NCBI GenBank assembly: GCA_015232455.1
Contig: JADFZQ010000003.1
Span: forward strand, 124,001 to 188,000
Length of the DNA: 64,000 bases
Reading direction: 5' to 3'
DNA from: Desulfamplus sp.
GTDB lineage: Bacteria > Desulfobacterota > Desulfobacteria > Desulfobacterales > Desulfobacteraceae
The translations under genes were made by a program, and so were the position numbers. The notes beneath the pieces were generated by a model. That model saw only the letters and a list, made by a program, of their open reading frames with translations. It had not been told where the DNA came from and did not search any database. Below, piece after piece: positions 1 through 64,000 of the stretch; within the stretch, counting starts at the first letter, position 1; each line of letters starts with the position of its first letter.

Positions 1-1
1 T

Positions 2-355
2 ATGAGGCTCTCAATTGTTAGGGCAAGAATGTGTGAGTTGATTGGAAAACATATAAAAACTCCTTTTTCTGGCGAAGAGCTTTTTACTATGGGTCTTTTC
101 TCAACTATTGACGCTATGCTTGATAAAGATATGAAGACGATTTTAACAGAAATATCATTTTCAAAAAAGGTGAGTGATGGATTGTTGGGTAATAATCAAA
201 CTTTTAATGACTTACTCTGTCTTTGCACTTGCTTTGAAAATGGGGCGTGGGCTGCTTGCAGTCTGCCTGAAGAGGAAAATAAAGAGTTAACTGTGCATTT
301 ACCATCAATTTATATGGATGCACTGAAAATGGCTGATAATTTTTTAAAAATGTAG
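2..355 (+). CDS. C-terminal part of an EAL/HDOD (YuxH-type) signalling protein
   Basis: The 5' end lies outside the window; only the last ~117 codons are seen. The pattern RARMCELIGK, then an FTMGLFSTIDAML segment, then ILTEISFSKKVSDGLLG matches the C-terminal half of the HDOD (modified HD-GYP) domain in EAL-HDOD proteins of the YuxH group. These proteins are linked to cyclic-di-GMP or two-component signalling; the HDOD part is usually not an active phosphodiesterase. The EAL part would lie upstream. Family recognition is from memory of the conserved C-terminus. Confidence 0.7.
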   Translation: MRLSIVRARMCELIGKHIKTPFSGEELFTMGLFSTIDAMLDKDMKTILTEISFSKKVSDGLLGNNQTFNDLLCLCTCFENGAWAACSLPEEENKELTVHLPSIYMDALKMADNFLKM

Positions 356-479
356 TTTAATTGACCTAATTTAATTGTTCTAATGCAAAACTTTGATTTT
401 ATCATTAATTTTATTGGATAAAAAATTTAGTTCTGCATGAAATCTAAAGTAACTCTAAAATTAAAATAAGGATAACAAG

Positions 480-1034
480 ATGTTAAATAAAGAAGATGTA
501 ACTCTTTTTAGCGGCGGTCATAAAGGTGCTGAGGCAGAGTTTGGAAAACTTGCACAGCAATTTGGAATTAATGAGGTAAACTTCACATTTGAAGGTCATG
601 TCATAGAGCGTAATGTGGGTCTTAAAGTTTTATCATCAGAAGAGCTGCAAAAAGGCGATGTGAGTATGGATATTGTATCTGCACGCATGGGACGTAATTT
701 TTCAAAAGTAGATACAATACGTAAAGTTATTCAATCAATTTTTCACATGGTAAACAGCGGGTATCAGGTTTTTGTTATTGGTTGGATACTTCCTGATAAC
801 ACAGTTAAAGGTGGAACTGGTTGGGGTGTTGAACTTGCAAGGCTTTTTAACAGACCAGTCTTTGTATATGAACAAGATAGAAAACAGTGGTTTTCTTGGG
901 TCAACAACAATTGGATCGAAGTAACACCTATAATCAGCCACAAGACTTTTGCTGGCACAGGTACTCGTAATCTTTCTGATGATGCAAAAGAGGCAATGAA
1001 AGCATTATTTGAAAGATCGTTTGGCAATAACTAA
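480..1034 (+). CDS. SLOG-like Rossmann-fold protein of unknown function
   Basis: 184 residues, starting at an ATG behind AAGGATAACAAG. An N-terminal SGGHKGAEAEFGKLA segment (residues ~11-25) and a second glycine-rich segment GGTGWGVELARLFNRPVFVYE-like (around residue 112) resemble SLOG/LOG-type and molybdenum-carrier-like nucleotide-binding folds. A third conserved stretch, FAGTGTRNLSDDAKEAM, lies near the C-terminus. There are no membrane segments or signal peptide. I cannot name the ligand or reaction. It sits alone between the EAL/HDOD gene and the rfb genes and may be transcribed separately. Confidence 0.55.
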   Translation: MLNKEDVTLFSGGHKGAEAEFGKLAQQFGINEVNFTFEGHVIERNVGLKVLSSEELQKGDVSMDIVSARMGRNFSKVDTIRKVIQSIFHMVNSGYQVFVIGWILPDNTVKGGTGWGVELARLFNRPVFVYEQDRKQWFSWVNNNWIEVTPIISHKTFAGTGTRNLSDDAKEAMKALFERSFGNN

Positions 1035-1114
1035 CTTATTCTAAGTAGTTGATAACCAAAAAGAAATGAAATTTTAATTCAATAGTAATAGATTATAATT
1101 GTGGATATAAATAA

Positions 1115-2332
1115 ATGCAAAACCTTTTGGTAACTGGTGGGTGCGGTTTCATAGGGTCAAATTTTATTAGGTATCTATTAAAGGAGTCATCGTTTTTAGG
1201 AGATGACTCCTCTTGTTTTATAGATACTGATTCTCATAAGGAGACCCCTTATTTTGACGACAAAATAGTTAATAAAGTCGATCCTTTTACAGGACGGATT
1301 ATTAATGTTGATAAATTAACTTATGCTGGAAACCCTGAAAGTCTTGAAGATATTGAAGAGGAGTTTGGCAAAAAAGAGCAATATAAAAACAGATGCTCCA
1401 CAGCAAGATATGTTTTTGAGAAAGCAGATATTTGCAACATAAAAGAGATGGAACGAATTTTTGATCAATATGAGATTGATTCTGTTTGCCATTTTGCAGC
1501 AGAGTCTCATGTTGATCGATCAATTGCATCCCCTGAAATTTTTATTGAGACAAATGTAAAGGGAACTTTTAATCTGCTTGAGTGTGCAAAAAAAAATTAT
1601 GATTTATCGTTAATCAAAGGTTCAGGAAAAAAATTTTTTCTTTTTCACCATATAAGCACAGACGAAGTTTATGGCACTTTGGGAAAAACAGGTTATTTTA
1701 CGGAAGAGACTCCATATTCCCCAAACAGCCCATATTCAGCGTCAAAAGCAGCTTCAGATCATTTGGTTAGGGCATGGCATGAAACATATAGCCTTCCCGT
1801 TACAATATCTAATTGCTCAAATAACTACGGACCTTTTCAATTTCCTGAAAAACTCATTCCGCTTATGATTCTCAATGCAATTGAAGGCAGAGAGCTTCCC
1901 ATTTATGGAGATGGTAAAAACATAAGAGATTGGCTTTATGTAAAAGATCACTGCTCTGCAATATGGCTTATAATGCAAAAGGGAGTAAGAGGACATACCT
2001 ATAACATCGGCGGTGGACATGAGCTTGAAAATAGAGCAGTTGTTGAAAAAATATGTTCTATAATTGATAAGGTTATCAATCCAAATCTTAGAAATAGTTT
2101 ATTATCTTCTTCAAAAGAGCTTATAAAATTTGTAAAAGATCGTCCCGGGCATGATTTTAGGTATGCCATTGACTGCACAAAGCTTAAACAAGAGCTTGGT
2201 TGGAAACCTGAGGAGTCATTTGAGACAGGTCTTGAAAAAACAGTAAAATGGTATTTAAGCAACATGAAATGGGTTGAGCGGATAAAATCTGGCGAATATT
2301 TAGATTGGATTAAGAAACATTACGCTGTTTAG
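1115..2332 (+). CDS. rfbB: dTDP-glucose 4,6-dehydratase
   Basis: Extended short-chain dehydrogenase that dehydrates dTDP-glucose to dTDP-4-keto-6-deoxyglucose, the second step of dTDP-rhamnose synthesis. Seen: NAD-binding GGCGFIGSNF at residues 8-17; CHFAAESHVDRSI; catalytic YSASK with Tyr near residue 207; SNNYGPFQFPEKLIPLMI; and GDGKNIRDWLYV. At 405 residues it is ~50 longer than usual. The extra length lies between the first Rossmann strand/helix and the INVDKLTYAGNPESL segment (residues ~26-65), whose DNA contains a perfect 10-bp hairpin (1182-1211). The core is intact, so the enzyme is probably active. It is the first gene of an rfbB-rfbA-rfbC cluster. A TATAAT at 1094-1099 lacks a clear -35. 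Confidence 0.95.
   Translation: MQNLLVTGGCGFIGSNFIRYLLKESSFLGDDSSCFIDTDSHKETPYFDDKIVNKVDPFTGRIINVDKLTYAGNPESLEDIEEEFGKKEQYKNRCSTARYVFEKADICNIKEMERIFDQYEIDSVCHFAAESHVDRSIASPEIFIETNVKGTFNLLECAKKNYDLSLIKGSGKKFFLFHHISTDEVYGTLGKTGYFTEETPYSPNSPYSASKAASDHLVRAWHETYSLPVTISNCSNNYGPFQFPEKLIPLMILNAIEGRELPIYGDGKNIRDWLYVKDHCSAIWLIMQKGVRGHTYNIGGGHELENRAVVEKICSIIDKVINPNLRNSLLSSSKELIKFVKDRPGHDFRYAIDCTKLKQELGWKPEESFETGLEKTVKWYLSNMKWVERIKSGEYLDWIKKHYAV
1182..1211. repeat. Perfect hairpin inside the rfbB insert
   Basis: AGGAGTCATC (1182-1191) is exactly repeated in inverted orientation as GATGACTCCT (1202-1211) across a 10-base loop. It lies at the start of the region encoding the extra ~40 residues of RfbB, as expected if a palindromic element had inserted in frame. 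Origin is inference. Confidence 0.6.
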
Positions 2333-2452
2333 CTCACAACAATTCTAATATGTTGTTATATTATTTTTGCAGCCTAAAAATAAATTATGCAGCCTAACAA
2401 GAAATTTCATGGTTGCAAAATAGATATAGATTATGATTTGGAGTTATATTTT

Positions 2453-3340
2453 ATGAAAGGAATAATTTTAGCAGGAGGTTCAGGCACAAGGCTTTATCCC
2501 ATTACTAAAGCTGTGAGCAAGCAACTTGTTCCTGTTTATGATAAGCCGATGATCTATTATCCTCTATCTGTGCTTATGCTTGCAGGTATCAAAGAGATAA
2601 TGATTATCTCAACGCCTGTTGATTTGCCAAGATTTAAGGAGCTTTTTCAAGATGGCTCAACATTAGGGCTTAAATTTTCATATATGGAGCAGCCAAAACC
2701 AGAGGGTATTGCACAGGCTTTTATACTTGCCAAAGAGTTTATTGGTAAAGATAGCGTTACACTTATACTTGGAGATAACATCTTTTATGGTAGCAGACTT
2801 CAAGAGGTTCTTAAAAATGCGGTATCAATGAAAAAAGGAGGACTTATATTTGGCTATCCTGTAAAAGACCCTGAAAGGTATGGTGTTGTTGAATTTGACT
2901 CTTCTGGAAAAGTTTTAGGAATTGAGGAAAAACCTCAAAAGCCAAAATCACTCTATGCTGTTCCGGGTCTTTATATTTATGATAACAATGTGGTTAAGAT
3001 AGCAGAGAGTTTAACTCCATCTGCAAGGGGTGAGCTTGAAATAACAGATGTAAATAATGCCTATCTTAAGAATGGTGAGCTTAAAGTAGAATTACTTGGA
3101 CGTGGATTTGCTTGGCTTGATACAGGCACACACGAGGCACTGCAACAGGCATCTTCTTATGTTCAGGCAGTTCAAAATAGGCAAGGGCTTAAAATTGCTT
3201 GTATTGAAGAGATAGCCTACAGCCTTGGTTATATAACTGACTCTCAGCTTCAATCTCTTGCTACAGATATGTTAAAAAATGATTATGGGCAATATTTAAT
3301 GAGGCTTATCCGTGATAAAAATCATTTTGGAGAGTTCTAA
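2453..3340 (+). CDS. rfbA: Glucose-1-phosphate thymidylyltransferase
   Basis: Transfers dTMP from dTTP to glucose-1-phosphate, the first step of dTDP-sugar synthesis. Seen: [18 protein letters not shown] at the N-terminus (nucleotide-binding GGSGTRL), [24 protein letters not shown] with the metal-binding Asp, [17 protein letters not shown], and [16 protein letters not shown] chose the ATG at 2453, giving 295 residues as is normal for the family. It has GGAG at 2440-2443 in front. The longer reading frame from 2387 would add 22 residues outside the family and has no ribosome site. The gene follows rfbB in the same direction. Confidence 0.95.
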
Positions 3341-3387
3341 TAATTTAGGAAAACTTAAGGATTCTTAAAAATTTGGAGAATTTATAG

Positions 3388-4104
3388 ATGGTTACAAGTT
3401 TTAATCCAGTTGTAATAACGAACAAATTATCAGCAGACAACTCTTTTCAAAACTCCTCTAAAGCAAGAGCAATAACAAATTTGACTGATCTAAGCGAACT
3501 CTCAATGCTTGATGGAGTATTGGTTATTGAACCTGATGTTTTTGAGGATAGCAGAGGGTTTTTCTTAGAGACATGGCAAAAGAATCGTTATAAAAAAGGA
3601 GGGGTTGATGTTCATTTTGTTCAAGACAACCACTCTCGTTCAAAAAAAGGTGTGATTAGAGGATTGCACTATCAGCTTAAAAACCCTCAAGCAAAACTTG
3701 TTTATGCTGTAAGAGGTACAATTTTTGATGTGGCTGTCGATATTAGGAAAGGTTCTCCAACATTTGGTCAATGGACAGGTGTTATTTTATCAGACAAAAA
3801 TAAATATCAACTTTTCATACCAGCAGGATTTGCTCATGGATTTTCAGTTTTAAGTGAGTTTGCTGATGTTATTTATAAATGCTCTGACATTTACACACCA
3901 GGAGATGAATATGGAATCATATATAACGATCCAGATATTAATATTGATTGGCATTTAGCGAATGTTAGTGGGGATTTCAATAATGGAGAAAACAGTGAAC
4001 TTAAATCTATTATACAAGTTTTAGTCTCGGATAAAGATATGAAATATCCAAAACTGAATGATATACCTGATAGTAATTTATTCACTTATGTTGATGTTGA
4101 ATAA
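3388..4104 (+). CDS. rfbC: dTDP-4-dehydrorhamnose 3,5-epimerase
   Basis: Cupin-fold epimerase acting on dTDP-4-keto-6-deoxyglucose. Seen: VFEDSRGFFLETWQ, FVQDNHSRSKKGVIRGLHYQ (active-site His region), VDIRKGSPTFGQW (active-site Asp), FIPAGFAHGFSVLS, and YNDPDINIDW. The start at 3388 has GGAG ten bases upstream and gives 238 residues, with an N-terminal extension of ~38 residues rich in Asn and Ser before the usual start of the fold. It is the third gene of the rfb cluster. No rfbD (final reductase) follows, so the last dTDP-rhamnose step must be encoded elsewhere or a different 6-deoxysugar is made. Confidence 0.94.
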   Translation: MVTSFNPVVITNKLSADNSFQNSSKARAITNLTDLSELSMLDGVLVIEPDVFEDSRGFFLETWQKNRYKKGGVDVHFVQDNHSRSKKGVIRGLHYQLKNPQAKLVYAVRGTIFDVAVDIRKGSPTFGQWTGVILSDKNKYQLFIPAGFAHGFSVLSEFADVIYKCSDIYTPGDEYGIIYNDPDINIDWHLANVSGDFNNGENSELKSIIQVLVSDKDMKYPKLNDIPDSNLFTYVDVE

Positions 4105-4133
4105 GCGGTTATATTAAATAACAAAACATTTCT

Positions 4134-4252
4134 AAATATATTCCAAGCGGGTATAAATTGAGCTTTTTATATTTAGTATAGATGCACGGCGTGCGTCTAT
4201 ACAGTTGAACCTTTTGTTAGCAAACTTCAATTTATGACCTTGAACAGTATAG
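4134..4252. repeat. Dispersed repeat A, copy 1, with a nested palindrome
   Basis: The outer parts, from AATATATTCCAAGCGGG to ATTGAGCTTTTTATATTTA and from TTTATGACCTTGAACAG onward, match the reverse complement of copy 2 (32036-32116) almost base for base. Here the element is interrupted by the GTATAGATGCAC/GTGCGTCTATAC palindrome at 4176-4202 and some following bases, which copy 2 lacks. This is direct sequence comparison; mobility is inference. Confidence 0.75.
4176..4202. repeat. GACGCAC palindrome (REP-like), copy 1
   Basis: GTATAGATGCAC and GTGCGTCTATAC form a 12-bp stem (one G-T) around a 3-base loop. The same stem core GAGACGCAC/GTGCGTCTC recurs at 30570-30595 and 34169-34198. Confidence 0.75.
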
Positions 4253-4280
4253 ATCGATAAGGTATCAGTTTTTTATAAAT

Positions 4281-4316
4281 CAAAAGATTAATATACTACA
4301 GTTGATTAATCTTTTG
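4281..4316. other. Perfect 12-bp hairpin spanning the stop of the TPR gene
   Basis: CAAAAGATTAAT (4281-4292) pairs perfectly with ATTAATCTTTTG (4305-4316); the loop holds the stop codon of the minus-strand TPR gene. There is no strong U-tract on the transcribed side, so it may be an RNA 3'-end structure rather than a classical terminator. Confidence 0.5.
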
Positions 4317-5108
4317 GTTTGCCTCTTCGGCAAGAGGACTTCCTGAGGGGGCAAGTTCAATAACCTTTTTCCAATTCTCCTTTGCTTTGTCAAATTGGCG
4401 ATTTTTTTCATACACTTTTGCCATATCAGCGTAAAGAATAGCCACCCCTCCTCCTTTCCCTGAATTTTTTTTGATGCCTTCGCTTAGGACATTAAAAGCA
4501 GATTGAAGTTCAGAGTTTTCCATATAAGTTGTAGCAAGACCATGAATAGCATTAATAAATCCTGGTTGTGCTTCTAATGACATTGAAAAATGTTTTTTGG
4601 CAAGGCTAAAATCTCTTTTTCCAAGATATGCCCAACCTAAATTAGAGAGTGGGTAATGTGGAGTTGCGTATAACAGATTATCTGATATTTCTTTAAAACA
4701 GCTAATTGCAAGCTCCCATTTTTGCTGTTTAAGATATGCACTTCCAAGATTATTTTTTGCAGGAATGTAATCAGGGTTTAATGCAACGGCTTTCTTAAAA
4801 TGCTCTTCTGCAAGGTCAAACCGCTTTTTTGCCATATATGTCAAACCTAAATCATTATGAAGGTAAGGGTCTGAAGGAGTTATCTTCTCTGCTTTTAGAA
4901 ATTCATTTAATGCTGCTGTATAGTTCCCTTCAGCCATAAATGCCTCGCCAAGTTCTTTTGTAGCAGTTGCCATTTTTGACTGCTGACTATCTACAGTTGG
5001 AGTATTTGTAGTTTTAGAAGAGCAGGAAGATATTAATAAAAACAGATATAAAAAGATAAGTATTGTCAATTTATTATATCTAATAAAATTTTTATTACTT
5101 TTTTTCAT
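4296..5108 (-). CDS. TPR-repeat lipoprotein, PilW/PilF-like
   Basis: The start at 5108 gives a 270-residue protein beginning MKKSNKNFIRYNK, with a hydrophobic stretch ending in LLISSCSS, a lipoprotein signal with a lipobox-like Cys near residue 32. A purine-rich ribosome site AGGAAAAAG lies upstream. An alternative start at 5174 would put 22 residues before the signal. The body is a run of tetratricopeptide repeats (AMAEGNYTAALNEFLKAEKITP, DPYLHNDLGLTYMAKKRFDLAE and similar). It resembles outer-membrane pilotins such as PilW/PilF, but TPR lipoproteins have many roles and no pilus genes are nearby. Confidence 0.7.
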   Translation of the reverse strand: MKKSNKNFIRYNKLTILIFLYLFLLISSCSSKTTNTPTVDSQQSKMATATKELGEAFMAEGNYTAALNEFLKAEKITPSDPYLHNDLGLTYMAKKRFDLAEEHFKKAVALNPDYIPAKNNLGSAYLKQQKWELAISCFKEISDNLLYATPHYPLSNLGWAYLGKRDFSLAKKHFSMSLEAQPGFINAIHGLATTYMENSELQSAFNVLSEGIKKNSGKGGGVAILYADMAKVYEKNRQFDKAKENWKKVIELAPSGSPLAEEANQKINQL

Positions 5109-5200
5109 AAGTCTTTTTCCTAATAAATTTACTATTGTCAGATTATAGCAAGTTAAACCGATTATACTGAACAAGGTGTAATTTGAGCTTTTAATTTGTT

Positions 5201-6883
5201 TTAGTTATCAACCCTTAAAATGGTGATCTCTTTTGATGTAAGATACCTAAAAGCCTCTTTAAGCAATGTTGGTCTATGAGTTATAAATAGTTCAGTGTTA
5301 TCAGAGTTAATATATATTCCTTCAATTGAAATAGCTCTACCATCGTCTGGATTGACAAAAGATGGATTCTCAGTTGTTGATGCTCCTAAGGCAGAAAAAA
5401 GCCTTTTAGCAACATCTATAGTGGTGAGTAGTGGAGAAATAGTAACGATATGACCTTTTTGGTTTTTCTTTAGAGTTTCAAATGCAGAGCCATATATATC
5501 TCCAAATACGATTAATATGTTTGGCTTACCATTTCTGGTAATAAGACCGGGAGTTGCTTTTACCACTATATTTCCTACAGATATGTCTATCTCTTTTTCT
5601 GGAGTGTATTGGTAATTTGCAATAGCAAGAAGTTGTTTTACAGCAGATTTGTGATCTTGTTGAATCATTATATTTATAGGAACATAGGCATTTTCTTCTA
5701 ACTGAGAAAACGGTTTATTATACAGCGTTTTTTTATCATCATACTTAGATTGTAAATTATTATCGTATGGTAATGTTCTATTTTTATATGAATTTGCTGG
5801 GTTTAGCTCCATATATGAAGATGTCTCTCCCTCTCCATAAGAAGATACATCTTTAAACTCCATTATTTTAAAGTCCCGCCAGAACTCTTTAATAGTGTCA
5901 ATTAGTCCTTCAAATTTATCCTTGTCATCTACAAACAAAATTTTGGAACCATTTTTAAACTGCATAAGCGGATTTAAGGATACATCAACTACTAAATCAT
6001 CTCCATTATTACGGGGAAAATAATATTTTCCTCTAAGCATCAGTTGTCCATTGTGAAGAGTTGCAAACTGTTTCAGTTGACTTATTGGTGGTATTGGAGC
6101 TGTTGGTATTGGAGAATTTAGTTTTGTTTCTGGTTCTGATTTGGCTATAGATGATCTTTCTGATTTAGGTGAAATTTCAGAGGTCTTTAGTTCTGATTTA
6201 GCTATAGATGGTGTTGTTGGTTTAGATGAAATCTCAGGCATCTTTAATTCAGATTTAGCTATAGGTTCTGGTTCTATTTTAGATGAAATTTCAGAAGTCT
6301 TTGGTTCAGGTTTAGCTATTGGTGGTGGTTCTGGTTTAGAAGATAATAATATATTTTTATCTGGTAGAGGTTTTGTAACTATTTTGGTAGCTTCTGGAAC
6401 TTGAGAAAGCGTTATAATAGGAAGCTCCACAACACCTGGGCTTATCTCTTTAAAATCGCTCTTTTTTGATTTTTTTAATGGAATAGTGATCTTTTGACCA
6501 ACTTCTATTTTATTCGTATTATTTATTTTAGGGTTTATCTTTTTAAAAATACGCATAAACAGACCAAAATCTTCCTTTGAAAGCTCTCCTTTTGATCTAA
6601 ATATCTTATAGACCCAATCACCACGCTTAACAATATAAGGCTCGCACAGAATATAAAGCTCACCATATCTGCACAGCGAATATCTTTTATATGATGTGGA
6701 AAGTACAGCTTGTTGAGATTCTGTTTGAGGAGTTTTCGAGTATTCTACTGCGGGTTGCTTTTTTAAGTCATTTGTTGACTGAGCAGAGTAGGAAATTGAT
6801 TTAAGGAATAGTGCATCTTCTGCGAAAATAAACAGAAAGTTAAATAAAAATAGTAATGTCGCTATTCCTTTTTTTTTAAGCAT
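5201..6883 (-). CDS. Secreted LysM-domain protein with Pro/Ser/Lys-rich repeats
   Basis: 560 residues. The N-terminus MLKKKGIATLLFLFNFLFIFAED is a signal peptide. A LysM-like segment runs over about residues 83-140 (YIVKRGDWVYKIFR to VGQKITIPLKK). Next come degenerate repeats of the type SELKTSEISSKPEPPSIAK (residues ~185-250), a low-complexity spacer. The C-terminal ~300 residues carry no motif I recognise. Probably periplasmic or envelope-associated, binding peptidoglycan through LysM. It lies just upstream of the TPR lipoprotein gene in the same direction (~90-bp gap from its end to that start), so the two may be co-expressed. Function unknown. Confidence 0.6.
   Translation of the reverse strand: MLKKKGIATLLFLFNFLFIFAEDALFLKSISYSAQSTNDLKKQPAVEYSKTPQTESQQAVLSTSYKRYSLCRYGELYILCEPYIVKRGDWVYKIFRSKGELSKEDFGLFMRIFKKINPKINNTNKIEVGQKITIPLKKSKKSDFKEISPGVVELPIITLSQVPEATKIVTKPLPDKNILLSSKPEPPPIAKPEPKTSEISSKIEPEPIAKSELKMPEISSKPTTPSIAKSELKTSEISPKSERSSIAKSEPETKLNSPIPTAPIPPISQLKQFATLHNGQLMLRGKYYFPRNNGDDLVVDVSLNPLMQFKNGSKILFVDDKDKFEGLIDTIKEFWRDFKIMEFKDVSSYGEGETSSYMELNPANSYKNRTLPYDNNLQSKYDDKKTLYNKPFSQLEENAYVPINIMIQQDHKSAVKQLLAIANYQYTPEKEIDISVGNIVVKATPGLITRNGKPNILIVFGDIYGSAFETLKKNQKGHIVTISPLLTTIDVAKRLFSALGASTTENPSFVNPDDGRAISIEGIYINSDNTELFITHRPTLLKEAFRYLTSKEITILRVDN
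6115..6350 (-). repeat. Degenerate tandem coding repeats in the LysM protein gene
   Basis: Four to five imperfect units of about 50-60 bases encode variants of IAKSELKTSEISSKPEP. They are recognisable on the plus strand as recurring GATTTAGCTATAG and GATGAAATTTCAG blocks. They form a flexible linker between the LysM region and the C-terminal region. Confidence 0.6.
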
Positions 6884-6897
6884 ATAATTAAGTTGCT

Positions 6898-8409
6898 TTA
6901 ACTATTAGTTTTTTCAAGGTTAAGTTCTGCTGCAATTTTACGTGAAATATCACCTGCAAAAATTTTAAAATCTTCATCACTTAATGGTTTGCCTTGTGCT
7001 GGAATTTTTTCATGATTTTCTGGCATCACAAGAGTTGGTAGATTAATTAAATTCTGATTTGGCTCAATTTCATATTCTTTATCAATGGTTTTCTGGAAAT
7101 ATTGATCTTGAAATCCTGAGAATTTAATTGCATGTGCTGTAGCATCAACAATTGCAATCTCTTTATTTGTAATAATTCCTTGTTTAGCAGCATTAACAAG
7201 CCCTGCAAGAGACTCGCCACCTTGAGTGCAGGCAATGTGTCCATTTCTGTTAGCCTCAAGAGACCAATCCATAATTTCTTGCTCTGTTACTTGGGTAAAA
7301 AATACGTTTTGTCTGCCAGAAATATCATTATATTTATTAACAATAGCTACTACTCTTGGCATTGAGACTGGATTGCCAATCATGGCTGCCTGTGCAACGC
7401 TTGGTTTTACTGTAACTGGTTTGAAAACTCTTCGGTTTTTATCTGGCTCTAAGTAGTAACGATATACAGGGTCGGCGTGTTCTGATTGAACTCCAATTAC
7501 TTTAGGCAGACAATTTATAATGCCAGCCTCATAAAATTTTAAAAAACCGTTCATAACAGCAGATATATTGCCAGCATTACCAATCGGGACAACAACCACC
7601 TTGTCTTGCATCTCATATTCAAAATCTTGAGCAATTTCGTAAGAGTAAGATTCCTGCCCCAAAATTCGCCATGCGTTTTTAGAATTTAAGAGAGCTACTG
7701 GATACTCTTCTGATAACTTTTCTACAATTTTCATACAATCATCAAATACACCAGGAATTTCAAACACCTTTGCACCACTTCCTAAAGGCTGAGACAACTG
7801 CTGCGGTGTAACCTTTTTATATGGAAGAAGAACAGCAGATTTTATGTCAGGAGTAAGGTATGATGCATAAAGTGCGGCAGACGCAGAGGTATCTCCAGTA
7901 GATGCACAAACAGCAATAATATTTGATGCAAGTTTATTATCAATTAAGTATTTGATATAAGATAAAGCACTTGCCATACCTCTATCTTTAAAAGATGCAC
8001 TTGGATTCTGACCATCATTTTTATAATAAAATTTTATTCCTCCAGCCTTATCTTGCAACTTTTTATTTGCCTCAATAATTGGTGTGTGTCCCTCTCCAAG
8101 ATAAATTATTGAGGCAAGGGGGATATTGGGTCCAATAAATTCATGGTAACGATAAATCCCTTTTAGTGCTGGGATATTTAACATTCTTCTGTAATCAAAT
8201 ATCTGCTGCCATGTTTTGCCTGAAATCTTTTTGAGTTCATCAAAATTGCGGTTATGGATAAGCAATACCTGCCCGCATTTAGGACAGACATAAAGAAGCT
8301 CATTTATAGGATAAGCGGCATCACAACCAAGACATTGATAAAACAGCTCTCCTTTTGGCTCTGGAATAAGAAATTGTTGAATATCTTTAGGAAAATTATC
8401 TACTTTCAT
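6898..8409 (-). CDS. thrC: Threonine synthase
   Basis: PLP enzyme converting O-phosphohomoserine to threonine. 503 residues. An N-terminal zinc-ribbon-like CLGC...CPKCG (residues ~28-48) is typical of the long bacterial/archaeal form. The PLP lysine is in NPSASFKDRGMA (Lys near residue 142). GNAGNISAVMNGF binds the phosphate, and TQGGESLAGLVNA lies near the C-terminus. It faces the same way as serS, ~100 bp upstream, and ends 14 bp before the LysM gene starts. All key motifs are present. Confidence 0.93.
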   Translation of the reverse strand: MKVDNFPKDIQQFLIPEPKGELFYQCLGCDAAYPINELLYVCPKCGQVLLIHNRNFDELKKISGKTWQQIFDYRRMLNIPALKGIYRYHEFIGPNIPLASIIYLGEGHTPIIEANKKLQDKAGGIKFYYKNDGQNPSASFKDRGMASALSYIKYLIDNKLASNIIAVCASTGDTSASAALYASYLTPDIKSAVLLPYKKVTPQQLSQPLGSGAKVFEIPGVFDDCMKIVEKLSEEYPVALLNSKNAWRILGQESYSYEIAQDFEYEMQDKVVVVPIGNAGNISAVMNGFLKFYEAGIINCLPKVIGVQSEHADPVYRYYLEPDKNRRVFKPVTVKPSVAQAAMIGNPVSMPRVVAIVNKYNDISGRQNVFFTQVTEQEIMDWSLEANRNGHIACTQGGESLAGLVNAAKQGIITNKEIAIVDATAHAIKFSGFQDQYFQKTIDKEYEIEPNQNLINLPTLVMPENHEKIPAQGKPLSDEDFKIFAGDISRKIAAELNLEKTNS

Positions 8410-8511
8410 TGTAAATGACCTTAATTGAAAAGATGGCGTTTATTAAAAAGAATCTTTATAAAATAATGCTAAGATTTAGAAAAATAAAAGATAATGCCAA
8501 GATTTAAGAAA

Positions 8512-9849
8512 TTATCTGCTCTCATTTGTAATAATTTTCTGTCCGCCCATATAGGGTTGCAATACCTCTGGAATCTCAACTGCTCCATCAGTCTGCTGAT
8601 AATTTTCAAGAATTGCGGCAAAACATCTGCCAACAGCTAAACCAGAACCGTTTAAAGTATGGACAAACTCTGGTTTTTTTGAACCTTCACGTCTAAACTT
8701 TATGTTTGCCCGTCTTGCCTGAAAATCTGTGCAGTTACTGCAAGATGATATTTCACGATATTTATTTTGACCCGGCATCCAGACCTCAATGTCATAAGTT
8801 TTTGCAGCAGAAAATCCCATATCACCCGTGCAGAGCGTTATCACCTGATATGGGAGATTAAGACGCTGAAGAATAGTCTCAGCAGAGGCAAGCATTGATT
8901 CAAGCTCATCAAAAGATGTTTCAGGTGTTGTGTATTTAACCATCTCAACTTTATTGAACTGATGTTGCCTAATCAATCCGCGTGTATCCTTGCCGTGAGA
9001 ACCAGCTTCAGATCTAAAACATGGGGTATATGCTGTAAATCTTATTGGCAAATTTTTTTCAGGTATGATTTCATCAGCGTAGATGTTGGTCATAGGCACT
9101 TCTGATGTTGGAATCATAAAGTAGTCCCAACCTTGGAGTTTGAAGAGGTCCTCTTCAAATTTAGGCAACTGCCCAGTTCCCGTGAGGCTTTTACGATTTA
9201 CCATAAAAGGTGGCAGCACTTCTGTAAATCCATGCTCATTAATATGGGTATTCAGCATAAAATTTATCAATGCTCTTTCAAGTTTAGCCCCGCTTCCCAT
9301 ATAAAGCGGAAATCTTGCACCAGCGATTTTTACAGCTCTTGTAAAGTCAAGAATACCAAGCTCTTCACCTATCTCCCAGTGAGGCTTAATTGAAAAAGTA
9401 AACTCTCTTGGAGTGCCAATCTGTTTTTCTAATCGGTTATCGTTTTCATCTTTGCCAACAGGAACACTTGTATGTGGAATGTTAGGAATGTTCATTATAA
9501 AGTTATCAATTAGATTTTCAGTTTCAGCAAGTGCTGTATCAAGCTCTTTTATCTTTTCTGAAACAGTTCTCATTTCAGCAATTTTAACATCACCATTCCC
9601 TGCACTATCTATTGCACCACTTTCTTTTGAGCCACTCTTTATATTAGATGCTTGACCTGATTTTTTAATTGCGGCTATTTCGTCAGAAACTTTATTACGG
9701 TGGTGTCTTAGAGTTTCAATTTCTTGAAGCAGCTCTCTTCTTTTTCTCTCTTTTTCAAGAAAAGTGTCAAAATCAGCAGTAGCACGCCTCTTTTCTAAAG
9801 CCTTTCTGACATCCTCTACATTCTCTCTAACATACTTTATTTCCAGCAT
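8512..9849 (-). CDS. serS: Seryl-tRNA synthetase
   Basis: Class II aminoacyl-tRNA synthetase charging tRNA-Ser. The N-terminal [18 protein letters not shown] begins the long coiled-coil arm (to ~residue 125). The class II motifs are clear: [12 protein letters not shown] (motif 1), [20 protein letters not shown] (motif 2), and [18 protein letters not shown] (motif 3). At 445 residues it is slightly long because of an Ala/Ser/Gly-rich insert in the coiled-coil arm (residues ~64-87, [20 protein letters not shown]). A tRNA-Ser gene lies elsewhere in this window, at 36834. Confidence 0.96.
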
Positions 9850-9955
9850 TTTAATACCTGTCTTATCTTTGTGAGAATAGTTAAAATTTTTATTCGGTCA
9901 ATTGTTTTTAAAAAAATTATCACGCAATTTTCAAACAGTCAACGATAATTGCTGA

Positions 9956-9981
9956 TTGACAATTGTTTTACGCTGTATAAT
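9956..9981 (+). promoter_or_regulatory. Possible sigma-70-like promoter before the cyclo-ligase gene
   Basis: TTGACA at 9956-9961 and TATAAT at 9976-9981 are both consensus, but the spacer is only 14 bp. Using TAATAT (9978-9983) as -10 gives 16 bp. It lies 40 bp upstream of the next start codon. Confidence 0.4.
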
Positions 9982-10021
9982 ATTGCAAAAAACCTGTTTT
10001 TAATGGAGAATATAAAAAATT

Positions 10022-10609
10022 ATGAATGAGACAAAAATTAGCAAACAAAGTATAGTGAATGAAGTTTTAGAGAGGGTTGCCGTGCTGACCCCAGATGAGA
10101 TTGCCGCAAAACAGAAGGCTGTAGAGTCAAATTTTCTGACATTTGCAAATTTTTTAGAGGCAGACCTTGTATTGCTTTATCTTCCAAGAAGCAGTGAACT
10201 GCCAACTGAAACAATTATCAAAACAAGTCTTGAAGTTAAAAAAGGCATTGTCTTACCCGCATATTCAGAATCTCGCCATTCAATAACTCTGCTTCGCATT
10301 AACAATTACGATTCAGACATTATAAAAACGGAGTCAGATATATTAGAACCTAATCCAAATACATGCAAAAAAATACCGTTAGATATGATTGATGTTGCTT
10401 TAATTCCGGGTCTTGCTTTTGATGAAAAGGGCGGAAGAGTAGGATTTGGAGATGGATTTTACAACAGATTAATCTCAAAGCTGCCTGAGACTACCCGTAA
10501 ACTTGCGATTGCATTTGAAGAGCAGCTTGTTGATCATATACAGATGGAATCGAGAAAATATAATTTAGATATTATTATCACGGACAAACGAACTATATTT
10601 AAAATTTAA
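10022..10609 (+). CDS. 5-formyltetrahydrofolate cyclo-ligase
   Basis: 195 residues. ATP-dependent conversion of 5-formyl-THF to 5,10-methenyl-THF in folate metabolism. Seen: the family's C-terminal signature PGLAFDEKGGRVGFGDGFYNR around residues 134-155, preceded by DVALIPG. The N-terminus starts with MNETKISKQSIVNEVLERV. The start follows GGAGAATATAAAAAATT. The gene is monocistronic, converging with the potassium channel gene; a shared palindrome at 10644-10676 separates the two ends. Confidence 0.9.
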   Translation: MNETKISKQSIVNEVLERVAVLTPDEIAAKQKAVESNFLTFANFLEADLVLLYLPRSSELPTETIIKTSLEVKKGIVLPAYSESRHSITLLRINNYDSDIIKTESDILEPNPNTCKKIPLDMIDVALIPGLAFDEKGGRVGFGDGFYNRLISKLPETTRKLAIAFEEQLVDHIQMESRKYNLDIIITDKRTIFKI

Positions 10610-10643
10610 AAATATTTTTATCCATAGATTTTACAGACTATAT

Positions 10644-10676
10644 AGATTTGACAACTTTTTGAAAGCTGTCAAATCT
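10644..10676. terminator. Palindrome between convergent genes, likely bidirectional terminator
   Basis: AGATTTGACAACTTT and its near-inverse AAGCTGTCAAATCT form a 33-base imperfect palindrome, followed by TTTCCTTTT on the plus strand. It lies between the 3' ends of two convergent genes. An almost identical 33-base palindrome is at 27297-27329, so it is also a dispersed repeat. Confidence 0.6.
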
Positions 10677-10686
10677 TTCCTTTTAA

Positions 10687-11688
10687 CTATTGAGGATTTA
10701 ACTCATCATTGAATTTTTTTAAATTGCTTGCTCTGCCCATAGCAATAATAATGTCTCCTGCTTCTAAGAATGTCTCAAAAGATGGATTAAATCTCATCTC
10801 CCCATCGTTTTTCTTTATGGCAATTATAATTATATTGTAATTTTGTCGGATTCCAGAATCTTTAAGCATGACATTAATTATCTTTGACTTTGTGGATATT
10901 GTAACCTCTTCAATCTGAATATCTTTCTGTTTGCGAGAAAGTGCAATATCAAGAAAGTTGCTCACGCTTGGCTGTAGCAGCTTCAAAGCCATAGATACAG
11001 CCCCAACTTCATAAGGAGACTCTACTCGATTTGCCCCAGCAGCAATGAGTTTGCTTTTTACGTTATCACTTCCCGCTCTTGCCATAATATAGATATTAGG
11101 ATTTAGTTGACGCACAGTAAGAACAAGAAAGACATTATCAGCATCGGTTGCAAGAACAGCAACCAATGTCTTTGCGTTCTCTATCCCAGCTTTTATAAGA
11201 ATAGATTCATTAGAAGCATCTCCATGTATATAAAGTGTCTTATCCTTTTCAAGAACAGCTAAAAGCTCTTCACTCTTCTCTATTACAACAACTTCTGAGT
11301 TCTGTTCTTTTATCTGATTGCAAAGTGTCCTTCCAATTCTACCATATCCACAAACTATGTAATGCCCCCTTAAACTGCTGATGCTTTTATCCAATTTTCT
11401 TCTCCCAAGGATACTTCTCATTTCTCCTTCAACCACAAACTGCACAACTAAACCAGCAAGATACATTACTAAACTCATACCTGAGATAATGAGTATCATA
11501 GTAAATATACGCCCATTAAAGCTTAAAGGGTTAACCTCGCTATATCCCACTGAGCCAAGTGTTAAAACTGTCATGTAAATGGAGTCTATAAAATTCCATT
11601 TTTCAATAAGCATGTAACCAGCTGTTCCAACAAACACAATTAAGAATGATGCTAATGTTGAAATTATGAGTTGTTTTAATTTATCCAT
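10687..11688 (-). CDS. Two-TM potassium channel with RCK/TrkA regulatory domains
   Basis: 333 residues. TM1 (LIISTLASFLIVFVGTAGYML), a pore loop IYMTVLTLGSVGYSEV, and TM2 (FTMILIISGMSLVMYLAG) occupy residues ~6-85. A RCK/TrkA-N Rossmann domain follows, with HYIVCGYGRIGRTL (residues ~110-123), VVIEKSEE and HGDAS. A TrkA-C domain ends the protein. The filter reads T-L-G-S-V-G-Y-S-E rather than canonical TVGYGD. Probably a ligand-gated K+ or cation channel in the inner membrane; ion selectivity is uncertain because of the altered filter. Confidence 0.85.
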   Translation of the reverse strand: MDKLKQLIISTLASFLIVFVGTAGYMLIEKWNFIDSIYMTVLTLGSVGYSEVNPLSFNGRIFTMILIISGMSLVMYLAGLVVQFVVEGEMRSILGRRKLDKSISSLRGHYIVCGYGRIGRTLCNQIKEQNSEVVVIEKSEELLAVLEKDKTLYIHGDASNESILIKAGIENAKTLVAVLATDADNVFLVLTVRQLNPNIYIMARAGSDNVKSKLIAAGANRVESPYEVGAVSMALKLLQPSVSNFLDIALSRKQKDIQIEEVTISTKSKIINVMLKDSGIRQNYNIIIIAIKKNDGEMRFNPSFETFLEAGDIIIAMGRASNLKKFNDELNPQ

Positions 11689-11887
11689 AATAAGAATTTA
11701 TTAGCTTTAGCTATGTTAAAAATCAAGTGAATTTTATAATCATTAAACCTTGACCTTGATATTAGCTCTATCTTTTGGTAGTAGAACAAAATTTTTCAGT
11801 TATCATAACTTTTACAACATTTTAGTCTAATAGGTAAGATAAGGTTTATTGGAATTTATCTAAAAAAATCAAAGGAGAACTTCTTGC

Positions 11888-12955
11888 ATGGACATGAAAA
11901 ACCTTGAACTTCAACCCTCACCAGCCCTGAACATTGAGATACTGTCGGGTATGATAGCAGATATTCAGTATAATTCAGGGGAAATTCCTTGGCACGAAGA
12001 TGGAAAGACAGACCCATGGGATTTGGTGGAGTCTGCAATGGGTTTGAATATTGGAGGTTTTTTTAGAGAGTCTGAACGTGCTTTTGAGTGGATGGTTAAA
12101 AACCAAAACGAAAATGGTTCATGGTTCTCATCTTATATTAAAGGTGTTCCAGAAGATAGAACAATGGAGACTAATATGTCTGCCTATATTGCCACAGGCG
12201 TATTTCACACATGGCTTATAAGGTGGGGCAAATTGAATAAGAGTAGTAGAGCCTTTCTTAAAAATATGTGGCAGCCAGTCCAAAAGGGAGTTGATTTTGC
12301 AATCAGTCTGCAAACCGAAAGAGGTGAAATTTATTGGGCAAAAAGTCCTCAGGGCAGCACAGATCCAATGGCTCTTCTTACTGGTTCAAGCTCAATATAT
12401 ATGAGCTTAAAGTGTGCATTATCCATAGCTCATCTACTTGGGATAAAGATGACCCGTTGGGAGATTGCTTTTGAGAAACTTGGACGAACCATAAGAGATA
12501 ATATCCATATATACAATATTAGCAAATCAAGGTTTTCTATGTATTGGTTTTATCCGATTCTATCAGGTGCTTTGACAGGTGATGCAGCAATAAAAAGAGT
12601 AGAAAAGTATTGGAAAAAGTATGTTGTTGATGGGCAAGGTGTTCGTTGCGTCTCAGATCGACCTTGGATAACTATGGCAGAGACATCAGAATTTGTAATT
12701 GCCCTTTCAGCTATGGGAAATAGTAAACTTGCAAAGATCGTATTTTCATGGATACAGGAGAGAATTTATGATGATGGTACATTTTGGTGTGGATACACCT
12801 TTCCTGATATGGTTATATGGCCAGAAGAGAAGATTTCGTGGACAAATGCCGTTGTGTTAATGGCAGCAGATGCACTCTATGATCTGACACCTGCATCAAA
12901 TCTTTTTAGCCATAACTCATGGGACGGATTTCTTTTCAAAGGATTAGAAAAATGA
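11888..12955 (+). CDS. Alpha-toroid (prenyltransferase/cyclase-like) protein of unknown function
   Basis: 355 residues, start behind AAAGGAGAAC. Recurrent aromatic motifs such as GGFFRESERAFEWMVKNQNENGSW, and Trp-rich helices, resemble the alpha/alpha-toroid of prenyltransferases, squalene cyclases and six-hairpin glycosidases. PWHEDGKTDPWDLVESAMGL near the N-terminus could hold acidic catalytic residues. No signal peptide or membrane segment. Its stop overlaps the start of the acyltransferase gene (ATGA), implying translational coupling and a shared pathway, perhaps in polysaccharide or lipid modification. The specific function is not recognised. Confidence 0.55.
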   Translation: MDMKNLELQPSPALNIEILSGMIADIQYNSGEIPWHEDGKTDPWDLVESAMGLNIGGFFRESERAFEWMVKNQNENGSWFSSYIKGVPEDRTMETNMSAYIATGVFHTWLIRWGKLNKSSRAFLKNMWQPVQKGVDFAISLQTERGEIYWAKSPQGSTDPMALLTGSSSIYMSLKCALSIAHLLGIKMTRWEIAFEKLGRTIRDNIHIYNISKSRFSMYWFYPILSGALTGDAAIKRVEKYWKKYVVDGQGVRCVSDRPWITMAETSEFVIALSAMGNSKLAKIVFSWIQERIYDDGTFWCGYTFPDMVIWPEEKISWTNAVVLMAADALYDLTPASNLFSHNSWDGFLFKGLEK

Positions 12956-13674
12956 GACGAGACCACCGACCTTATTTTATTAAAAAACTTTGGTTTAAAC
13001 TCCTAAAACTCTATGTCAACCACTTTTTAAAGCCGCAGCTTGAGAGTCTTGGTAAAAATTCATATATCGTAAAACCTTGGTATATTGAGGTATTTGGGGG
13101 ACCAGTTACTATTGGAGATAACATAACGCTTTTAGCATCCTCAGATAAAAAGACCCGTCTAACTGTGTGGTCAGACAAAAAAGATATTTCGGGAATAGTT
13201 ATTGGAGACCATGTTCTTATATCACCCGGTGTTAGAATAAGTGCGGCAAGCCAGATTATTATTAGCGATAACTGTATGATTGCAAGCAATGCCTATATTA
13301 CAGATTCAGATTGGCATGGAATTTATGATAGAAGTCTGCCACCTGATGTTGCACACCCTGTGAAACTTGAGAACAATGTATGGATTGGTGATAGTGCTAT
13401 TATATGTAAAGGAGTAACCATTGGAGAGAATAGTATTATTGGGGCAGGGGCGGTTGTATCAAGCAATATTCCACCAAATTCAATTGCTGTAGGCAATCCC
13501 GCAAAAGTTATCAAAACCCTTGACCCTAATCGTAAAATAACAACCCGTAAAGATAGATTTGGAGATATTAATCTTATTAATATGAATCTTGAGCTTCAAG
13601 AAAAAGAGCTGCTTAAAGGCAATACTGTTATGGGTTGGCTACGTAATTTGATTATGCCTATGAACAGTGATTGA
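12952..13674 (+). CDS. Left-handed beta-helix (hexapeptide) O-acetyltransferase-like protein
   Basis: The start at 12952 overlaps the stop of the preceding gene as ATGA and gives 240 residues (MRRDHRPYFIKKLW). Hexapeptide repeats of the [IV]GD type run through the middle: VTIGDNITLLAS, GIVIGDHVLISPGVRISAAS, IIISDNCMIASNAYITDSDWHG, NNVWIGDSAIICKGVTIGENSIIGAGAVVS, ending NSIAVGNPAKVIKTL. This is the fold of maltose/galactoside acetyltransferases and colanic-acid acyltransferases. Acyl donor and acceptor are unknown. Translational coupling ties it to the alpha-toroid protein. Confidence 0.8.
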   Translation: MRRDHRPYFIKKLWFKLLKLYVNHFLKPQLESLGKNSYIVKPWYIEVFGGPVTIGDNITLLASSDKKTRLTVWSDKKDISGIVIGDHVLISPGVRISAASQIIISDNCMIASNAYITDSDWHGIYDRSLPPDVAHPVKLENNVWIGDSAIICKGVTIGENSIIGAGAVVSSNIPPNSIAVGNPAKVIKTLDPNRKITTRKDRFGDINLINMNLELQEKELLKGNTVMGWLRNLIMPMNSD

Positions 13675-13790
13675 AAGTAACCTCCCGTTAAAAATTGTTT
13701 AAATCTTATTGAATAACAATGGCAGATGATTGAATTGAATAACAATGACTGATAGTTAATCTCTCTCACCAATAAGAATATACCAAAAGC

Positions 13791-14828
13791 CTATATATAT
13801 TCAACTCTATCTCGTCCCATCTCTTTTGCACGATAAAGAGCAGCATCAGCTCGAGCCATCATAGTCTTTACATCATCTTCATTTTGATAAGCAGTAACGC
13901 CAAAACTTGCTGTAACTTTATCAACTACAGAAAAATTAAAAGAGGCAATAGTAACTCTTAATTTTTCAGCTATTAAACATGCACTATCTCCGTTAGTTTC
14001 AGGACAGATAACCAAAAACTCCTCACCGCCCCATCTTCCAGGGACATCACTTTTTCTTAGATATTCCATCAAAATATGTGCTATCTCAACGAGGACTGCA
14101 TCACCAACTTGATGTCCATGTGTATCATTAACTCTCTTAAAATGATCAATATCTATAAGAATTACAGAGAAATTAAGGCGATATCGCTCTGATCTTACTC
14201 GTTCATACTCAAAGACCTCGTCAAGTTTAAGTCTATTACAAATACCTGTTAAACGATCTGTTATGGCAAGAAGCTCAAGCTCTCTGTTCTTCTCTCTAAG
14301 CTCTCTTGTTCGCTCGTTGACCTTATTTTCAAGCTCTTCATTCATAGTCATAAGCTCTTCGTTTACTCTTTTTAGCTCTTCGTTTACAAGAGACAGCTCT
14401 TCATTTTTTCGTGCAATCTCTTGATCTTGACGATAGGCTTGTAATGCACTTTGAACAGTTAGAAGCAAATCTTCATCGCGCCAAGGCTTTTCTATAAAAC
14501 GATAAAGAGAGGCATCATTTATTGCTCTTTTAACACCTGCTAAATCACTTTGTCCTGTAAGTAGGATTTTACGCACATCTGGCAATCGTTCATGGACATT
14601 TACTAATAGCTCATCGCCTTTCATGCCCGGCATAATGTAATCTGCTACTAACGCTTGAAGTTCTAAACCTTCATCTATAATTTCATCAATTATCTCAAGT
14701 GCTTCTTCACCACTCTCTGCAATTTCAATAATTATTTTTCCTTCAAATCTCTGGTGCAAAAGAGTTCTGAGTGAATTTAAAACTGTATTTTCATCATCTA
14801 CAAAAAGAATAACACCTTTCTTATTCAT
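13791..14828 (-). CDS. REC-GGDEF response regulator (diguanylate cyclase)
   Basis: 345 residues. A receiver domain (residues ~1-120; ILFVDDENTVL acidic pair, ALVADYIMPGMKGDE with phospho-acceptor Asp, and KPW) is followed by a heptad-repeat coiled coil (~125-175; repeated EELxxVNEELK) and a GGDEF domain. The active-site motif is GGEEF and an inhibitory-site RxxD (RKSD) sits five residues before it, so an active, product-inhibited cyclase is expected. It lies 57 bp downstream of the giant pseudokinase/histidine kinase gene, its probable phospho-donor. Start supported by AGGAGAAAAA. Confidence 0.92.
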   Translation of the reverse strand: MNKKGVILFVDDENTVLNSLRTLLHQRFEGKIIIEIAESGEEALEIIDEIIDEGLELQALVADYIMPGMKGDELLVNVHERLPDVRKILLTGQSDLAGVKRAINDASLYRFIEKPWRDEDLLLTVQSALQAYRQDQEIARKNEELSLVNEELKRVNEELMTMNEELENKVNERTRELREKNRELELLAITDRLTGICNRLKLDEVFEYERVRSERYRLNFSVILIDIDHFKRVNDTHGHQVGDAVLVEIAHILMEYLRKSDVPGRWGGEEFLVICPETNGDSACLIAEKLRVTIASFNFSVVDKVTASFGVTAYQNEDDVKTMMARADAALYRAKEMGRDRVEYI

Positions 14829-14885
14829 TTTTTCTCCTGTTTACGAGATCACCCTAAAACTATCTTTATGAAAAAAAGATTGAAT

Positions 14886-17800
14886 TTAAACCATTGGAAT
14901 TGATACTTTACAAACAGTTCCTTCATGCTCTTTGGAGTCAATACTAATTGTGCCTCCATGTTTTTCAACAATCCTTTTGACAATATCAAGACCAAGACCA
15001 CTCCCTTCGCCAGCAGGTTTAGTTGTGAAAAAAGGCTCAAAAATCCTGTGTTGAATATCCTTAGGAATGCCACAACCTGTATCTTTAATGGTAACCAAAA
15101 CAGAATTAGGATATTCTTTAAGAACATCTTGAGAGTTCTTTTCTACAAGATGGATATGGGAATCATTGATTCTAATGCCCACAGTTAAGGTTCCCTTATA
15201 TCCCATTGCCTGAAGTGCATTGTGAATAAGGTTGATCCAGACTTGATTCAACTCATCAGGGTAACATAGTATTTTGGGTATATCATTATAATCTCGAATC
15301 AACTCTATTCCATGCTTAATGTGATTATGATAAATTGTCAATACCGATTCCAACCCATCTTTAATATCAGCCTCAATTTTTACTCCGTGGCTATCAAAAT
15401 GGGTAAACGATTTTAGGGCAAATACTATTTTAGATGCACGTTCTACTGCTGTATGAATATTCCTACTATGAGAGACAATAGTTGCAATATGGTAAGCCAT
15501 ATTAAAAATAAAGCTGCTCTGTTCGTGTTCTATAAGCGGTTTGAATCTAAGAGGATTATCATAAATTCTTAACTGGACAAATAAAGATGCCACCTCTCTG
15601 CTCTTTTGGATACCTGCATCACTTAACTCTTGTGTCATCTTACGGACAATTTGTCGCTCTTCTCTGCTTGTAAGTAGCTGACGATTGTTTTCTATCTGCT
15701 TTATAAGTTCATTAAAAAGACTCTCTTGTGTAGAGGATAATATTCGATATATTAAAGGAAGCTGGCTTAAACTATTACTAATGGCTCTGGTAATATTTCC
15801 AGCACTTGTGTTTATAGCACCAAGTGGAGTATTTATCTCGTGGGCAACACCTGCAATAAGTTGCCCTAATGCTGCCATCTTCTCTTGTTGAACCAAATGT
15901 GCCTGAGCAGCGTGAAGATCATCCAGTGTTTTCTGTAATACCTCATTAGAACGATTAAGTTCAGCGGTTCTTTCTTCTACTCTTTTTTCCAAGAGTGAGG
16001 CGTGATCAACTACTTGTTGATAGAGACGTGCATGAACGATTGAAATAGCTGCCTGATTAGATAGAAGTTTCAAGATTTCAATGCGCTCGTCTGAATAGAC
16101 ATTTTGGCTATTTCTGTTTTCTAAATATAAAATTCCAAGAAGTTCACCTTTATAAACAATTGGTAAAGAGAGCAAAGATTGAGGGTTTACCCTTGCAATA
16201 TATGGGTCTCGGGCAAACTCTTTATTAGCCGATGGCATATTTAACATACGAGGTGATAGTGTATGTTGAACATAATTGACTACAGATTCAGGATAGCTGT
16301 TATCAATTATTATCTCTCCAACTCCACTTTGAGCTTCAATAGTAAGTTTGTTCCCCTTTTTTAAGAGAAGAATGCCACGCTGAGACCCTGAATTCTGATT
16401 TATAATGTCCATAATTTTTCCAAGCAGAGTCTCAAGAGTTCTCTCTTCTGCAATTGCATGTGATGCTTTAAGAACTGAAGCAAGGTCAAAACTACTAACA
16501 CTTGCAAGAGTTCTATTAACATTTGTCAAAGCATGGCTTATATCTGTAAGAGGTGAAGGTGTGATATTTGTTCTGTTATGAAGCTCCTTTGTAAGCTCAT
16601 CTTTTATAACAGGGACTATCTGGCTTCTCCTTATACGGGTTGTCTTATCAAGAATATTAGATGTATCTATATCCAAAATAAGGCAATCTGGATAACGACT
16701 TACAAAATTATATCCAACAGCAGTTGCTCCCCATGCCTGTAGAGTATCAATAGCTTTTCTTGCATAAAATGCAGCAAACTCTTTTTGTCCAAGATTGTAT
16801 AAATATCTTACTCCAAGGTCAAAAGCTATTGCTGCAATATGTGTGAAACCTGCATCTTCCGCACTTGCCATAGCACGCTTTAGGGCATTCCATGTATCTG
16901 GATCATCATTTAAACCTTTTATTAGAGCATCAATAAGGTGCATACAGCAAAGGTTGTTATCTAACGCTGTGTGGGAGAGTTTCTCAAAATATTGGTAGTT
17001 GTTTTCAAGAATATCAAGCACAAGTGGCACATCAATCAATCCATCAAGCTCTTTATCATTTAGACCACCAACTTCTCCACCAACAGTTCTGTTTACTGAT
17101 TGAAGGTTAAGATAAAAAATTACAGATTCATAAATGTGATACTCTCGCTCATGGTATAGACTTGCGACTCCCATTTTGTAATTGCTTGCCTCTTGTATAA
17201 GCTCAAGAGCCTGTTTGGGAAGATTAAAAAAAACAGCAAGAATAGCTTTACTCAGGAAAAATGAATATAGAGATGAGACGCTATTTGCTTCGATCAAAGT
17301 ATCAAGAAGAGCATTATCTTTTTCACTATTACCGTAAAAGAGTAATGGATCAGGCGATATAACCATAAGATTATGAACACATTGCTGCCATATATCAATA
17401 TAAACAGTCTGAAACTGCTGCCTAAGTTCGTAAGTTCTTTCATAGTAAAAAGCACACTCTTTTTTTACCTCTTCTAAAGGATTTCCTCGCAAAAATGAGT
17501 ATAAACAGTAATACATAGCAGAGTAGCAGGCGTGTTCAATATCTCCATATTCCAATCCTGTGGTTGCCGCATTTTTAAGGGGAATAAGTGTCTCTTCAAT
17601 TGGAGCATTCCAATGGGCAACAGAGGCATTTGCAATCATTTCAACTCTTGTCATATAGGCTTTAGGATCAAGGTGATTTGCAAGGGTTTGGGCAAGTTTT
17701 GCAAAATCTCTACCCTCTTTGTATCTTAACATAACTCCACAAAGAAGAAGGCTGTGAAAAGCATATACTTGCGTTGCTGCTGCACAATTTCCTTTTTCAA

Positions 17801-20699
17801 TACAAAGTTTTACGGCAACATAACATATTTTGGGATAATATTTAGGTGAAACCATATATGCAGGAGACATTATTGTGTTGATAATATCAAGTGCGAGAAG
17901 GGACAACTCATCATCCATTAAGGGAAGCTCAAGAAGAGCTGACACATTTGATGTGTCATACATTTTTTCAAGAGCAGGATAATATACAAAGGGGTTATCT
18001 TCTACAGGCAGCTCTATTCCAAGCTCTTTTAGAACCTCTACACCTTTTAATAGTGCTGCCTCCATTTTGTTAAGTGAAATCCATGAATGTATAAGTATCT
18101 GGTAAAGTTTTATCTTTAATGGTAGTTCACGGCTCTTTATAAGATCAAATTGGTAACTCCATATCTCAATAAGCTCAATAGTTTTTTCGTAAAAACTATC
18201 CCCACCAGCAAAATCAAACGTTAGGTATTTTAACTCTGCAAGCTCAATCATGCTTTCAATATAAAGCAAAGGCTCTTTAGCAATTTTATCTTCAGACGAC
18301 CATCTGTCAAATAATAGCCTATTTATACTATAAATTTGATTCTGATTCTGTTCATCGTTAAGAGAGTTATTGTTAGAAGAAAAATTATCATTTCCAAGAA
18401 GGTATAAGGTTTTTTCCAAATATAAAATAGCAATATTGTATGCTGTAGAGGATTTTGCTTGAAGAGCGGCTTTATAATTATCATGTGCAAGCTGTATCCT
18501 TGTTTCATCGTTATCAATAAGATCGATTGCACGATTAAGATGATCAACAATTTTAAATGTATTTTCAAGAGTATCCCCTTGTTTAACAATAGCCGCATAC
18601 CATGTTCCGATTCTAAAATGCACCTGAGCAATCTCATCACCAGTAAATAGCATTGATGCAGCCTGTTGAATCCTGTCATGTGAAAAACAGTAGCAACTTG
18701 ACTCATCCTTGTTTCTTGAAGAAACCTCAAAAATCAACTCTGCTTCAATTGCTGGATATAGTCGATCGTGGAGCGTCTCACGGGGTTCATTAAAAATCCC
18801 TTTCATCTCTATATCCCCAAATACATTACCAATACACGAGGCAAAGCATAGAAGTTTAGCACACTCTTTTGGAAGATGTTTTAACCTTTCAAGAACAAGT
18901 TCAACTACATTATCACTTATATTTTGAGACTTTATTTCATCAATATTCCATACCCACTTACCATCTTCATGGTCAAAATAAAGGAGTTTTTGGTGATGTA
19001 GATTTTTTAAAAATTCACGCGTAAAGAATGGATTACCACGAGTTTTTGCCATTACTGCTCGGGCAAGGGGAAGTGTATAAGTTATATCATTAGATGAATT
19101 AAGTGTTGCAGCAATCAAAGAGTTGATATGTTCTAAAGAGAATGGCTTGAGATCAATTATATGAAACTCATCCAGCTCCTTCATCATCAAAGAGAGAGGG
19201 TGTGTCATATTGATCTCGTTATCACGATAGACCAAAATCATCATAAGATGGCGTATCTGACCATCTTCAAAAATATTTTTAATAAGGTTTAAAGCGGCAG
19301 CATCTGCCCATTGCAAATCATCTAAGAATAGAACTATATTTTGACCAAGTGAACAGATAGTCTTAACAAAAGATAGGAAAGTTAAATTAAAGCGGTTTTT
19401 GGTCTCTGTTAGAGGAAGTTGTGGAGGTGGCGGCATCTCACCAACAATTATTGAGAGCTTTGGGATAAAGTCGCAAATAATAGCGATATTTGTCCCAACA
19501 CTTTGAAGAAGCCTTGCTTTAACCCATTGAACATAGGCATCGTCTTTAAAAAGTATCTGTTCAACCACATTCTCTAAAGCCTGCATAAATCCATGGTAAG
19601 GGACAGAACTTTTTAGCTGCTCAAACTTTCCTCGAATAAAAAAAGCCCCTTGTGTCTCAATATGTTCTTTAAAGTTTTGCACTAATACAGATTTGCCAAC
19701 TCCTGCATATCCAGTAATAAAAACAAGCTCTTGCCCGCCATGCTCTTTTAAAGATGAAAATATTTCAAGAAGTGTCTCACGCTCTTTTTCTCTACCAAAA
19801 AAATCTTTAGATAGAGTCAATTGAGCTGTGTAATCATACATTCCAACAGGGAATTCGGGAATATCACCTCTGTTTTTAAATGCGTGACGGCACTGTTTTA
19901 AATCAGCAAGAACTCCTTCACAGCTTTGATAACGTTCTGTTTTATTTTTTTGTAGGAGCTTGTTTACAATTTTGCTTAACATGAGAGGAAAATGTGCTGT
20001 ATTACTCACATCAGTAAAAGAAGCACTCTGTGGCTTGTAGATAGAGCCGTTAGAATATGAAGAGCCGTTTATAACATCTTGTAGTGAAGGAGGTGTCTGG
20101 GCAATATGGGCATGTATTAAAGCCATGACATCGCTATTCTCAAATGGGTATCTGCCATTGCTAAATAGAAAATATAAGGTAATGCCAAGCGAATATAGAT
20201 CAGAACGAAGATCAACTCCCTCTTCAACTCTACCACTCTGCTCAGGTGCGATACAGCAGGCTCTCTCTACTTCAAGTCGAGAGTAGTCCCAGCTATTTTG
20301 CTTCTCTCCAAAAGGGACAGCACGTTCAAGACCAGAAAATTTTACCTCTCCACTCTTTTGATTGTAAAGAAAGACCCTTGGGCAGACTTCGTTATAGATA
20401 ATTTTATGGTGATGAAGAAATGCAAGAGAGCTTGTAATCTTTATTGCTATATCAAGTTTTTCCTCAATTGTGAGAGTTTTAAGGAAAATTATATCTGAAA
20501 GAACTATCGCATCAAATGGCTCAAACTCCATTATCATCTCATTTTTATCTTCATTTATTGATACAGGCACTAAAAGATAAGTACTACCAAGCTGCTGATG
20601 AAAATTAAAAGAGTTTCTAAACCTGCTAAGAGCTTCCCTGCCAATCTGTTTGTTGATTATTTTTCTTATATACTCTGGGGTATGTTCAATTCTGAGCAT
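14886..20699 (-). CDS. Giant pseudokinase / AAA ATPase / TPR-like / GAF / histidine kinase
   Basis: 1937 residues. Order: Ser/Thr kinase-like domain (1-275); AAA/NACHT-like ATPase with Walker A GYAGVGKS (~326) and Walker B IVLFLDDLQWAD (~458); long helical TPR-like region (~640-1400); GAF (~1440-1590); coiled coil; HisKA with GVAHEINTPLGAIN (His ~1620); HATPase with N-box NLIHNALQAM, DTGCGIP and GSGLGLDIVKR. This is the known layout of trifunctional kinase/ATPase/histidine-kinase sensors. The kinase-like domain is degenerate: the HRDxxxxN loop reads YNEVCPRVF and the DFG region reads FSGLE, so it is likely a pseudokinase. The histidine kinase looks intact. No membrane segments; probably a cytosolic sensor acting on the adjacent REC-GGDEF proteins. 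Confidence 0.9.
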   Translation of the reverse strand: MLRIEHTPEYIRKIINKQIGREALSRFRNSFNFHQQLGSTYLLVPVSINEDKNEMIMEFEPFDAIVLSDIIFLKTLTIEEKLDIAIKITSSLAFLHHHKIIYNEVCPRVFLYNQKSGEVKFSGLERAVPFGEKQNSWDYSRLEVERACCIAPEQSGRVEEGVDLRSDLYSLGITLYFLFSNGRYPFENSDVMALIHAHIAQTPPSLQDVINGSSYSNGSIYKPQSASFTDVSNTAHFPLMLSKIVNKLLQKNKTERYQSCEGVLADLKQCRHAFKNRGDIPEFPVGMYDYTAQLTLSKDFFGREKERETLLEIFSSLKEHGGQELVFITGYAGVGKSVLVQNFKEHIETQGAFFIRGKFEQLKSSVPYHGFMQALENVVEQILFKDDAYVQWVKARLLQSVGTNIAIICDFIPKLSIIVGEMPPPPQLPLTETKNRFNLTFLSFVKTICSLGQNIVLFLDDLQWADAAALNLIKNIFEDGQIRHLMMILVYRDNEINMTHPLSLMMKELDEFHIIDLKPFSLEHINSLIAATLNSSNDITYTLPLARAVMAKTRGNPFFTREFLKNLHHQKLLYFDHEDGKWVWNIDEIKSQNISDNVVELVLERLKHLPKECAKLLCFASCIGNVFGDIEMKGIFNEPRETLHDRLYPAIEAELIFEVSSRNKDESSCYCFSHDRIQQAASMLFTGDEIAQVHFRIGTWYAAIVKQGDTLENTFKIVDHLNRAIDLIDNDETRIQLAHDNYKAALQAKSSTAYNIAILYLEKTLYLLGNDNFSSNNNSLNDEQNQNQIYSINRLLFDRWSSEDKIAKEPLLYIESMIELAELKYLTFDFAGGDSFYEKTIELIEIWSYQFDLIKSRELPLKIKLYQILIHSWISLNKMEAALLKGVEVLKELGIELPVEDNPFVYYPALEKMYDTSNVSALLELPLMDDELSLLALDIINTIMSPAYMVSPKYYPKICYVAVKLCIEKGNCAAATQVYAFHSLLLCGVMLRYKEGRDFAKLAQTLANHLDPKAYMTRVEMIANASVAHWNAPIEETLIPLKNAATTGLEYGDIEHACYSAMYYCLYSFLRGNPLEEVKKECAFYYERTYELRQQFQTVYIDIWQQCVHNLMVISPDPLLFYGNSEKDNALLDTLIEANSVSSLYSFFLSKAILAVFFNLPKQALELIQEASNYKMGVASLYHEREYHIYESVIFYLNLQSVNRTVGGEVGGLNDKELDGLIDVPLVLDILENNYQYFEKLSHTALDNNLCCMHLIDALIKGLNDDPDTWNALKRAMASAEDAGFTHIAAIAFDLGVRYLYNLGQKEFAAFYARKAIDTLQAWGATAVGYNFVSRYPDCLILDIDTSNILDKTTRIRRSQIVPVIKDELTKELHNRTNITPSPLTDISHALTNVNRTLASVSSFDLASVLKASHAIAEERTLETLLGKIMDIINQNSGSQRGILLLKKGNKLTIEAQSGVGEIIIDNSYPESVVNYVQHTLSPRMLNMPSANKEFARDPYIARVNPQSLLSLPIVYKGELLGILYLENRNSQNVYSDERIEILKLLSNQAAISIVHARLYQQVVDHASLLEKRVEERTAELNRSNEVLQKTLDDLHAAQAHLVQQEKMAALGQLIAGVAHEINTPLGAINTSAGNITRAISNSLSQLPLIYRILSSTQESLFNELIKQIENNRQLLTSREERQIVRKMTQELSDAGIQKSREVASLFVQLRIYDNPLRFKPLIEHEQSSFIFNMAYHIATIVSHSRNIHTAVERASKIVFALKSFTHFDSHGVKIEADIKDGLESVLTIYHNHIKHGIELIRDYNDIPKILCYPDELNQVWINLIHNALQAMGYKGTLTVGIRINDSHIHLVEKNSQDVLKEYPNSVLVTIKDTGCGIPKDIQHRIFEPFFTTKPAGEGSGLGLDIVKRIVEKHGGTISIDSKEHEGTVCKVSIPMV

Positions 20700-20782
20700 T
20701 ATGCGTTATTCCTTTTTAAAATCTCTCAGCTTTATAATTCTTATTTAGGGTATTAAATTGTTTAGTGACTGGAATTGAAATG

Positions 20783-21694
20783 TTATATAGCTATTTCAAC
20801 GCGATTTCTGCCGTTTTCTTTAGCTTTATAAAGAGCGGCATCTGCTGAAGCGATAAGCTCTTCAGGTGTAACTTCCTGAGAAGGAATTACTGTTGATACT
20901 CCAAGACTAAGAGAAACAAAAGGGCTTACCGTAGATTCTGCATGGGGAATTTCATATCTTTGAACTTCTGATCTTATTTTTTCTGCTACTTCTAAAGCTC
21001 CTACAGCATTTGTATCGGGTAAAATAACTGCAAATTCTTCTCCTCCATAACGTGCAGCTAAATCCGCCGGCCTTTTTGAGTTAATGTCAATTATAGAAGC
21101 AACACGCTGCAGACATCGGTCACCTGCCTGATGACCATAATGATCATTATATTTTTTAAAGAAATCCACATCGCACATAATAAGTGATAATGGCAGATTA
21201 TCACGCTGCATTCTTTTCCATTCTTGTATTAATTTATGATCAAAATGCATTCTATTGCTGATACCAGTTAAAGAATCCCGCATAGAAAGCTTTTCAAAAT
21301 GTTCACGCATGGCTTTAAGCTCAAGATGTGTTTTGACCCTTGCTTTTACAATGGGGGTGCTGAAAGGTTTGGTCACATAATCAACCGCACCAGCTTCAAA
21401 TCCTTTAATTTCATCTTGTTCAGTTGTTTTTGAAGTAATAAAAATAATAGGAATAGATTTTGTCTGTTGGTCTGCCTTTAGTTTTTTGCACAGCTCATAC
21501 CCGTCTATTCCGGGCATTATAATATCTAAGAGAATCAAATCAGGAAGCTTTTCAGAAGAGCTGATAAGTTGTAAAGCCTTTTCAGCGCTTGTAGCCGCAT
21601 AAACCTTATAGTCCGATTTTAATACTTCTCTAAGAACTTTTATATTGCTTGCTTCATCATCTATTACTAACAAAGTTAATTTATGCTCAGTCAT
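20783..21694 (-). CDS. REC-GGDEF response regulator (diguanylate cyclase)
   Basis: 303 residues from the ATG at 21694, which has AGG five bases upstream and overlaps the end of the hybrid kinase gene by 8 bp. A GTG two codons earlier is the alternative. The receiver domain has [27 protein letters not shown] (phospho-acceptor Asp), FITSKTT and KPFSTPIV. The GGDEF domain carries GGEEF with an RPAD inhibitory site five residues before it and [19 protein letters not shown]. Likely an active cyclase controlled by the overlapping hybrid histidine kinase. Confidence 0.93.
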
Positions 21695-24600
21695 TTTCAC
21701 CTATTAAGAATTTGTCAAATCTTTCAAAAAAACCCTTTAACGCGGCTTGAGCAATATCAAAATCAAAGTTATTAATCGCTTCCTCAAGCGGCTTAAGGTG
21801 TTTACAAAATTCTGTACCTTGTAACTCAGTTTTCAGTTCATCTAAATAATCTACGACATCAGTATTGCCGACTTGAATTAATTCTTCAATTTTTCTCAAT
21901 ATAGGATTAATTCGTTCAAAATCTACTTTGATATTCTGCGTATTTTTTTGCTCTGCCGGCATTCCATGAATGAAATCTTCAATTGTATTGATCACAGGTG
22001 TTAGAGCTTGTTCAAGATTGACGATCAACTGGTCATAATTCATCTGTGATGAAGAATCTTTAAGGGCGGTTTCCAATTCCAGCGCAGCAAATCGAACACT
22101 CTCGATCTCAAGATTGCTGGCGACGCCTTTAATCGTATGGGCAAGTCGATGCAGGGTCGTTAGATCATTTTGGAGCAGCATCTGCTTCATTTCTTCTGCA
22201 GCATCAGCGTATTTTTTAGAAAAACCTACAAGAAGCTCCTTATATAATTTCTGATTCCCTCCGACACGTCCAACTCCAGCTTTCAAATCTATATCAGGCA
22301 GACTATCAGGAAGTTGAATCTCATTATTTTGTACTTCGGCTTGTTTCTGGTGCTTTTCTGTTGCAGGAGATACGAGGCGGACACCAGGTTTGATCCATTT
22401 TATCAAAACGCTATGCAGTTCTTTTGGATTAATTGGTTTTGTGACATAATCATTCATCCCTGCAGCAATACATTCTTCTCTTGCGCCGCTCATGGCATGT
22501 GCCGTCATCGCAACTATTGGTAAATCTTTAAATTTTTCATTCTTCCTGATGATGCTGCAAGCTTCATATCCGCTCATCACCGGCATTTGAACGTCCATAA
22601 ATACAATATCATATTCTGATCTGTTTACCGCATCAACTGCTTCCCGTCCATTGTTTGCAATTTCCACCGTTAACCCTTCTCCGATAAGTATCTCTGTTGC
22701 TACCTGTTGATTAAAAACATTATCTTCCACAAGAAGCACTTTAGCTCCTTTGATCATCTGTAAATCTTTTAAATTTGATTCTATATTCGACTTTTGTTTT
22801 GCACTTGAAAAAAAATCTTCATATCCTAATGTCTCCAAAATCGTATTAAACATCAAAGATGAACTTACAGGCTTTATTAACAAAGTGCTGATGCCTGCCT
22901 TTTCTATCTGTTTAATCACTTCGTCACGGCCATAAGCCGTTATCATTATGATGACAGGAATATGACATAACTCATTCTGTTTTATACGCATGGATGCTTC
23001 GATTCCATTCATTTCAGGCATATTCCAATCCATGAGCACGAGTTGATAAGGGGTTCCATTAGAAGAGGATATCTCTAATTCCTGTAAGGCTTTTTCCCCT
23101 GAGTCCACAGCAGTAACATCAAACCCAAAAGATTTTATTTGATCTGAATATATTTCCCGCGACATTTGGTTGTCATCAACAATAAGAACTTTTAGCCCAG
23201 ATATATCCGGCGGAATGATGAAAGTCTTTTTCCGGCTTATCGGCGACTCAATAAACACAGCAGTAAAAGAAAAAGTACTCCCTTTCCCAATATTGCTCGT
23301 AACCGTTATATTACCCCCCATCATCTCAACCAGATTCTTGGATATCGCAAGACCAAGCCCGGTACCGCCAAACCTGCGGGTAATAGAAGTATCTGCCTGT
23401 GAAAAAGCACAAAAAAGATTTTCTATCTGTTCATTGGTCATACCGATACCAGTGTCAGTAACAGCAAATTGAATCAGACAGCGGTTATCATCTTTGCTCA
23501 ATAACTCGGTTTTTAGGACAATATTGCCTGATTCCGTAAATTTGACAGCATTGTTCATAAGATTTAACAGAACCTGTCCAAGACGGAGAGGGTCGCCTAC
23601 TAAATCAACAGGTAGGTCATTTGAGATGATATTAATAAACTCTATGTCTTTTTCCGTTGCTTTTATAGAAATAATATTTGCAATGTTATTTATGACGTCT
23701 TCAAGATCAAAATTAATGGCTTCCATCTCTAACTTCCCTGCTTCAATCTTGGAAAAATCAAGAATGTCATTGATGAGTCCAAGCAGTGATTTTGCCGATG
23801 ATTCTATTTTAGTCAGGTAGTCAGATTGTTTGGGCGTAAGTTCTGTTTTTAAGGCAAGGCTGGAAAAACCGATGATAGCATTCATAGGTGTTCTGATTTC
23901 ATGGCTCATGTTGGCCAGAAATTCGCTTTTTGCCATAGTGGCATTCTCGGCAACTAACTTAGCAGATAATAGGTCTTTTCCTTGATGAAGGCTTTTCAAA
24001 TAAGCCCGCACAGCAAAAAAGGCTATGCCAATCAGCAAGATAAAACCGCACGAGAGTTGCCATGCCCGATAACGCCAATCATCAAGGGTATTATTCAGAT
24101 CATACCCAACAATAAGAATAATTGGCAGCTCTTCCATCCGGGTAATCCCATATATTCGTTTAACGCCATCAATTGGAGACAAAGAGATAAAGCTTGAACT
24201 GCCGCTAATCTTGCATCTGATAGATTGTTCCTGAAAAAGATAGCTTTTCTTACCTAGGGCTTCAGGTATCGCCGGATTACGGGCAAGTATATAACCATCT
24301 TCATCCATTAAAGCCAGGAGATCATTGGTGCCGACATTGAAGGATTGAATCCACCCCTGAGTGAATTTTAAATCTATAGCCGCAACTATTCCGCCCATAA
24401 CTTTTCCATCTTGGGAAAAAATACCACGGTATAAAAGAATCGTTGGTTTTTTGTTAGCTGATTTTTCCACAGACATATACTGGAAAGCAACTTTATCATC
24501 AGTCTGGTTTGTTGATATTTTTAAATTTGAACGAAAACCTATGATTTGAGGTACGTTATCTGCTCGATAGATACGATTGGAATCAAATATTCCTATGGCT

Positions 24601-24932
24601 GATAATCCATGAACCGTTGCCGACTTTTTACCAAGCCATGAATTTATATGTTTAATTTTTTCAGGTGCAGCGTGAATCAAGTCATCAGGATTAACCTTTT
24701 CTCTTACATCACGCAAAACATAGTCACTAGATAAAATTACGGTTTTAAGCCACTGGCTCATAAACCTGCTTTTTTCAATAGCTATCTGAGTCTTATCAGC
24801 GACTATACGATTACGTTCTCTGCCTAAATCAAAACACAACCAGAGTGTTCCACTAATCAAGATAGCAAAAAGGAGACCGTAAAAACAAATTTCAAATTTG
24901 TTAATATTAGAGATATCAAGTTTATTTTTCAT
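21687..24932 (-). CDS. Membrane hybrid histidine kinase (Cache-HisKA-HATPase-REC-REC-Hpt)
   Basis: 1081 residues. TM1 (~12-36), periplasmic double-Cache-type sensor (~40-280), TM2 (~290-312), HisKA with [17 protein letters not shown] (His ~343), HATPase with [16 protein letters not shown] and [11 protein letters not shown]1 with [12 protein letters not shown] (~634), REC2 with [12 protein letters not shown] (~777), and an Hpt domain with [12 protein letters not shown] (~931). A complete BarA-type phosphorelay senses an extracytoplasmic small molecule (ligand unknown). Its start overlaps the stop of a 46-codon gene (ATGA), and its end overlaps the REC-GGDEF gene, so the three appear translationally coupled and output is probably cyclic-di-GMP. 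Confidence 0.94.
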
Positions 24933-25069
24933 CTACCCGAATCTCCTTTTCCACCATGACTCTTTATCATTGCGATTAATAAAATAACGCCGGTGTATAA
25001 ATTGCGTCGGAAACGACGAGAATCGACAGCGTGTTGGTCGTTTAAGTAATAATCGTCAGGTTTATACAT
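24929..25069 (-). CDS. Small protein translationally coupled to the hybrid kinase
   Basis: A 46-codon reading frame reads [11 protein letters not shown], followed by an Arg-rich segment, a short hydrophobic stretch ([12 protein letters not shown]) and a Gly/Lys tail. The ATG at 25069 has GAGG seven bases upstream. The stop TGA overlaps the kinase ATG at 24932 (ATGA), the usual arrangement of coupled genes. These start and stop signals are the main evidence. No family is recognised. It could be a small membrane-associated partner of the sensor or a leader peptide controlling kinase translation. Confidence 0.5.
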
Positions 25070-25302
25070 TGATAATCCTCAACTGCTTTTTTAATTCCTG
25101 GATGCTCTTCTTTGTTACTTAGCTCGTACTATTCTGACATACAAGATGCTGTATTTTGAAAGAGTTCAATTTTAGAACATCTTGTTGTTTTTAAGGTAAT
25201 TGGAATGGTGTAAGTCCAATGCCACCGTTTAATGTTTATACTTCAAATATGAATAAATTTAGCTTTTATAAATGCAAAATTCAACTTATTTTCATAATAC
25301 AC

Positions 25303-25331
25303 TTGACTCTATTCAAACATCGTTTTAAATA
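25303..25331 (+). promoter_or_regulatory. Promoter of the TetR-RND efflux operon
   Basis: TTGACT (25303-25308), a 17-bp spacer and TAAATA (25326-25331) form a near-consensus sigma-70-type promoter ~60 bp upstream of the TTG start of the TetR gene. The left arm of a large inverted repeat occupies the spacer. Confidence 0.55.
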
Positions 25332-25366
25332 CTTTTTAAAAAAATAGTTTAAAATTATGTTTGAAT
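25311..25366. promoter_or_regulatory. Candidate TetR operator (long inverted repeat)
   Basis: ATTCAAACAT (25311-25320) is repeated inversely as ATGTTTGAAT (25357-25366). Two bases inward from each, TTTTAAA and TTTAAAA also match inversely, giving extended near-perfect arms. The left arm lies between -35 and -10 of the promoter, which suits autorepression by the TetR protein encoded just downstream. Operator function is inference. Confidence 0.5.
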
Positions 25367-25391
25367 ATATAAATATAAGGAGGCAAAACAA

Positions 25392-26039
25392 TTGCCAGAC
25401 GATAATCAATTCTTAGAAAATAACCCATCAGATACCAAAATAAAAATTCTTGATGCAGCAGAAAAATTGATAATAGAGCTTGGAACTGAGAAGGCATCTT
25501 TGAGAAAGATTACAGAAGCGGCAGGAGTCAACATAGCTGCTATCAATTACCATTTTGGTTCAAAAAACAATATGTTATCGGCACTTATGGCAAGATTTCT
25601 CAACCCTTTAGTTGAAGATTTGCTAAATGGTTTGGAGAATCTTATGGTAAGCTCTGCCCCAGCTCTTCCAAACCTTGAAGATATTGTAAGAAGTCATCTT
25701 CTCCCCATGCTCAACTTCTCAATTAACCATCCTGATTATGAAAAGATGTTTTCAAGGCTGCATGTATCTTATGATGATGAAAATATCTTCAAAAATCAGA
25801 TCAAACGGATAACTGAAAAAACTACCAAATATTATGGCGAATGCTTAGTTAAGGTTCTTCCCCATATTCCTGAAAAGACTGTTTTGAAGAAACTTGCAAT
25901 TTTCAAGAACATGGCAACTGGCATAATGTATGGAGATTGTATCATGGAAGAGACTATTGATGTGCTTGGACTTGATGGAAATAGAGAGGAGTTTATTGAA
26001 GATATGATAAAGTTTGCTGCAGCAGGTTTTAGAGCATAG
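25392..26039 (+). CDS. TetR-family transcriptional regulator
   Basis: 215 residues starting at TTG, with AAGGAGG seven bases upstream; no ATG gives a full N-terminus. The N-terminal TetR DNA-binding helix-turn-helix is clear: KILDAAEKLIIELGTEKASLRKIT, AAGVNIAAINYHFGSKNNML (residues ~18-60). The C-terminal helical ligand domain is divergent, as usual, though the LNFSINHPDYEKMFSRL segment resembles a TetR_C domain of efflux-linked regulators. It heads the operon with the RND pump, so it most likely represses pump genes and itself via the inverted repeat at 25311-25366. Confidence 0.92.
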   Translation: MPDDNQFLENNPSDTKIKILDAAEKLIIELGTEKASLRKITEAAGVNIAAINYHFGSKNNMLSALMARFLNPLVEDLLNGLENLMVSSAPALPNLEDIVRSHLLPMLNFSINHPDYEKMFSRLHVSYDDENIFKNQIKRITEKTTKYYGECLVKVLPHIPEKTVLKKLAIFKNMATGIMYGDCIMEETIDVLGLDGNREEFIEDMIKFAAAGFRA

Positions 26040-26072
26040 CATAGAGATTAGTAAAAAAGACGAATATTAATA

Positions 26073-26146
26073 GAGGTTCTGCAAAACTCTAATTGTTGCT
26101 TTGAGTTTACTCAATAGAATAAGGAGTTTTGCAGGAGGTCAAAATA
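26073..26146. repeat. Dispersed hairpin repeat B, copy 1
   Basis: GTTCTGCAAAACTC, AATTG, TTGAGTTTACT, then GGAGTTTTGCAGGAGGTCAAA. The ends are inverted (TGCAAAACTC/GAGTTTTGCA), forming a ~60-base hairpin. The same arrangement occurs at 40253-40322. It lies between the TetR and membrane-fusion genes. Confidence 0.7.
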
Positions 26147-26165
26147 CTAAAAAAGAGGTTAAAAA

Positions 26166-27284
26166 ATGAATCGCATTAAGTTTATACAGATCATCTCATT
26201 ATGTTTTATTTTGACTATGATTTGTATTATCCCAAGTAACATAGTTGCAGATGAAAAGCAGGCAGAGAGCGAAAAAACAAAACAACAATCAGCAACTCCG
26301 CCAGCAAAAGTGGTTACTGCTAAGGTAGTTGACTCAATGGTTGCTGAAAACGCTCAGATATTGGGTACGCTCTTTTTTGACAATATGAGTTTGATTTCAA
26401 CAGAAGTAAATGGACTTGTCTCGTCTGTGAATTTCAGAACAGGTGATGTTGTTAAAAAAGATGCTCCAATGGTTCAGCTTAGAACTGATTTTATCCAAAA
26501 TGAGATAGAATCTGTTCAGGCAAATATTTCACAAATTGAAGCCCGCTTAAAAAAAGCTCAAAAAGATTTGAACCGCTACTCAACCCTTTACAGGCAAGAG
26601 GCTGCAAGTGAAAAAGAGTTTGACGATATGACCCTTAGCAAAGAAGATTTAGTTAAACAAAGAGCAATTTTACAGACAACGTTGGAACTTGCAAAATTGA
26701 AAAAACGAAAAAGCATAATATCTGCACCATTTGACGGAGTTGTTTTAGAAAAAAATGCAGAATCAGGAAGCTGGGTTGCACCGGGTACAATTCTTTGCAC
26801 ACTTGCACCAATTGATGATCTTTTTGTAAAAGTTCCTGTATCTGAATCTCTTTTGAAATTTTCGCCAAAAGGTGAAAAGGTTTCTGTTACAATCACTGCT
26901 CTTGATAAAACCCTTACTGGAACTGTTGATGGTCTTATTCCAATTGCTGACCCTCAAACCCGCAGTATATTTATAAAAGTAAAGCTCCCAAGAGTTGATG
27001 GTGTTGTTCTAAATATGTCTGCTGCTGTATCTCTGCCTGTTGGAGAGAAACGTAATATGCCGCTTGTCCCAAGAGATGCTCTTGTAAACTTTAATGGTCA
27101 AAACATGATCTATACAATCAAAGATGAAAAAGCAGCACTTCTGCCTGTAAAGGTGGTGTCGTATCTTGGCGATAACGTTGCAATTGAAGGGCAGGGCATT
27201 ATGGCTGGTATGGTTATAATTGTTGATGGAAATGCCAGATTAAGACCTGATCAATCTGTTATTGTTATTAATTCAAAGAATTAA
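26166..27284 (+). CDS. RND efflux membrane-fusion (periplasmic adaptor) protein
   Basis: 372 residues with an N-terminal signal/anchor (residues ~5-28). The HlyD/AcrA layout is visible: a lipoyl-like segment (NGLVSSVNFRTGDVVKKDAPMV), an alpha-hairpin (ESVQANISQIEARLKKAQKDL to EFDDMTLSKEDLVKQRAIL), the second lipoyl half (SIISAPFDGVVLEKNAESGSWV), then beta-barrel and membrane-proximal regions (VPRDALVNFNGQNMIYTI). It links the inner-membrane RND pump encoded next to the outer-membrane TolC-like protein. Substrate unknown. Confidence 0.93.
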   Translation: MNRIKFIQIISLCFILTMICIIPSNIVADEKQAESEKTKQQSATPPAKVVTAKVVDSMVAENAQILGTLFFDNMSLISTEVNGLVSSVNFRTGDVVKKDAPMVQLRTDFIQNEIESVQANISQIEARLKKAQKDLNRYSTLYRQEAASEKEFDDMTLSKEDLVKQRAILQTTLELAKLKKRKSIISAPFDGVVLEKNAESGSWVAPGTILCTLAPIDDLFVKVPVSESLLKFSPKGEKVSVTITALDKTLTGTVDGLIPIADPQTRSIFIKVKLPRVDGVVLNMSAAVSLPVGEKRNMPLVPRDALVNFNGQNMIYTIKDEKAALLPVKVVSYLGDNVAIEGQGIMAGMVIIVDGNARLRPDQSVIVINSKN

Positions 27285-27296
27285 AATGTAAAAATA

Positions 27297-27329
27297 AGAT
27301 TTGGCAACTTTTAAAAAGTTGTCAAATCT
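27297..27329. repeat. AGATTTGxCAACTTT palindrome, copy 2
   Basis: AGATTTGGCAACTTTT and AAAGTTGTCAAATCT form a 33-base palindrome between the adaptor and pump genes, nearly identical to that at 10644-10676. It has no U-tract, so it may stabilise the upstream message or attenuate rather than terminate. Confidence 0.65.
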
Positions 27330-27353
27330 CTATAGGCTATAAGGTTAAAAAAT

Positions 27354-30300
27354 ATGAATTTTATTAAAACCGCAATAGAACGCCCTGTTACAATAGCTGT
27401 TATGGTTATTCTAATTGCTCTTTTTGGCGTGATTGGACTTATAAAGTTACCCGTTCAACTTGCACCTGATACTGATCTTCCTGAGATTGAGGTAAATACT
27501 GTGTGGTCAGGTGCAAGTCCTACAGAGCTTGAGAGTGAAGTGGTTGAAAAACAGGAAGAGGCTCTAAAAAGCCTTCAGAATTTAGTAAAGATGGAAAGCT
27601 CTTCCTATAACGACTATGCAACAATAACCCTTACTTTTGACATCTCAACTGATATTGATACAGCTCTTTTTAGGGTTTCAAATAAACTAAATGAAGTTGG
27701 TGATTACCCTGATAATGTGCAGCAACCAACTCTTTCAAGCTCTGGAGGCTCATCAAGCCCAATAATCTGGCTTGTTATGATGATGAAATCAGGAGATGAC
27801 CAGCAGATTCTCACCCAAAAGACATTTTTTGAAAATGAAGTTCGTCAATATTTAGAGCGTGTAGAGGGTGTTGCATCACTTCTTGTAGTGGGTGGAACTG
27901 AAGAGCAGCTTGAAATTGTTATTGATCCTGAAAAGATGGCAAGACGCGGAGTTACAATAAATCAGATAATCTCCAAAGTTGTATCAGCAAATAATAATAT
28001 ATCTGCCGGTGTTCTTGGTATTGATAGAAAAAACTACAGAATAAGGACAGTTGCCAAATTTCAAAATAATCAAGACCCTTTAGATGTTGTGATTTTTGAT
28101 GACGGAACACAGAGAATATTTTTAAGAGATGTTGCAACTGCCCAAATTGGGTATGAGCCTCAGTTTATGTCAGTTATGGAAAATGGACATGAAGGTATTG
28201 TCGTTGGGGTCAAGAAGCAGAAAGGCGGAAATGTAATTGAGATTGTAAAAAGGGTAAGACAAGAAGTTGATCGTCTTAATAAAGAGATTTTAGAACCACG
28301 AAATATCTTTATCCATTGGGCACATGATGAAGCTCCATATATTCTTCAATCTATTGATACAATGAAAGAGAATGTTATTGTTGGTGCGTCTCTTGCAATT
28401 ATTGTATTGCTGGTTTTTCTGGCAAGTTTTAGATCAACCATTGTTATTGGTCTTGCAATTCCAATATCTGCAATCGGAACATTCATATTTCTTTGGATAT
28501 TTCATAGAAACTTAAATGTTGTAAGTCTTGCTGGTATCTCATTTGCAGTTGGAATGCTTGTTGATAACTCAATCGTGGTGCTTGATAATATTGATAGACA
28601 CAGAAAGATGGGCAAATCTATTGCTAATGCAGCCTATGAGGGTTCAAGCGAGGTTGTTGGGGCAGTTATAGCATCAACTCTTACTACAGTTGCGGTATTT
28701 TTGCCTGTTATATTCATAAAACAGGAGGCTGGACAGCTTTTTAGAGATATTGCGATTGCAATTACATCATCAATTCTTTTGAGCTTATTAGTTTCAGTTA
28801 CAGTTATCCCATCTTTTATGAATGTTTTATATAAAAATTCCAAAAAGAGTCTTAAGTCAACAAATCGTGATTTCGATTTATCAGATTCAAATATGGATTT
28901 AGATGACCATTATGAATATAAAAATGATAAACTTGGCAATAAAAATGAAAGAGAAAAAGTAGGTATTATAAACCTATTCATAGGAGCTATTGGCTCTTTT
29001 TTTGCCGCAATTATAATGGGGATTTATAACATATTTCAGAGAAATATAATAACTCGACTCTTTTGTGTAGCAGGTTTTACAGCACTATCAATCTATGCAG
29101 CAATGATTCTCATGCCAAAAGCTGAATATCTTCCCCAAGGCAACCGTAACTTTATAATGAATATTTTAGTTCCACCACCAGGTTATTCAGCAGAGAAGCG
29201 AAAAGAGGTTGGAAAATATATCTTTGATAAGACAGATGAATTTAGAAATATCGGAAAACATGATCTTCCTTTAATAAAAAATGTGTTTTACGTCTCTTCA
29301 GATTGGATTTCTCTTTTTGGAGTTATTGCAAAAGAGGAGTTTGAGACTCAAGCAAGCAGGCTTATTCCAGCAATGAATAAAATTATAAACTCTCTACCCG
29401 GCATGTTTGGTATAAGCATTCAGCCTGGAATATTTGAATCTGGAATTGGAAAAGGACGCACAGTTGATCTCAATATTTCAGGTGAAGATATGGGATTGAT
29501 TGTAAATGCTGGGCGAATGCTTTTTGGTGCTGTAAGTGGTGCAATTCCAGGTTCACAAATACGACCAGTGCCATCGTTGGAAATTTCATATCCAGAAGGT
29601 CATGTTGTTGCAGATAAATCAAAACTTGCTGCAAATGGTCTTAACGAACAAGAGCTTGGAGTTTATGTTGATGTTCTGATGAACGGCAGAAAAGTATCTG
29701 AATTTGGACCTGAAGGCAAAGATAGAATTGATCTTGTTGTAAGAGGTGAAGAGTCCCAATTTAAGACTCCAGAAGATATTTTAAATACCTATATTGTAAA
29801 CAACATAGGACAGCAGATTCGCATGGCAGATGTTGCATCAATACAATATGAGCAAGGTATGACCCAGATTGATAGATTGGAAAAAAAGAGAAATATACGT
29901 CTTGAGATTACACCACCAGCAGAAATACCATTGCAAACAGCTATTGAGACGATAAGGCAGACAGCAGATGGACTTGTTGCATCAGGCAAGATAAAAGATG
30001 TTAAAATCAACCTTGGCGGCAATGCAGATAAATTAGAAGAGACATTTAATGCTCTTAAATGGAATCTTCTTCTCGCTCTCATTATTACCTATCTTCTTAT
30101 GTCATCTTTATTTGAAAACTTTTTCTACCCTTTTATTATTATGTTCAGCGTGCCTTTAGGGGCTGCTGGTGGACTTCTTGGGCTTAAACTTGTCAATATG
30201 TTTGTAGCACCGCAGCCTCTTGATGTTCTTACTATGTTGGGATTTATTATTTTGATTGGAACTGTTGTAAATAATCCAATTCTTATTGTTCATCAGGCTT

Positions 30301-30572
30301 TAAATAATATTCGTTATCATGGTATGACGAGTGGAGAGGCTATCTCTGATTCAGTTAAAACAAGAATAAGACCAATATTTATGAGCACACTCACAAGCCT
30401 TTTTGGACTCTTCCCACTTGTTATTGCAACTGGCTCTGGAAGTGAGATGTATCGAGGCATTGGAAGCGTAATTTTAGGCGGACTTGGATTATCAACTCTG
30501 CTTACTCTATTTGTTATTCCAGCTATTTTGAGTTTTTTTATTGGTTCTGAGACCAAATTTGTGAGTGAGTAG
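27354..30572 (+). CDS. RND-family multidrug efflux transporter (AcrB-like)
   Basis: 1072 residues, the usual length for an HAE-type RND pump. N-terminal MNFIKTAIERPVTIAVMVILIAL is TM1. IVIGLAIPISAIGTFIFLW and FAVGMLVDNSIVVLDNIDRH (TM4 with the proton-relay Asp) mark the first membrane bundle. The second bundle has IMFSVPLGAAGGLLGLKL and FIILIGTVVNNPILIVHQ. A hydrophilic Asp/Asn/Lys-rich insert (residues ~495-540) occupies the central cytoplasmic loop. Inner-membrane, proton-driven export of hydrophobic compounds is expected, with the flanking adaptor and TolC-like genes completing the tripartite pump. Confidence 0.94.
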   Translation: MNFIKTAIERPVTIAVMVILIALFGVIGLIKLPVQLAPDTDLPEIEVNTVWSGASPTELESEVVEKQEEALKSLQNLVKMESSSYNDYATITLTFDISTDIDTALFRVSNKLNEVGDYPDNVQQPTLSSSGGSSSPIIWLVMMMKSGDDQQILTQKTFFENEVRQYLERVEGVASLLVVGGTEEQLEIVIDPEKMARRGVTINQIISKVVSANNNISAGVLGIDRKNYRIRTVAKFQNNQDPLDVVIFDDGTQRIFLRDVATAQIGYEPQFMSVMENGHEGIVVGVKKQKGGNVIEIVKRVRQEVDRLNKEILEPRNIFIHWAHDEAPYILQSIDTMKENVIVGASLAIIVLLVFLASFRSTIVIGLAIPISAIGTFIFLWIFHRNLNVVSLAGISFAVGMLVDNSIVVLDNIDRHRKMGKSIANAAYEGSSEVVGAVIASTLTTVAVFLPVIFIKQEAGQLFRDIAIAITSSILLSLLVSVTVIPSFMNVLYKNSKKSLKSTNRDFDLSDSNMDLDDHYEYKNDKLGNKNEREKVGIINLFIGAIGSFFAAIIMGIYNIFQRNIITRLFCVAGFTALSIYAAMILMPKAEYLPQGNRNFIMNILVPPPGYSAEKRKEVGKYIFDKTDEFRNIGKHDLPLIKNVFYVSSDWISLFGVIAKEEFETQASRLIPAMNKIINSLPGMFGISIQPGIFESGIGKGRTVDLNISGEDMGLIVNAGRMLFGAVSGAIPGSQIRPVPSLEISYPEGHVVADKSKLAANGLNEQELGVYVDVLMNGRKVSEFGPEGKDRIDLVVRGEESQFKTPEDILNTYIVNNIGQQIRMADVASIQYEQGMTQIDRLEKKRNIRLEITPPAEIPLQTAIETIRQTADGLVASGKIKDVKINLGGNADKLEETFNALKWNLLLALIITYLLMSSLFENFFYPFIIMFSVPLGAAGGLLGLKLVNMFVAPQPLDVLTMLGFIILIGTVVNNPILIVHQALNNIRYHGMTSGEAISDSVKTRIRPIFMSTLTSLFGLFPLVIATGSGSEMYRGIGSVILGGLGLSTLLTLFVIPAILSFFIGSETKFVSE

Positions 30573-30595
30573 AGACGCACGACAGTGCGTCTCTA
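30570..30595. repeat. GACGCAC palindrome, copy 2
   Basis: TAGAGACGCAC and GTGCGTCTCTA form an 11-bp perfect stem with a 4-base loop, starting at the stop codon of the RND pump gene. It may act as a 3'-end or transcript-stabilising element. Confidence 0.75.
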
Positions 30596-30652
30596 ACTTC
30601 AATAATAACAAAGTAAGTATAGACGAATGAAAATGGAGAATTTAAAATCAAT

Positions 30653-32008
30653 ATGAATAAATATTTCAATAATATTATGCAGGTTAAGAAGGTTAAGACC
30701 TTTGTTTATCTATTTATGATAACTATTTTTGGCTATGCTTTTATTCTGTCAAATAGCACATTACAAGCCCAAACCCTTGAAGAGCTGCAAAAACAAGCAT
30801 TTGAAAAAAGAGATATTGTTAAAAAATATCTAACTGAGCTTGAGAACAAAAAAGAGAAGGTCAAAGAGCAAAAAGGGGCTTTTATGCCAAGTTTGGATAT
30901 TGGCTACACTGTAAATATTCTCAATCACGATACAATAATGGGTGAGAGTAAAGAGAATGACACCTTTCAAAGTGCGATTTCGTGGAATGCTTTTGCAGGA
31001 TTCAGCGATTACTACAAGCTTAAAGCTGCTGAAATTATGACTCGCTACAGCATTGAAATGGTAGAATCTACTCGTCAAGATATCTGCCTTAATGTGGCAC
31101 TGCGTTTTCTTGAAGTTTACACAGCTCTTGAGAACCTTAAAGTTGCTGAAGATGAGATAAAACTTTACAATGACAGACTCAGGCAGATTGAGCTTAAATT
31201 TAAGGTTGGCGTTCTTAAAAAAAGCGATGTGTTAAAAGTTAAAGTTGAGAGAGATAACGCTATTCAGACTGAACGAAAAGTTAGAGCGGCTGTTGATAAA
31301 AGCCTTAATCAGCTTGCACGAGAATCTGGAATATTGATAAATAAGCAATCTACTAACAGCTTATTGAATGAATCTCTAAAAAGCAGTGAACTTGATTTTT
31401 CACTCTTTCAGATACTTCCCCAGAAAAGTGATTACCATACACTTGAACCTCTGCTTATAAAAAACCGAAGCGACTTAAATGCCCTAAAACAGACTCTTGA
31501 AGCATCAGAGATGGGGATAAAGGCTTCAAAGGCAGCCCTTTATCCAAGAGCAGATATATCTTTATCTTACTCATCTCATACAAGAGACGACTTTTTTATA
31601 GAATCAATGGAAAATAGTGGCGATGAGGTAAGGTGCCAGACAACAATCTCAATGAATCTGTTTGACGGAATGCAGAAATATTCAAAAGTAAGACAGGCAA
31701 AATTTGAGAAAAAGGGTATTCAGCACGATATAATTGAACTTGAAAGCACTCTTAAAACAGCATTGCAAAATACTTTAATTGAGGCAGAAGTTGCTTTTGA
31801 TAACCTTGCGGTTGCGGCTGCTGGAACAAAAGAGGCAGAAGAGAATTTAAGGGTAACTGACCTTGGATTTGAACAGGGAATTGGTACGTCTTCAGATGTT
31901 CTTGATGCAATTTACAACCTCTCAAGGGCAAGATTTAATGAGATTAATGCACACACTCAAGTGTTTGCAAATGATTTTCAGATAAAGAGATTGACCGAGA
32001 GTTTTTAG
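30653..32008 (+). CDS. TolC-like outer-membrane efflux protein
   Basis: 451 residues. An N-terminal signal peptide (hydrophobic segment ~20-36, LFMITIFGYAFILSNST) is followed by two OEP domains of long helices, e.g. ALRFLEVYTALENLKVAEDEI, RQIELKFKVGVLKKSDVLKVK, and in the second half AEVAFDNLAVAAAGTKEAEEN and VTDLGFEQGIGTSSDVLDA. This is the repeat pattern of TolC-type channels. It is the last gene of the TetR-adaptor-pump-channel operon and supplies the outer-membrane exit duct. Confidence 0.9.
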   Translation: MNKYFNNIMQVKKVKTFVYLFMITIFGYAFILSNSTLQAQTLEELQKQAFEKRDIVKKYLTELENKKEKVKEQKGAFMPSLDIGYTVNILNHDTIMGESKENDTFQSAISWNAFAGFSDYYKLKAAEIMTRYSIEMVESTRQDICLNVALRFLEVYTALENLKVAEDEIKLYNDRLRQIELKFKVGVLKKSDVLKVKVERDNAIQTERKVRAAVDKSLNQLARESGILINKQSTNSLLNESLKSSELDFSLFQILPQKSDYHTLEPLLIKNRSDLNALKQTLEASEMGIKASKAALYPRADISLSYSSHTRDDFFIESMENSGDEVRCQTTISMNLFDGMQKYSKVRQAKFEKKGIQHDIIELESTLKTALQNTLIEAEVAFDNLAVAAAGTKEAEENLRVTDLGFEQGIGTSSDVLDAIYNLSRARFNEINAHTQVFANDFQIKRLTESF

Positions 32009-32035
32009 TTTACAGGCTAAATTTAATTTCAGCGT

Positions 32036-32116
32036 TATCTATTCTGTTCAAGGTCATACATTGAGTTATATTTAAATATAAAAAGCTCAATCAATGCCCG
32101 CTTGGAATATATTTGC
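32036..32116. repeat. Dispersed repeat A, copy 2 (uninterrupted, inverted)
   Basis: Read on the minus strand this runs AATATATTCCAAGCGGGC, ATTGAGCTTTTTATATTTA, then TATGACCTTGAACAG, matching copy 1 at 4134-4252 without the internal GACGCAC palindrome. Its own centre forms a TATATTTAAATATA palindrome. Confidence 0.75.
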
Positions 32117-32148
32117 TTTTGTCTTAATATACCATCAATGGAGTGATC

Positions 32149-32475
32149 ATGTATCTTATATCTTTCTATGTTCCAGATAGCCATTTTAAAGAGGTTACAT
32201 CAGCTCTTTTTAGCAAAGGAGCTGGTAAGATTGGAAATTATGACTCATGTGCATGGCATACAAAAGGAGTTGGTCAATTTAGACCATTAAGAGGTAGTTC
32301 TCCATTTGCAGGCATACAAGGTAAAATTGAACAGCTACCTGAATTAAAAGTTGAGATGGTATGTGATAACCACCTTATAAAAGAGGTTCTAAGTGAACTT
32401 ATAAGAGTTCACCCATACGAAACACCTGCTTATCACGCCATTGAGATATTGACCCTCAATGATTTAGAAACTTAA
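32149..32475 (+). CDS. NIF3/YqfO-like small domain protein
   Basis: 108 residues from the ATG at 32149 (GGAG five bases before it); a GTG two codons earlier is possible. The sequence MYLISFYVPDSHFKEVTSALFSKGAGKIGNYDSC, then W..KG.GQFRP, and the C-terminal VHPYETPAYHAIEI match the CutA-like domain that is inserted in YqfO/NIF3 proteins and also occurs alone. Function of the stand-alone form is unknown; metal binding is plausible. It is flanked by dispersed repeats and seems to have its own transcription unit. Confidence 0.75.
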   Translation: MYLISFYVPDSHFKEVTSALFSKGAGKIGNYDSCAWHTKGVGQFRPLRGSSPFAGIQGKIEQLPELKVEMVCDNHLIKEVLSELIRVHPYETPAYHAIEILTLNDLET

Positions 32476-32559
32476 ATATAGCTGTATCCTAAATGATTTT
32501 TAAAAATAGTGATAAGAAGTGAGAATTTAATTAATCCCTAAACTGATAGTAGATTAAGA

Positions 32560-32596
32560 ATAGATACGCAAGGCTCAAGTCGTGAGTCTCTATTTG
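32560..32596. repeat. Degenerate GACGCAC-type palindrome
   Basis: AATAGATACGCAAGGCTC followed by CGTGAGTCTCTATT is a decayed relative of the GAGACGCAC/GTGCGTCTC palindromes, upstream of the thioesterase gene. Confidence 0.4.
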
Positions 32597-32635
32597 TAAT
32601 AAAACACTATAGAAGAGAAATTTATAAAATTTGCG

Positions 32636-33622
32636 ATGATAAATATAGAAGAAAACTCAAATATTTACGAAAAAAAGACAGCTATTGGATACTCCACGAT
32701 AGCAAAACATGGAACAATTAAAATAGTAAGTATAATGAATTTTTTGCAAGATGCAGCTTCAGAACATGCCCATCTTATGGGTATATCTGGTTTTGATTTA
32801 GCAAAGGAGAATCTTGGCTGGGTTATATTTCGTTATCATATTGAGATTAAAAACCACCCAGATTGGCAAGAGAAAATAAGAGTTCAAACTTATAGGTTTC
32901 CATGTAAAAATCTCTATGAAATAAGAGTTCTTACAATTACAAAAGATGTTCAAAAAAATATAAAAAATGAGCAAGAGAATTTTACAAGCCCAGAAATAAA
33001 GATAAAAGAAAGAGATAATGAATTTGTAAATGCTAAAGGTTGTTGGATAATGATCAATAAAAAAAATGGGCGACCTGTCAGACTTAGTAGATTTACAGAT
33101 AAAGAGTTGGGTTTTGTGGATACGAATAAACAATCTGTTATTGCTGATGTCATTATTGATAAAGACTCTGCACAAGAACCCCTTAGTTCTAAAAATATTG
33201 AAGTTTCAGAGAAAAATGAGGGGTTAGAATCTCACTTTGCAGAGGTTATAAAACCAGAGACAATACATTACCAATTGCCGTTTAAAGTAAGAATGCACGA
33301 TTTGGATTTGAATGGACATGTTAATAACGCCATATTTGTGGAGTGGGGAGTTGAGACAGTTCCAGAAAATATTTTGTCTAAATTTTTTCCCGCAACAATT
33401 GATGTCGTTTTTAATAAAGAGTCTTTGTATGGTGATGTTATTATATCTCATACTGAAATACGCCAAGAATCAGGCAATCCGTTTACATTACACTCAATAA
33501 TAAGACAGCAAGATCAGGCAGAACTTGCAAGGTTAAATATATGCTGGCAGGTTTTACCAGAAAAAAGGCTTCCATTTTCAATAATTACAAAAGAATATTC
33601 AACAAGCTCAAGCTCTGAATAG
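32636..33622 (+). CDS. Acyl-ACP thioesterase (FatA/FatB-like, double hotdog)
   Basis: 328 residues. Two hotdog halves are visible. The first has KIVSIMNFLQDAASEHAHLMGI, GWVIFRYHIEI and VQTYRFPCKNLYEIR. The second has FKVRMHDLDLNGHVNNAIFVEW, whose Asp and N-x-H-x-x-N arrangement is the catalytic signature of plant and bacterial acyl-ACP thioesterases. It would release free fatty acids from acyl-ACP in the cytosol. The two halves are separated by long hydrophilic stretches rich in Asn, Lys, Glu and Ser (residues ~104-130 and ~162-200). RecX is encoded 45 bp downstream. Confidence 0.85.
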   Translation: MINIEENSNIYEKKTAIGYSTIAKHGTIKIVSIMNFLQDAASEHAHLMGISGFDLAKENLGWVIFRYHIEIKNHPDWQEKIRVQTYRFPCKNLYEIRVLTITKDVQKNIKNEQENFTSPEIKIKERDNEFVNAKGCWIMINKKNGRPVRLSRFTDKELGFVDTNKQSVIADVIIDKDSAQEPLSSKNIEVSEKNEGLESHFAEVIKPETIHYQLPFKVRMHDLDLNGHVNNAIFVEWGVETVPENILSKFFPATIDVVFNKESLYGDVIISHTEIRQESGNPFTLHSIIRQQDQAELARLNICWQVLPEKRLPFSIITKEYSTSSSSE

Positions 33623-33667
33623 AAGAGATCAACGAATCAAGATAAAAGATATATAGCTAAACAAAAA

Positions 33668-34138
33668 ATGAATGAAAAAGAGGTATTAAAAGCATATCAG
33701 TTATCTATAAGATATTTAGCACCAAGGGCAAGAAGTGTGCATGAAATGAGGCTCTACCTTGAAAAAAAAGGATTTAGTCAAGAGGTTATAGATAATACGG
33801 TTATAAAACTTGAAAAAGAAAATCTCTTGAATGACAAAGAGTTTGCAGCAATGTTTGTTGAGCAAAGAGAACGCTTTAAACCCAAATCAAAATTTGCTAT
33901 TGGATATGAGTTGAGACAAAAAGGAATTGGAGTTGATACCATAGAGTCTTGCGTCATGGATGTTGACGAATATGCTTCTGCTTTTTCTGCTATTAAAAAT
34001 AAAATTAAGCTCTGGGATAGTTACGATGATGATAAATTCAAAAGTAAGGTTATGAATTATCTAAAAAACAGAGGTTTTAGCTATGAAGTGTCAATATCAA
34101 CATTTAATGAATTGTTGTCCGAGAGATATAAATTTTGA
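33668..34138 (+). CDS. recX: RecX-family regulatory protein
   Basis: 156 residues. RecX inhibits RecA filament growth. The three-helix repeat pattern is clear: LSIRYLAPRARSVHEMRLYLEKKGF, then VIDNTVIKLEKENLLNDKEFAAMFVEQR, KFAIGYELRQKGIGVDTIESC, and KVMNYLKNRGFSYEVSISTFNEL. recA is not adjacent here, which is common. The gene lies downstream of the thioesterase and ends before a strong palindrome (34169-34198). Confidence 0.88.
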   Translation: MNEKEVLKAYQLSIRYLAPRARSVHEMRLYLEKKGFSQEVIDNTVIKLEKENLLNDKEFAAMFVEQRERFKPKSKFAIGYELRQKGIGVDTIESCVMDVDEYASAFSAIKNKIKLWDSYDDDKFKSKVMNYLKNRGFSYEVSISTFNELLSERYKF

Positions 34139-34168
34139 TTAATAATGTATGCTTACTCTGTTATTGAA

Positions 34169-34198
34169 AGTAGAGACGCACGGCTGTGCGTCTCTACT
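34169..34198. repeat. GACGCAC palindrome, copy 3
   Basis: AGTAGAGACGCAC and GTGCGTCTCTACT form a 13-bp perfect stem over a 4-base loop, the longest of the three copies. It follows recX and could end its transcript, though there is no long T-run. Confidence 0.8.
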
Positions 34199-34279
34199 TG
34201 TAAATATTGACTATTTCTATTTCCACAAATCATTTAGGAGATCTACATATCCAAATATAGCAAGTTAAGGAGAAAGGCA

Positions 34280-35599
34280 TTGAATTTTTCATTTTTCTCA
34301 CCCGTAGAGATAATTTTTGGACAAGGCGTTTCAAAGAATATAGCTGGCTACATTCCAAGTTTATATAGCAAAAACAAAAATATTGTTTGTTCTGACTTTG
34401 CTTCTAAATTTGAAGTAAAAACTAAATCTAAAATAGAAAAAGCTCTTGTGATTACAGGAAAAAATAAGGGTAGGGCAGGGGAGGTTATAAATAGTTTAAA
34501 GAGAAGTGGTATATCTTGTGAATTATTTGTACAACCTTCAGAACCTTCTATTGATGATATTATTAATGGTGTTGAGTTAGCACGAAAATCAGAAGTTGAT
34601 TTTGTGGTTGCAATTGGCGGTGGAAGTGTAATTGATGCTGGGAAGGCAATTGCAGCTTTGACAACTAACACTGATAATATAATGAAATACCTTGAGGTGA
34701 TTGGTGATGGAGTTCCTCTGAGTGAAAAGCCCTTGCCGATGATAGCAATTCCAACTACTTCAGGCACAGGTGCGGAGGTTACAAGCAATGCTGTAATCTC
34801 TTCAGATAAGCATCAGGTAAAGGTGAGTTTAAGAAGTAATATGATGTATCCTGATATTGCTATTATTGATCCAGAGCTTACCATCTTTGCATCTCCTGAA
34901 ATTACCGCTACAACTGGAATGGATGCACTTACACAGCTTATTGAATCGTTTACCTCTAAGTTTGCTAATCCTATTACTGATGCTCTATCTCAAGAAGGCA
35001 TCAGAAGGGTGGCACGCTCATTCAAAAAAGCATATAGTGAGCCACTTAACATTGAAGCAAGGTCAGATATGTCTTTTGCTGCAATGTTAAGCGGAATTAC
35101 ACTTTCCAATGCAAAACTTGGTGCTGTTCATGGTATTGCAGGTCCAATGGGCGGAATGGTTAATGCTCCACATGGATTGTTATGTGCATCACTTCTTGGA
35201 CCAGTTATCTCTGCAAACGTAAGAGTTGCCAACGATATTGCAATTAACCAAAATCAAAACAATTTGGTCAATAACCATGTTAGTAGTAATCAAGAGTTCC
35301 AAATTATTGGAGAAGATATTAAGATAACTCTCAATAAATATAGCAAGATTGCTCAAATATTGACTAACAACACTGGTTTAGTAGAGTGCAATGACCTTAT
35401 TAATTATATCAATGAGCTTCTACATCATCTTAAAATTAAAGAGATTTCTTCTAAAGCGTTGCCAAAATTTGAATTATCACAAATAGAGTTAATTGCCCAA
35501 AAATCAAAAGACTCAAGCAGTATGAAGGGAAATCCCGTAACCTTATCATTTAATCAAATTAAGAATATTATTGAGCAGTCGTTTTTTTCTAAGATTTAA
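34280..35599 (+). CDS. Iron-containing (group III) alcohol dehydrogenase
   Basis: 439 residues starting at TTG, with AAGGAGA six bases upstream. Typical family features: MNFSFFSPVEIIFGQGVSKNI start; VVAIGGGSVIDAGKAIA nucleotide site; TTSGTGAEVTSNAVI; PDIAIIDPELT; and metal ligands in MDALTQLIESF and GAVHGIAGPMGGMVNAPHGLL. A non-family insert rich in Asn and Gln (about residues 318-352, INQNQNNLVNNHVSSNQEF) precedes the C-terminal helices. NAD(P)-dependent oxidation/reduction of an alcohol/aldehyde is expected; substrate unknown. Confidence 0.92.
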   Translation: MNFSFFSPVEIIFGQGVSKNIAGYIPSLYSKNKNIVCSDFASKFEVKTKSKIEKALVITGKNKGRAGEVINSLKRSGISCELFVQPSEPSIDDIINGVELARKSEVDFVVAIGGGSVIDAGKAIAALTTNTDNIMKYLEVIGDGVPLSEKPLPMIAIPTTSGTGAEVTSNAVISSDKHQVKVSLRSNMMYPDIAIIDPELTIFASPEITATTGMDALTQLIESFTSKFANPITDALSQEGIRRVARSFKKAYSEPLNIEARSDMSFAAMLSGITLSNAKLGAVHGIAGPMGGMVNAPHGLLCASLLGPVISANVRVANDIAINQNQNNLVNNHVSSNQEFQIIGEDIKITLNKYSKIAQILTNNTGLVECNDLINYINELLHHLKIKEISSKALPKFELSQIELIAQKSKDSSSMKGNPVTLSFNQIKNIIEQSFFSKI

Positions 35600-35610
35600 A
35601 GAGAGGCTAA

Positions 35611-35916
35611 ATGAAAGGGAAGTTAGTGCATATAGGCGATATACTCCAAATTATATTAAAAAATATCAAGCCAAGTGCTGATAAGGAGATGATGACAATA
35701 TGGAGTATATGGAAAGTTGCTGTAAAAGAGTTTATTGCTAAAGAGACTAAGCCAGCTTCACTTAAAGATGGTACTCTTACTGTTTATGTATCAAATTCAG
35801 TCTGGTTTCAGCAGCTTAACTTTCTTAAACGAGATATTATTACAAAATTAAATCAAGCTCTTAAATCTGAGTTGGTAAAAGATATAGTGTTTAAAATAGG
35901 AAGAGTGGATAGATAA
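35611..35916 (+). CDS. DUF721/DciA-like protein
   Basis: 101 residues; start 11 bp after the alcohol dehydrogenase stop with AGAGAGG upstream. MTIWSIWKVAVKEFIAKETKPASLKDGTLTVYV, then SNSVWFQQLNFLKRDIITKLN, is the DUF721 pattern (conserved W..VVG...A..T.P..l..g.L.V.V...W...L). In many bacteria DUF721 proteins (DciA) help load the replicative helicase. The link to replication here is by family only. Confidence 0.82.
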   Translation: MKGKLVHIGDILQIILKNIKPSADKEMMTIWSIWKVAVKEFIAKETKPASLKDGTLTVYVSNSVWFQQLNFLKRDIITKLNQALKSELVKDIVFKIGRVDR

Positions 35917-35934
35917 ATTACTTAGGGAAGTACA

Positions 35935-36723
35935 TTGGAAATTTCAACAAGCAAATTCACGCCATTTGAAATAATTGAACCTCTCGCAAATAACATTAGC
36001 GAGCTTCTTGAAATTGCCAAAGGTATTCAAATAGAACAACCAGATAAAGGATACAGATTTGCAATAGATCCGTTTCTTCTTGTTGCTGATATTACACCAA
36101 AAGAAGGTGAAGAGATACTTGATATTGGAACTGGTTGCGGTATCATACCGCTCCTTCTGGCAACAAAATATCCACATATAAATATTACTGCAGTTGAGAT
36201 ACAAAATGAACTTGCAGAAATAGCACAAAAAAATATCAAAATAAATAATTTGTGTAGGAGAATAAAGTTAATAAATAATGATATTAAAGAGGTGCAAATC
36301 AGAGATATTGAGCCTTCATACATTGATAAACATAACACTACTAACTATAGCAGAGTAAGGAAATGCTACTCCAACCATTTTAGAGCAGATTTTATAGTAA
36401 ATTGCGGATTTGATAGAATCATTTCCAATCCACCATACAAAAAAAAAGGTAGCGGTAGGCTCAATAGTGATATTCAAAAAGCAATTGCACGACACGAAAT
36501 AGCATTAACACTTGATGAACTTATCTTTAATGCAGTCCGTTTTCTTAAAACAGATGGAATATTGAATCTTATTTATCCATTTTGTCGTCTAAAAGAGCTG
36601 CTTCATACAATTTCTAAATACTCAATTGAACCTATTCAGATCAAATATCTGTTTACTACAAAACTTCAAATGAGCATTGATAAACCAAGGTTTGTCCTAA
36701 TGGTTGGTAAAAAAAGAGGGTAA
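35935..36723 (+). CDS. trmN6: tRNA1(Val) A37 N6-methyltransferase (TrmN6-like)
   Basis: 262 residues from a TTG at 35935; a weak AGGGAAG lies upstream. The N-terminal QPDKGYRFAIDPFLLVADI and the SAM-binding ILDIGTGCGIIPLLLATKYP are typical. The catalytic NPPYKKKGSGR (N6-adenine methyltransferase NPPY motif) and ARHEIALTLDELI follow. An extra segment (residues ~126-160, YIDKHNTTNYSRVRKC) separates strands 3 and 4. It probably methylates A37 of tRNA-Val. It sits with replication/repair-related genes upstream of the tRNA-Ser gene. Confidence 0.88.
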   Translation: MEISTSKFTPFEIIEPLANNISELLEIAKGIQIEQPDKGYRFAIDPFLLVADITPKEGEEILDIGTGCGIIPLLLATKYPHINITAVEIQNELAEIAQKNIKINNLCRRIKLINNDIKEVQIRDIEPSYIDKHNTTNYSRVRKCYSNHFRADFIVNCGFDRIISNPPYKKKGSGRLNSDIQKAIARHEIALTLDELIFNAVRFLKTDGILNLIYPFCRLKELLHTISKYSIEPIQIKYLFTTKLQMSIDKPRFVLMVGKKRG

Positions 36724-36785
36724 AAATTAACTGAATTTTAAAATACAAAAATAACAAATATTGAGTTTCCTATTTTTGAAAATGC

Positions 36786-36812
36786 TTGACATAAAAAAAC
36801 AGAAAGTATATT
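36786..36812 (+). promoter_or_regulatory. Promoter of the tRNA-Ser gene
   Basis: TTGACA (36786-36791) and TATATT (36807-36812) with a 15-bp spacer lie ~22 bp upstream of the tRNA 5' end. Position and sequence fit; the short spacer lowers confidence. Confidence 0.5.
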
Positions 36813-36833
36813 TACCTGCCAAAATATTTTTGC

Positions 36834-36924
36834 GGAGAGATGGCCGAGTGGCTGAAGGTGCACGCCTGGAAAGCGTGTGTATCTTAATCGGGTACCGAGG
36901 GTTCAAATCCCTCTCTCTCCGCCA
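36834..36924 (+). tRNA. tRNA-Ser, anticodon GGA
   Basis: Acceptor stem GGAGAGA (36834-36840) pairs with TCTCTCC (36914-36920); discriminator G and an encoded CCA follow. The D-arm has GCCGAGTGGCTGAAGG, the anticodon loop CTGGAAA gives anticodon GGA (reads UCC/UCU). There is a long class II variable arm, and the T-arm has GGGTTCAAATCCC. A class II serine tRNA. Confidence 0.96.
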
Positions 36925-37045
36925 CACAATAAGAGTTCCTTAAAATAATATCAATACGAATTTGCCATCTATAATATTTCACCATCCCATTCCATATATC
37001 CGCTAAACCATAAATATCTAAAATAAATCAACAGGTTCATGTAGC

Positions 37046-38518
37046 ATGTCTTATAAAGTATTAGCGTTAAAATACAGACCTCAAAAATTTCAAGACGTAA
37101 TTGGTCAAGAGCATGTTACTAAAACTCTATCAAATGCAATATCATCAAATAGAGTTGCACATGCTATCTTGCTTACAGGTCCAAGAGGCACAGGAAAAAC
37201 AACCATTGCCAGAATAATGGCAAAAGCTATGAACTGCGAGCAAGGACCAACTCCCACGCCATGCAATATCTGTAAATCATGTAAGAGTATCACTTCTGGA
37301 AACTCTGCTGATGTTTTTGAAATTGATGGGGCTTCTAACAACAGTGTTGATCAGATACGGGAGTTGCGTGCTAATGTAACCTATATGCCAACATCATCAA
37401 GATTAAAGATTTACATTATTGATGAAGTTCACATGTTGAGTACCGCTGCTTTTAACGCTCTCTTAAAGACTTTAGAAGAGCCACCTGACCATGTGATGTT
37501 TATATTTGCAACTACTGAATCACATAAAATTCCAATTACAATCCTTTCAAGATGCCAACGCCACGATTTAGGAAGAGTCAAACTTGCTCAAATATCAGCT
37601 CATCTATATAACCTTTGCAGCCAAGAAAACTTTGTTATCTCTAAAGAGAGTATTGATCTTATAGCTTCAGAAGCTGATGGTTCAATAAGAGACTCTTTAA
37701 GCCTTCTTGATAGGATTCTTTCAAGCAGTCAGACAAAAGAGATAAACCACGATTTAATTATCAACTATCTTGGTATTATAGATAAAAAGATTATTTTTGA
37801 TATAGCCGACGCTATTTTGAGGCATGATTCATTTGAAGTGCTTAATATCATTGACCGTATTAACCATCTTGGATTAGATTTGAAAAAAATTTACAGTGCT
37901 ATTATCAAACATTTCCGAAATATGGCAGTTATAAAGGCTTGCAGTAACAAGAGAACCATTGTAGATATTACTGATAGTGATAGAGATGTGATTCAAAACA
38001 TGGTATCTAATTGTTCGGTAGTGTATCTGACCCAGCTTCTCAATACCCTTTTGAAAGAGGAGCAGCTTATTAAATCAGCCTCTCACACCAGAACAGCAAT
38101 AGAAGTCGTGATGCTTAAGATTCTTCAGTTAAGACAGGGAGCTGAAATTGATGAAATTATTAAAAAACTTGACCAATTTGCTGGAATGTTTAGAGAAGGA
38201 GCAGAAAATAATACAACCGTTCAAGTTCAGCATTTGCCCAAAAGTGATCTGATAACAGAAGATAATAATAGGATAGAACGAAAAGATGCTGTAAAAGAAA
38301 ATATTTCACCGTTTAAACAGCAAGTAAGTATAGTAGATAAATCTGTTATAATGGATAAATCTGCTGCTAATCTGACTCTTCAGCAATCACAACATCAGCA
38401 AAATGAGATGCAAAAACGAGAGGCAATGAATCATCCACTTGTTAATTACGCCAGAAAAATCTTTTCAGGTAATATTGTAGATATACGTATCAAAGAGGTT
38501 AAACAGCCTAATATTTAA
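37046..38518 (+). CDS. dnaX: DNA polymerase III gamma/tau subunit
   Basis: 490 residues. AAA+ clamp-loader ATPase of the replisome. N-terminal MSYKVLALKYRPQKFQDVIGQ is diagnostic. Walker A GPRGTGKT is at 45-52; the zinc module uses Cys64, 73, 76 and 79; the DEVH box is in YIIDEVHMLS; sensor 1 is in FIFATTE; and the SRC motif with the arginine finger is in ILSRCQRHDL. The C-terminal ~130 residues are Gln/Asn-rich without an obvious tau domain V. It heads the classical dnaX-ebfC-recR cluster. Confidence 0.96.
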   Translation: MSYKVLALKYRPQKFQDVIGQEHVTKTLSNAISSNRVAHAILLTGPRGTGKTTIARIMAKAMNCEQGPTPTPCNICKSCKSITSGNSADVFEIDGASNNSVDQIRELRANVTYMPTSSRLKIYIIDEVHMLSTAAFNALLKTLEEPPDHVMFIFATTESHKIPITILSRCQRHDLGRVKLAQISAHLYNLCSQENFVISKESIDLIASEADGSIRDSLSLLDRILSSSQTKEINHDLIINYLGIIDKKIIFDIADAILRHDSFEVLNIIDRINHLGLDLKKIYSAIIKHFRNMAVIKACSNKRTIVDITDSDRDVIQNMVSNCSVVYLTQLLNTLLKEEQLIKSASHTRTAIEVVMLKILQLRQGAEIDEIIKKLDQFAGMFREGAENNTTVQVQHLPKSDLITEDNNRIERKDAVKENISPFKQQVSIVDKSVIMDKSAANLTLQQSQHQQNEMQKREAMNHPLVNYARKIFSGNIVDIRIKEVKQPNI

Positions 38519-38580
38519 AAAAATAAGCAATCTTAATTTAAGGAATGGGAATTTAATAACATCAAAAATTACTCAAAGGT

Positions 38581-38660
38581 TGAATAAATTGAGCTGTTCT
38601 TTCTGGTAAGGTTTAAGCATGCTTAAACCCTACCACTTATGACCTTGCTGGGTATAATTT
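38581..38660. repeat. Dispersed repeat A, divergent copy 3 with a different internal palindrome
   Basis: The flanks TGAATAAATTGAGCT and CTTATGACCTTG match repeat A at 4134 and 32036, but the centre is a different palindrome, GGTAAGGTTTAAGC/GCTTAAACCCTACC. It lies between dnaX and ebfC. Confidence 0.6.
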
Positions 38661-38718
38661 CGGGCATTATTAAATTTTTATTTTAGGAATTTAACAAACT
38701 ATAGAAAAGGAGAATATA

Positions 38719-39039
38719 ATGAAAAATTTTGGAAACATGGGCAATATGATGAAGCAGGCACAGCAGCTTCAAAAAAAAATGCTTAAAACGCAGGAAGAGT
38801 TAGCAAGCAAAACTGTTGAAGCCACTGCTGGCGGAGGTATGGTAAAAGTTGTAGCTAATGGGGCACAGAAAATTGAGTCTATCTCTTTTGAAAAAGAGGT
38901 TGTTGACCCTGAAGATATTGAAATGCTTCAAGATTTAGTTTTAGCCGCAGTTAACGACGCTTTAACAAAATCTCAAGAGATGGTCTCATCAGAAATGGGA
39001 AAACTAACTGGTGGATTTAATATTCCGGGTTTGATGTAG
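38719..39039 (+). CDS. ebfC: YbaB/EbfC nucleoid-associated protein
   Basis: 106 residues, start behind [30 protein letters not shown] and [16 protein letters not shown] are the family's signature; [28 protein letters not shown] ends the fold. A dimeric DNA-binding protein conserved between dnaX and recR, as here. Confidence 0.94.
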
Positions 39040-39111
39040 CATATAATAAATTTATATGACTTTTGTTTATAGATATAGTCAATCAAAATAAAATAATGAT
39101 GTAATACGCCA

Positions 39112-39747
39112 TTGAACTACTATCCTGAATCAATTCTTAAACTGATAAAGAGTCTCTCAACGCTTCCCGGTATTGGACGTAAAACGGCAGAAAGATTAGC
39201 TCTTCATATACTTCATGCTCCGTTGCACGAAGCTCAATCAATTGCATCAGATATACTTGAACTAAAACAGAAAGTTAGACTCTGTGCAAAATGCTTTGCA
39301 TTAAGCGATAAAGAATATTGCAGGGTATGTAGTAATCCAAATAGAGATGACTCTTTAATCTGTGTAGTGGAGAACCCTTCTGATATGGCAGTAATTGAAA
39401 AATCTGGAGTGTTTAATGGGTATTACCATATACTTGGAGGGGCACTTTCTCCAATTGATGGCATAGGACCTGACGAGATAAGGCTAAAGGAGCTATTTAT
39501 AAGAGCCTCTTCCAAAGAGGTAAAAGAGGTTATTATTGCCACAGGTACTGATGTTGAAGGTGAGGCTACAGCTTCATATATTGCGGATAATCTAAGATTT
39601 TATGACAATATAGAGCTGTCCAACAAATCTAAACAAAACGGATTAATAATCTCAAGAATAGCATCTGGTGTACCTATGGGTGGTGATCTCCAATATGTGG
39701 ATCAAGTTACAATTCAGCGTGCCATGGAGGGAAGGCGTGGATTTTGA
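39112..39747 (+). CDS. recR: Recombination mediator RecR
   Basis: 211 residues, starting at a TTG since the family N-terminus (MNYYPESILKLIKSLSTLPGIG) needs it. The helix-hairpin-helix LPGIGRKTAERLALHIL, the four-Cys zinc finger CAKCFALSDKEYCRVC, and the Toprim domain with VVENPSDMAVIEKSG and YHILGGALSPIDGIGPDEI are complete. RecR acts with RecF/RecO in gap repair. The end overlaps the YkgJ-family gene by 11 bp. Confidence 0.95.
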   Translation: MNYYPESILKLIKSLSTLPGIGRKTAERLALHILHAPLHEAQSIASDILELKQKVRLCAKCFALSDKEYCRVCSNPNRDDSLICVVENPSDMAVIEKSGVFNGYYHILGGALSPIDGIGPDEIRLKELFIRASSKEVKEVIIATGTDVEGEATASYIADNLRFYDNIELSNKSKQNGLIISRIASGVPMGGDLQYVDQVTIQRAMEGRRGF

Positions 39748-40252
39748 GTTAGACAATCTATCTACTAAACAGGTTTCGGTTTCGCAATCTATTTATCAAA
39801 CAGGTGTTGAATCCAAAAAATGTGAGGATAATTTGGATTCCCAATTCAAAACACCTGATGATATTTTTAAATGCGTTATGTGCGGAGAGTGTTGTAGAGG
39901 TTTTGGTGGGACATACGTAACAGAAGATGATATTAAAAAAATAGCTCAATTTATCCATTGCGATGAAGTTAAGTTTAAATCAGAATTTTGTAGCAAATCA
40001 GGCTCAAAGTATGTTTTAAGTCAGAACAATCAAAGTGGTAAGTGTATATTCTTTGACAATGAAAAACAGTGTTCTATACACCCTGTAAAACCTCGTATGT
40101 GCAGAAACTGGCCTTTTATAAAAACTGTAGTCGATCACCCTGAAAATTGGAATGCAATGGCAGACTCATGTCCTGGTATGATAAAGGATGTTCCTGAAGA
40201 TATTCTTATCAATATTGTCTCATCAGAGATAATAAAGCAAAAACATGAATAG
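39737..40252 (+). CDS. YkgJ-family cysteine-cluster protein
   Basis: The GTG at 39737 has GGAGG (39726-39730) six bases upstream and overlaps the recR end by 11 bp, giving 171 residues; an earlier ATG at 39668 would sit deep inside recR. Conserved cysteines occur as CVMCGECCRG, CIFF....CSIH and PRMCRNWPF, the UPF0153/YkgJ pattern thought to bind zinc or an iron-sulfur cluster. Function unknown. The overlap implies co-translation with recR. Confidence 0.85.
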   Translation: MDFELDNLSTKQVSVSQSIYQTGVESKKCEDNLDSQFKTPDDIFKCVMCGECCRGFGGTYVTEDDIKKIAQFIHCDEVKFKSEFCSKSGSKYVLSQNNQSGKCIFFDNEKQCSIHPVKPRMCRNWPFIKTVVDHPENWNAMADSCPGMIKDVPEDILINIVSSEIIKQKHE

Positions 40253-40322
40253 AAGCTCCTGCAAAACTTGAATTGCCCCCTTGATTTTACTGGATAAAAA
40301 GTGGGTTTTACAGGAGGTCAAA
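40253..40322. repeat. Dispersed hairpin repeat B, copy 2
   Basis: GCTCCTGCAAAACTTG, AATTG, TTGATTTTACT, then GGGTTTTACAGGAGGTCAAA. Same order and inverted ends as the copy at 26073-26146. It follows the YkgJ stop and may serve as its 3' hairpin. Confidence 0.7.
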
Positions 40323-40349
40323 TAAAATACAGCGACCTAAAAATTCCTA

Positions 40350-40394
40350 TCCCCGCCGCAAGCGGACAGGGTATTAAACCCGAACTTCGCAAGA
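40350..40394. repeat. GCCGCAA...AACCCGAACTTCGCAA repeat, left of parE
   Basis: CCCCGCCGCAAGCGG, then TATTAAACCCGAACTTCGCAA. An inverted, diverged copy lies at 42704-42745, so the two flank parE. CCGC and GCGG arms form a small hairpin. Confidence 0.55.
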
Positions 40395-40401
40395 AAATAG
40401 C

Positions 40402-42792
<2,391 letters not shown>

Positions 42793-42830
42793 CTAAGAAT
42801 TACAATAACCTTATAGATTTTATATCACTT

Positions 42831-43538
42831 TTAATCTCTTGAGCTACCAAATATACGAAGCAGCATCAAAAATAGATTTATGAAGTCAAGGTAAAGCGTT
42901 AAAGCACCCATTATAGCACCTTTTCTCACCATTGCACCTGTTATATCAGCAGGTTGGGTAAGAGCCATCTCTTTTAGCTTTTGGGTATCATAAGCAGTAA
43001 GTCCAACAAAAACAATAACTCCAATATATGATATGATCATGCTTACCGCTGTGCTTCCTATGAAAGCATTAACTAAAGATGCAATGATAATTCCAATAAG
43101 CCCCATCATCATAAATCCACCAAGAGAGGTGAGATCACGTTTAGTAACCATGCCATAAACGCTACATGCAGCAAAAGTTAAAGCACAAACAAGAAATGTT
43201 GATGCTATTGAAGAGCCAGAATATGCAAGAAAGATAGAGGCAAGCGTTGCCCCGTTAAGTATGGAGTAGGCTACAAATAGTCCAGTTGCTGTTGATGCAC
43301 TCATTTGCTGAACTCTGGCACTAAGATAAAATACCATGCCAAGTTCGCCAATAATCAGTCCAAAAAATATAAGCTGATTGCCAAATATAAGCTGGAGCAG
43401 GGTAGGGGAGCTTGCTACGTAATAGGCAGTAAAAGCTGTTAGTGCAAGACCAATAGCCATCCAGTTATAAACTGTTCTTATAAAAGAATTTACCCTTACA
43501 AGGGATTTTACGTTGTCAAATGATGAATAAGAGTCCAT
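42831..43538 (-). CDS. Bax inhibitor-1/YccA-family membrane protein
   Basis: 235 residues with seven hydrophobic helices. Family marks: FIRTVYNWMAIGLALTAFTAYYV at the N-terminus, LGMVFYLSARVQQMSASTATGLF, GVIVFVGLTAYDTQKLKEMA with the conserved Asp, and ALTLYLDFINLFLMLLRIFG at the C-terminus. TMBIM-type proteins act as pH-sensitive calcium leak channels or FtsH modulators; the role here is unknown. The start follows AGGAGGTTTAAAAAA. Confidence 0.9.
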   Translation of the reverse strand: MDSYSSFDNVKSLVRVNSFIRTVYNWMAIGLALTAFTAYYVASSPTLLQLIFGNQLIFFGLIIGELGMVFYLSARVQQMSASTATGLFVAYSILNGATLASIFLAYSGSSIASTFLVCALTFAACSVYGMVTKRDLTSLGGFMMMGLIGIIIASLVNAFIGSTAVSMIISYIGVIVFVGLTAYDTQKLKEMALTQPADITGAMVRKGAIMGALTLYLDFINLFLMLLRIFGSSRD

Positions 43539-43976
43539 TTTTTTAAACCTCCTGATTTTTTCTGTTTATGTTTTGGTGAAGCTATCTTTCTAAAAAAAAC
43601 TTTTAAATTCTAAATAAACGCCCTGTGTTTGATGCACTTATCAAATTTTAGTAAAAATATAACACAAGAGCAGATGTTTTCAAGTCTTTTCGTGTTTGCT
43701 TGTTTTGTATCATCATTTGTTTGTCCGATATTTTTTCAGAAGAATAGGGGGAGCAAGTGAGACAAGATATGAGTTAGATTATATCCAAATTTATGTTAAA
43801 AATAAAAGTTTACATAATACCTATTATAGGACATTATAATAATAAAAATACTAAATATTAAAATTGACCTATAAATTATATTTTAAAGTTCTAAAATTCA
43901 AGTTTTATTTTTGCTACTTTTTATTTGTTATTATGGCTTGCCTGTTTTATAAGAAAAATCCTATCTTTTTGAGGAG
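43539..43976. other. 438-bp intergenic region between divergent genes
   Basis: AT-rich region separating the Bax-inhibitor-1 gene (minus) and xseA (plus). Apart from the minus-strand promoter at 43656-43683 I see no open frame with a ribosome site and no strong hairpin. Elements driving xseA are presumably in its right half but none is clear. Confidence 0.5.
43656..43683 (-). promoter_or_regulatory. Promoter of the Bax-inhibitor-1 gene
   Basis: On the minus strand TTGAAA (43683-43678), a 16-bp spacer and TATATT (43661-43656) form a sigma-70-like promoter ~120 bp upstream of the start codon. Confidence 0.45.
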
Positions 43977-43985
43977 ATGAAATTC

Positions 43986-45212
43986 ATGCTTGATAAGGAA
44001 CTTTTTTTTTCTGGAAACATATATACAGTCTCAAGTCTCACAAAAGAGATTAAAACTCTTCTTGAAGAGAGATACCCTTTTATTTGGGTTACAGGTGAAA
44101 TTTCTAACTATGCCCTACCCTCTTCTGGTCATGCCTATTTTTCACTCAAAGACAGTGATTCATTGATTAATTGCGTTATGTTTAAGAATCAAGCAAAACG
44201 TTTGGGGTTTAATATTGGTAATGGCGTAAATATTACAGGCATTGCAAGGATTTCAATTTATGAACCAAGGGGTACGTATCAATTAATCTTTGAGCATATT
44301 GAGGCTAAAGGCACAGGCGATCTGCAAATTCGCTTTGAGCGTTTAAAAAGAGAGCTTTTAACTGAAGGTCTTTTTGATGAGTCCCACAAGAAAAAGCTCC
44401 CTTTTCTCCCTTCAACATTGTGGGTTATAACTTCTGTTACTGGTGCGGTTATAAGAGATATTATTGATGTTGCTCAAAGAAGATTTCCTAAAGTTAATAT
44501 AAAAATCGTACCCGTTAGAGTTCAAGGAGAAGGTGCAGATATTGATATTAAAGAGGCAATTGAGTTAGTCAACAAAATAGCCATTAACTATAATCAAGAT
44601 ACCAATACTACAAATAGTAAGATAGAAGCAGAGCCAGAGCCTATAATAATAATTGCTCGCGGTGGAGGTTCTCTTGAAGATTTATCGCCTTTTAACTCTG
44701 AACTGGTTGCAAGGGCTGTATTTGAATCTGAAATTCCTATTATCTCTGCTGTTGGGCATGAAACTGATTTTACTATATGTGATTTTGTAGCAGACATAAG
44801 AGCTGCAACTCCTTCAGTAGCAGCAGAAATAGCTCTTCCAGATTACTACTCTATTAAAAAATCGCTCTACAGCTTACAAAATAGATTAAAAGAGTCTCTT
44901 AAACACCACCTTACATCACTAAAAAAAGAGAACCAGCGACTCACAGAGTCATTAAATAGATCGATTTTAAACATAATGCAGCAGCAGAAAGCAAAAATTT
45001 CCAAAGCTATTTCACAGCTTAAAGCATTAAGTCCAATGGCAGTTCTTGAGAGGGGATACAGCATTACCAAACTTTGTGACAATGAAACCAACCTCTGCGA
45101 TAACGGCAAAATATTAATAGACGCAAATGAGGTCGTTGAAGGGGATATTATAGATATTATCCTTTCAAGGGGAAGGTTGAAGTGTAAGGTGCAAGAAGTA
45201 AATAGAATATAA
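43986..45212 (+). CDS. xseA: Exodeoxyribonuclease VII large subunit
   Basis: 408 residues from the ATG at 43986, which has GAGGAG nine bases upstream; the ATG at 43977 directly abuts that site and is less likely. The OB-fold tRNA_anti-like N-terminus (YTVSSLTKEIKTLLEERYPFIWVTGEISN), SGHAYFSLKD, and the catalytic-domain strings LPFLPSTLWVITSVTGAVIRDI, IIIARGGGSLEDLSPFNSE, SAVGHETDFTICDFVADIRA and LERGYSI are all present. An Asn/Thr-rich insert (~44590-44645) precedes the RGGGS motif. First gene of xseA-xseB-ispA. Confidence 0.94.
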   Translation: MLDKELFFSGNIYTVSSLTKEIKTLLEERYPFIWVTGEISNYALPSSGHAYFSLKDSDSLINCVMFKNQAKRLGFNIGNGVNITGIARISIYEPRGTYQLIFEHIEAKGTGDLQIRFERLKRELLTEGLFDESHKKKLPFLPSTLWVITSVTGAVIRDIIDVAQRRFPKVNIKIVPVRVQGEGADIDIKEAIELVNKIAINYNQDTNTTNSKIEAEPEPIIIIARGGGSLEDLSPFNSELVARAVFESEIPIISAVGHETDFTICDFVADIRAATPSVAAEIALPDYYSIKKSLYSLQNRLKESLKHHLTSLKKENQRLTESLNRSILNIMQQQKAKISKAISQLKALSPMAVLERGYSITKLCDNETNLCDNGKILIDANEVVEGDIIDIILSRGRLKCKVQEVNRI

Positions 45213-45309
45213 CACTTTAGCTTATCTTAAGAGAGTTAAAAGTATAAGTCTATGTATGCCTTTAAGCTCCGGCGAAATGATTGTGTAATTTAAAGGACAA
45301 AATAAAAAT

Positions 45310-45540
45310 ATGGCAAAAAAGAAAACCTTTGAAGCATCTTTGCAAGAACTTGAAAATATTGTGTCAGAACTTGAATCAGGTAGATTTTCTCTTGAAGATG
45401 CAATAAAAAAATTTGAAACAGGTATGAAATGTGCAAAATTATGTGAACAAAAGCTAAATGAGACAGAGGAAAAAATCGCACTTGTAATGGCTGACAGTAA
45501 TGGAAAAATAACAGAAGAATCTTTTGAAAATGAATACTAA
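45310..45540 (+). CDS. xseB: Exodeoxyribonuclease VII small subunit
   Basis: 76 residues: KTFEASLQELENIVSELESG, then SLEDAIKKFETGMKCAKLCEQKL, the complete two-helix XseB fold. AAAGGA lies ~12 bases upstream of the ATG. The end overlaps the start of ispA by 11 bp. Confidence 0.94.
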   Translation: MAKKKTFEASLQELENIVSELESGRFSLEDAIKKFETGMKCAKLCEQKLNETEEKIALVMADSNGKITEESFENEY

Positions 45541-46660
45541 AAATTTTAACCTATCTAAATATTTAAAAGAGAAAAAATATATTATTGAGGAGTATCTCAA
45601 TAAAATACTACTCCAATTTGATCAGCAACGAGAGCTTGTAAAGGCAATGAGACACTCTCTTATGGCTGGTGGAAAACGGCTAAGACCTATTCTTGCAATT
45701 GCAGCAGTCGAAGCTGTTGGAGGAGATTTTAGATTGTCCATTCCAGTTGCCTGTGCAATTGAGATGATTCACACCTACTCTTTGATCCACGATGATCTGC
45801 CAGCAATGGATAATGATGATTTAAGGCGGGGAATTCCAACATGCCATAAGGCTTTTTCTGAAGCAACTGCCATTCTTGCTGGTGATGCTTTGCTCACTCA
45901 TGCTTTTACAATAGTCTCAAAACCAGAACAGATTAAACTAAAGTCAAATCAAGATAAATTTGCTAAGAGTGAGCAATCAATATTTGAAGTATTTCCAGAT
46001 AAACTTATTTTGCTTGAGCTTGTTAATCTTATTTCTGATGCTGCTGGTGTTGATGGCATGGTTGAAGGTCAGATGATGGATATGGCTGGAGCCTCTTTTA
46101 CTAATAACCCCCTACCCTCTTCTAATAATCTGCATTTGCAATCTAAGGTAGATTCTCCATTTCAATCAGGTTCTTTTAAATCAGATATTTCTTTAAAAAT
46201 GGATTACTTAAAAAGGCTTCATCATCTAAAAACTGGAAGAATGATAATTGCAAGCGTTCAGGCTGGTGCTATCTCTGTTGGCGTTATGCCTAACCATAAT
46301 ATAAATGCAAAAGAACAATTAGTAACTAAACAATTCAAAAATCTAACCAACAGATTTGGATCAGAGACTTTTAACCTTCTAACCTTGTATGCTGAAAATA
46401 TAGGGCTTGCATTTCAGGTTACTGACGACATTCTAAATGTTGAAGGTGATCCATCTATTATGGGCAAAGCTGCGGGGTCAGATAGATTAAATGACAAACT
46501 AACCTTCCCTACCCTGCTTGGTCTTGAAGAGTCTAAAAAATTTGCAGCTCAACTTGTTGATGGAGCTATTGAATCGTTGAGTATGTTGCCATTAGATTTT
46601 CAAGAGCGTTCCCTGCCACTTAAAGCCATTGCTCAATATATACTCAATAGAAATAAATGA
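45530..46660 (+). CDS. ispA: Polyprenyl (farnesyl/geranylgeranyl) diphosphate synthase
   Basis: 376 residues from the ATG at 45530, overlapping the xseB end (a TTG two codons earlier is possible). Condenses IPP with allylic diphosphates. First Asp-rich motif DDLPAMDNDDLRRG, the preceding GGKRLRPIL, SLIHD, the KTG motif (LKTGRMI), and second Asp-rich motif DDILNVEGD are intact. It is ~75 residues longer than usual because of two hydrophilic inserts (about 45920-46010 and 46095-46205, the latter Asn/Ser-rich). dxs, its normal neighbour, begins only at 63816 beyond a 17-kb minus-strand island. Confidence 0.92.
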   Translation: MNTKNFNLSKYLKEKKYIIEEYLNKILLQFDQQRELVKAMRHSLMAGGKRLRPILAIAAVEAVGGDFRLSIPVACAIEMIHTYSLIHDDLPAMDNDDLRRGIPTCHKAFSEATAILAGDALLTHAFTIVSKPEQIKLKSNQDKFAKSEQSIFEVFPDKLILLELVNLISDAAGVDGMVEGQMMDMAGASFTNNPLPSSNNLHLQSKVDSPFQSGSFKSDISLKMDYLKRLHHLKTGRMIIASVQAGAISVGVMPNHNINAKEQLVTKQFKNLTNRFGSETFNLLTLYAENIGLAFQVTDDILNVEGDPSIMGKAAGSDRLNDKLTFPTLLGLEESKKFAAQLVDGAIESLSMLPLDFQERSLPLKAIAQYILNRNK

Positions 46661-46711
46661 TCTTAAAACTTATGATTATTCAAAGTCAGATTTATATTAA
46701 AGAGAGGCGGA

Positions 46712-48058
46712 TTAGTGATTTTCAATCCTGACCTCAAACATCTGATTCTGATCGCTTAAATAAAACCTGTCTCCATGTGCAAGTCTGATTTTTTGACCAG
46801 ATTCGATTTTAGAACCAGATTGAACATTTTTCCCAGCACCAAGATATGTGCCATTGGAAGACCATGAATCTTCAAGATAAAAGCATCTGCTTTTAGAATC
46901 AAAGGCAACTGTGCAATGCCTTCTGCTTACCCCTGAATCTCTTTGTGAAAAAACAAGATGACTCACACGAGGATCTCGCCCGATCACAAGAGGAGATTCA
47001 TCAAGCTCAATTATGCTGCCTTGAAACTCTCCTGCAATTCCAAGTAACAGTGGTTTTTCAGATACAGCAATAGGCTCTTTTATCGGCGGTGGAGGTGGTG
47101 TTGCCCGTCTTGTAATAGCATCCTTACTTTTAGAAACAACCTCTTTTACCACAACTCTGCCTTTGGAAGTAACTCCTAAAAACAACCCTCCAATTCCAAT
47201 AATTATAGAGATTGCAACAAGAGAAAAAACAAGAGGGTCTTTTTTCCAGAGGCGATAAAGGCTGTTATCAATCAGGACAGAGGCGGTCTTGTATGAAATA
47301 TTCAGCTTATCTAACTCTTCTATAAGTTCATCTGCCTCAATAGCCCAGGCTATGCCATCAGCAGACGGCAGCCGTTCAATTGAAATCGGGCTTTGAGAAA
47401 TAGTTGTAGGATTGACCACTACAGCAGCCATGAGTGCTTTTGCCACATTTATTCCCACAACATGACCAAACTCATCAAATAGTGGACCGCCAGAGTTACC
47501 GGGATTAATAGAAGCATCAATCAGAAAAAGACCTACACCAGACTGTGAATTGACCTTTGCACTGACTATACCGCTACTTGTTTTAACTGTCAGAAGGCTT
47601 GCCCTGTCAACTACCTGTTCATCATCTGCAGCAGCCGGAAAACCCGATGCGAAAACTGTATGGGCTATTTTCACAGTTTTGCCGGACGCAAACACAACTG
47701 ACGGTCTGTCCAATGGGCGTTCTAATTCAAGCACAGCAAGGTCTTTTTGTTCCGAATGCCATTTTACCTGAGCTTTAATAGCGTCATTTTCTCCAATCCA
47801 GACTCCGACTCCTCCGCCATCGGCTGTGCAGGCAACCACATGCCAGTTGGTTACTACTTTACGTCCATTGTCAATGACAAACCCTGAGCCTGTTCCTGTA
47901 GCTTCCCCTTTGATGCACAGAATTCTGACCGTGCTTTTGCTCATGGTTTCAATCGGAGCTTCGGCAGAAGAATATGACGATGTCAGAAATAGAACAAAGG
48001 CAAGATAAAACAGTATGACAATTGGTTTTACTGATATTTTTGAACTGTAGAATATCAT
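46712..48058 (-). CDS. Trypsin-like serine protease with transmembrane segment and C-terminal FHA domain
   Basis: 448 residues. Signal/anchor at ~12-31, then a HtrA-like trypsin domain: GTGSGFVIDNGRKVVTNWHVV (catalytic His73), KDLAVLELE (Asp), NPGNSGGPLFD (Ser ~188). A transmembrane helix follows (~273-295, LVFSLVAISIIIGIGGLFLG), then a basic/Pro linker and a C-terminal FHA domain (~350-445) with VIGRDP, SGVSRRHC and SSNGTYLG. The topology places the protease outside and the phosphothreonine-binding FHA in the cytoplasm, so phosphorylation could control periplasmic proteolysis. It starts 4 bp after the PP2C gene, with AGGAGAATGAAAAA upstream. Last gene of the island. Confidence 0.88.
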   Translation of the reverse strand: MIFYSSKISVKPIVILFYLAFVLFLTSSYSSAEAPIETMSKSTVRILCIKGEATGTGSGFVIDNGRKVVTNWHVVACTADGGGVGVWIGENDAIKAQVKWHSEQKDLAVLELERPLDRPSVVFASGKTVKIAHTVFASGFPAAADDEQVVDRASLLTVKTSSGIVSAKVNSQSGVGLFLIDASINPGNSGGPLFDEFGHVVGINVAKALMAAVVVNPTTISQSPISIERLPSADGIAWAIEADELIEELDKLNISYKTASVLIDNSLYRLWKKDPLVFSLVAISIIIGIGGLFLGVTSKGRVVVKEVVSKSKDAITRRATPPPPPIKEPIAVSEKPLLLGIAGEFQGSIIELDESPLVIGRDPRVSHLVFSQRDSGVSRRHCTVAFDSKSRCFYLEDSWSSNGTYLGAGKNVQSGSKIESGQKIRLAHGDRFYLSDQNQMFEVRIENH

Positions 48059-48062
48059 TTTT

Positions 48063-49118
48063 TCATTCTCCTATTTTAATTTTTTCATAATATTCAAATG
48101 ATGGATCAAAAGGCATATTATTTATAATTGGATCGTTGTTTTTTATTAGCGGTATTTTTCCTGATTTCTTAACATTTTTGTTCTGCTCTATCGTTATTTT
48201 TGTTTGTGGTTCTATCTTATTATGTTTCAAATAGTATACAATAGATAGTGAACTTACCAAAAATATAAAAAGAATAAAAAAAATGATATTTTTTATTGAT
48301 CTATTACTTACATTATTTTTAGTAATTTTATTATTCTGAAACTTTTTGGTAATTGAACCATCAAGTGCCAAAATTGCCACGGTCAGATTATCTTGATGTT
48401 TTCTCTTTTTGGACAGGACATTCTGGAGAAGATTTTCAGCAGACTGCTGGGGAGAGTCAAGGTTTAGAATTCCCGCCATCTCTTTTTCAGTCAAGGCATT
48501 GTAAAGACCATCACTGCACAACACGAGAATATCCCCTGATTCCAAAGGAAATGGTCTCAGATTCCTGTCAATTTCAGGCAGATCAACCATGCCGAGAAAA
48601 CTTGTAAGAGCGTTTCTGTCAGGGTGGATTGCCGCCTCTTCAGGAGTTATGATTCCCTGTTTTACATCTCTTGCAAGTTCATTGGCGTAGTTGTGATCTT
48701 TTGTCATCAGGGTGATATTATTATTTCGGCAGAGATAGAGCCTGCTGTCTCCTGCGGAAATCCAGAACAGTTGATTATCTTTAACCACAGCCGCAACAAG
48801 AGTGGTGCCAGTTTCACCCTCTAAACCCTTTTCCATAGCCATGCTGTGAACAGCCTCATTTGCCGTGATTATGGATCGTTTCAGAGCCTCTATAACTTTT
48901 TCGTTCTCTGATTTTGTCATATATTCACGCAGCATAATCTTGACAGCAAGCCGGCTTGCATCAGCACCGCAGGCAAGACCGCCCATGCCGTCAGCAACCA
49001 CAGCTAAAACTCCGCCGTGCCTTACAAACTCTTTATCTTCAATGTCAGAGTAGCCAAAAGAGTCCTGCTGCTCTTTTCTTTCGCCTATGTGCTGGGCATT
49101 GCCCGGGGAGATTTTCAT
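48063..49118 (-). CDS. PP2C-type protein phosphatase with C-terminal membrane anchor
   Basis: 351 residues. PP2C motifs: MKISPGNAQHIGERKEQQDSFG, VVADGMGGLACGADAS (metal-binding Asp/Gly), GETGTTLVAA, WISAGDSRLYLCR, LVLCSDGLYNALTE and DNLTVAIL. After residue ~255 a basic stretch leads into one transmembrane helix (SIKNIIFFILFIFLVSSLSIVYY) and a ~55-residue tail outside. It dephosphorylates Ser/Thr targets of the island kinases, presumably at the membrane. The gene is separated from the protease-FHA gene by only 4 bp. Confidence 0.92.
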   Translation of the reverse strand: MKISPGNAQHIGERKEQQDSFGYSDIEDKEFVRHGGVLAVVADGMGGLACGADASRLAVKIMLREYMTKSENEKVIEALKRSIITANEAVHSMAMEKGLEGETGTTLVAAVVKDNQLFWISAGDSRLYLCRNNNITLMTKDHNYANELARDVKQGIITPEEAAIHPDRNALTSFLGMVDLPEIDRNLRPFPLESGDILVLCSDGLYNALTEKEMAGILNLDSPQQSAENLLQNVLSKKRKHQDNLTVAILALDGSITKKFQNNKITKNNVSNRSIKNIIFFILFIFLVSSLSIVYYLKHNKIEPQTKITIEQNKNVKKSGKIPLIKNNDPIINNMPFDPSFEYYEKIKIGE

Positions 49119-49155
49119 GTTTGTTTTTCTCCGTTAGTATTTTTGAATCACCCGA

Positions 49156-49416
49156 TTAGCAGCTTGTTTTTATAATTCTTTTATATTCGTCATGCGTTCC
49201 TATCCATACCCATATAAAACCTTCATCATCATCAAAAGATAATGCACGATAATCCAGACCAACCCTTGCTGACCAAAATTTTCCAACTTTTTTGAAATGC
49301 AATGAAGGATGTTTCGGGTCGTTTTTCAATAATTCAAAATTTTCTTCTGCCAATTTCTGTATGTAGATAGGGAGCTTTTCAAAACATTTCCAGAATCTCT
49401 CTGTTGTTCTGTTCAT
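49156..49416 (-). CDS. RelE/ParE-family toxin-like protein
   Basis: 86 residues. RFWKCFEKLPIYIQKLAEENFELLKND, HPSLHFKKVG..WSARVGLDYRAL, then WVWIGTHDEYKRI match the RelE/ParE toxin fold (HigB/YafQ-like mRNA interferases). The ATG follows directly on the antitoxin stop (TAAATG), a typical TA operon. It lies between the truncated kinase and the PP2C gene. Confidence 0.8.
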   Translation of the reverse strand: MNRTTERFWKCFEKLPIYIQKLAEENFELLKNDPKHPSLHFKKVGKFWSARVGLDYRALSFDDDEGFIWVWIGTHDEYKRIIKTSC

Positions 49417-49617
49417 TTAAAGTTTCCTTAATGTTCCTTTATTTTTTTGTGCGAGAGCTTCCTCTATTAAAAAGTCAAGTTTTCCTGATTGGGAATCCAG
49501 TTCAATGGCTTCATCCCATTTATCCCAATCTTTTTCTGAAAACCATTTTCTCAATTTTACATATTCCTTTTCAGGAAGTGATTCTATAGCGTGTTTAATC
49601 TCTTCTGCTGTAATCAT
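49417..49617 (-). CDS. Putative antitoxin of the RelE/ParE-like pair
   Basis: 66 residues from the ATG at 49617: MITAEEIKHAIESLPEKEY, then a WFSEKDWDKWDEAIELDSQSG stretch, ending LDFLIEEALAQKNKGTLRKL. Short, acidic, helical, located immediately upstream of the toxin with no gap. Similar small proteins accompany RelE-like toxins in many environmental bacteria. The first 23 bases overlap the 3' end of the kinase gene. A longer frame extending upstream inside the kinase gene is probably not translated. Confidence 0.7.
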   Translation of the reverse strand: MITAEEIKHAIESLPEKEYVKLRKWFSEKDWDKWDEAIELDSQSGKLDFLIEEALAQKNKGTLRKL

Positions 49618-50827
49618 GATTTGTATCCCAAGCTGTTTGGTTTTGTGTAAAAATTTCAAGAATTTTTTTGAATATACCGCCTTTTTGCTGAGTCTGCTGA
49701 GAATGCAATGGCGGTGGTGGTGCTGATGTTGATGATTGAGAAATTGGAGGTACCGACGACGAAGATGGACGATATGGCGGTTCAGGTGTTTGCAATTCTG
49801 GTTGAGGTGGTAACGGCGGTGGACTTGATTGAAAGTTAGGTGGTGGTGGTGGAGTTGATTGTTCAGATACATTAAACAACATATCTTGAAACGCTCTAAC
49901 TGATTGTGGACGGTTTGTAATGTTTGTTGATAATGCCTGCATAACCGCATTCTGAAATCCCAATGAGACATTGGCGATTCTGTCAGGTGGAATCAAATCA
50001 TCTTCCTGCTGTCTTTCCGTAGCCTCTGGCGGAGTTTTTCCTGTTACCATTCTGTAAAGCGTTGCTGCACAGGCATAAATATCTGTCCAAGTTCCCTGTC
50101 TGCCCTTACGGTGATACTGCTCATACGGGGCATAGCCCGGCGTCAAAACCACTGATAAACTCCTGCTTCTTTCTCCCATTGCAAATCTTGCAGCCCCAAA
50201 ATCAAGCAGTATGGGCAAATTGCCAGTTGTTAGATAGATATTATGAGGCTTTATATCACGGTGCAAAAATCCCTTTTCATGCACTTCACGCAGACCATCA
50301 AGAATAGGCATCATTATATCAACTGCTAACTTTTCAGGTATCTGTCCGCCTTTCTCAATCAGATAGCTTTCCAATGACATGCCGTCATAATAATCCATCA
50401 CAAGATAGGCTGTTCCATTGGCTTCAAAAAATGTGCGGACACGCACCACGCTTGCATGGTTAAATTTTGCAAGTGTTCTGGCTTCCAATAAAAATGCTTC
50501 CAATCCGTAACGGAATATCTCCCCGTCTTCTCTGGAATGAGGAACTACTGTGCTTTGATCAGTGTCCCGTCCGGCGTTATCACGAGGCAGATACTCTTTT
50601 ATTGCAACCATTGTCTCAAGGCGGATATCCCACCCAAGATAGGTGATGCCAAAGCCTCCAGGCTTTCCAAGCACCTTGCCAACAACATATTGATCAGCAA
50701 GCAATGTTCTATGTTTCAGCACAAGCGGGCTTCTTCGTTCGCTCTCATCGTATCCGCATAATGAGCATACAGGATCGCGGCTCTGCTTTTCCTTCATGCA
50801 GCCCATGCACATATTTTTAGGGTTCAC
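49595..50827 (-). CDS. Zinc-ribbon Ser/Thr protein kinase, truncated paralogue without the FGE domain
   Basis: 410 residues from a GTG (GTGAACCC, with GAGGATAAAA upstream). N-terminal zinc ribbon Cys7, 10, 21, 24; kinase domain ~45-305 with LGKPGGFGITYLG, VAIK (Lys77), FLHRDIKPHNIYL (Asp191), DFGAARF (Asp209) and APYEQY; then a Pro/Ser/Gln-rich linker. The first ~390 residues match the two other island kinases. Where they have a transmembrane helix and FGE domain, this one ends in an unrelated tail (GIFKKILEIFTQNQTAWDTN) overlapping the antitoxin gene. It was probably truncated by insertion of the toxin-antitoxin module; the catalytic part is intact and likely soluble. Confidence 0.88.
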   Translation of the reverse strand: MNPKNMCMGCMKEKQSRDPVCSLCGYDESERRSPLVLKHRTLLADQYVVGKVLGKPGGFGITYLGWDIRLETMVAIKEYLPRDNAGRDTDQSTVVPHSREDGEIFRYGLEAFLLEARTLAKFNHASVVRVRTFFEANGTAYLVMDYYDGMSLESYLIEKGGQIPEKLAVDIMMPILDGLREVHEKGFLHRDIKPHNIYLTTGNLPILLDFGAARFAMGERSRSLSVVLTPGYAPYEQYHRKGRQGTWTDIYACAATLYRMVTGKTPPEATERQQEDDLIPPDRIANVSLGFQNAVMQALSTNITNRPQSVRAFQDMLFNVSEQSTPPPPPNFQSSPPPLPPQPELQTPEPPYRPSSSSVPPISQSSTSAPPPPLHSQQTQQKGGIFKKILEIFTQNQTAWDTNHDYSRRD

Positions 50828-50869
50828 TTTTTATCCTCTATTTTTATTATGATAAATTACACTTTTGCA

Positions 50870-51109
50870 TTAGACGATGCTTTCAGCAACGGCTTTATTA
50901 AAAATAAAACTGTTAAGAGGTAATGATGTAACTTCAAGTTTTGATAAATCTATCCTTCTGCTTGCGTCCTCAATTTCTATTCCTATTACTGTCTGATGTT
51001 CATCAAAATCAAGAACTACACCATCTGCAACCTCTTCAGATTCGATACTAACCCCTTTATTTAATTGAATATAAAGCATATCATTATTAGGATAATATTG
51101 AAATATCAT
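50870..51109 (-). CDS. DUF2283 protein, putative antitoxin-like partner
   Basis: 79 residues. YYPNNDMLYIQLNKG, SEEVADGVVLDFDEHQTVIGIEI and EDASRRIDLSKLE are the DUF2283 signature. DUF2283 genes often lie beside DUF4258-type genes, as here (51120-51359), and the pair is suspected to be a toxin-antitoxin system. That role is inference. Confidence 0.8.
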   Translation of the reverse strand: MIFQYYPNNDMLYIQLNKGVSIESEEVADGVVLDFDEHQTVIGIEIEDASRRIDLSKLEVTSLPLNSFIFNKAVAESIV

Positions 51110-51119
51110 GATTGTATCC

Positions 51120-51359
51120 TTATTGTTTTAAAAGTTTAAATCCTCTGTCAGGAAAAGCATTATGAACAGTTTCCCCGTCTGTTTCTGTTATTACTCGTAA
51201 ATATTTACCAAGTTCATCAATGTAAGCCCAGCGACGAATACGACCATTGGGTTGAATCTCACTATGAATAGGATTGTTAATTACATACTCAAGCCACTCT
51301 TTTTTTATATATGGACGGCGTTCCATAACACTGACTCTAAAATAATCTGTTATCTTCAT
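51120..51359 (-). CDS. Small DUF4258-like protein paired with DUF2283
   Basis: 79 residues from the ATG at 51359, which overlaps the stop of the upstream ATPase-nuclease gene (TAATG); an ATG four codons earlier is possible. RPYIKKEWLEYVINNP, then GRIRRWAYIDELGKYLRVIT and TVHNAFPDRGFK are reminiscent of DUF4258/BrnT-like small RNase-fold toxins. Ten bases separate it from the DUF2283 gene. Family assignment is tentative. Confidence 0.6.
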   Translation of the reverse strand: MKITDYFRVSVMERRPYIKKEWLEYVINNPIHSEIQPNGRIRRWAYIDELGKYLRVITETDGETVHNAFPDRGFKLLKQ

Positions 51360-52993
51360 TACATACCCCACACGACCACAGTTTTTTCTCTGACCCCATT
51401 TTCAACAGAACCATCAGATTTCTCTTCCTTCCTAAAAATCTTCTCTTCCCACGATTTGCCCTCTGTTCTGTCAAATATAATAAGATGAGCATCTTCTGTG
51501 CCGCATCTGTCCATGTAAGCAAGGGTCTGGCGGACTCCATCTTTTATAGTCTGCTGTAACGATTTGTAAAGAAGTTTTAACTCTATTACGATTTTTTGGA
51601 TTTTAGGTTTTGCTTCTTCTTTTGATTCTGCTGCATTTTCTTTATATTGCCATAGAATAAGAAGATCAGTTCTCATCTTTCCAAGCCCATATTCCCGCTC
51701 AATACGTCCGCCTGAATTGACCACCCGCTGCAAAAACGCCTGCATCAGAAGCTGGGGACCAGCCTCTTTATAGTCGAATCGTTCCACCCAATGCTCTGAA
51801 TGCTCTCGGAAAAATTCCTGAAACGCTGATATTAGCTTTTCCATGTCCAAACGTCCGTCTTGCTTGACATACCACGAAGTTTGTTGAGAAATTGTATCCT
51901 GAGTTGTTGATGTCAACATTCGGGGAATTATCTCCATGTATATCGGGTTGCTGATTTCAACAGAGGGTTTACGCCTTATCAATCCTAAGTCTGTAAGATA
52001 TTGTATATCATCTTCTGGAATGGCAGAGGTGAGCATACCGCCTGTTATAATCGGCTCAATAACCCTTCTTACCCGATCTTCTCTCAGCTTGTCTGCCAAC
52101 TGGTCAAGATGGGTTTCTCTTCTCAAAATCAGATTTTCTTTGGCATTCTTTACCATATCTAAAGTGATGGCTCTTGTCGGATCACGGTTCTCCTTAAATC
52201 TAAAACAGGTCTCGTATGCAAGGGCGTTAACTAACCATGGCTGACCGTGCGTAAGTCTCCAAATCTCTTCAACTGCATCTTGCTTAAATATTTGACCTGT
52301 CTCTTTGGTGTGCATGGTAAGAAGCTCTTGAACTTCCTTGAATATAAAATCTCCCACTCTTAACGATTCAGCCTTGATATTGAATGCACTGCCGCCTGTG
52401 ATAATCTCTTTTTCGCGTGATGAATGGATACGATAATCTCGAATATCACGCACTCCGCAGAGAATTATGGATTGTGGAAAGGCATCTGGTCTTTTATCGT
52501 AACCGCTTCTAATCTGCCGAAGAACTGAAATCAAAGTGTCGCCAATCAAGGAATCTATCTCATCAATCAGAAGCACTAACGGCTTTTTAAGGTGGATTGA
52601 CAGCTTTTCAAGAGCTTGATTTAAGGCGTTATCTTCTCCGCTGTCTGTCAAAATATTATTAAAGTTTTCGTTCAAAAATGAGTCTTGCAAATGGTATTCT
52701 GCACGGGAGGCTGTTGCACTTAAAATCGCTTTTATTCCCCGTCTTACATCTTCTCTTGCCCCTTGTGCTGCCTCAATATTTACGTAGAGACAGGCATATT
52801 TTTCTTCTTTGTTCAGTTTTTTCATCAATGCAAGCAGGCAGGATGTTTTACCTGTCTGGCGTGGGGCGTGGAGAATAAAATATTTTTTCTGCTCAATCAG
52901 GAACATTATGTCATCAATATTAATGCGTGATAAAGGATCAATATAGTAGTGGTCGTCAGGATTAATTGGTCCTGCTGTATTGAAAAATCTCAT
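51359..52993 (-). CDS. AAA-like ATPase fused to a PD-(D/E)XK nuclease domain
   Basis: 544 residues. The N-terminal half is a STAND-like/AAA_35-type ATPase: Walker A in LHAPRQTGKTSCLLALM (~residue 45), Walker B LVLLIDEIDSLIGD (~140). A winged-helix region follows (~280-370). The C-terminal part has RTDLLILWQYK and IVIELKLLYKSL, a D...ExK pattern of PD-(D/E)XK nucleases, then QTLAYMDRCGTEDAHLIIFD. This architecture is common in Desulfobacterota, Cyanobacteria and Bacteroidetes; its target is unknown. Its position among kinase and FHA genes makes it a candidate effector. Confidence 0.8.
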   Translation of the reverse strand: MRFFNTAGPINPDDHYYIDPLSRINIDDIMFLIEQKKYFILHAPRQTGKTSCLLALMKKLNKEEKYACLYVNIEAAQGAREDVRRGIKAILSATASRAEYHLQDSFLNENFNNILTDSGEDNALNQALEKLSIHLKKPLVLLIDEIDSLIGDTLISVLRQIRSGYDKRPDAFPQSIILCGVRDIRDYRIHSSREKEIITGGSAFNIKAESLRVGDFIFKEVQELLTMHTKETGQIFKQDAVEEIWRLTHGQPWLVNALAYETCFRFKENRDPTRAITLDMVKNAKENLILRRETHLDQLADKLREDRVRRVIEPIITGGMLTSAIPEDDIQYLTDLGLIRRKPSVEISNPIYMEIIPRMLTSTTQDTISQQTSWYVKQDGRLDMEKLISAFQEFFREHSEHWVERFDYKEAGPQLLMQAFLQRVVNSGGRIEREYGLGKMRTDLLILWQYKENAAESKEEAKPKIQKIVIELKLLYKSLQQTIKDGVRQTLAYMDRCGTEDAHLIIFDRTEGKSWEEKIFRKEEKSDGSVENGVREKTVVVWGM

Positions 52994-53031
52994 GGCTGTT
53001 TATCCTTTTTATCTCAAAATGTTAAATATCA

Positions 53032-53133
53032 GAATCTTCTGAATCACTGATTAACCTGATTGCACGGATTCCACTGATTTTTTAATCCGTGAAATCTCGT
53101 AATCCGTGCCAATCCGTGATTCTGACAAAACTT
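53032..53133. repeat. Repeat C, copy 1
   Basis: GAATCACTGATTAACCTGATT, ACGGATTCCACTGATTTTTTAATCCGTGAAATC, TAATCCGTGCCAATCCGTGATTCTGAC in order (written as pieces). The same order occurs at 55672-55779 and 61136-61233. Internal GGATT/AATCC parts are inverted. It lies between the ATPase-nuclease and VWA-FHA genes. Confidence 0.8.
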
Positions 53134-53148
53134 GACAACTATTTTCAA

Positions 53149-54897
53149 TTAAGATTTATACGACACTCTCAATTCAGTCCTGCCGACCAGAATCAAATCC
53201 CTGCTGTGAAGGCGATACATACCAGAAAACGGCACCCCATTAACCATAGTGCCGTTGGTTGAATTCAAATCCTGCAGATAGATGCTGCCCTCTCTTTGAA
53301 CAAGCTGGCAGTGACGCCCTGAAATCTCTTCATCATCTGTAATTGCAATATCACAAACCTTTGACCTGCCTATAACCAGAGTATTTGCAAGGTTATGAGA
53401 GTATGATTTTGTCTTTGCACTGCCAACCACAGTAAGTTTTATTGGTCTTGATTGTGAAGAATTATCAGATTCTGCTAAAGTGGCTGAATCTGAATCAAAA
53501 GCAGGTGAATCAGTTCCATGTCCTACTTGTTTCTTTGAAGCTGTGATGGCTTCATCAAGGTTTGAAAAGGCAGGTTGTCCCATTGTTGAATGAGGCGGAT
53601 GCGGTGCTTCTGTCTGCTCAGATGTTAGCTCTGATATTACTTGTGAAGATGCTCTTTTTTTTCGGGTAGATGCTATAATTATCAACACAAGCAATAGACC
53701 GCCTGCCCCTGCCCACCCGGCTAAAGGAATTTTCTGCCACCACTTTGGCTGAGGAGTTGCAGCTTGTGAGGCTTGAGGTTGAACTGTGCCGGTCTGTCCT
53801 GATTCTTGCTGAGATGCTGGTGGTTGTCCTGATTCTGGTTGAGATGCGGCTGGCTGCCCTGATTCTGGCTGTGCAGTTCCAGATTGGGGAGGTGCTGCAT
53901 TCTGAGTTACAGGAACATCTGGCAAAAGCCTTATACTCTGCCCGTCAGTTATGGTTCTTGTGCCTGCCTTGATGCTCATCTGAAGCCTATGAACAGCACC
54001 GTCAGCACGGCAATTCTTGCAATCAAGTTTTGCACTCCAGACCTCAGCAACGCTTTGTCTTACCTTTTTATAAATTTCAGATAAAGAGATATTACCAGCA
54101 TTAAAATAAAGTCCGCCTGATGTTCTGGCAAATTCACCCAAACTTTTTAAATACAGCTCTTTTTCATCATTAATAGGAGGCTTTGCAAAACCAATTGCAT
54201 AAATCGGCACTGGGTCTTCTTTTAACTGGTTCAGAACTTCTGCTTTAGTCATGCCTCCTGCAAAATCATCTTGACCGTCAGACAGGGTTATTATTACACG
54301 GCGTCCGGGCAGATCAGCATCTTTACGCCTGCCAAGTTCTATTGCTTTGGAAATTCCTAAATGAAGCTGGGTGTTCATATCTGTAAGGGTAAGCTCTTTT
54401 ATGGCTTTTTTTAAAATATCTTTATCTGCTGTAAAATCCTGCACTGTACGGACAGCAGTGCCAAAAGTCATTAGTAAAGCTCTATCTTTATCTGTCATTG
54501 CATCTACCCAGTCAGTAATGGCTTTTTTAATCTGATTAAACTGGGAAGTTGTAAGAGATTTAGATACATCAACAAGAAAAAGATAAGCAGCTCCCTCTTG
54601 AACATCATTAAACTTGCTGGCAGAAGTTACAGGTAATGAATCAGAGTCAATAAAGGCTGATAAGGTTATTCCGTCAATATTTTCAATTGATTTACCGTTC
54701 TCATCATTTAGATGGAGATAAGCTGTTATCTCTGGAAGATGCTGAAATATCTGGCTTACCCTAAATTCAGTTATTTCTGGTGAAGAAACTGCTTCTGATG
54801 CAGATACTTGAAAATCATCTGTAATAAAATTTATAACAATAGAAGCGGTCAGAAATATTATCCAAAAACGTTTTTTCAAATCCATTTTCAAGTCCAT
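53149..54897 (-). CDS. VWA-domain protein with transmembrane segment and C-terminal FHA domain
   Basis: 582 residues. Signal/anchor ~10-32; VWA domain (~90-290) with an intact MIDAS: FLVDVSKSLTT (DxSxS), MTFGTAV and LSDGQDD. A Gln/Pro/Ser-rich repeat region (ESGQPPASQ-type, ~345-385) precedes a transmembrane helix (~392-415). The FHA domain (~490-580) has VIGRSKVCDI, EISGRHC and STNGTMVNG. The VWA part is extracytoplasmic and the FHA cytoplasmic. The start overlaps the FHA gene upstream by 10 bp, with GGGAG before it, implying coupling. VWA/kinase/phosphatase sets resemble TerY-P-type triads. Confidence 0.88.
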   Translation of the reverse strand: MDLKMDLKKRFWIIFLTASIVINFITDDFQVSASEAVSSPEITEFRVSQIFQHLPEITAYLHLNDENGKSIENIDGITLSAFIDSDSLPVTSASKFNDVQEGAAYLFLVDVSKSLTTSQFNQIKKAITDWVDAMTDKDRALLMTFGTAVRTVQDFTADKDILKKAIKELTLTDMNTQLHLGISKAIELGRRKDADLPGRRVIITLSDGQDDFAGGMTKAEVLNQLKEDPVPIYAIGFAKPPINDEKELYLKSLGEFARTSGGLYFNAGNISLSEIYKKVRQSVAEVWSAKLDCKNCRADGAVHRLQMSIKAGTRTITDGQSIRLLPDVPVTQNAAPPQSGTAQPESGQPAASQPESGQPPASQQESGQTGTVQPQASQAATPQPKWWQKIPLAGWAGAGGLLLVLIIIASTRKKRASSQVISELTSEQTEAPHPPHSTMGQPAFSNLDEAITASKKQVGHGTDSPAFDSDSATLAESDNSSQSRPIKLTVVGSAKTKSYSHNLANTLVIGRSKVCDIAITDDEEISGRHCQLVQREGSIYLQDLNSTNGTMVNGVPFSGMYRLHSRDLILVGRTELRVSYKS

Positions 54898-55511
54898 TGA
54901 AATTGCTCCCCGCAGAATGGAATAAACATAAGTTTAGTCTGCCCAAGTTCAATTACATCATAGGGTTTAAGAACAGTCGGCACATCAACATCGTCATCAT
55001 TAAGATAGACAAGCCCTCTGCTATCTCCCGGGTGGAGTTTAAAAGAGCGGTTTTTAGGGTTGTAACTTACTGATGCGTGGTTCTCCCTTGAAACTGATTC
55101 GTCATTTTGAATACAGATGTTCATTGATTGAGACCTGCCTATAAAATTCTTTTCTGACCGTATTTGATAATCTCTGCCTCTGTCAGGACCATCAATACAG
55201 ACAAGCCAGCCAACCACAGGATCGATTCCTGTTTTTTTGCGGAAAATTCCAACTGTGCAGCCCTCTTCAGAAGTTGCTTTGCCTGCTGCCTGTCCTGCTC
55301 TTATGGTTTCAGCATGATCATCATCACGTTTGTTGTCATTGCGTCTGGGGGCTGTAGCTCCGGTTAATGGAGAGGGAGATGGAGATGGATGTGCATTGTC
55401 CCGCCTTGGCATGGTGCTTCCAAGATCAAGTGAGCCTACTCCGCAAGATGGGCATGAAGTGTGTTTTGTTGAATCATAATAATGTCCTTGTTCGCATCTT
55501 TTCATTGTCAT
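54888..55511 (-). CDS. FHA-domain protein with N-terminal zinc ribbon
   Basis: 207 residues. RCEQGHYYDSTKHTSCPSCG is a zinc ribbon (Cys at ~5, 18, 21 plus His); a Ser/Pro/Arg linker follows; the FHA domain (~105-200) has FIGRSQSMNI, ESVSRENHAS and DSRGLVYLNDDDV. The FHA recognises phosphothreonine on partner proteins. The start at 55511 has AGGAG, and the stop overlaps the VWA-FHA start. Probably an adaptor between the kinases and the VWA protein. Confidence 0.88.
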   Translation of the reverse strand: MTMKRCEQGHYYDSTKHTSCPSCGVGSLDLGSTMPRRDNAHPSPSPSPLTGATAPRRNDNKRDDDHAETIRAGQAAGKATSEEGCTVGIFRKKTGIDPVVGWLVCIDGPDRGRDYQIRSEKNFIGRSQSMNICIQNDESVSRENHASVSYNPKNRSFKLHPGDSRGLVYLNDDDVDVPTVLKPYDVIELGQTKLMFIPFCGEQFQWT

Positions 55512-55851
55512 AGTTTTCTTCTCCTTTTTTTGATTATCTTAATTGTGTGTTTACTATTTTTATATTTAATTGTCAGAATCAGGATACCCAAGATTAAAGG
55601 ATTGCAGGATTTGCTCTATCCTGCCTCATCCTTCTATCTCATAAATCCTGATTCAAAATGCTTTTATTATCAGAATCACTTATTAACCTGATTACACGAA
55701 TTCCACTGATTTTTTTATCCGTGAAATCGCACCTGCCTGCCGGCAGGCAGATAATCCGTGCCAATACGTGATTCTGACAACCATTTTCCCGATAGAGGCT
55801 TCGGCTTTGCTGTTTCGTCTCCTCTTGCCTGAATACCTGCTTGAGCCTGCC
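55512..55851. other. 340-bp intergenic region made of repeats
   Basis: Contains a degraded CAGAATCAGGAT/ATCCTGATTC stretch (55574-55660), repeat C copy 2 (55672-55779) with an inserted CCTGCCTGCCGGCAGGCAGG palindrome, and the trailer of the kinase-FGE gene that resembles the trailer of its paralogue at 61340-61370. No coding frame with a ribosome site is visible. Confidence 0.6.
55672..55779. repeat. Repeat C, copy 2, with an inserted palindrome
   Basis: Same blocks as at 53032-53133 (ATTAACCTGATTACACG, ATTCCACTGATTTTTT, ATCCGTGCCAATACGTGATT). Between the two ATCCGTG blocks a perfect palindrome CCTGCCTGCCGGCAGGCAG (55733-55752) has been added, absent from the other copies. Confidence 0.75.
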
Positions 55852-58038
55852 TTACTGCTGACCTGCGGGCAAAACGAGCCGGAACCCGACAGCAACATTA
55901 CGATAAGACTGGTTATATATTTCGCGGGATGCAGCTCGACAGCCACTGGCACTAATGTTCCATCCACCGCCACGAATAATTCTACAACAAGATGAATCTT
56001 CTACTCCAACATCAGTTAGTCCACCATCCCAATCAGAACACCATTCAGAAACATTTCCGTGCATATCATAAAGTCCCCATTTATTAGATGAAAAACTACC
56101 TACAGGTAATGTAGTTTTCTTATAGTTTCCCTTACTGCAACCATCTAAAGGATAATTACTACCATCATAATTTGCTTCATCTGTAGAAAGACACTTACCC
56201 GTATTAAATGGTGTAGTTGTTCCAGCCCTGCAAGCATACTCCCATTCTGCTTCTGTCGGAAGATGATATAATTTGTTATCTTTTTGATTAAGCCATTCTA
56301 AAAATTTTTGTATATCATTCCATGATATACATGTTACTGGATGACTATTAGTTTGTGAAAAACCAACATATAACCAATCACCAGGTTTTGTTATAATACC
56401 TTCACCTGACTCATCCCATTCTTGCACACCACCACCAGTCTCAGCTTCGGTTTTGTAATGGGTTTCAGCCACAAATGACTGCCAATGACCTCTTGTCACT
56501 TCAGTAGTCTGCATATAAAAACCTTTGGTCAGCTTTACTCTGTGCCGGCTTTCGTCATCACTTCTGTCAGGCTCATCTGCAGGGCTGCCCATCATAAACT
56601 CTCCGGGTGGTATATAGGCAAACTGCATATTGGGTAAAGAACCATCAATGATATCTCCTGCCTGCGGTTCACGCTTAGTAATAACAGGCGGAGAAGGTTC
56701 TGGTGCAGGCTCAGGTTGTTTGGCAGGTTTTAATTGCTCCACATTTGATGACACAGGCTCAGTTGACACGGAAGATTGATAACTCTGCTTTTTTCCTCCC
56801 ATAGAATACGCAATAAAAATCCCTGCTATTACAACAAGCCCAATAACAACCCACTTTAACACTCCGCTTTTCTGTTGAGGCTGCTGTGTAGGCAATGGAG
56901 GTGGTGGTTCTGACCTCGATGATTGGGAAATCGGCGGTATTGGCTGTGGAGTTGGACGATATGGCGGTTCAGGTGTTTGAAATTCCGGTTCAGGCTGTAA
57001 CGGTGGTGGTGATTGAAAATTAGGTGGCGGCGGAGTTGATTGAAAATTTGGTGCTGGTTCAGCCGATGATGCTTCAGAGAGATTCAACAGTATATCCTGA
57101 AACTGACGAACCGATTGGGGACGCTCTGCCGAGTTGACCGAAAGTGCCTGCATAACCGCATTCTGAAATCCCAATGAGACATTGGCAAATCTGTCAGGTG
57201 GAATAAGGTCGTCATCTTGAATACGATCCATAGCTGCAGGTGGAACTTTTCCTGTTACCATGCGGTAAAGGGTTGCACCGCAGGCATAAATGTCTGTCCA
57301 TGAACCCTGTCTGCCTTTGCTGTTATATTGTTCATACGGGGCATAACCGGCTGTCATCATAGCAGTAAGGCTTCTGCTTCTCTCTCCCATTACAAATCTT
57401 GCTGCCCCGAAATCAAGCAGTATCGGAAGGCCGCCCTGTGTCAGATAGATGTTCTGAGGCTTTATATCGCGGTGCAAAAATCCCTTTTCATGAACTTCAC
57501 GCAGACCATCAAGAATCGGCATCATTATATCAATTGCTAATTTTTCAGCTATTCTGCCTCCTTTCTCAATCAGATAGTGTTCCAATGACATGCCGTCATA
57601 GTAATCCATCACAAGGTAGGCTGTGTTGTTTGCCTCAAAAAAGGTTACTACACGCACCACATTTGCATGTTTGAATTTAGCAAGCGTTCTTGCTTCCATC
57701 AAAAATGCTTCAAGCCCAAATCTAAAAAGTTCCTCGTCTTCCTTTGAATGGGCAACTACTGTGGTTTGGTCTGTATCTCGCCCTGCGTTGTCTCTTGGCA
57801 GATACTCTTTAATTGCAACCATTGTCTCAAGACGCGTATCCCACCCAAGATAGGTGATGCCAAATCCTCCGGGTTTTCCAAGCACCTTGCCAACAACATA
57901 CTGGTCAGCAAGCAATGTTCTATGTTTTAGCACAAGCGGGCTTCTTCGCTCGCCTTCATCATAACCGCATAAGGGGCAGACTGGAGTTGAGCTTTTCTTG
58001 TCCGTCATGCAGCCCATGCACATGGTTTCAGGGTTCAC
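55852..58038 (-). CDS. Membrane Ser/Thr kinase with C-terminal FGE (C-type-lectin-fold) sensor domain
   Basis: 728 residues from a GTG with GGAGG upstream. Zinc ribbon (Cys7, 10, 21, 24); kinase ~45-305 with VAIK (Lys77), FLHRDIKPQNIYL (Asp191), DFGAARF (Asp209); Pro-rich linker; transmembrane helix WVVIGLVVIAGIFIAYSMG (~400-418); then a formylglycine-enzyme-like (SUMF1) domain ~465-728 with GEFMMGSP, YHLPTEAEWEYACRAG and WGLYDMHGNVSEWCSDW. The FGE part lies outside the membrane and lacks the usual Cys pair, so is likely a ligand-binding lectin-type fold rather than an enzyme. Its last ~35 residues look diversified (see 55870-55972). Confidence 0.9.
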   Translation of the reverse strand: MNPETMCMGCMTDKKSSTPVCPLCGYDEGERRSPLVLKHRTLLADQYVVGKVLGKPGGFGITYLGWDTRLETMVAIKEYLPRDNAGRDTDQTTVVAHSKEDEELFRFGLEAFLMEARTLAKFKHANVVRVVTFFEANNTAYLVMDYYDGMSLEHYLIEKGGRIAEKLAIDIMMPILDGLREVHEKGFLHRDIKPQNIYLTQGGLPILLDFGAARFVMGERSRSLTAMMTAGYAPYEQYNSKGRQGSWTDIYACGATLYRMVTGKVPPAAMDRIQDDDLIPPDRFANVSLGFQNAVMQALSVNSAERPQSVRQFQDILLNLSEASSAEPAPNFQSTPPPPNFQSPPPLQPEPEFQTPEPPYRPTPQPIPPISQSSRSEPPPPLPTQQPQQKSGVLKWVVIGLVVIAGIFIAYSMGGKKQSYQSSVSTEPVSSNVEQLKPAKQPEPAPEPSPPVITKREPQAGDIIDGSLPNMQFAYIPPGEFMMGSPADEPDRSDDESRHRVKLTKGFYMQTTEVTRGHWQSFVAETHYKTEAETGGGVQEWDESGEGIITKPGDWLYVGFSQTNSHPVTCISWNDIQKFLEWLNQKDNKLYHLPTEAEWEYACRAGTTTPFNTGKCLSTDEANYDGSNYPLDGCSKGNYKKTTLPVGSFSSNKWGLYDMHGNVSEWCSDWDGGLTDVGVEDSSCCRIIRGGGWNISASGCRAASREIYNQSYRNVAVGFRLVLPAGQQ
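55870..55972 (-). other. Candidate retroelement variable region in the kinase-FGE gene (copy 1)
   Basis: Encodes RGGGWNISASGCRAASREIY, then NQSYRNVAVGFRLV. In many FGE-type targets the equivalent template reads N at most of these variable positions. Here such positions are ATT, AGT, GGC, TCC, TAT, TAT, GTT and GCT, mostly NNT or NNC, as if AAT/AAC codons were altered only at the first two bases. The conserved end GFRLV and the shared GGTCAGCAGTAAGG trailer follow. Confidence 0.5.
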
Positions 58039-58076
58039 TGTTTATCCTCCATAATTTGAGCCTTTAATTTTTTTAT

Positions 58077-58168
58077 CGCCCAGAGCTAAAGCTCAGGGCT
58101 AAATTTTATCCAGCCCTCTTAAGAGGGCTTTTTTTATGAGTTAGCCGAGGGCTTTAGCCCAACGGCTG
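58077..58168. repeat. Repeat D, copy 1
   Basis: CCAGAGCTAAAGCTCAGGGC, CAGCCCTCTTAAGAGGGC followed by a T-run, then GTTAGCCGAGGGCTTTAGCCC. Same arrangement at 61248-61340. The centre is a perfect 16-bp+ palindrome with a T-run on the plus strand. It lies between the coiled-coil gene and the kinase-FGE gene. Confidence 0.8.
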
Positions 58169-58211
58169 AAATATTTAATAAAAACTAAATTTATGACCGT
58201 TAAGAGTATAA

Positions 58212-58955
58212 TTATTGAATAGCTATGCTTCCATCTTCTGCAACTTTAACAGTTGCCATAAGTACCTTTTGATTTACTGAATCAAGTCTGATTTCAGGAA
58301 GAAGAGCATTTCCGTCCTTTGAAGATACACGACCTTTTACAGTAGGCCACGCATTATTATTTCCCTTGTTATACAGTTTCACATAGACTTTATAATCACC
58401 TGGCGGGGCATCAATAATCTCCCACACCTCGTTACCGGGACCATATACAGTATCTACGGAAAGAAAACCGGCTCTACCTATATGAGTTCTCTGATCAAAA
58501 TAAAACTCTGCACCAGTTGGGTCGATCAGATGCAGATCAATATCCTGAGATTTAGTTTCCCAGCTTATATAAATCATCAGAAATGTTTTGGCTAATTGTT
58601 GCTGAGCAGATTGTAATTGTTGACGCAGTTGTTGATTCTCTTCTCTTGCTGTTTCAAGCTGCTGGTTTGCCTCTCCTGAATTCTGCCTGATAGTTTCAAG
58701 CTCTTGACGAAGTGATTCTGCATCTGCTTTTGCCTGCCTGTTCTCTTCCTGAAGCTGCTCAACCTGTGCAGCCTGCTGCTGTGCTTGCTGCAACTGCTGA
58801 GTCAGTTGTTCTACTTGACGCTGGTAATCAATACTCTCCTTTTTATAATAAGGAAAAAGCACAATCATAATAATCAAAAACGCACCCAAAGCACCAGAGA
58901 TAACGTCAAGCATGGAGAGGTTGAAAATATTGATTTCCCTGTTACGAGGTTTCAT
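58212..58955 (-). CDS. TolR/MotB-like membrane protein with coiled coil and C-terminal beta domain
   Basis: 247 residues. REINIFNLSMLDVISGALGAF, then LIIMIVLFPYY is one transmembrane helix with Asp17 where ExbD/TolR and MotB carry the ion-binding Asp. A Gln-rich coiled coil follows (~40-120). The C-terminal domain (~120-247) has DIDLHLIDPTGAEFYFDQR and PGDYKVYVKLYNKG, resembling YfaP/DUF2135-type beta domains. The gene follows the TolQ/MotA-like gene by 70 bp in the same direction, the usual order for a stator pair. A periplasmic arm driven by ion flow is proposed. Confidence 0.75.
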   Translation of the reverse strand: MKPRNREINIFNLSMLDVISGALGAFLIIMIVLFPYYKKESIDYQRQVEQLTQQLQQAQQQAAQVEQLQEENRQAKADAESLRQELETIRQNSGEANQQLETAREENQQLRQQLQSAQQQLAKTFLMIYISWETKSQDIDLHLIDPTGAEFYFDQRTHIGRAGFLSVDTVYGPGNEVWEIIDAPPGDYKVYVKLYNKGNNNAWPTVKGRVSSKDGNALLPEIRLDSVNQKVLMATVKVAEDGSIAIQ

Positions 58956-59025
58956 CTGTTGAATCTTCCTCCTTTATATTTTTCACGGTTACCGCCATCT
59001 GTTGTATTTCTCCTTTCACCTTCTG

Positions 59026-59817
59026 TTAATTCCCTCCGGTGTATAAGCGGTTTATAAGATTCCTCAGAGTATAATAACCTGCATTGTTGACACTCTCCTC
59101 TTCGATCCGCTGGACAATATGGAGCAGCAATACTAAAATTGCACTTAATATAAGGGCAATCAAGGTGGTGTTGAATGCCACAGATAAAGATTTTGTTAAT
59201 TCTTGCAACTTCGGGTCTTGGGGGTTAACAATTGCCAGAGTATAGGAGATACCGATAACCGTGCCGATAAATCCGAACGTTGGAATAACCCAGACAATGT
59301 AGCGAATCATGCTGTAACGCAAATCCACCCGATGGGCAATCAGCTCAAGGCTGGAGTTTAAAACAGAAACGGCCTGATCAATGGAGCGGGAAGATTGAAA
59401 TTGAAGAATACAGAGATCAATCAAAGAGGGAAGAAAACCATGCTCCCCGTCAAATTGGGCTGCAACCTGCCTTCGTATTGGTCCAAGATCGCTAAACTGC
59501 AAGACAGTTTCATCGTCTTCTGGCAGATAACCTTTGCTGACAAAAGCCTTTTCACGAACAGCCACCCGCCATCTGACATAAAGCTCACCAAGACCGATAA
59601 AGAACTGTATGTGCATTATATTCTGAATAGTTATGGGGAAAACAGGCTTGAAAAGTTCAGATTGGCTGTCAAGAAGTATTATACCAGCCATAGTATCTCC
59701 TATAAGATTCCACAAAACCCCCACAAAAACGCAACCTGCCATAATTGATATTCCAAGAACTGTCAACCTGCCCGGTAGTTCCCAAAGCGTTTTATTACTG
59801 CTGTCATTATTTGTCAT
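59026..59817 (-). CDS. MotA/TolQ/ExbB-family proton-channel protein
   Basis: 263 residues from the ATG at 59817, which overlaps the FHA stop (ATGA) with AGGAG upstream; a start six codons earlier is less likely. Hydrophobic segments lie near ~12-40, ~60-78, ~175-200 and ~215-240. The family signature is VIPTFGFIGTVIGISYTLAI and LSVAFNTTLIALILSAILVLL, then HIVQRIEEE. It would form the ion channel with the TolR/MotB-like protein encoded next. Coupling to an FHA gene suggests control by phosphorylation. Confidence 0.88.
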   Translation of the reverse strand: MTNNDSSNKTLWELPGRLTVLGISIMAGCVFVGVLWNLIGDTMAGIILLDSQSELFKPVFPITIQNIMHIQFFIGLGELYVRWRVAVREKAFVSKGYLPEDDETVLQFSDLGPIRRQVAAQFDGEHGFLPSLIDLCILQFQSSRSIDQAVSVLNSSLELIAHRVDLRYSMIRYIVWVIPTFGFIGTVIGISYTLAIVNPQDPKLQELTKSLSVAFNTTLIALILSAILVLLLHIVQRIEEESVNNAGYYTLRNLINRLYTGGN

Positions 59818-60248
59818 TGTCCACACTCCTGACATTTTGCATTTTTAGGTTTAACTGCCCCGCATCCACACCTTATTAAACGTTCTCCTTTAACCCATGG
59901 CTTTTGTGGTTGAGGAGGAGGTTCTGAAGATGGTTTCGGCTGTGCTGCCTGTGTGTTAAATGATTTGAATTTTAGATGTATTCCCTCTAAAATTTCCTTT
60001 ACAGGCATGGTTACATCTCCAAACCTCACAACGTCAGTGGGCGAGATAAATTCCTGTTTAACTGATTGGGATTTTCCAGCGTTGATCAATAGTGTTCCGT
60101 GAGTGCTGCGACAGTCGATTAAAAACAGCTTGCCGTCAGGCATGAAAATAAGCTCGGCATGTTTTCGGCTTACAGACTCATCAGCAAGCACAATGTCGCA
60201 CTCCCGAGAGCGTCCAATGGTGAATTTACGTTCTTTTTGGTTCTGCAT
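59814..60248 (-). CDS. FHA-domain protein with C-terminal zinc ribbon
   Basis: 144 residues. The FHA domain (1-95) has FTIGRSRECDIVL, ESVSRKHAEL and CRSTHGTLLI, all key phosphothreonine-binding residues. A Pro-rich linker leads to a zinc ribbon, RCGCGAVKPKNAKCQECG (~125-143). ATGA overlap with the MotA/TolQ-like gene indicates that the two are made together; it may tether phosphorylated partners to the channel. Confidence 0.88.
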   Translation of the reverse strand: MQNQKERKFTIGRSRECDIVLADESVSRKHAELIFMPDGKLFLIDCRSTHGTLLINAGKSQSVKQEFISPTDVVRFGDVTMPVKEILEGIHLKFKSFNTQAAQPKPSSEPPPQPQKPWVKGERLIRCGCGAVKPKNAKCQECGQ

Positions 60249-60349
60249 AATGTTTTTTTGTTATCTCCTTTTTGAAAAGTATTTGAATCAATTATCCTTT
60301 AATCCTTTTTATCCTGATTCTGACAGTGTAAATTTTCTGAATCATTGAT

Positions 60350-61081
60350 TTACTTTTCTGCAAATAGTGCTATTGCTGTATAATTATCGTATTTTCCTTC
60401 TGCCCGTGAGATAATTCTTGCAGCCATATCTGCAAGCCACTTTTCAGGAGTATCTGAGCGGGCAAGGTCTGCCTCCATTTCAGTTTCAGTTACATATTCC
60501 CAAAATCCGTCCGTGCAGAGCAGAAATGCGTCCCCAGCCTGAACTTGATGACTCTCTTTTTCTACAGCAGGTCTTAAATTACCTTCATGCCCAAGCGTTC
60601 TGAGCAGACGGTTTCGGTCTTCATGCTGCCTGATTTCATCATAGCTTATATCTCCTGCATCAAACATTGCCTGAGGCACGCTGTGATCTTTAGTCTGAAA
60701 GATTATACGTCCGCCGCTGAAGTGATATAACCGTGTATCACCAACATGCGACCATATTGCGCCTTCATGGTCAGCAATAAGAATAACCACTGTGGTGCGC
60801 ATGGAAAAGAGCTTTGGCTCTTCCTCCTGCTGCCTGATAATTTCGTCCTGAGCAGACTTTATATACCTGACCATTGCCTCTGCACTCATTTCAGGCTCTT
60901 TTGCAAACTCATCAAGTATGGTTTGTGCTGCGATACGAGATGCAACCTCTCCACCGCGGTGTCCTCCCAATCCATCTGCCGCTACCCAGCAGGTAAATGG
61001 AGACTTTTCCACAAAAGCACAATAATCCTGATTTTCACTTCGACCGCCGACATTTGAAAGTGTGGCTGTAATATATTTCAT
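60350..61081 (-). CDS. PP2C-type protein phosphatase (soluble)
   Basis: 243 residues, the minimal PP2C size. NVGGRSENQDYCAF, WVAADGLGGHRGGEVASRIA (metal site), MRTTVVILIA, WSHVGDTRLYHF, LLCTDGFWEYVTE and KYDNYTAIALF are present. No membrane segment. A partner of the island kinases, similar to the phosphatases of type VI secretion and TerY-P clusters. The gene lies between kinase-FGE and FHA genes in the same direction. Confidence 0.93.
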   Translation of the reverse strand: MKYITATLSNVGGRSENQDYCAFVEKSPFTCWVAADGLGGHRGGEVASRIAAQTILDEFAKEPEMSAEAMVRYIKSAQDEIIRQQEEEPKLFSMRTTVVILIADHEGAIWSHVGDTRLYHFSGGRIIFQTKDHSVPQAMFDAGDISYDEIRQHEDRNRLLRTLGHEGNLRPAVEKESHQVQAGDAFLLCTDGFWEYVTETEMEADLARSDTPEKWLADMAARIISRAEGKYDNYTAIALFAEK

Positions 61082-61135
61082 TGTTTTCTCCTGTTGAATT
61101 GATGACGTTTTTTTAAAAATTCCACAATCTGATAC

Positions 61136-61233
61136 TTCAAATAATCTGAATCACTGATTAATCTGATTACACGAATTCCACTGATTTTTTTTAATCCGTG
61201 AAATCCCCTAATCCGTGCCAATCAGTGATTCTT
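61136..61233. repeat. Repeat C, copy 3
   Basis: CTGAATCACTGATTAATCTG, ATTACACGAATTCCACTG, AATCCGTGAAATCC, CTAATCCGTGCCAATCAG, TGATTCTTA. Matches copies at 53032 and 55672. A fragment (TTTTCTGAATCATTGATTTA) also lies at 60332-60352. Confidence 0.8.
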
Positions 61234-61247
61234 AACACGCCACATTA

Positions 61248-61340
61248 TCGCCCCAGAGCTAAAGCTCAGGGCTAACTTTTACCCAAGCCCGCTTAAGCGG
61301 GCTTCTTTTATGCGTTAGCCGAGGGCTTTAGCCCCACGGC
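61248..61340. repeat. Repeat D, copy 2
   Basis: CCCCAGAGCTAAAGCTCAGG, AAGCCCGCTTAAGCGGGCTT, GTTAGCCGAGGGCTTTAGCC. Compensating differences in the central palindrome (CCCGC/GCGGG here, CCCTC/GAGGG in copy 1) suggest the stem is maintained. It directly precedes the trailer of the kinase-FGE gene. Confidence 0.8.
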
Positions 61341-61367
61341 TTCGGCTTGCCTGTCTACTTTAGCCCC

Positions 61368-63470
61368 TTACTGCTGACCATGGGAAAAGACAAGCCGAAA
61401 ACCTAAGTCGTCGGCGCGGTTAGACGGGCTGCTGCCGACGCGATCCGCCGAACGGCAGTTCCACTCGCCGCCGTTCCAGCGCCCGCCGCGAATAACACGG
61501 TACGACCCCGAAGAAGCACCAACAGGATCAGTAACAGAACCAGAAGGATAATCACTAAGCCAATCCTCACACCACTCCCATACATTGCCGTGCATGTCAT
61601 GCAATCCCCAAGCATTAGGAGCAAAACTTCCAACTTCAATTGTCTTTTCTCTATATTTACCTTTACTACAACCAGTTAATGGATAATTACCGTTATAATT
61701 TGCTTTGTCTGTTGAAAGACAACTGCCTGTATTAAACGGAGTTGTTGTCCCTGCCCTTGCTGCGTATTCCCACTCTGCCTCGGTAGGAAGACGATACTCC
61801 CTGCCATCTCCATTCTGATTGAGTTTCTTTATAAACTCTCTGGCATCTTCCCACGAAATATTCTCCACTGGGCAGTTATCTCCACAATCCTTGAAATACA
61901 ATTCTGGAGGAGGATAACCCATCACAGCCTTCCACTGACCCTGTGTAACCTCTGTTGTCTGCATATAAAACCCTTTGGTCAGTGTTACTCTGTGCCGGGT
62001 TTCGTCATTCTCACGGTCAGGCTCGCTTGAGGGGCTGCCCATCATAAACTCTCCGGGTGGTATGTAAGCAAACTGCATATTAGGCAAAGAACCATCAATG
62101 AGGTCTCCTGCCTGCGGTTCTCGCTGAGTAACAACCGGAGGAGAAGGTTCTGGTGCAGGTGTAGGCTCAGGTTGTTTGGCAGGTTTTGATTGCTCCACAG
62201 TTGATGACACAGGCTCAGTTGACACGGAAGATTGATAGCTCTGCTTTTTTCCTCCCATAGAATACGCAATAAAAATCCCTGCTACTACAACAAGCCCAAT
62301 AACAACCCACTTGAGCATTGAACTTTTTTGTTGAGGCGGCTGTGTAGGAAATGGAAGTGGTGGTACTGACGTTGATGATTGGGAAATCGGCGGTATCGGC
62401 TGTGGAGTTGGACGATATGGCGGTTCAGGTGTTTGAAATTCCGGTTCAGGCTGTAACGGTGGTGGTGGCGATTGAAAATTAGGTGGCGGTTGAGACGATG
62501 ACGATTCAGAAAGATTCAACAGCATATCTTGAAACTGACGCACTGATTGGGGACGCTCTGAAGGCTCTGTGGATAATGCCTGAAGCACTGCATTGGTAAA
62601 TCCAAAGGATACACTGACTATTCTATCAGGTGGAATAAGATCATCGTCATCTTTCCGCTCAATAGCTTCAGGTGGAGTTTTTCCTGTTACCATTCTATAA
62701 AGCGTTGCTGCACAAGCATAAATGTCTGTCCAAGTTCCCTGTCTGCCCTTGCGGTGATACTGCTCATACGGTGCATATCCGGGGGTCAGAACCACTGATA
62801 AACTCCTGCTTCTCTCTCCCATTGCAAATCTTGCTGCCCCAAAATCAAGCAGTATCGGAAGACCTCCCTGTGTCAGATAGATGTTCTGAGGTTTTATATC
62901 CCTGTGCAAAAATCCCTTTTCATGCACTTCCCGCAATCCGTCTAAAATCGGCATCATTATATCAACAGCAAGTTTTTCAGGTATTCTGCCGCCTTTTTCA
63001 ACCAGATAGCTTTCCAATGACATGCCACTATAATAATTCATCACAAGATAGGCTGTATTGTTTGCCTCAAAAAAAGTCCGAACACTTACCACGCTTGCAT
63101 GGTTAAATTTTGCAAGCGTTCTTGCTTCCATTAAAAAGGCTTCAAGACCATACTTAAATATCTCTCCATCTTCGTTTGAATGGACAACTACTGTTGTTTG
63201 GTCTGTATCACGTCCTGCATTATCTCTTGGCAGATACTCCTTGATTGCCACCATTGTCTCAAGGCGGGTATCCCAACCAAGATAGGTGATGCCGAATCCT
63301 CCGGGCTTTCCAAGCACTTTGCCAACAACATATTGATCTGCTAAAAGAGTTCTGTGTTTTAAAATCAGCGGGCTTCTTCGCTCGCTTTCATCATAACCGC
63401 ATATTGGGCATACAGGACTTGAGGTTTTCTTGTCCGCCATGCAGCCCATGCACATATTTTCTGGGTTCAC
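61368..63470 (-). CDS. Membrane Ser/Thr kinase with C-terminal FGE sensor domain (second copy)
   Basis: 700 residues from a GTG with GGAGG upstream. Same architecture as the paralogue at 55852: zinc ribbon Cys7, 10, 21, 24; kinase with Lys77, Asp191 and Asp209; Pro-rich linker; transmembrane helix WVVIGLVVVAGIFIAYSMG (~393-411); FGE domain with GEFMMGSP, YRLPTEAEWEYAARAG and WGLHDMHGNVWEWCEDW. The FGE middle differs from the paralogue (GQWKAVMGYPPPELYFKDCG). The last ~35 residues appear diversified (61389-61490). It is the first gene of the minus-strand island and probably the outer-face sensor of the system. Confidence 0.9.
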   Translation of the reverse strand: MNPENMCMGCMADKKTSSPVCPICGYDESERRSPLILKHRTLLADQYVVGKVLGKPGGFGITYLGWDTRLETMVAIKEYLPRDNAGRDTDQTTVVVHSNEDGEIFKYGLEAFLMEARTLAKFNHASVVSVRTFFEANNTAYLVMNYYSGMSLESYLVEKGGRIPEKLAVDIMMPILDGLREVHEKGFLHRDIKPQNIYLTQGGLPILLDFGAARFAMGERSRSLSVVLTPGYAPYEQYHRKGRQGTWTDIYACAATLYRMVTGKTPPEAIERKDDDDLIPPDRIVSVSFGFTNAVLQALSTEPSERPQSVRQFQDMLLNLSESSSSQPPPNFQSPPPPLQPEPEFQTPEPPYRPTPQPIPPISQSSTSVPPLPFPTQPPQQKSSMLKWVVIGLVVVAGIFIAYSMGGKKQSYQSSVSTEPVSSTVEQSKPAKQPEPTPAPEPSPPVVTQREPQAGDLIDGSLPNMQFAYIPPGEFMMGSPSSEPDRENDETRHRVTLTKGFYMQTTEVTQGQWKAVMGYPPPELYFKDCGDNCPVENISWEDAREFIKKLNQNGDGREYRLPTEAEWEYAARAGTTTPFNTGSCLSTDKANYNGNYPLTGCSKGKYREKTIEVGSFAPNAWGLHDMHGNVWEWCEDWLSDYPSGSVTDPVGASSGSYRVIRGGRWNGGEWNCRSADRVGSSPSNRADDLGFRLVFSHGQQ
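61389..61490 (-). other. Candidate retroelement variable region in the kinase-FGE gene (copy 2)
   Basis: Encodes RGGRWNGGEWNCRSADRVGS, then SPSNRADDLGFRLV. The codons at expected template-Asn positions are GGC, GGC, GAT, GTC, GGC, AGC, AGC, GCC, GAC and GAC: third bases C/T kept, first two changed. By my count bases 61407-61490 are about 75% GC, against 30-48% around. This fits adenine-directed mutagenesis of an AAC-rich template. Ends in GFRLV and the GGTCAGCAGTAAGG trailer shared with the other copy. Confidence 0.6.
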
Positions 63471-63815
63471 TGTTTATCCTCCATAATTAGAAGTTTTAGA
63501 TATATTTTGAAGATATAATCCATTTACTATCTTTACCATGCTACATTGCTGCTGCAAATGTTCAAAATACTTTTTTTTGTTGCATGGCATTATAAAACTC
63601 TGGTAATAAAATGTTAAATAATTATCATAAATCTTAATACATAAAGTGAATATAAAATCAATAAAAGCATTTCAGCACTTCAGACACTTGCCATGCAATG
63701 TCTTAATCTCATGCCCAATTAAAAGTTGTCAAATTCATGCCAATGAGCTATATCTGCACACCTTCCAAATTTTGACGAAGAATATATAAACATGACTTTC
63801 CCTTAGGAGATTTCA
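63471..63815. other. 345-bp intergenic region between the island and dxs
   Basis: AT-rich and divergent: minus-strand island on the left, dxs on the right. A 9-bp inverted pair TTGCATGGC/GCCATGCAA (around 63582 and 63687) and one AAGTTGTCAAAT half-site of the palindrome family (63723-63734) are the only patterns seen. It should hold promoters for both directions, but none is clear. Confidence 0.45.
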
Positions 63816-64000
63816 TTGAACCTGCTAAGAACCATTAAAACAGGTGATGATTTAAAAAAACTTTCTAAAAACCAACTTCCTGCACTTGCAAAGGAGATTA
63901 GAGAGAGGATTATCTCTGTTGTTTCTAAAAATGGAGGACACCTTGCCTCAAGCTTAGGTGTTGTTGAGCTGACCATTGCAATTCACTATGTATTTAACAT
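63816..64000 (+). CDS. dxs: 1-deoxy-D-xylulose-5-phosphate synthase, 5' end
   Basis: 61 codons seen before the window ends. TTG start with AGGAGA five bases upstream: [33 protein letters not shown], then [20 protein letters not shown], the N-terminal thiamine-enzyme signature of Dxs. First enzyme of the MEP isoprenoid pathway. It normally follows ispA, which here ends 17 kb upstream. Confidence 0.93.

Follow-up and report, generated by a model that had tools for sequence, protein, structure and literature searches.

A diversity-generating retroelement-type variable region, probably orphaned, at the end of a membrane kinase gene in Desulfamplus

The stretch of DNA analyzed here (the window) comprises 64,000 nucleotides of a Desulfamplus sp. 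contig (JADFZQ010000003.1, assembly GCA_015232455.1). The genome holding the window, termed G000, was compared with nine other genomes of the genus, G001-G009, with one genome per species; contigs and loci are denoted below by C and L numbers. The gene under study (61368..63470, minus strand; termed the VR1 gene) encodes a 700-aa protein with an N-terminal kinase domain (Pfam Pkinase, E 9.1e-33) and a C-terminal FGE/C-type-lectin domain (FGE-sulfatase, E 9.9e-47). A single hydrophobic segment, MLKWVVIGLVVVAGIFIAYSMGG, was recognized by eye in the translation between these domains, in keeping with a membrane Ser/Thr kinase. Its sensor part had been called extracellular from the sequence, but a periplasmic location is more likely given the Gram-negative lineage. 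The cluster continues on the same strand with genes for a PP2C-type protein phosphatase (60350..61081, PP2C_2 E 4.4e-17), an FHA-domain protein (59814..60248, FHA E 2e-16), a MotA/TolQ/ExbB-type membrane protein (59026..59835, MotA_ExbB E 5.6e-13), and a second kinase-FGE gene (55852..58038), the latter identified by Pfam and sequence comparisons.

The end of the VR1 gene, running from the motif RGGRW to GFRL, is a candidate variable region (VR) of the diversity-generating retroelement (DGR) type, termed VR1 (61389..61490, minus strand), which was delineated from its GC content, its NNC codons, the codon positions that differ from relatives, and the alignment of its end with that of the variable protein TvpA. 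VR1 has a GC content of 69.6%, compared to 46.4% for the VR1 gene and 37.1% for the window. Only 9 of the 63,898 stretches of 102 bases are as GC-rich or richer, and the richest one (71.6%) begins at 61409, within VR1. The enrichment noted in the sequence-only reading is therefore real, although the figure of ~75% given there was too high, and the codons that it listed (GGC, GAT, GTC, AGC, GCC, and GAC) are all present.

Thirteen codons of VR1 match variable or Asn columns of related templates, these columns having been picked partly post hoc, by family. All 13 are NNY and 12 are NNC, compared to 46.8% and 12.4% of codons, respectively, in the gene upstream of VR1 (binomial p of 5e-5 and 2e-10). 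At the 11 AA-starting codons of one relative's template, VR1 has NNY in 10/11 and NNC in 9/11 cases. Comparison with two homologous kinase-FGE genes of Desulfamplus sp. nS315bin44 (G005) bore out the earlier claim that the third bases fit AAC/AAT while the first two vary. Versus K2 (C127:10232-12097), the variable codons differ 10, 7, and 2 times at positions 1, 2, and 3, whereas the counts are 49/38/88 in the 176 codons of the FGE part preceding the VR and 49/23/124 in the 278 codons of the kinase part (Fisher p of 6e-4 against the FGE part and 5e-5 against kinase and FGE parts combined). Versus the VR of K3, which is proven by adenine mismatches (see below), the counts are 10/8/2 of 13. A control FGE pair without DGR features (G000 C66 and G005 C117) gave 0/1/3 at the same columns, and two more distant control pairs gave 1/2/9 and 3/3/10. 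As judged from these alignments, the change of positions 1 and 2 with position 3 kept, the reverse of the remainder of the gene, is the signature of DGR mutagenesis, and VR1 shows it at NNY codons corresponding to AAY in a template, as a DGR variable region does.

The best PDB sequence match of the VR1 gene product is Treponema denticola TvpA (variable protein 1, 2y3c; E 1e-29), which ranks above PvdO and the true FGEs, and the C-terminal ends of the two proteins align. TvpA differs in that its chain of 294 residues had no reported kinase match. VR1 lies at the C-terminus of this C-type-lectin (FGE/TvpA) fold, the location characteristic of a DGR variable region. An AF2 model (pLDDT 64.1, with residues 192-222 below 50) also matches FGE folds and TvpA, its VR residues being too uncertain to map. 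Related loci from several phyla have a common backbone with differing residues, and an Asn-rich, template-like copy adjoins a reverse transcriptase (RT) in three of them (L014, L022, and L057). Among 22 of 78 related loci, picked by their VR-like ends, an RT was matched in 18 of the 22 genomes, with E below 1e-60 in 9; the weaker matches may represent other RT classes.

DGRs were found within the genus itself. Contig C114 of G005 (assembly 89% complete) carries a DGR-type RT and a template together with an HRDC-domain gene and an FGE gene that ends in a VR. Comparison of this template with three VRs over a 99-base core showed mismatches at adenines only: 20/20 for the VR on C114, 19/19 for that on C120, and 18/18 for C127:20300 (p of 2e-14 to 1e-12 for the adenine bias). 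When the C120 comparison is extended to 108 bases, 3 non-adenine mismatches appear, all in the last 5 bases and outside the core. The C127:20300 VR is the end of K3, a kinase-FGE gene with a frame break between the FGE start and end (K3 corresponds to L260 18634-19998 plus L261 1-428). K3 is located ~8 kb from K2 in a kinase/PP2C/FHA/MotA-type cluster that resembles, by eye, the cluster of the window. Since the C114 template matches VRs on both C127 and C120, and K3 is a kinase-FGE gene, kinases of this family are among the trans targets of DGRs in the genus. D. magnetovallimortis (G001) likewise has an RT and a template, and in its VRs adenines account for 15/15, 12/12, and 17/22 of the mismatches. 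The codon signature, the TvpA match, and the adenine-only mismatches in a relative together give good support to the original identification of 61389-61490 as a DGR-type variable region ending the FGE domain of the kinase.

Both relatives also contain VR-like ends that the template of their own genome does not match (G005 C127:11969, C119, C117, and C140; G001 C1, C22, and C9), with at least 16 non-adenine mismatches each. These seven ends indicate that orphan-like ends are common. Two of them in G005, C140:17652-17771 and C127:11969-12088, have most of their backbone in common (over 20 backbone codons, positions 1/2/3 differ 3/1/1 times), and no template matching either was found in that 89%-complete assembly, which suggests a second, unseen DGR in G005.

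The observation that the window has no RT extends to the searches made in the G000 assembly, which is 98.47% complete in 82 contigs. Pfam RVT_1 had 0 matches in G000, no homolog of the G005 RT was found there, and the eight-sequence RT profile A1 returned 0 matches at either E<=0.001 or E<=10. Profile A1 matches 46 of 78 genomes and also catches other RT classes; across the 10 genus genomes, it matched strongly (E<=1e-66) in G001, G002, G005, and G008, weakly in G003 and G007, and not in G000, G004, G006, or G009. G004 (96% complete) resembles G000 in having a VR and no RT match. In G002, the RT open frame on C260 (L159 119-1804) starts with a stretch that is rich in Asn and resembles a template, though of another type.

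The search for a template gave a similar picture. A VR/TR profile that recovers the templates of G005 and G001 had six matches in G000, each inside a long ORF with an FGE domain, and the combination of a DNA search with this profile yielded only FGE genes and short chance matches as VR1 template candidates in G000. The best G000 blastn match to a relative's template, C60:1118 (E 0.65), was rejected as it maps to the first part of an unrelated ORF; six other such matches have E of 2.25 to 7.84. VR1 had no match in phage and plasmid collections. The known templates of the genus were also rejected as the source of VR1: that of G005 mismatches VR1 at 35 of 99 bases, including 17 non-adenine ones, and that of G001 has 28 non-adenine mismatches. 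Other targets, in G005 and G001, have a near-identical template that mismatches them only at adenines; for VR1, no such template was found in G000, and the DGR-class RT expected of a complete DGR was likewise not found in that genome. A genome search for a DGR RT and template had been proposed in the sequence-only reading as its own check, with a missing RT named as refuting it; when run on G000, the search found neither.

The second kinase-FGE gene of the window provides a view of how such gene ends evolve. Its kinase part is 94.5% identical to that of K3, which makes the two genes orthologs, and yet its end is without the codon signature, whereas K3 ends in an adenine-proven DGR variable region. 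In the 13 variable codons, the second gene differs from VR1 by 8/10/10 at positions 1/2/3 and from the K3 VR by 8/12/11, with 5/4/13 differences from the latter in 20 backbone codons. The signature was either lost from the second gene or never present there, which indicates that kinase-FGE genes acquire, lose, or exchange their ends. The VR1 gene has no clear one-to-one ortholog in G005, as its kinase part is nearly equally identical to those of K1, K2, and K3 (80.3, 80.0, and 81.1%). K2 was considered as a syntenic ortholog and rejected, its 80.0% identity not being above that of K1 or K3 and the gene order being different.

Two other genes of G000 have VR-like ends. The closest G000 match to VR1 is VR2 (C33:87149-87268; 70% identity). 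The backbones of VR1 and VR2 differ at 14 bases, and at 9 of these neither known template has an adenine, making it unlikely that one current template rewrites both. VR3 on C67 has the motif with a weak codon signature (NNY 9/11, NNC 4/11), and its status as a variable region is uncertain.

As the searches yielded no template that differs from VR1 only at adenines, the DGR origin of VR1 is argued from the codon signature and the family. The failure to find an RT or a template in G000, together with the improbability of one current template for VR1 and VR2, leads us to read VR1 as orphaned and probably frozen. Our favored explanation, which we regard as probable, is that VR1 is a true DGR variable region, now most likely frozen, whose cassette is missing from G000. 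In an ancestor, reverse transcription of an adenine-rich template RNA by a DGR would have yielded cDNA carrying random bases wherever the template had adenine, and this cDNA would have replaced the end of the VR1 gene in place. About 13 codons of the AAC/AAT type, located where the lectin-like domain is presumed to bind its ligand, would thereby have changed in their first and second bases. Altered binding by the sensor could in turn have altered the timing of kinase switching, with the PP2C and FHA neighbors potentially involved. The cassette would subsequently have been lost rather than missed by the assembly, although it is possible that it lies unassembled.

The original proposal went further and had the sensor undergoing hypermutation by a DGR located elsewhere. 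A cassette and matching template in an unassembled part or an unbinned element would then still be rewriting VR1 in trans. Trans targets are real in the genus, as demonstrated by the match of the G005 C114 template to VRs on C120 and C127, and for the backbone-related G005 VRs C127:11969 and C140:17652 no matching template was found in that 89%-complete assembly; in Thiohalocapsa, loci that have no RT or TR of their own are described as still diversified in the excerpted text of PMC10907252. However, G000 is 98.47% complete, the searches made in it found neither RT nor template, and the 9 of 14 non-adenine differences between VR1 and VR2 make a single template now rewriting both unlikely. Ongoing hypermutation was thus not supported, and we consider an active remote DGR unlikely.

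Since the ends of these kinase genes change hands, VR1 may instead come from recombination, having been imported ready-made from another DGR target gene, in which case the kinase gene was never rewritten in place. The strongly differing ends of the second gene and K3, despite nearly identical kinase parts, demonstrate that kinase-FGE ends are unstable, and in G004 a VR end sits in a 55-aa frame followed by an IS200-type transposase. On the other hand, the VR1 backbone differs from K2 at 8/20 third positions, about as the kinase part does (124/278), consistent with shared ancestry of the entire gene; no recombination donor was found in G000 either, the next match being VR2 at 70% identity. Import therefore appears quite improbable. 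We give very little credence to an origin without any DGR, in which the binding face of an FGE-type domain evolves fast under ordinary positive selection within a GC-rich segment of C-ending codons. The local GC content is indeed high and G000 has FGE homologs without DGR features, but ordinary selection does not spare the third base in codons that are otherwise changing. The variable codons of VR1 have undergone heavy change at positions 1 and 2, yet their third positions are better conserved than those of other codons, a pattern not shown by FGE pairs without DGR features.

Kinase-lectin proteins varied by DGRs are already known from the literature, as are degenerate DGR loci fed in trans. 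The cyanobacterial Ser/Thr kinase-CLec proteins, for which ligand sensing or autoinhibition has been proposed (PMC7517822, in excerpt), share with the VR1 gene product a Hanks-type kinase and a C-terminal C-type-lectin domain with a VR, and have remote VRs and paralogs. In contrast, the VR1 host belongs to the Desulfobacteraceae, with RT and template unfound in G000. Thiohalocapsa PB-PSB1, as described in the excerpts of PMC10907252, is similar in its FGE/CLec targets, in having kinase among the target domains, and in its degenerate loci without RT or TR; in that case, however, the genome also contains complete loci, and metagenomes were used to measure variation. Another parallel is the G005 C114 DGR of the same genus, with FGE targets that include a kinase-FGE gene of a homologous cluster; there, however, RT and template are present, and that template did not make VR1. 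Our literature search found no published report joining a DGR with Desulfamplus. The present case adds Desulfamplus-type bacteria to the hosts of DGR-diversified kinase receptors, and illustrates how variable regions can be recognized when template and RT are out of sight. Orphaned variable regions would record past receptor selection, and the relatives offer intact systems for testing the trans targeting of kinases.

Copy alignment and DNA folding revealed a repeat, termed R1, downstream of these genes. R1 is a ~90-bp imperfect inverted repeat (a MITE-like hairpin), of which 17 copies were aligned. One copy is located ~133 bp 3' of the VR1 gene (61142..61234, plus strand), another ~73 bp past the second kinase-FGE gene (55667..55778, plus strand), and a third ~25 bp past the ORF 53152-54933 (minus strand) of the same cluster, which has no FGE domain call (53035..53126, plus strand). 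The fold of the first copy has a z of -4.08, and four copies span z of -2.3 to -6.2. R1 follows the VR2 and VR3 genes of G000 at ~20 bp, and in G005 it follows VRb, K2, and K3 (at about 12-21 bp) as well as the non-FGE kinase K1. The strongest match keeps one orientation relative to the gene for VR1-VR3, the second kinase-FGE gene, VRb, and K1-K3. R1 is not limited to VR genes, as it is also found 3' of ORF 53152-54933 and of small genes near VR2 and VRb. In 425 kb of G000, the only copies of R1 found were 3 in the window cluster, 4 at the VR2 locus, and 2 at the VR3 locus, plus a single partial match in L170. None of 13 control stretches (260 kb) had a copy, while one G000 stretch did among six further ones (four of G000, two of G005). 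Loci with R1 beyond the window include L150, L152, L155, L260, L261, L262, and L310, and most copies share one orientation relative to the gene; R1 is absent from the G005 C114 locus.

The position of R1 resembles that of the target hairpin of BPP-1 (PMC3240598, in excerpt), and R1 is also similar to the MITE-like arrays that took the place of DGR parts in Thiohalocapsa according to the excerpts of PMC10907252. We offer as a doubtful conjecture that the DGRs of the genus are visiting mutators, mobile cassettes that would come, rewrite several kinase or receptor ends in trans, and be lost, leaving frozen variants; the portable R1 hairpin past the targets might mark, or even serve as, a target-site cruciform enabling remote rewriting.

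A palindromic repeat, R2, lies between VR1 and R1 (61244..61341, plus strand), with another copy in the window at 58074-58167. On G004 C51 (L267 2113-3103), the VR end in its 55-aa open frame is followed by R2 repeats and then by the IS200-type Y1 transposase. In L152 (9300-12144, G000 C33) and L155 (7760-11413, G005 C120), R1 copies alternate with small genes 3' of the VR genes in a cassette-array-like arrangement, and several of these small genes encode toxin-antitoxin domains (PIN, ParE-like, PemK/MazF-like, and HTH).
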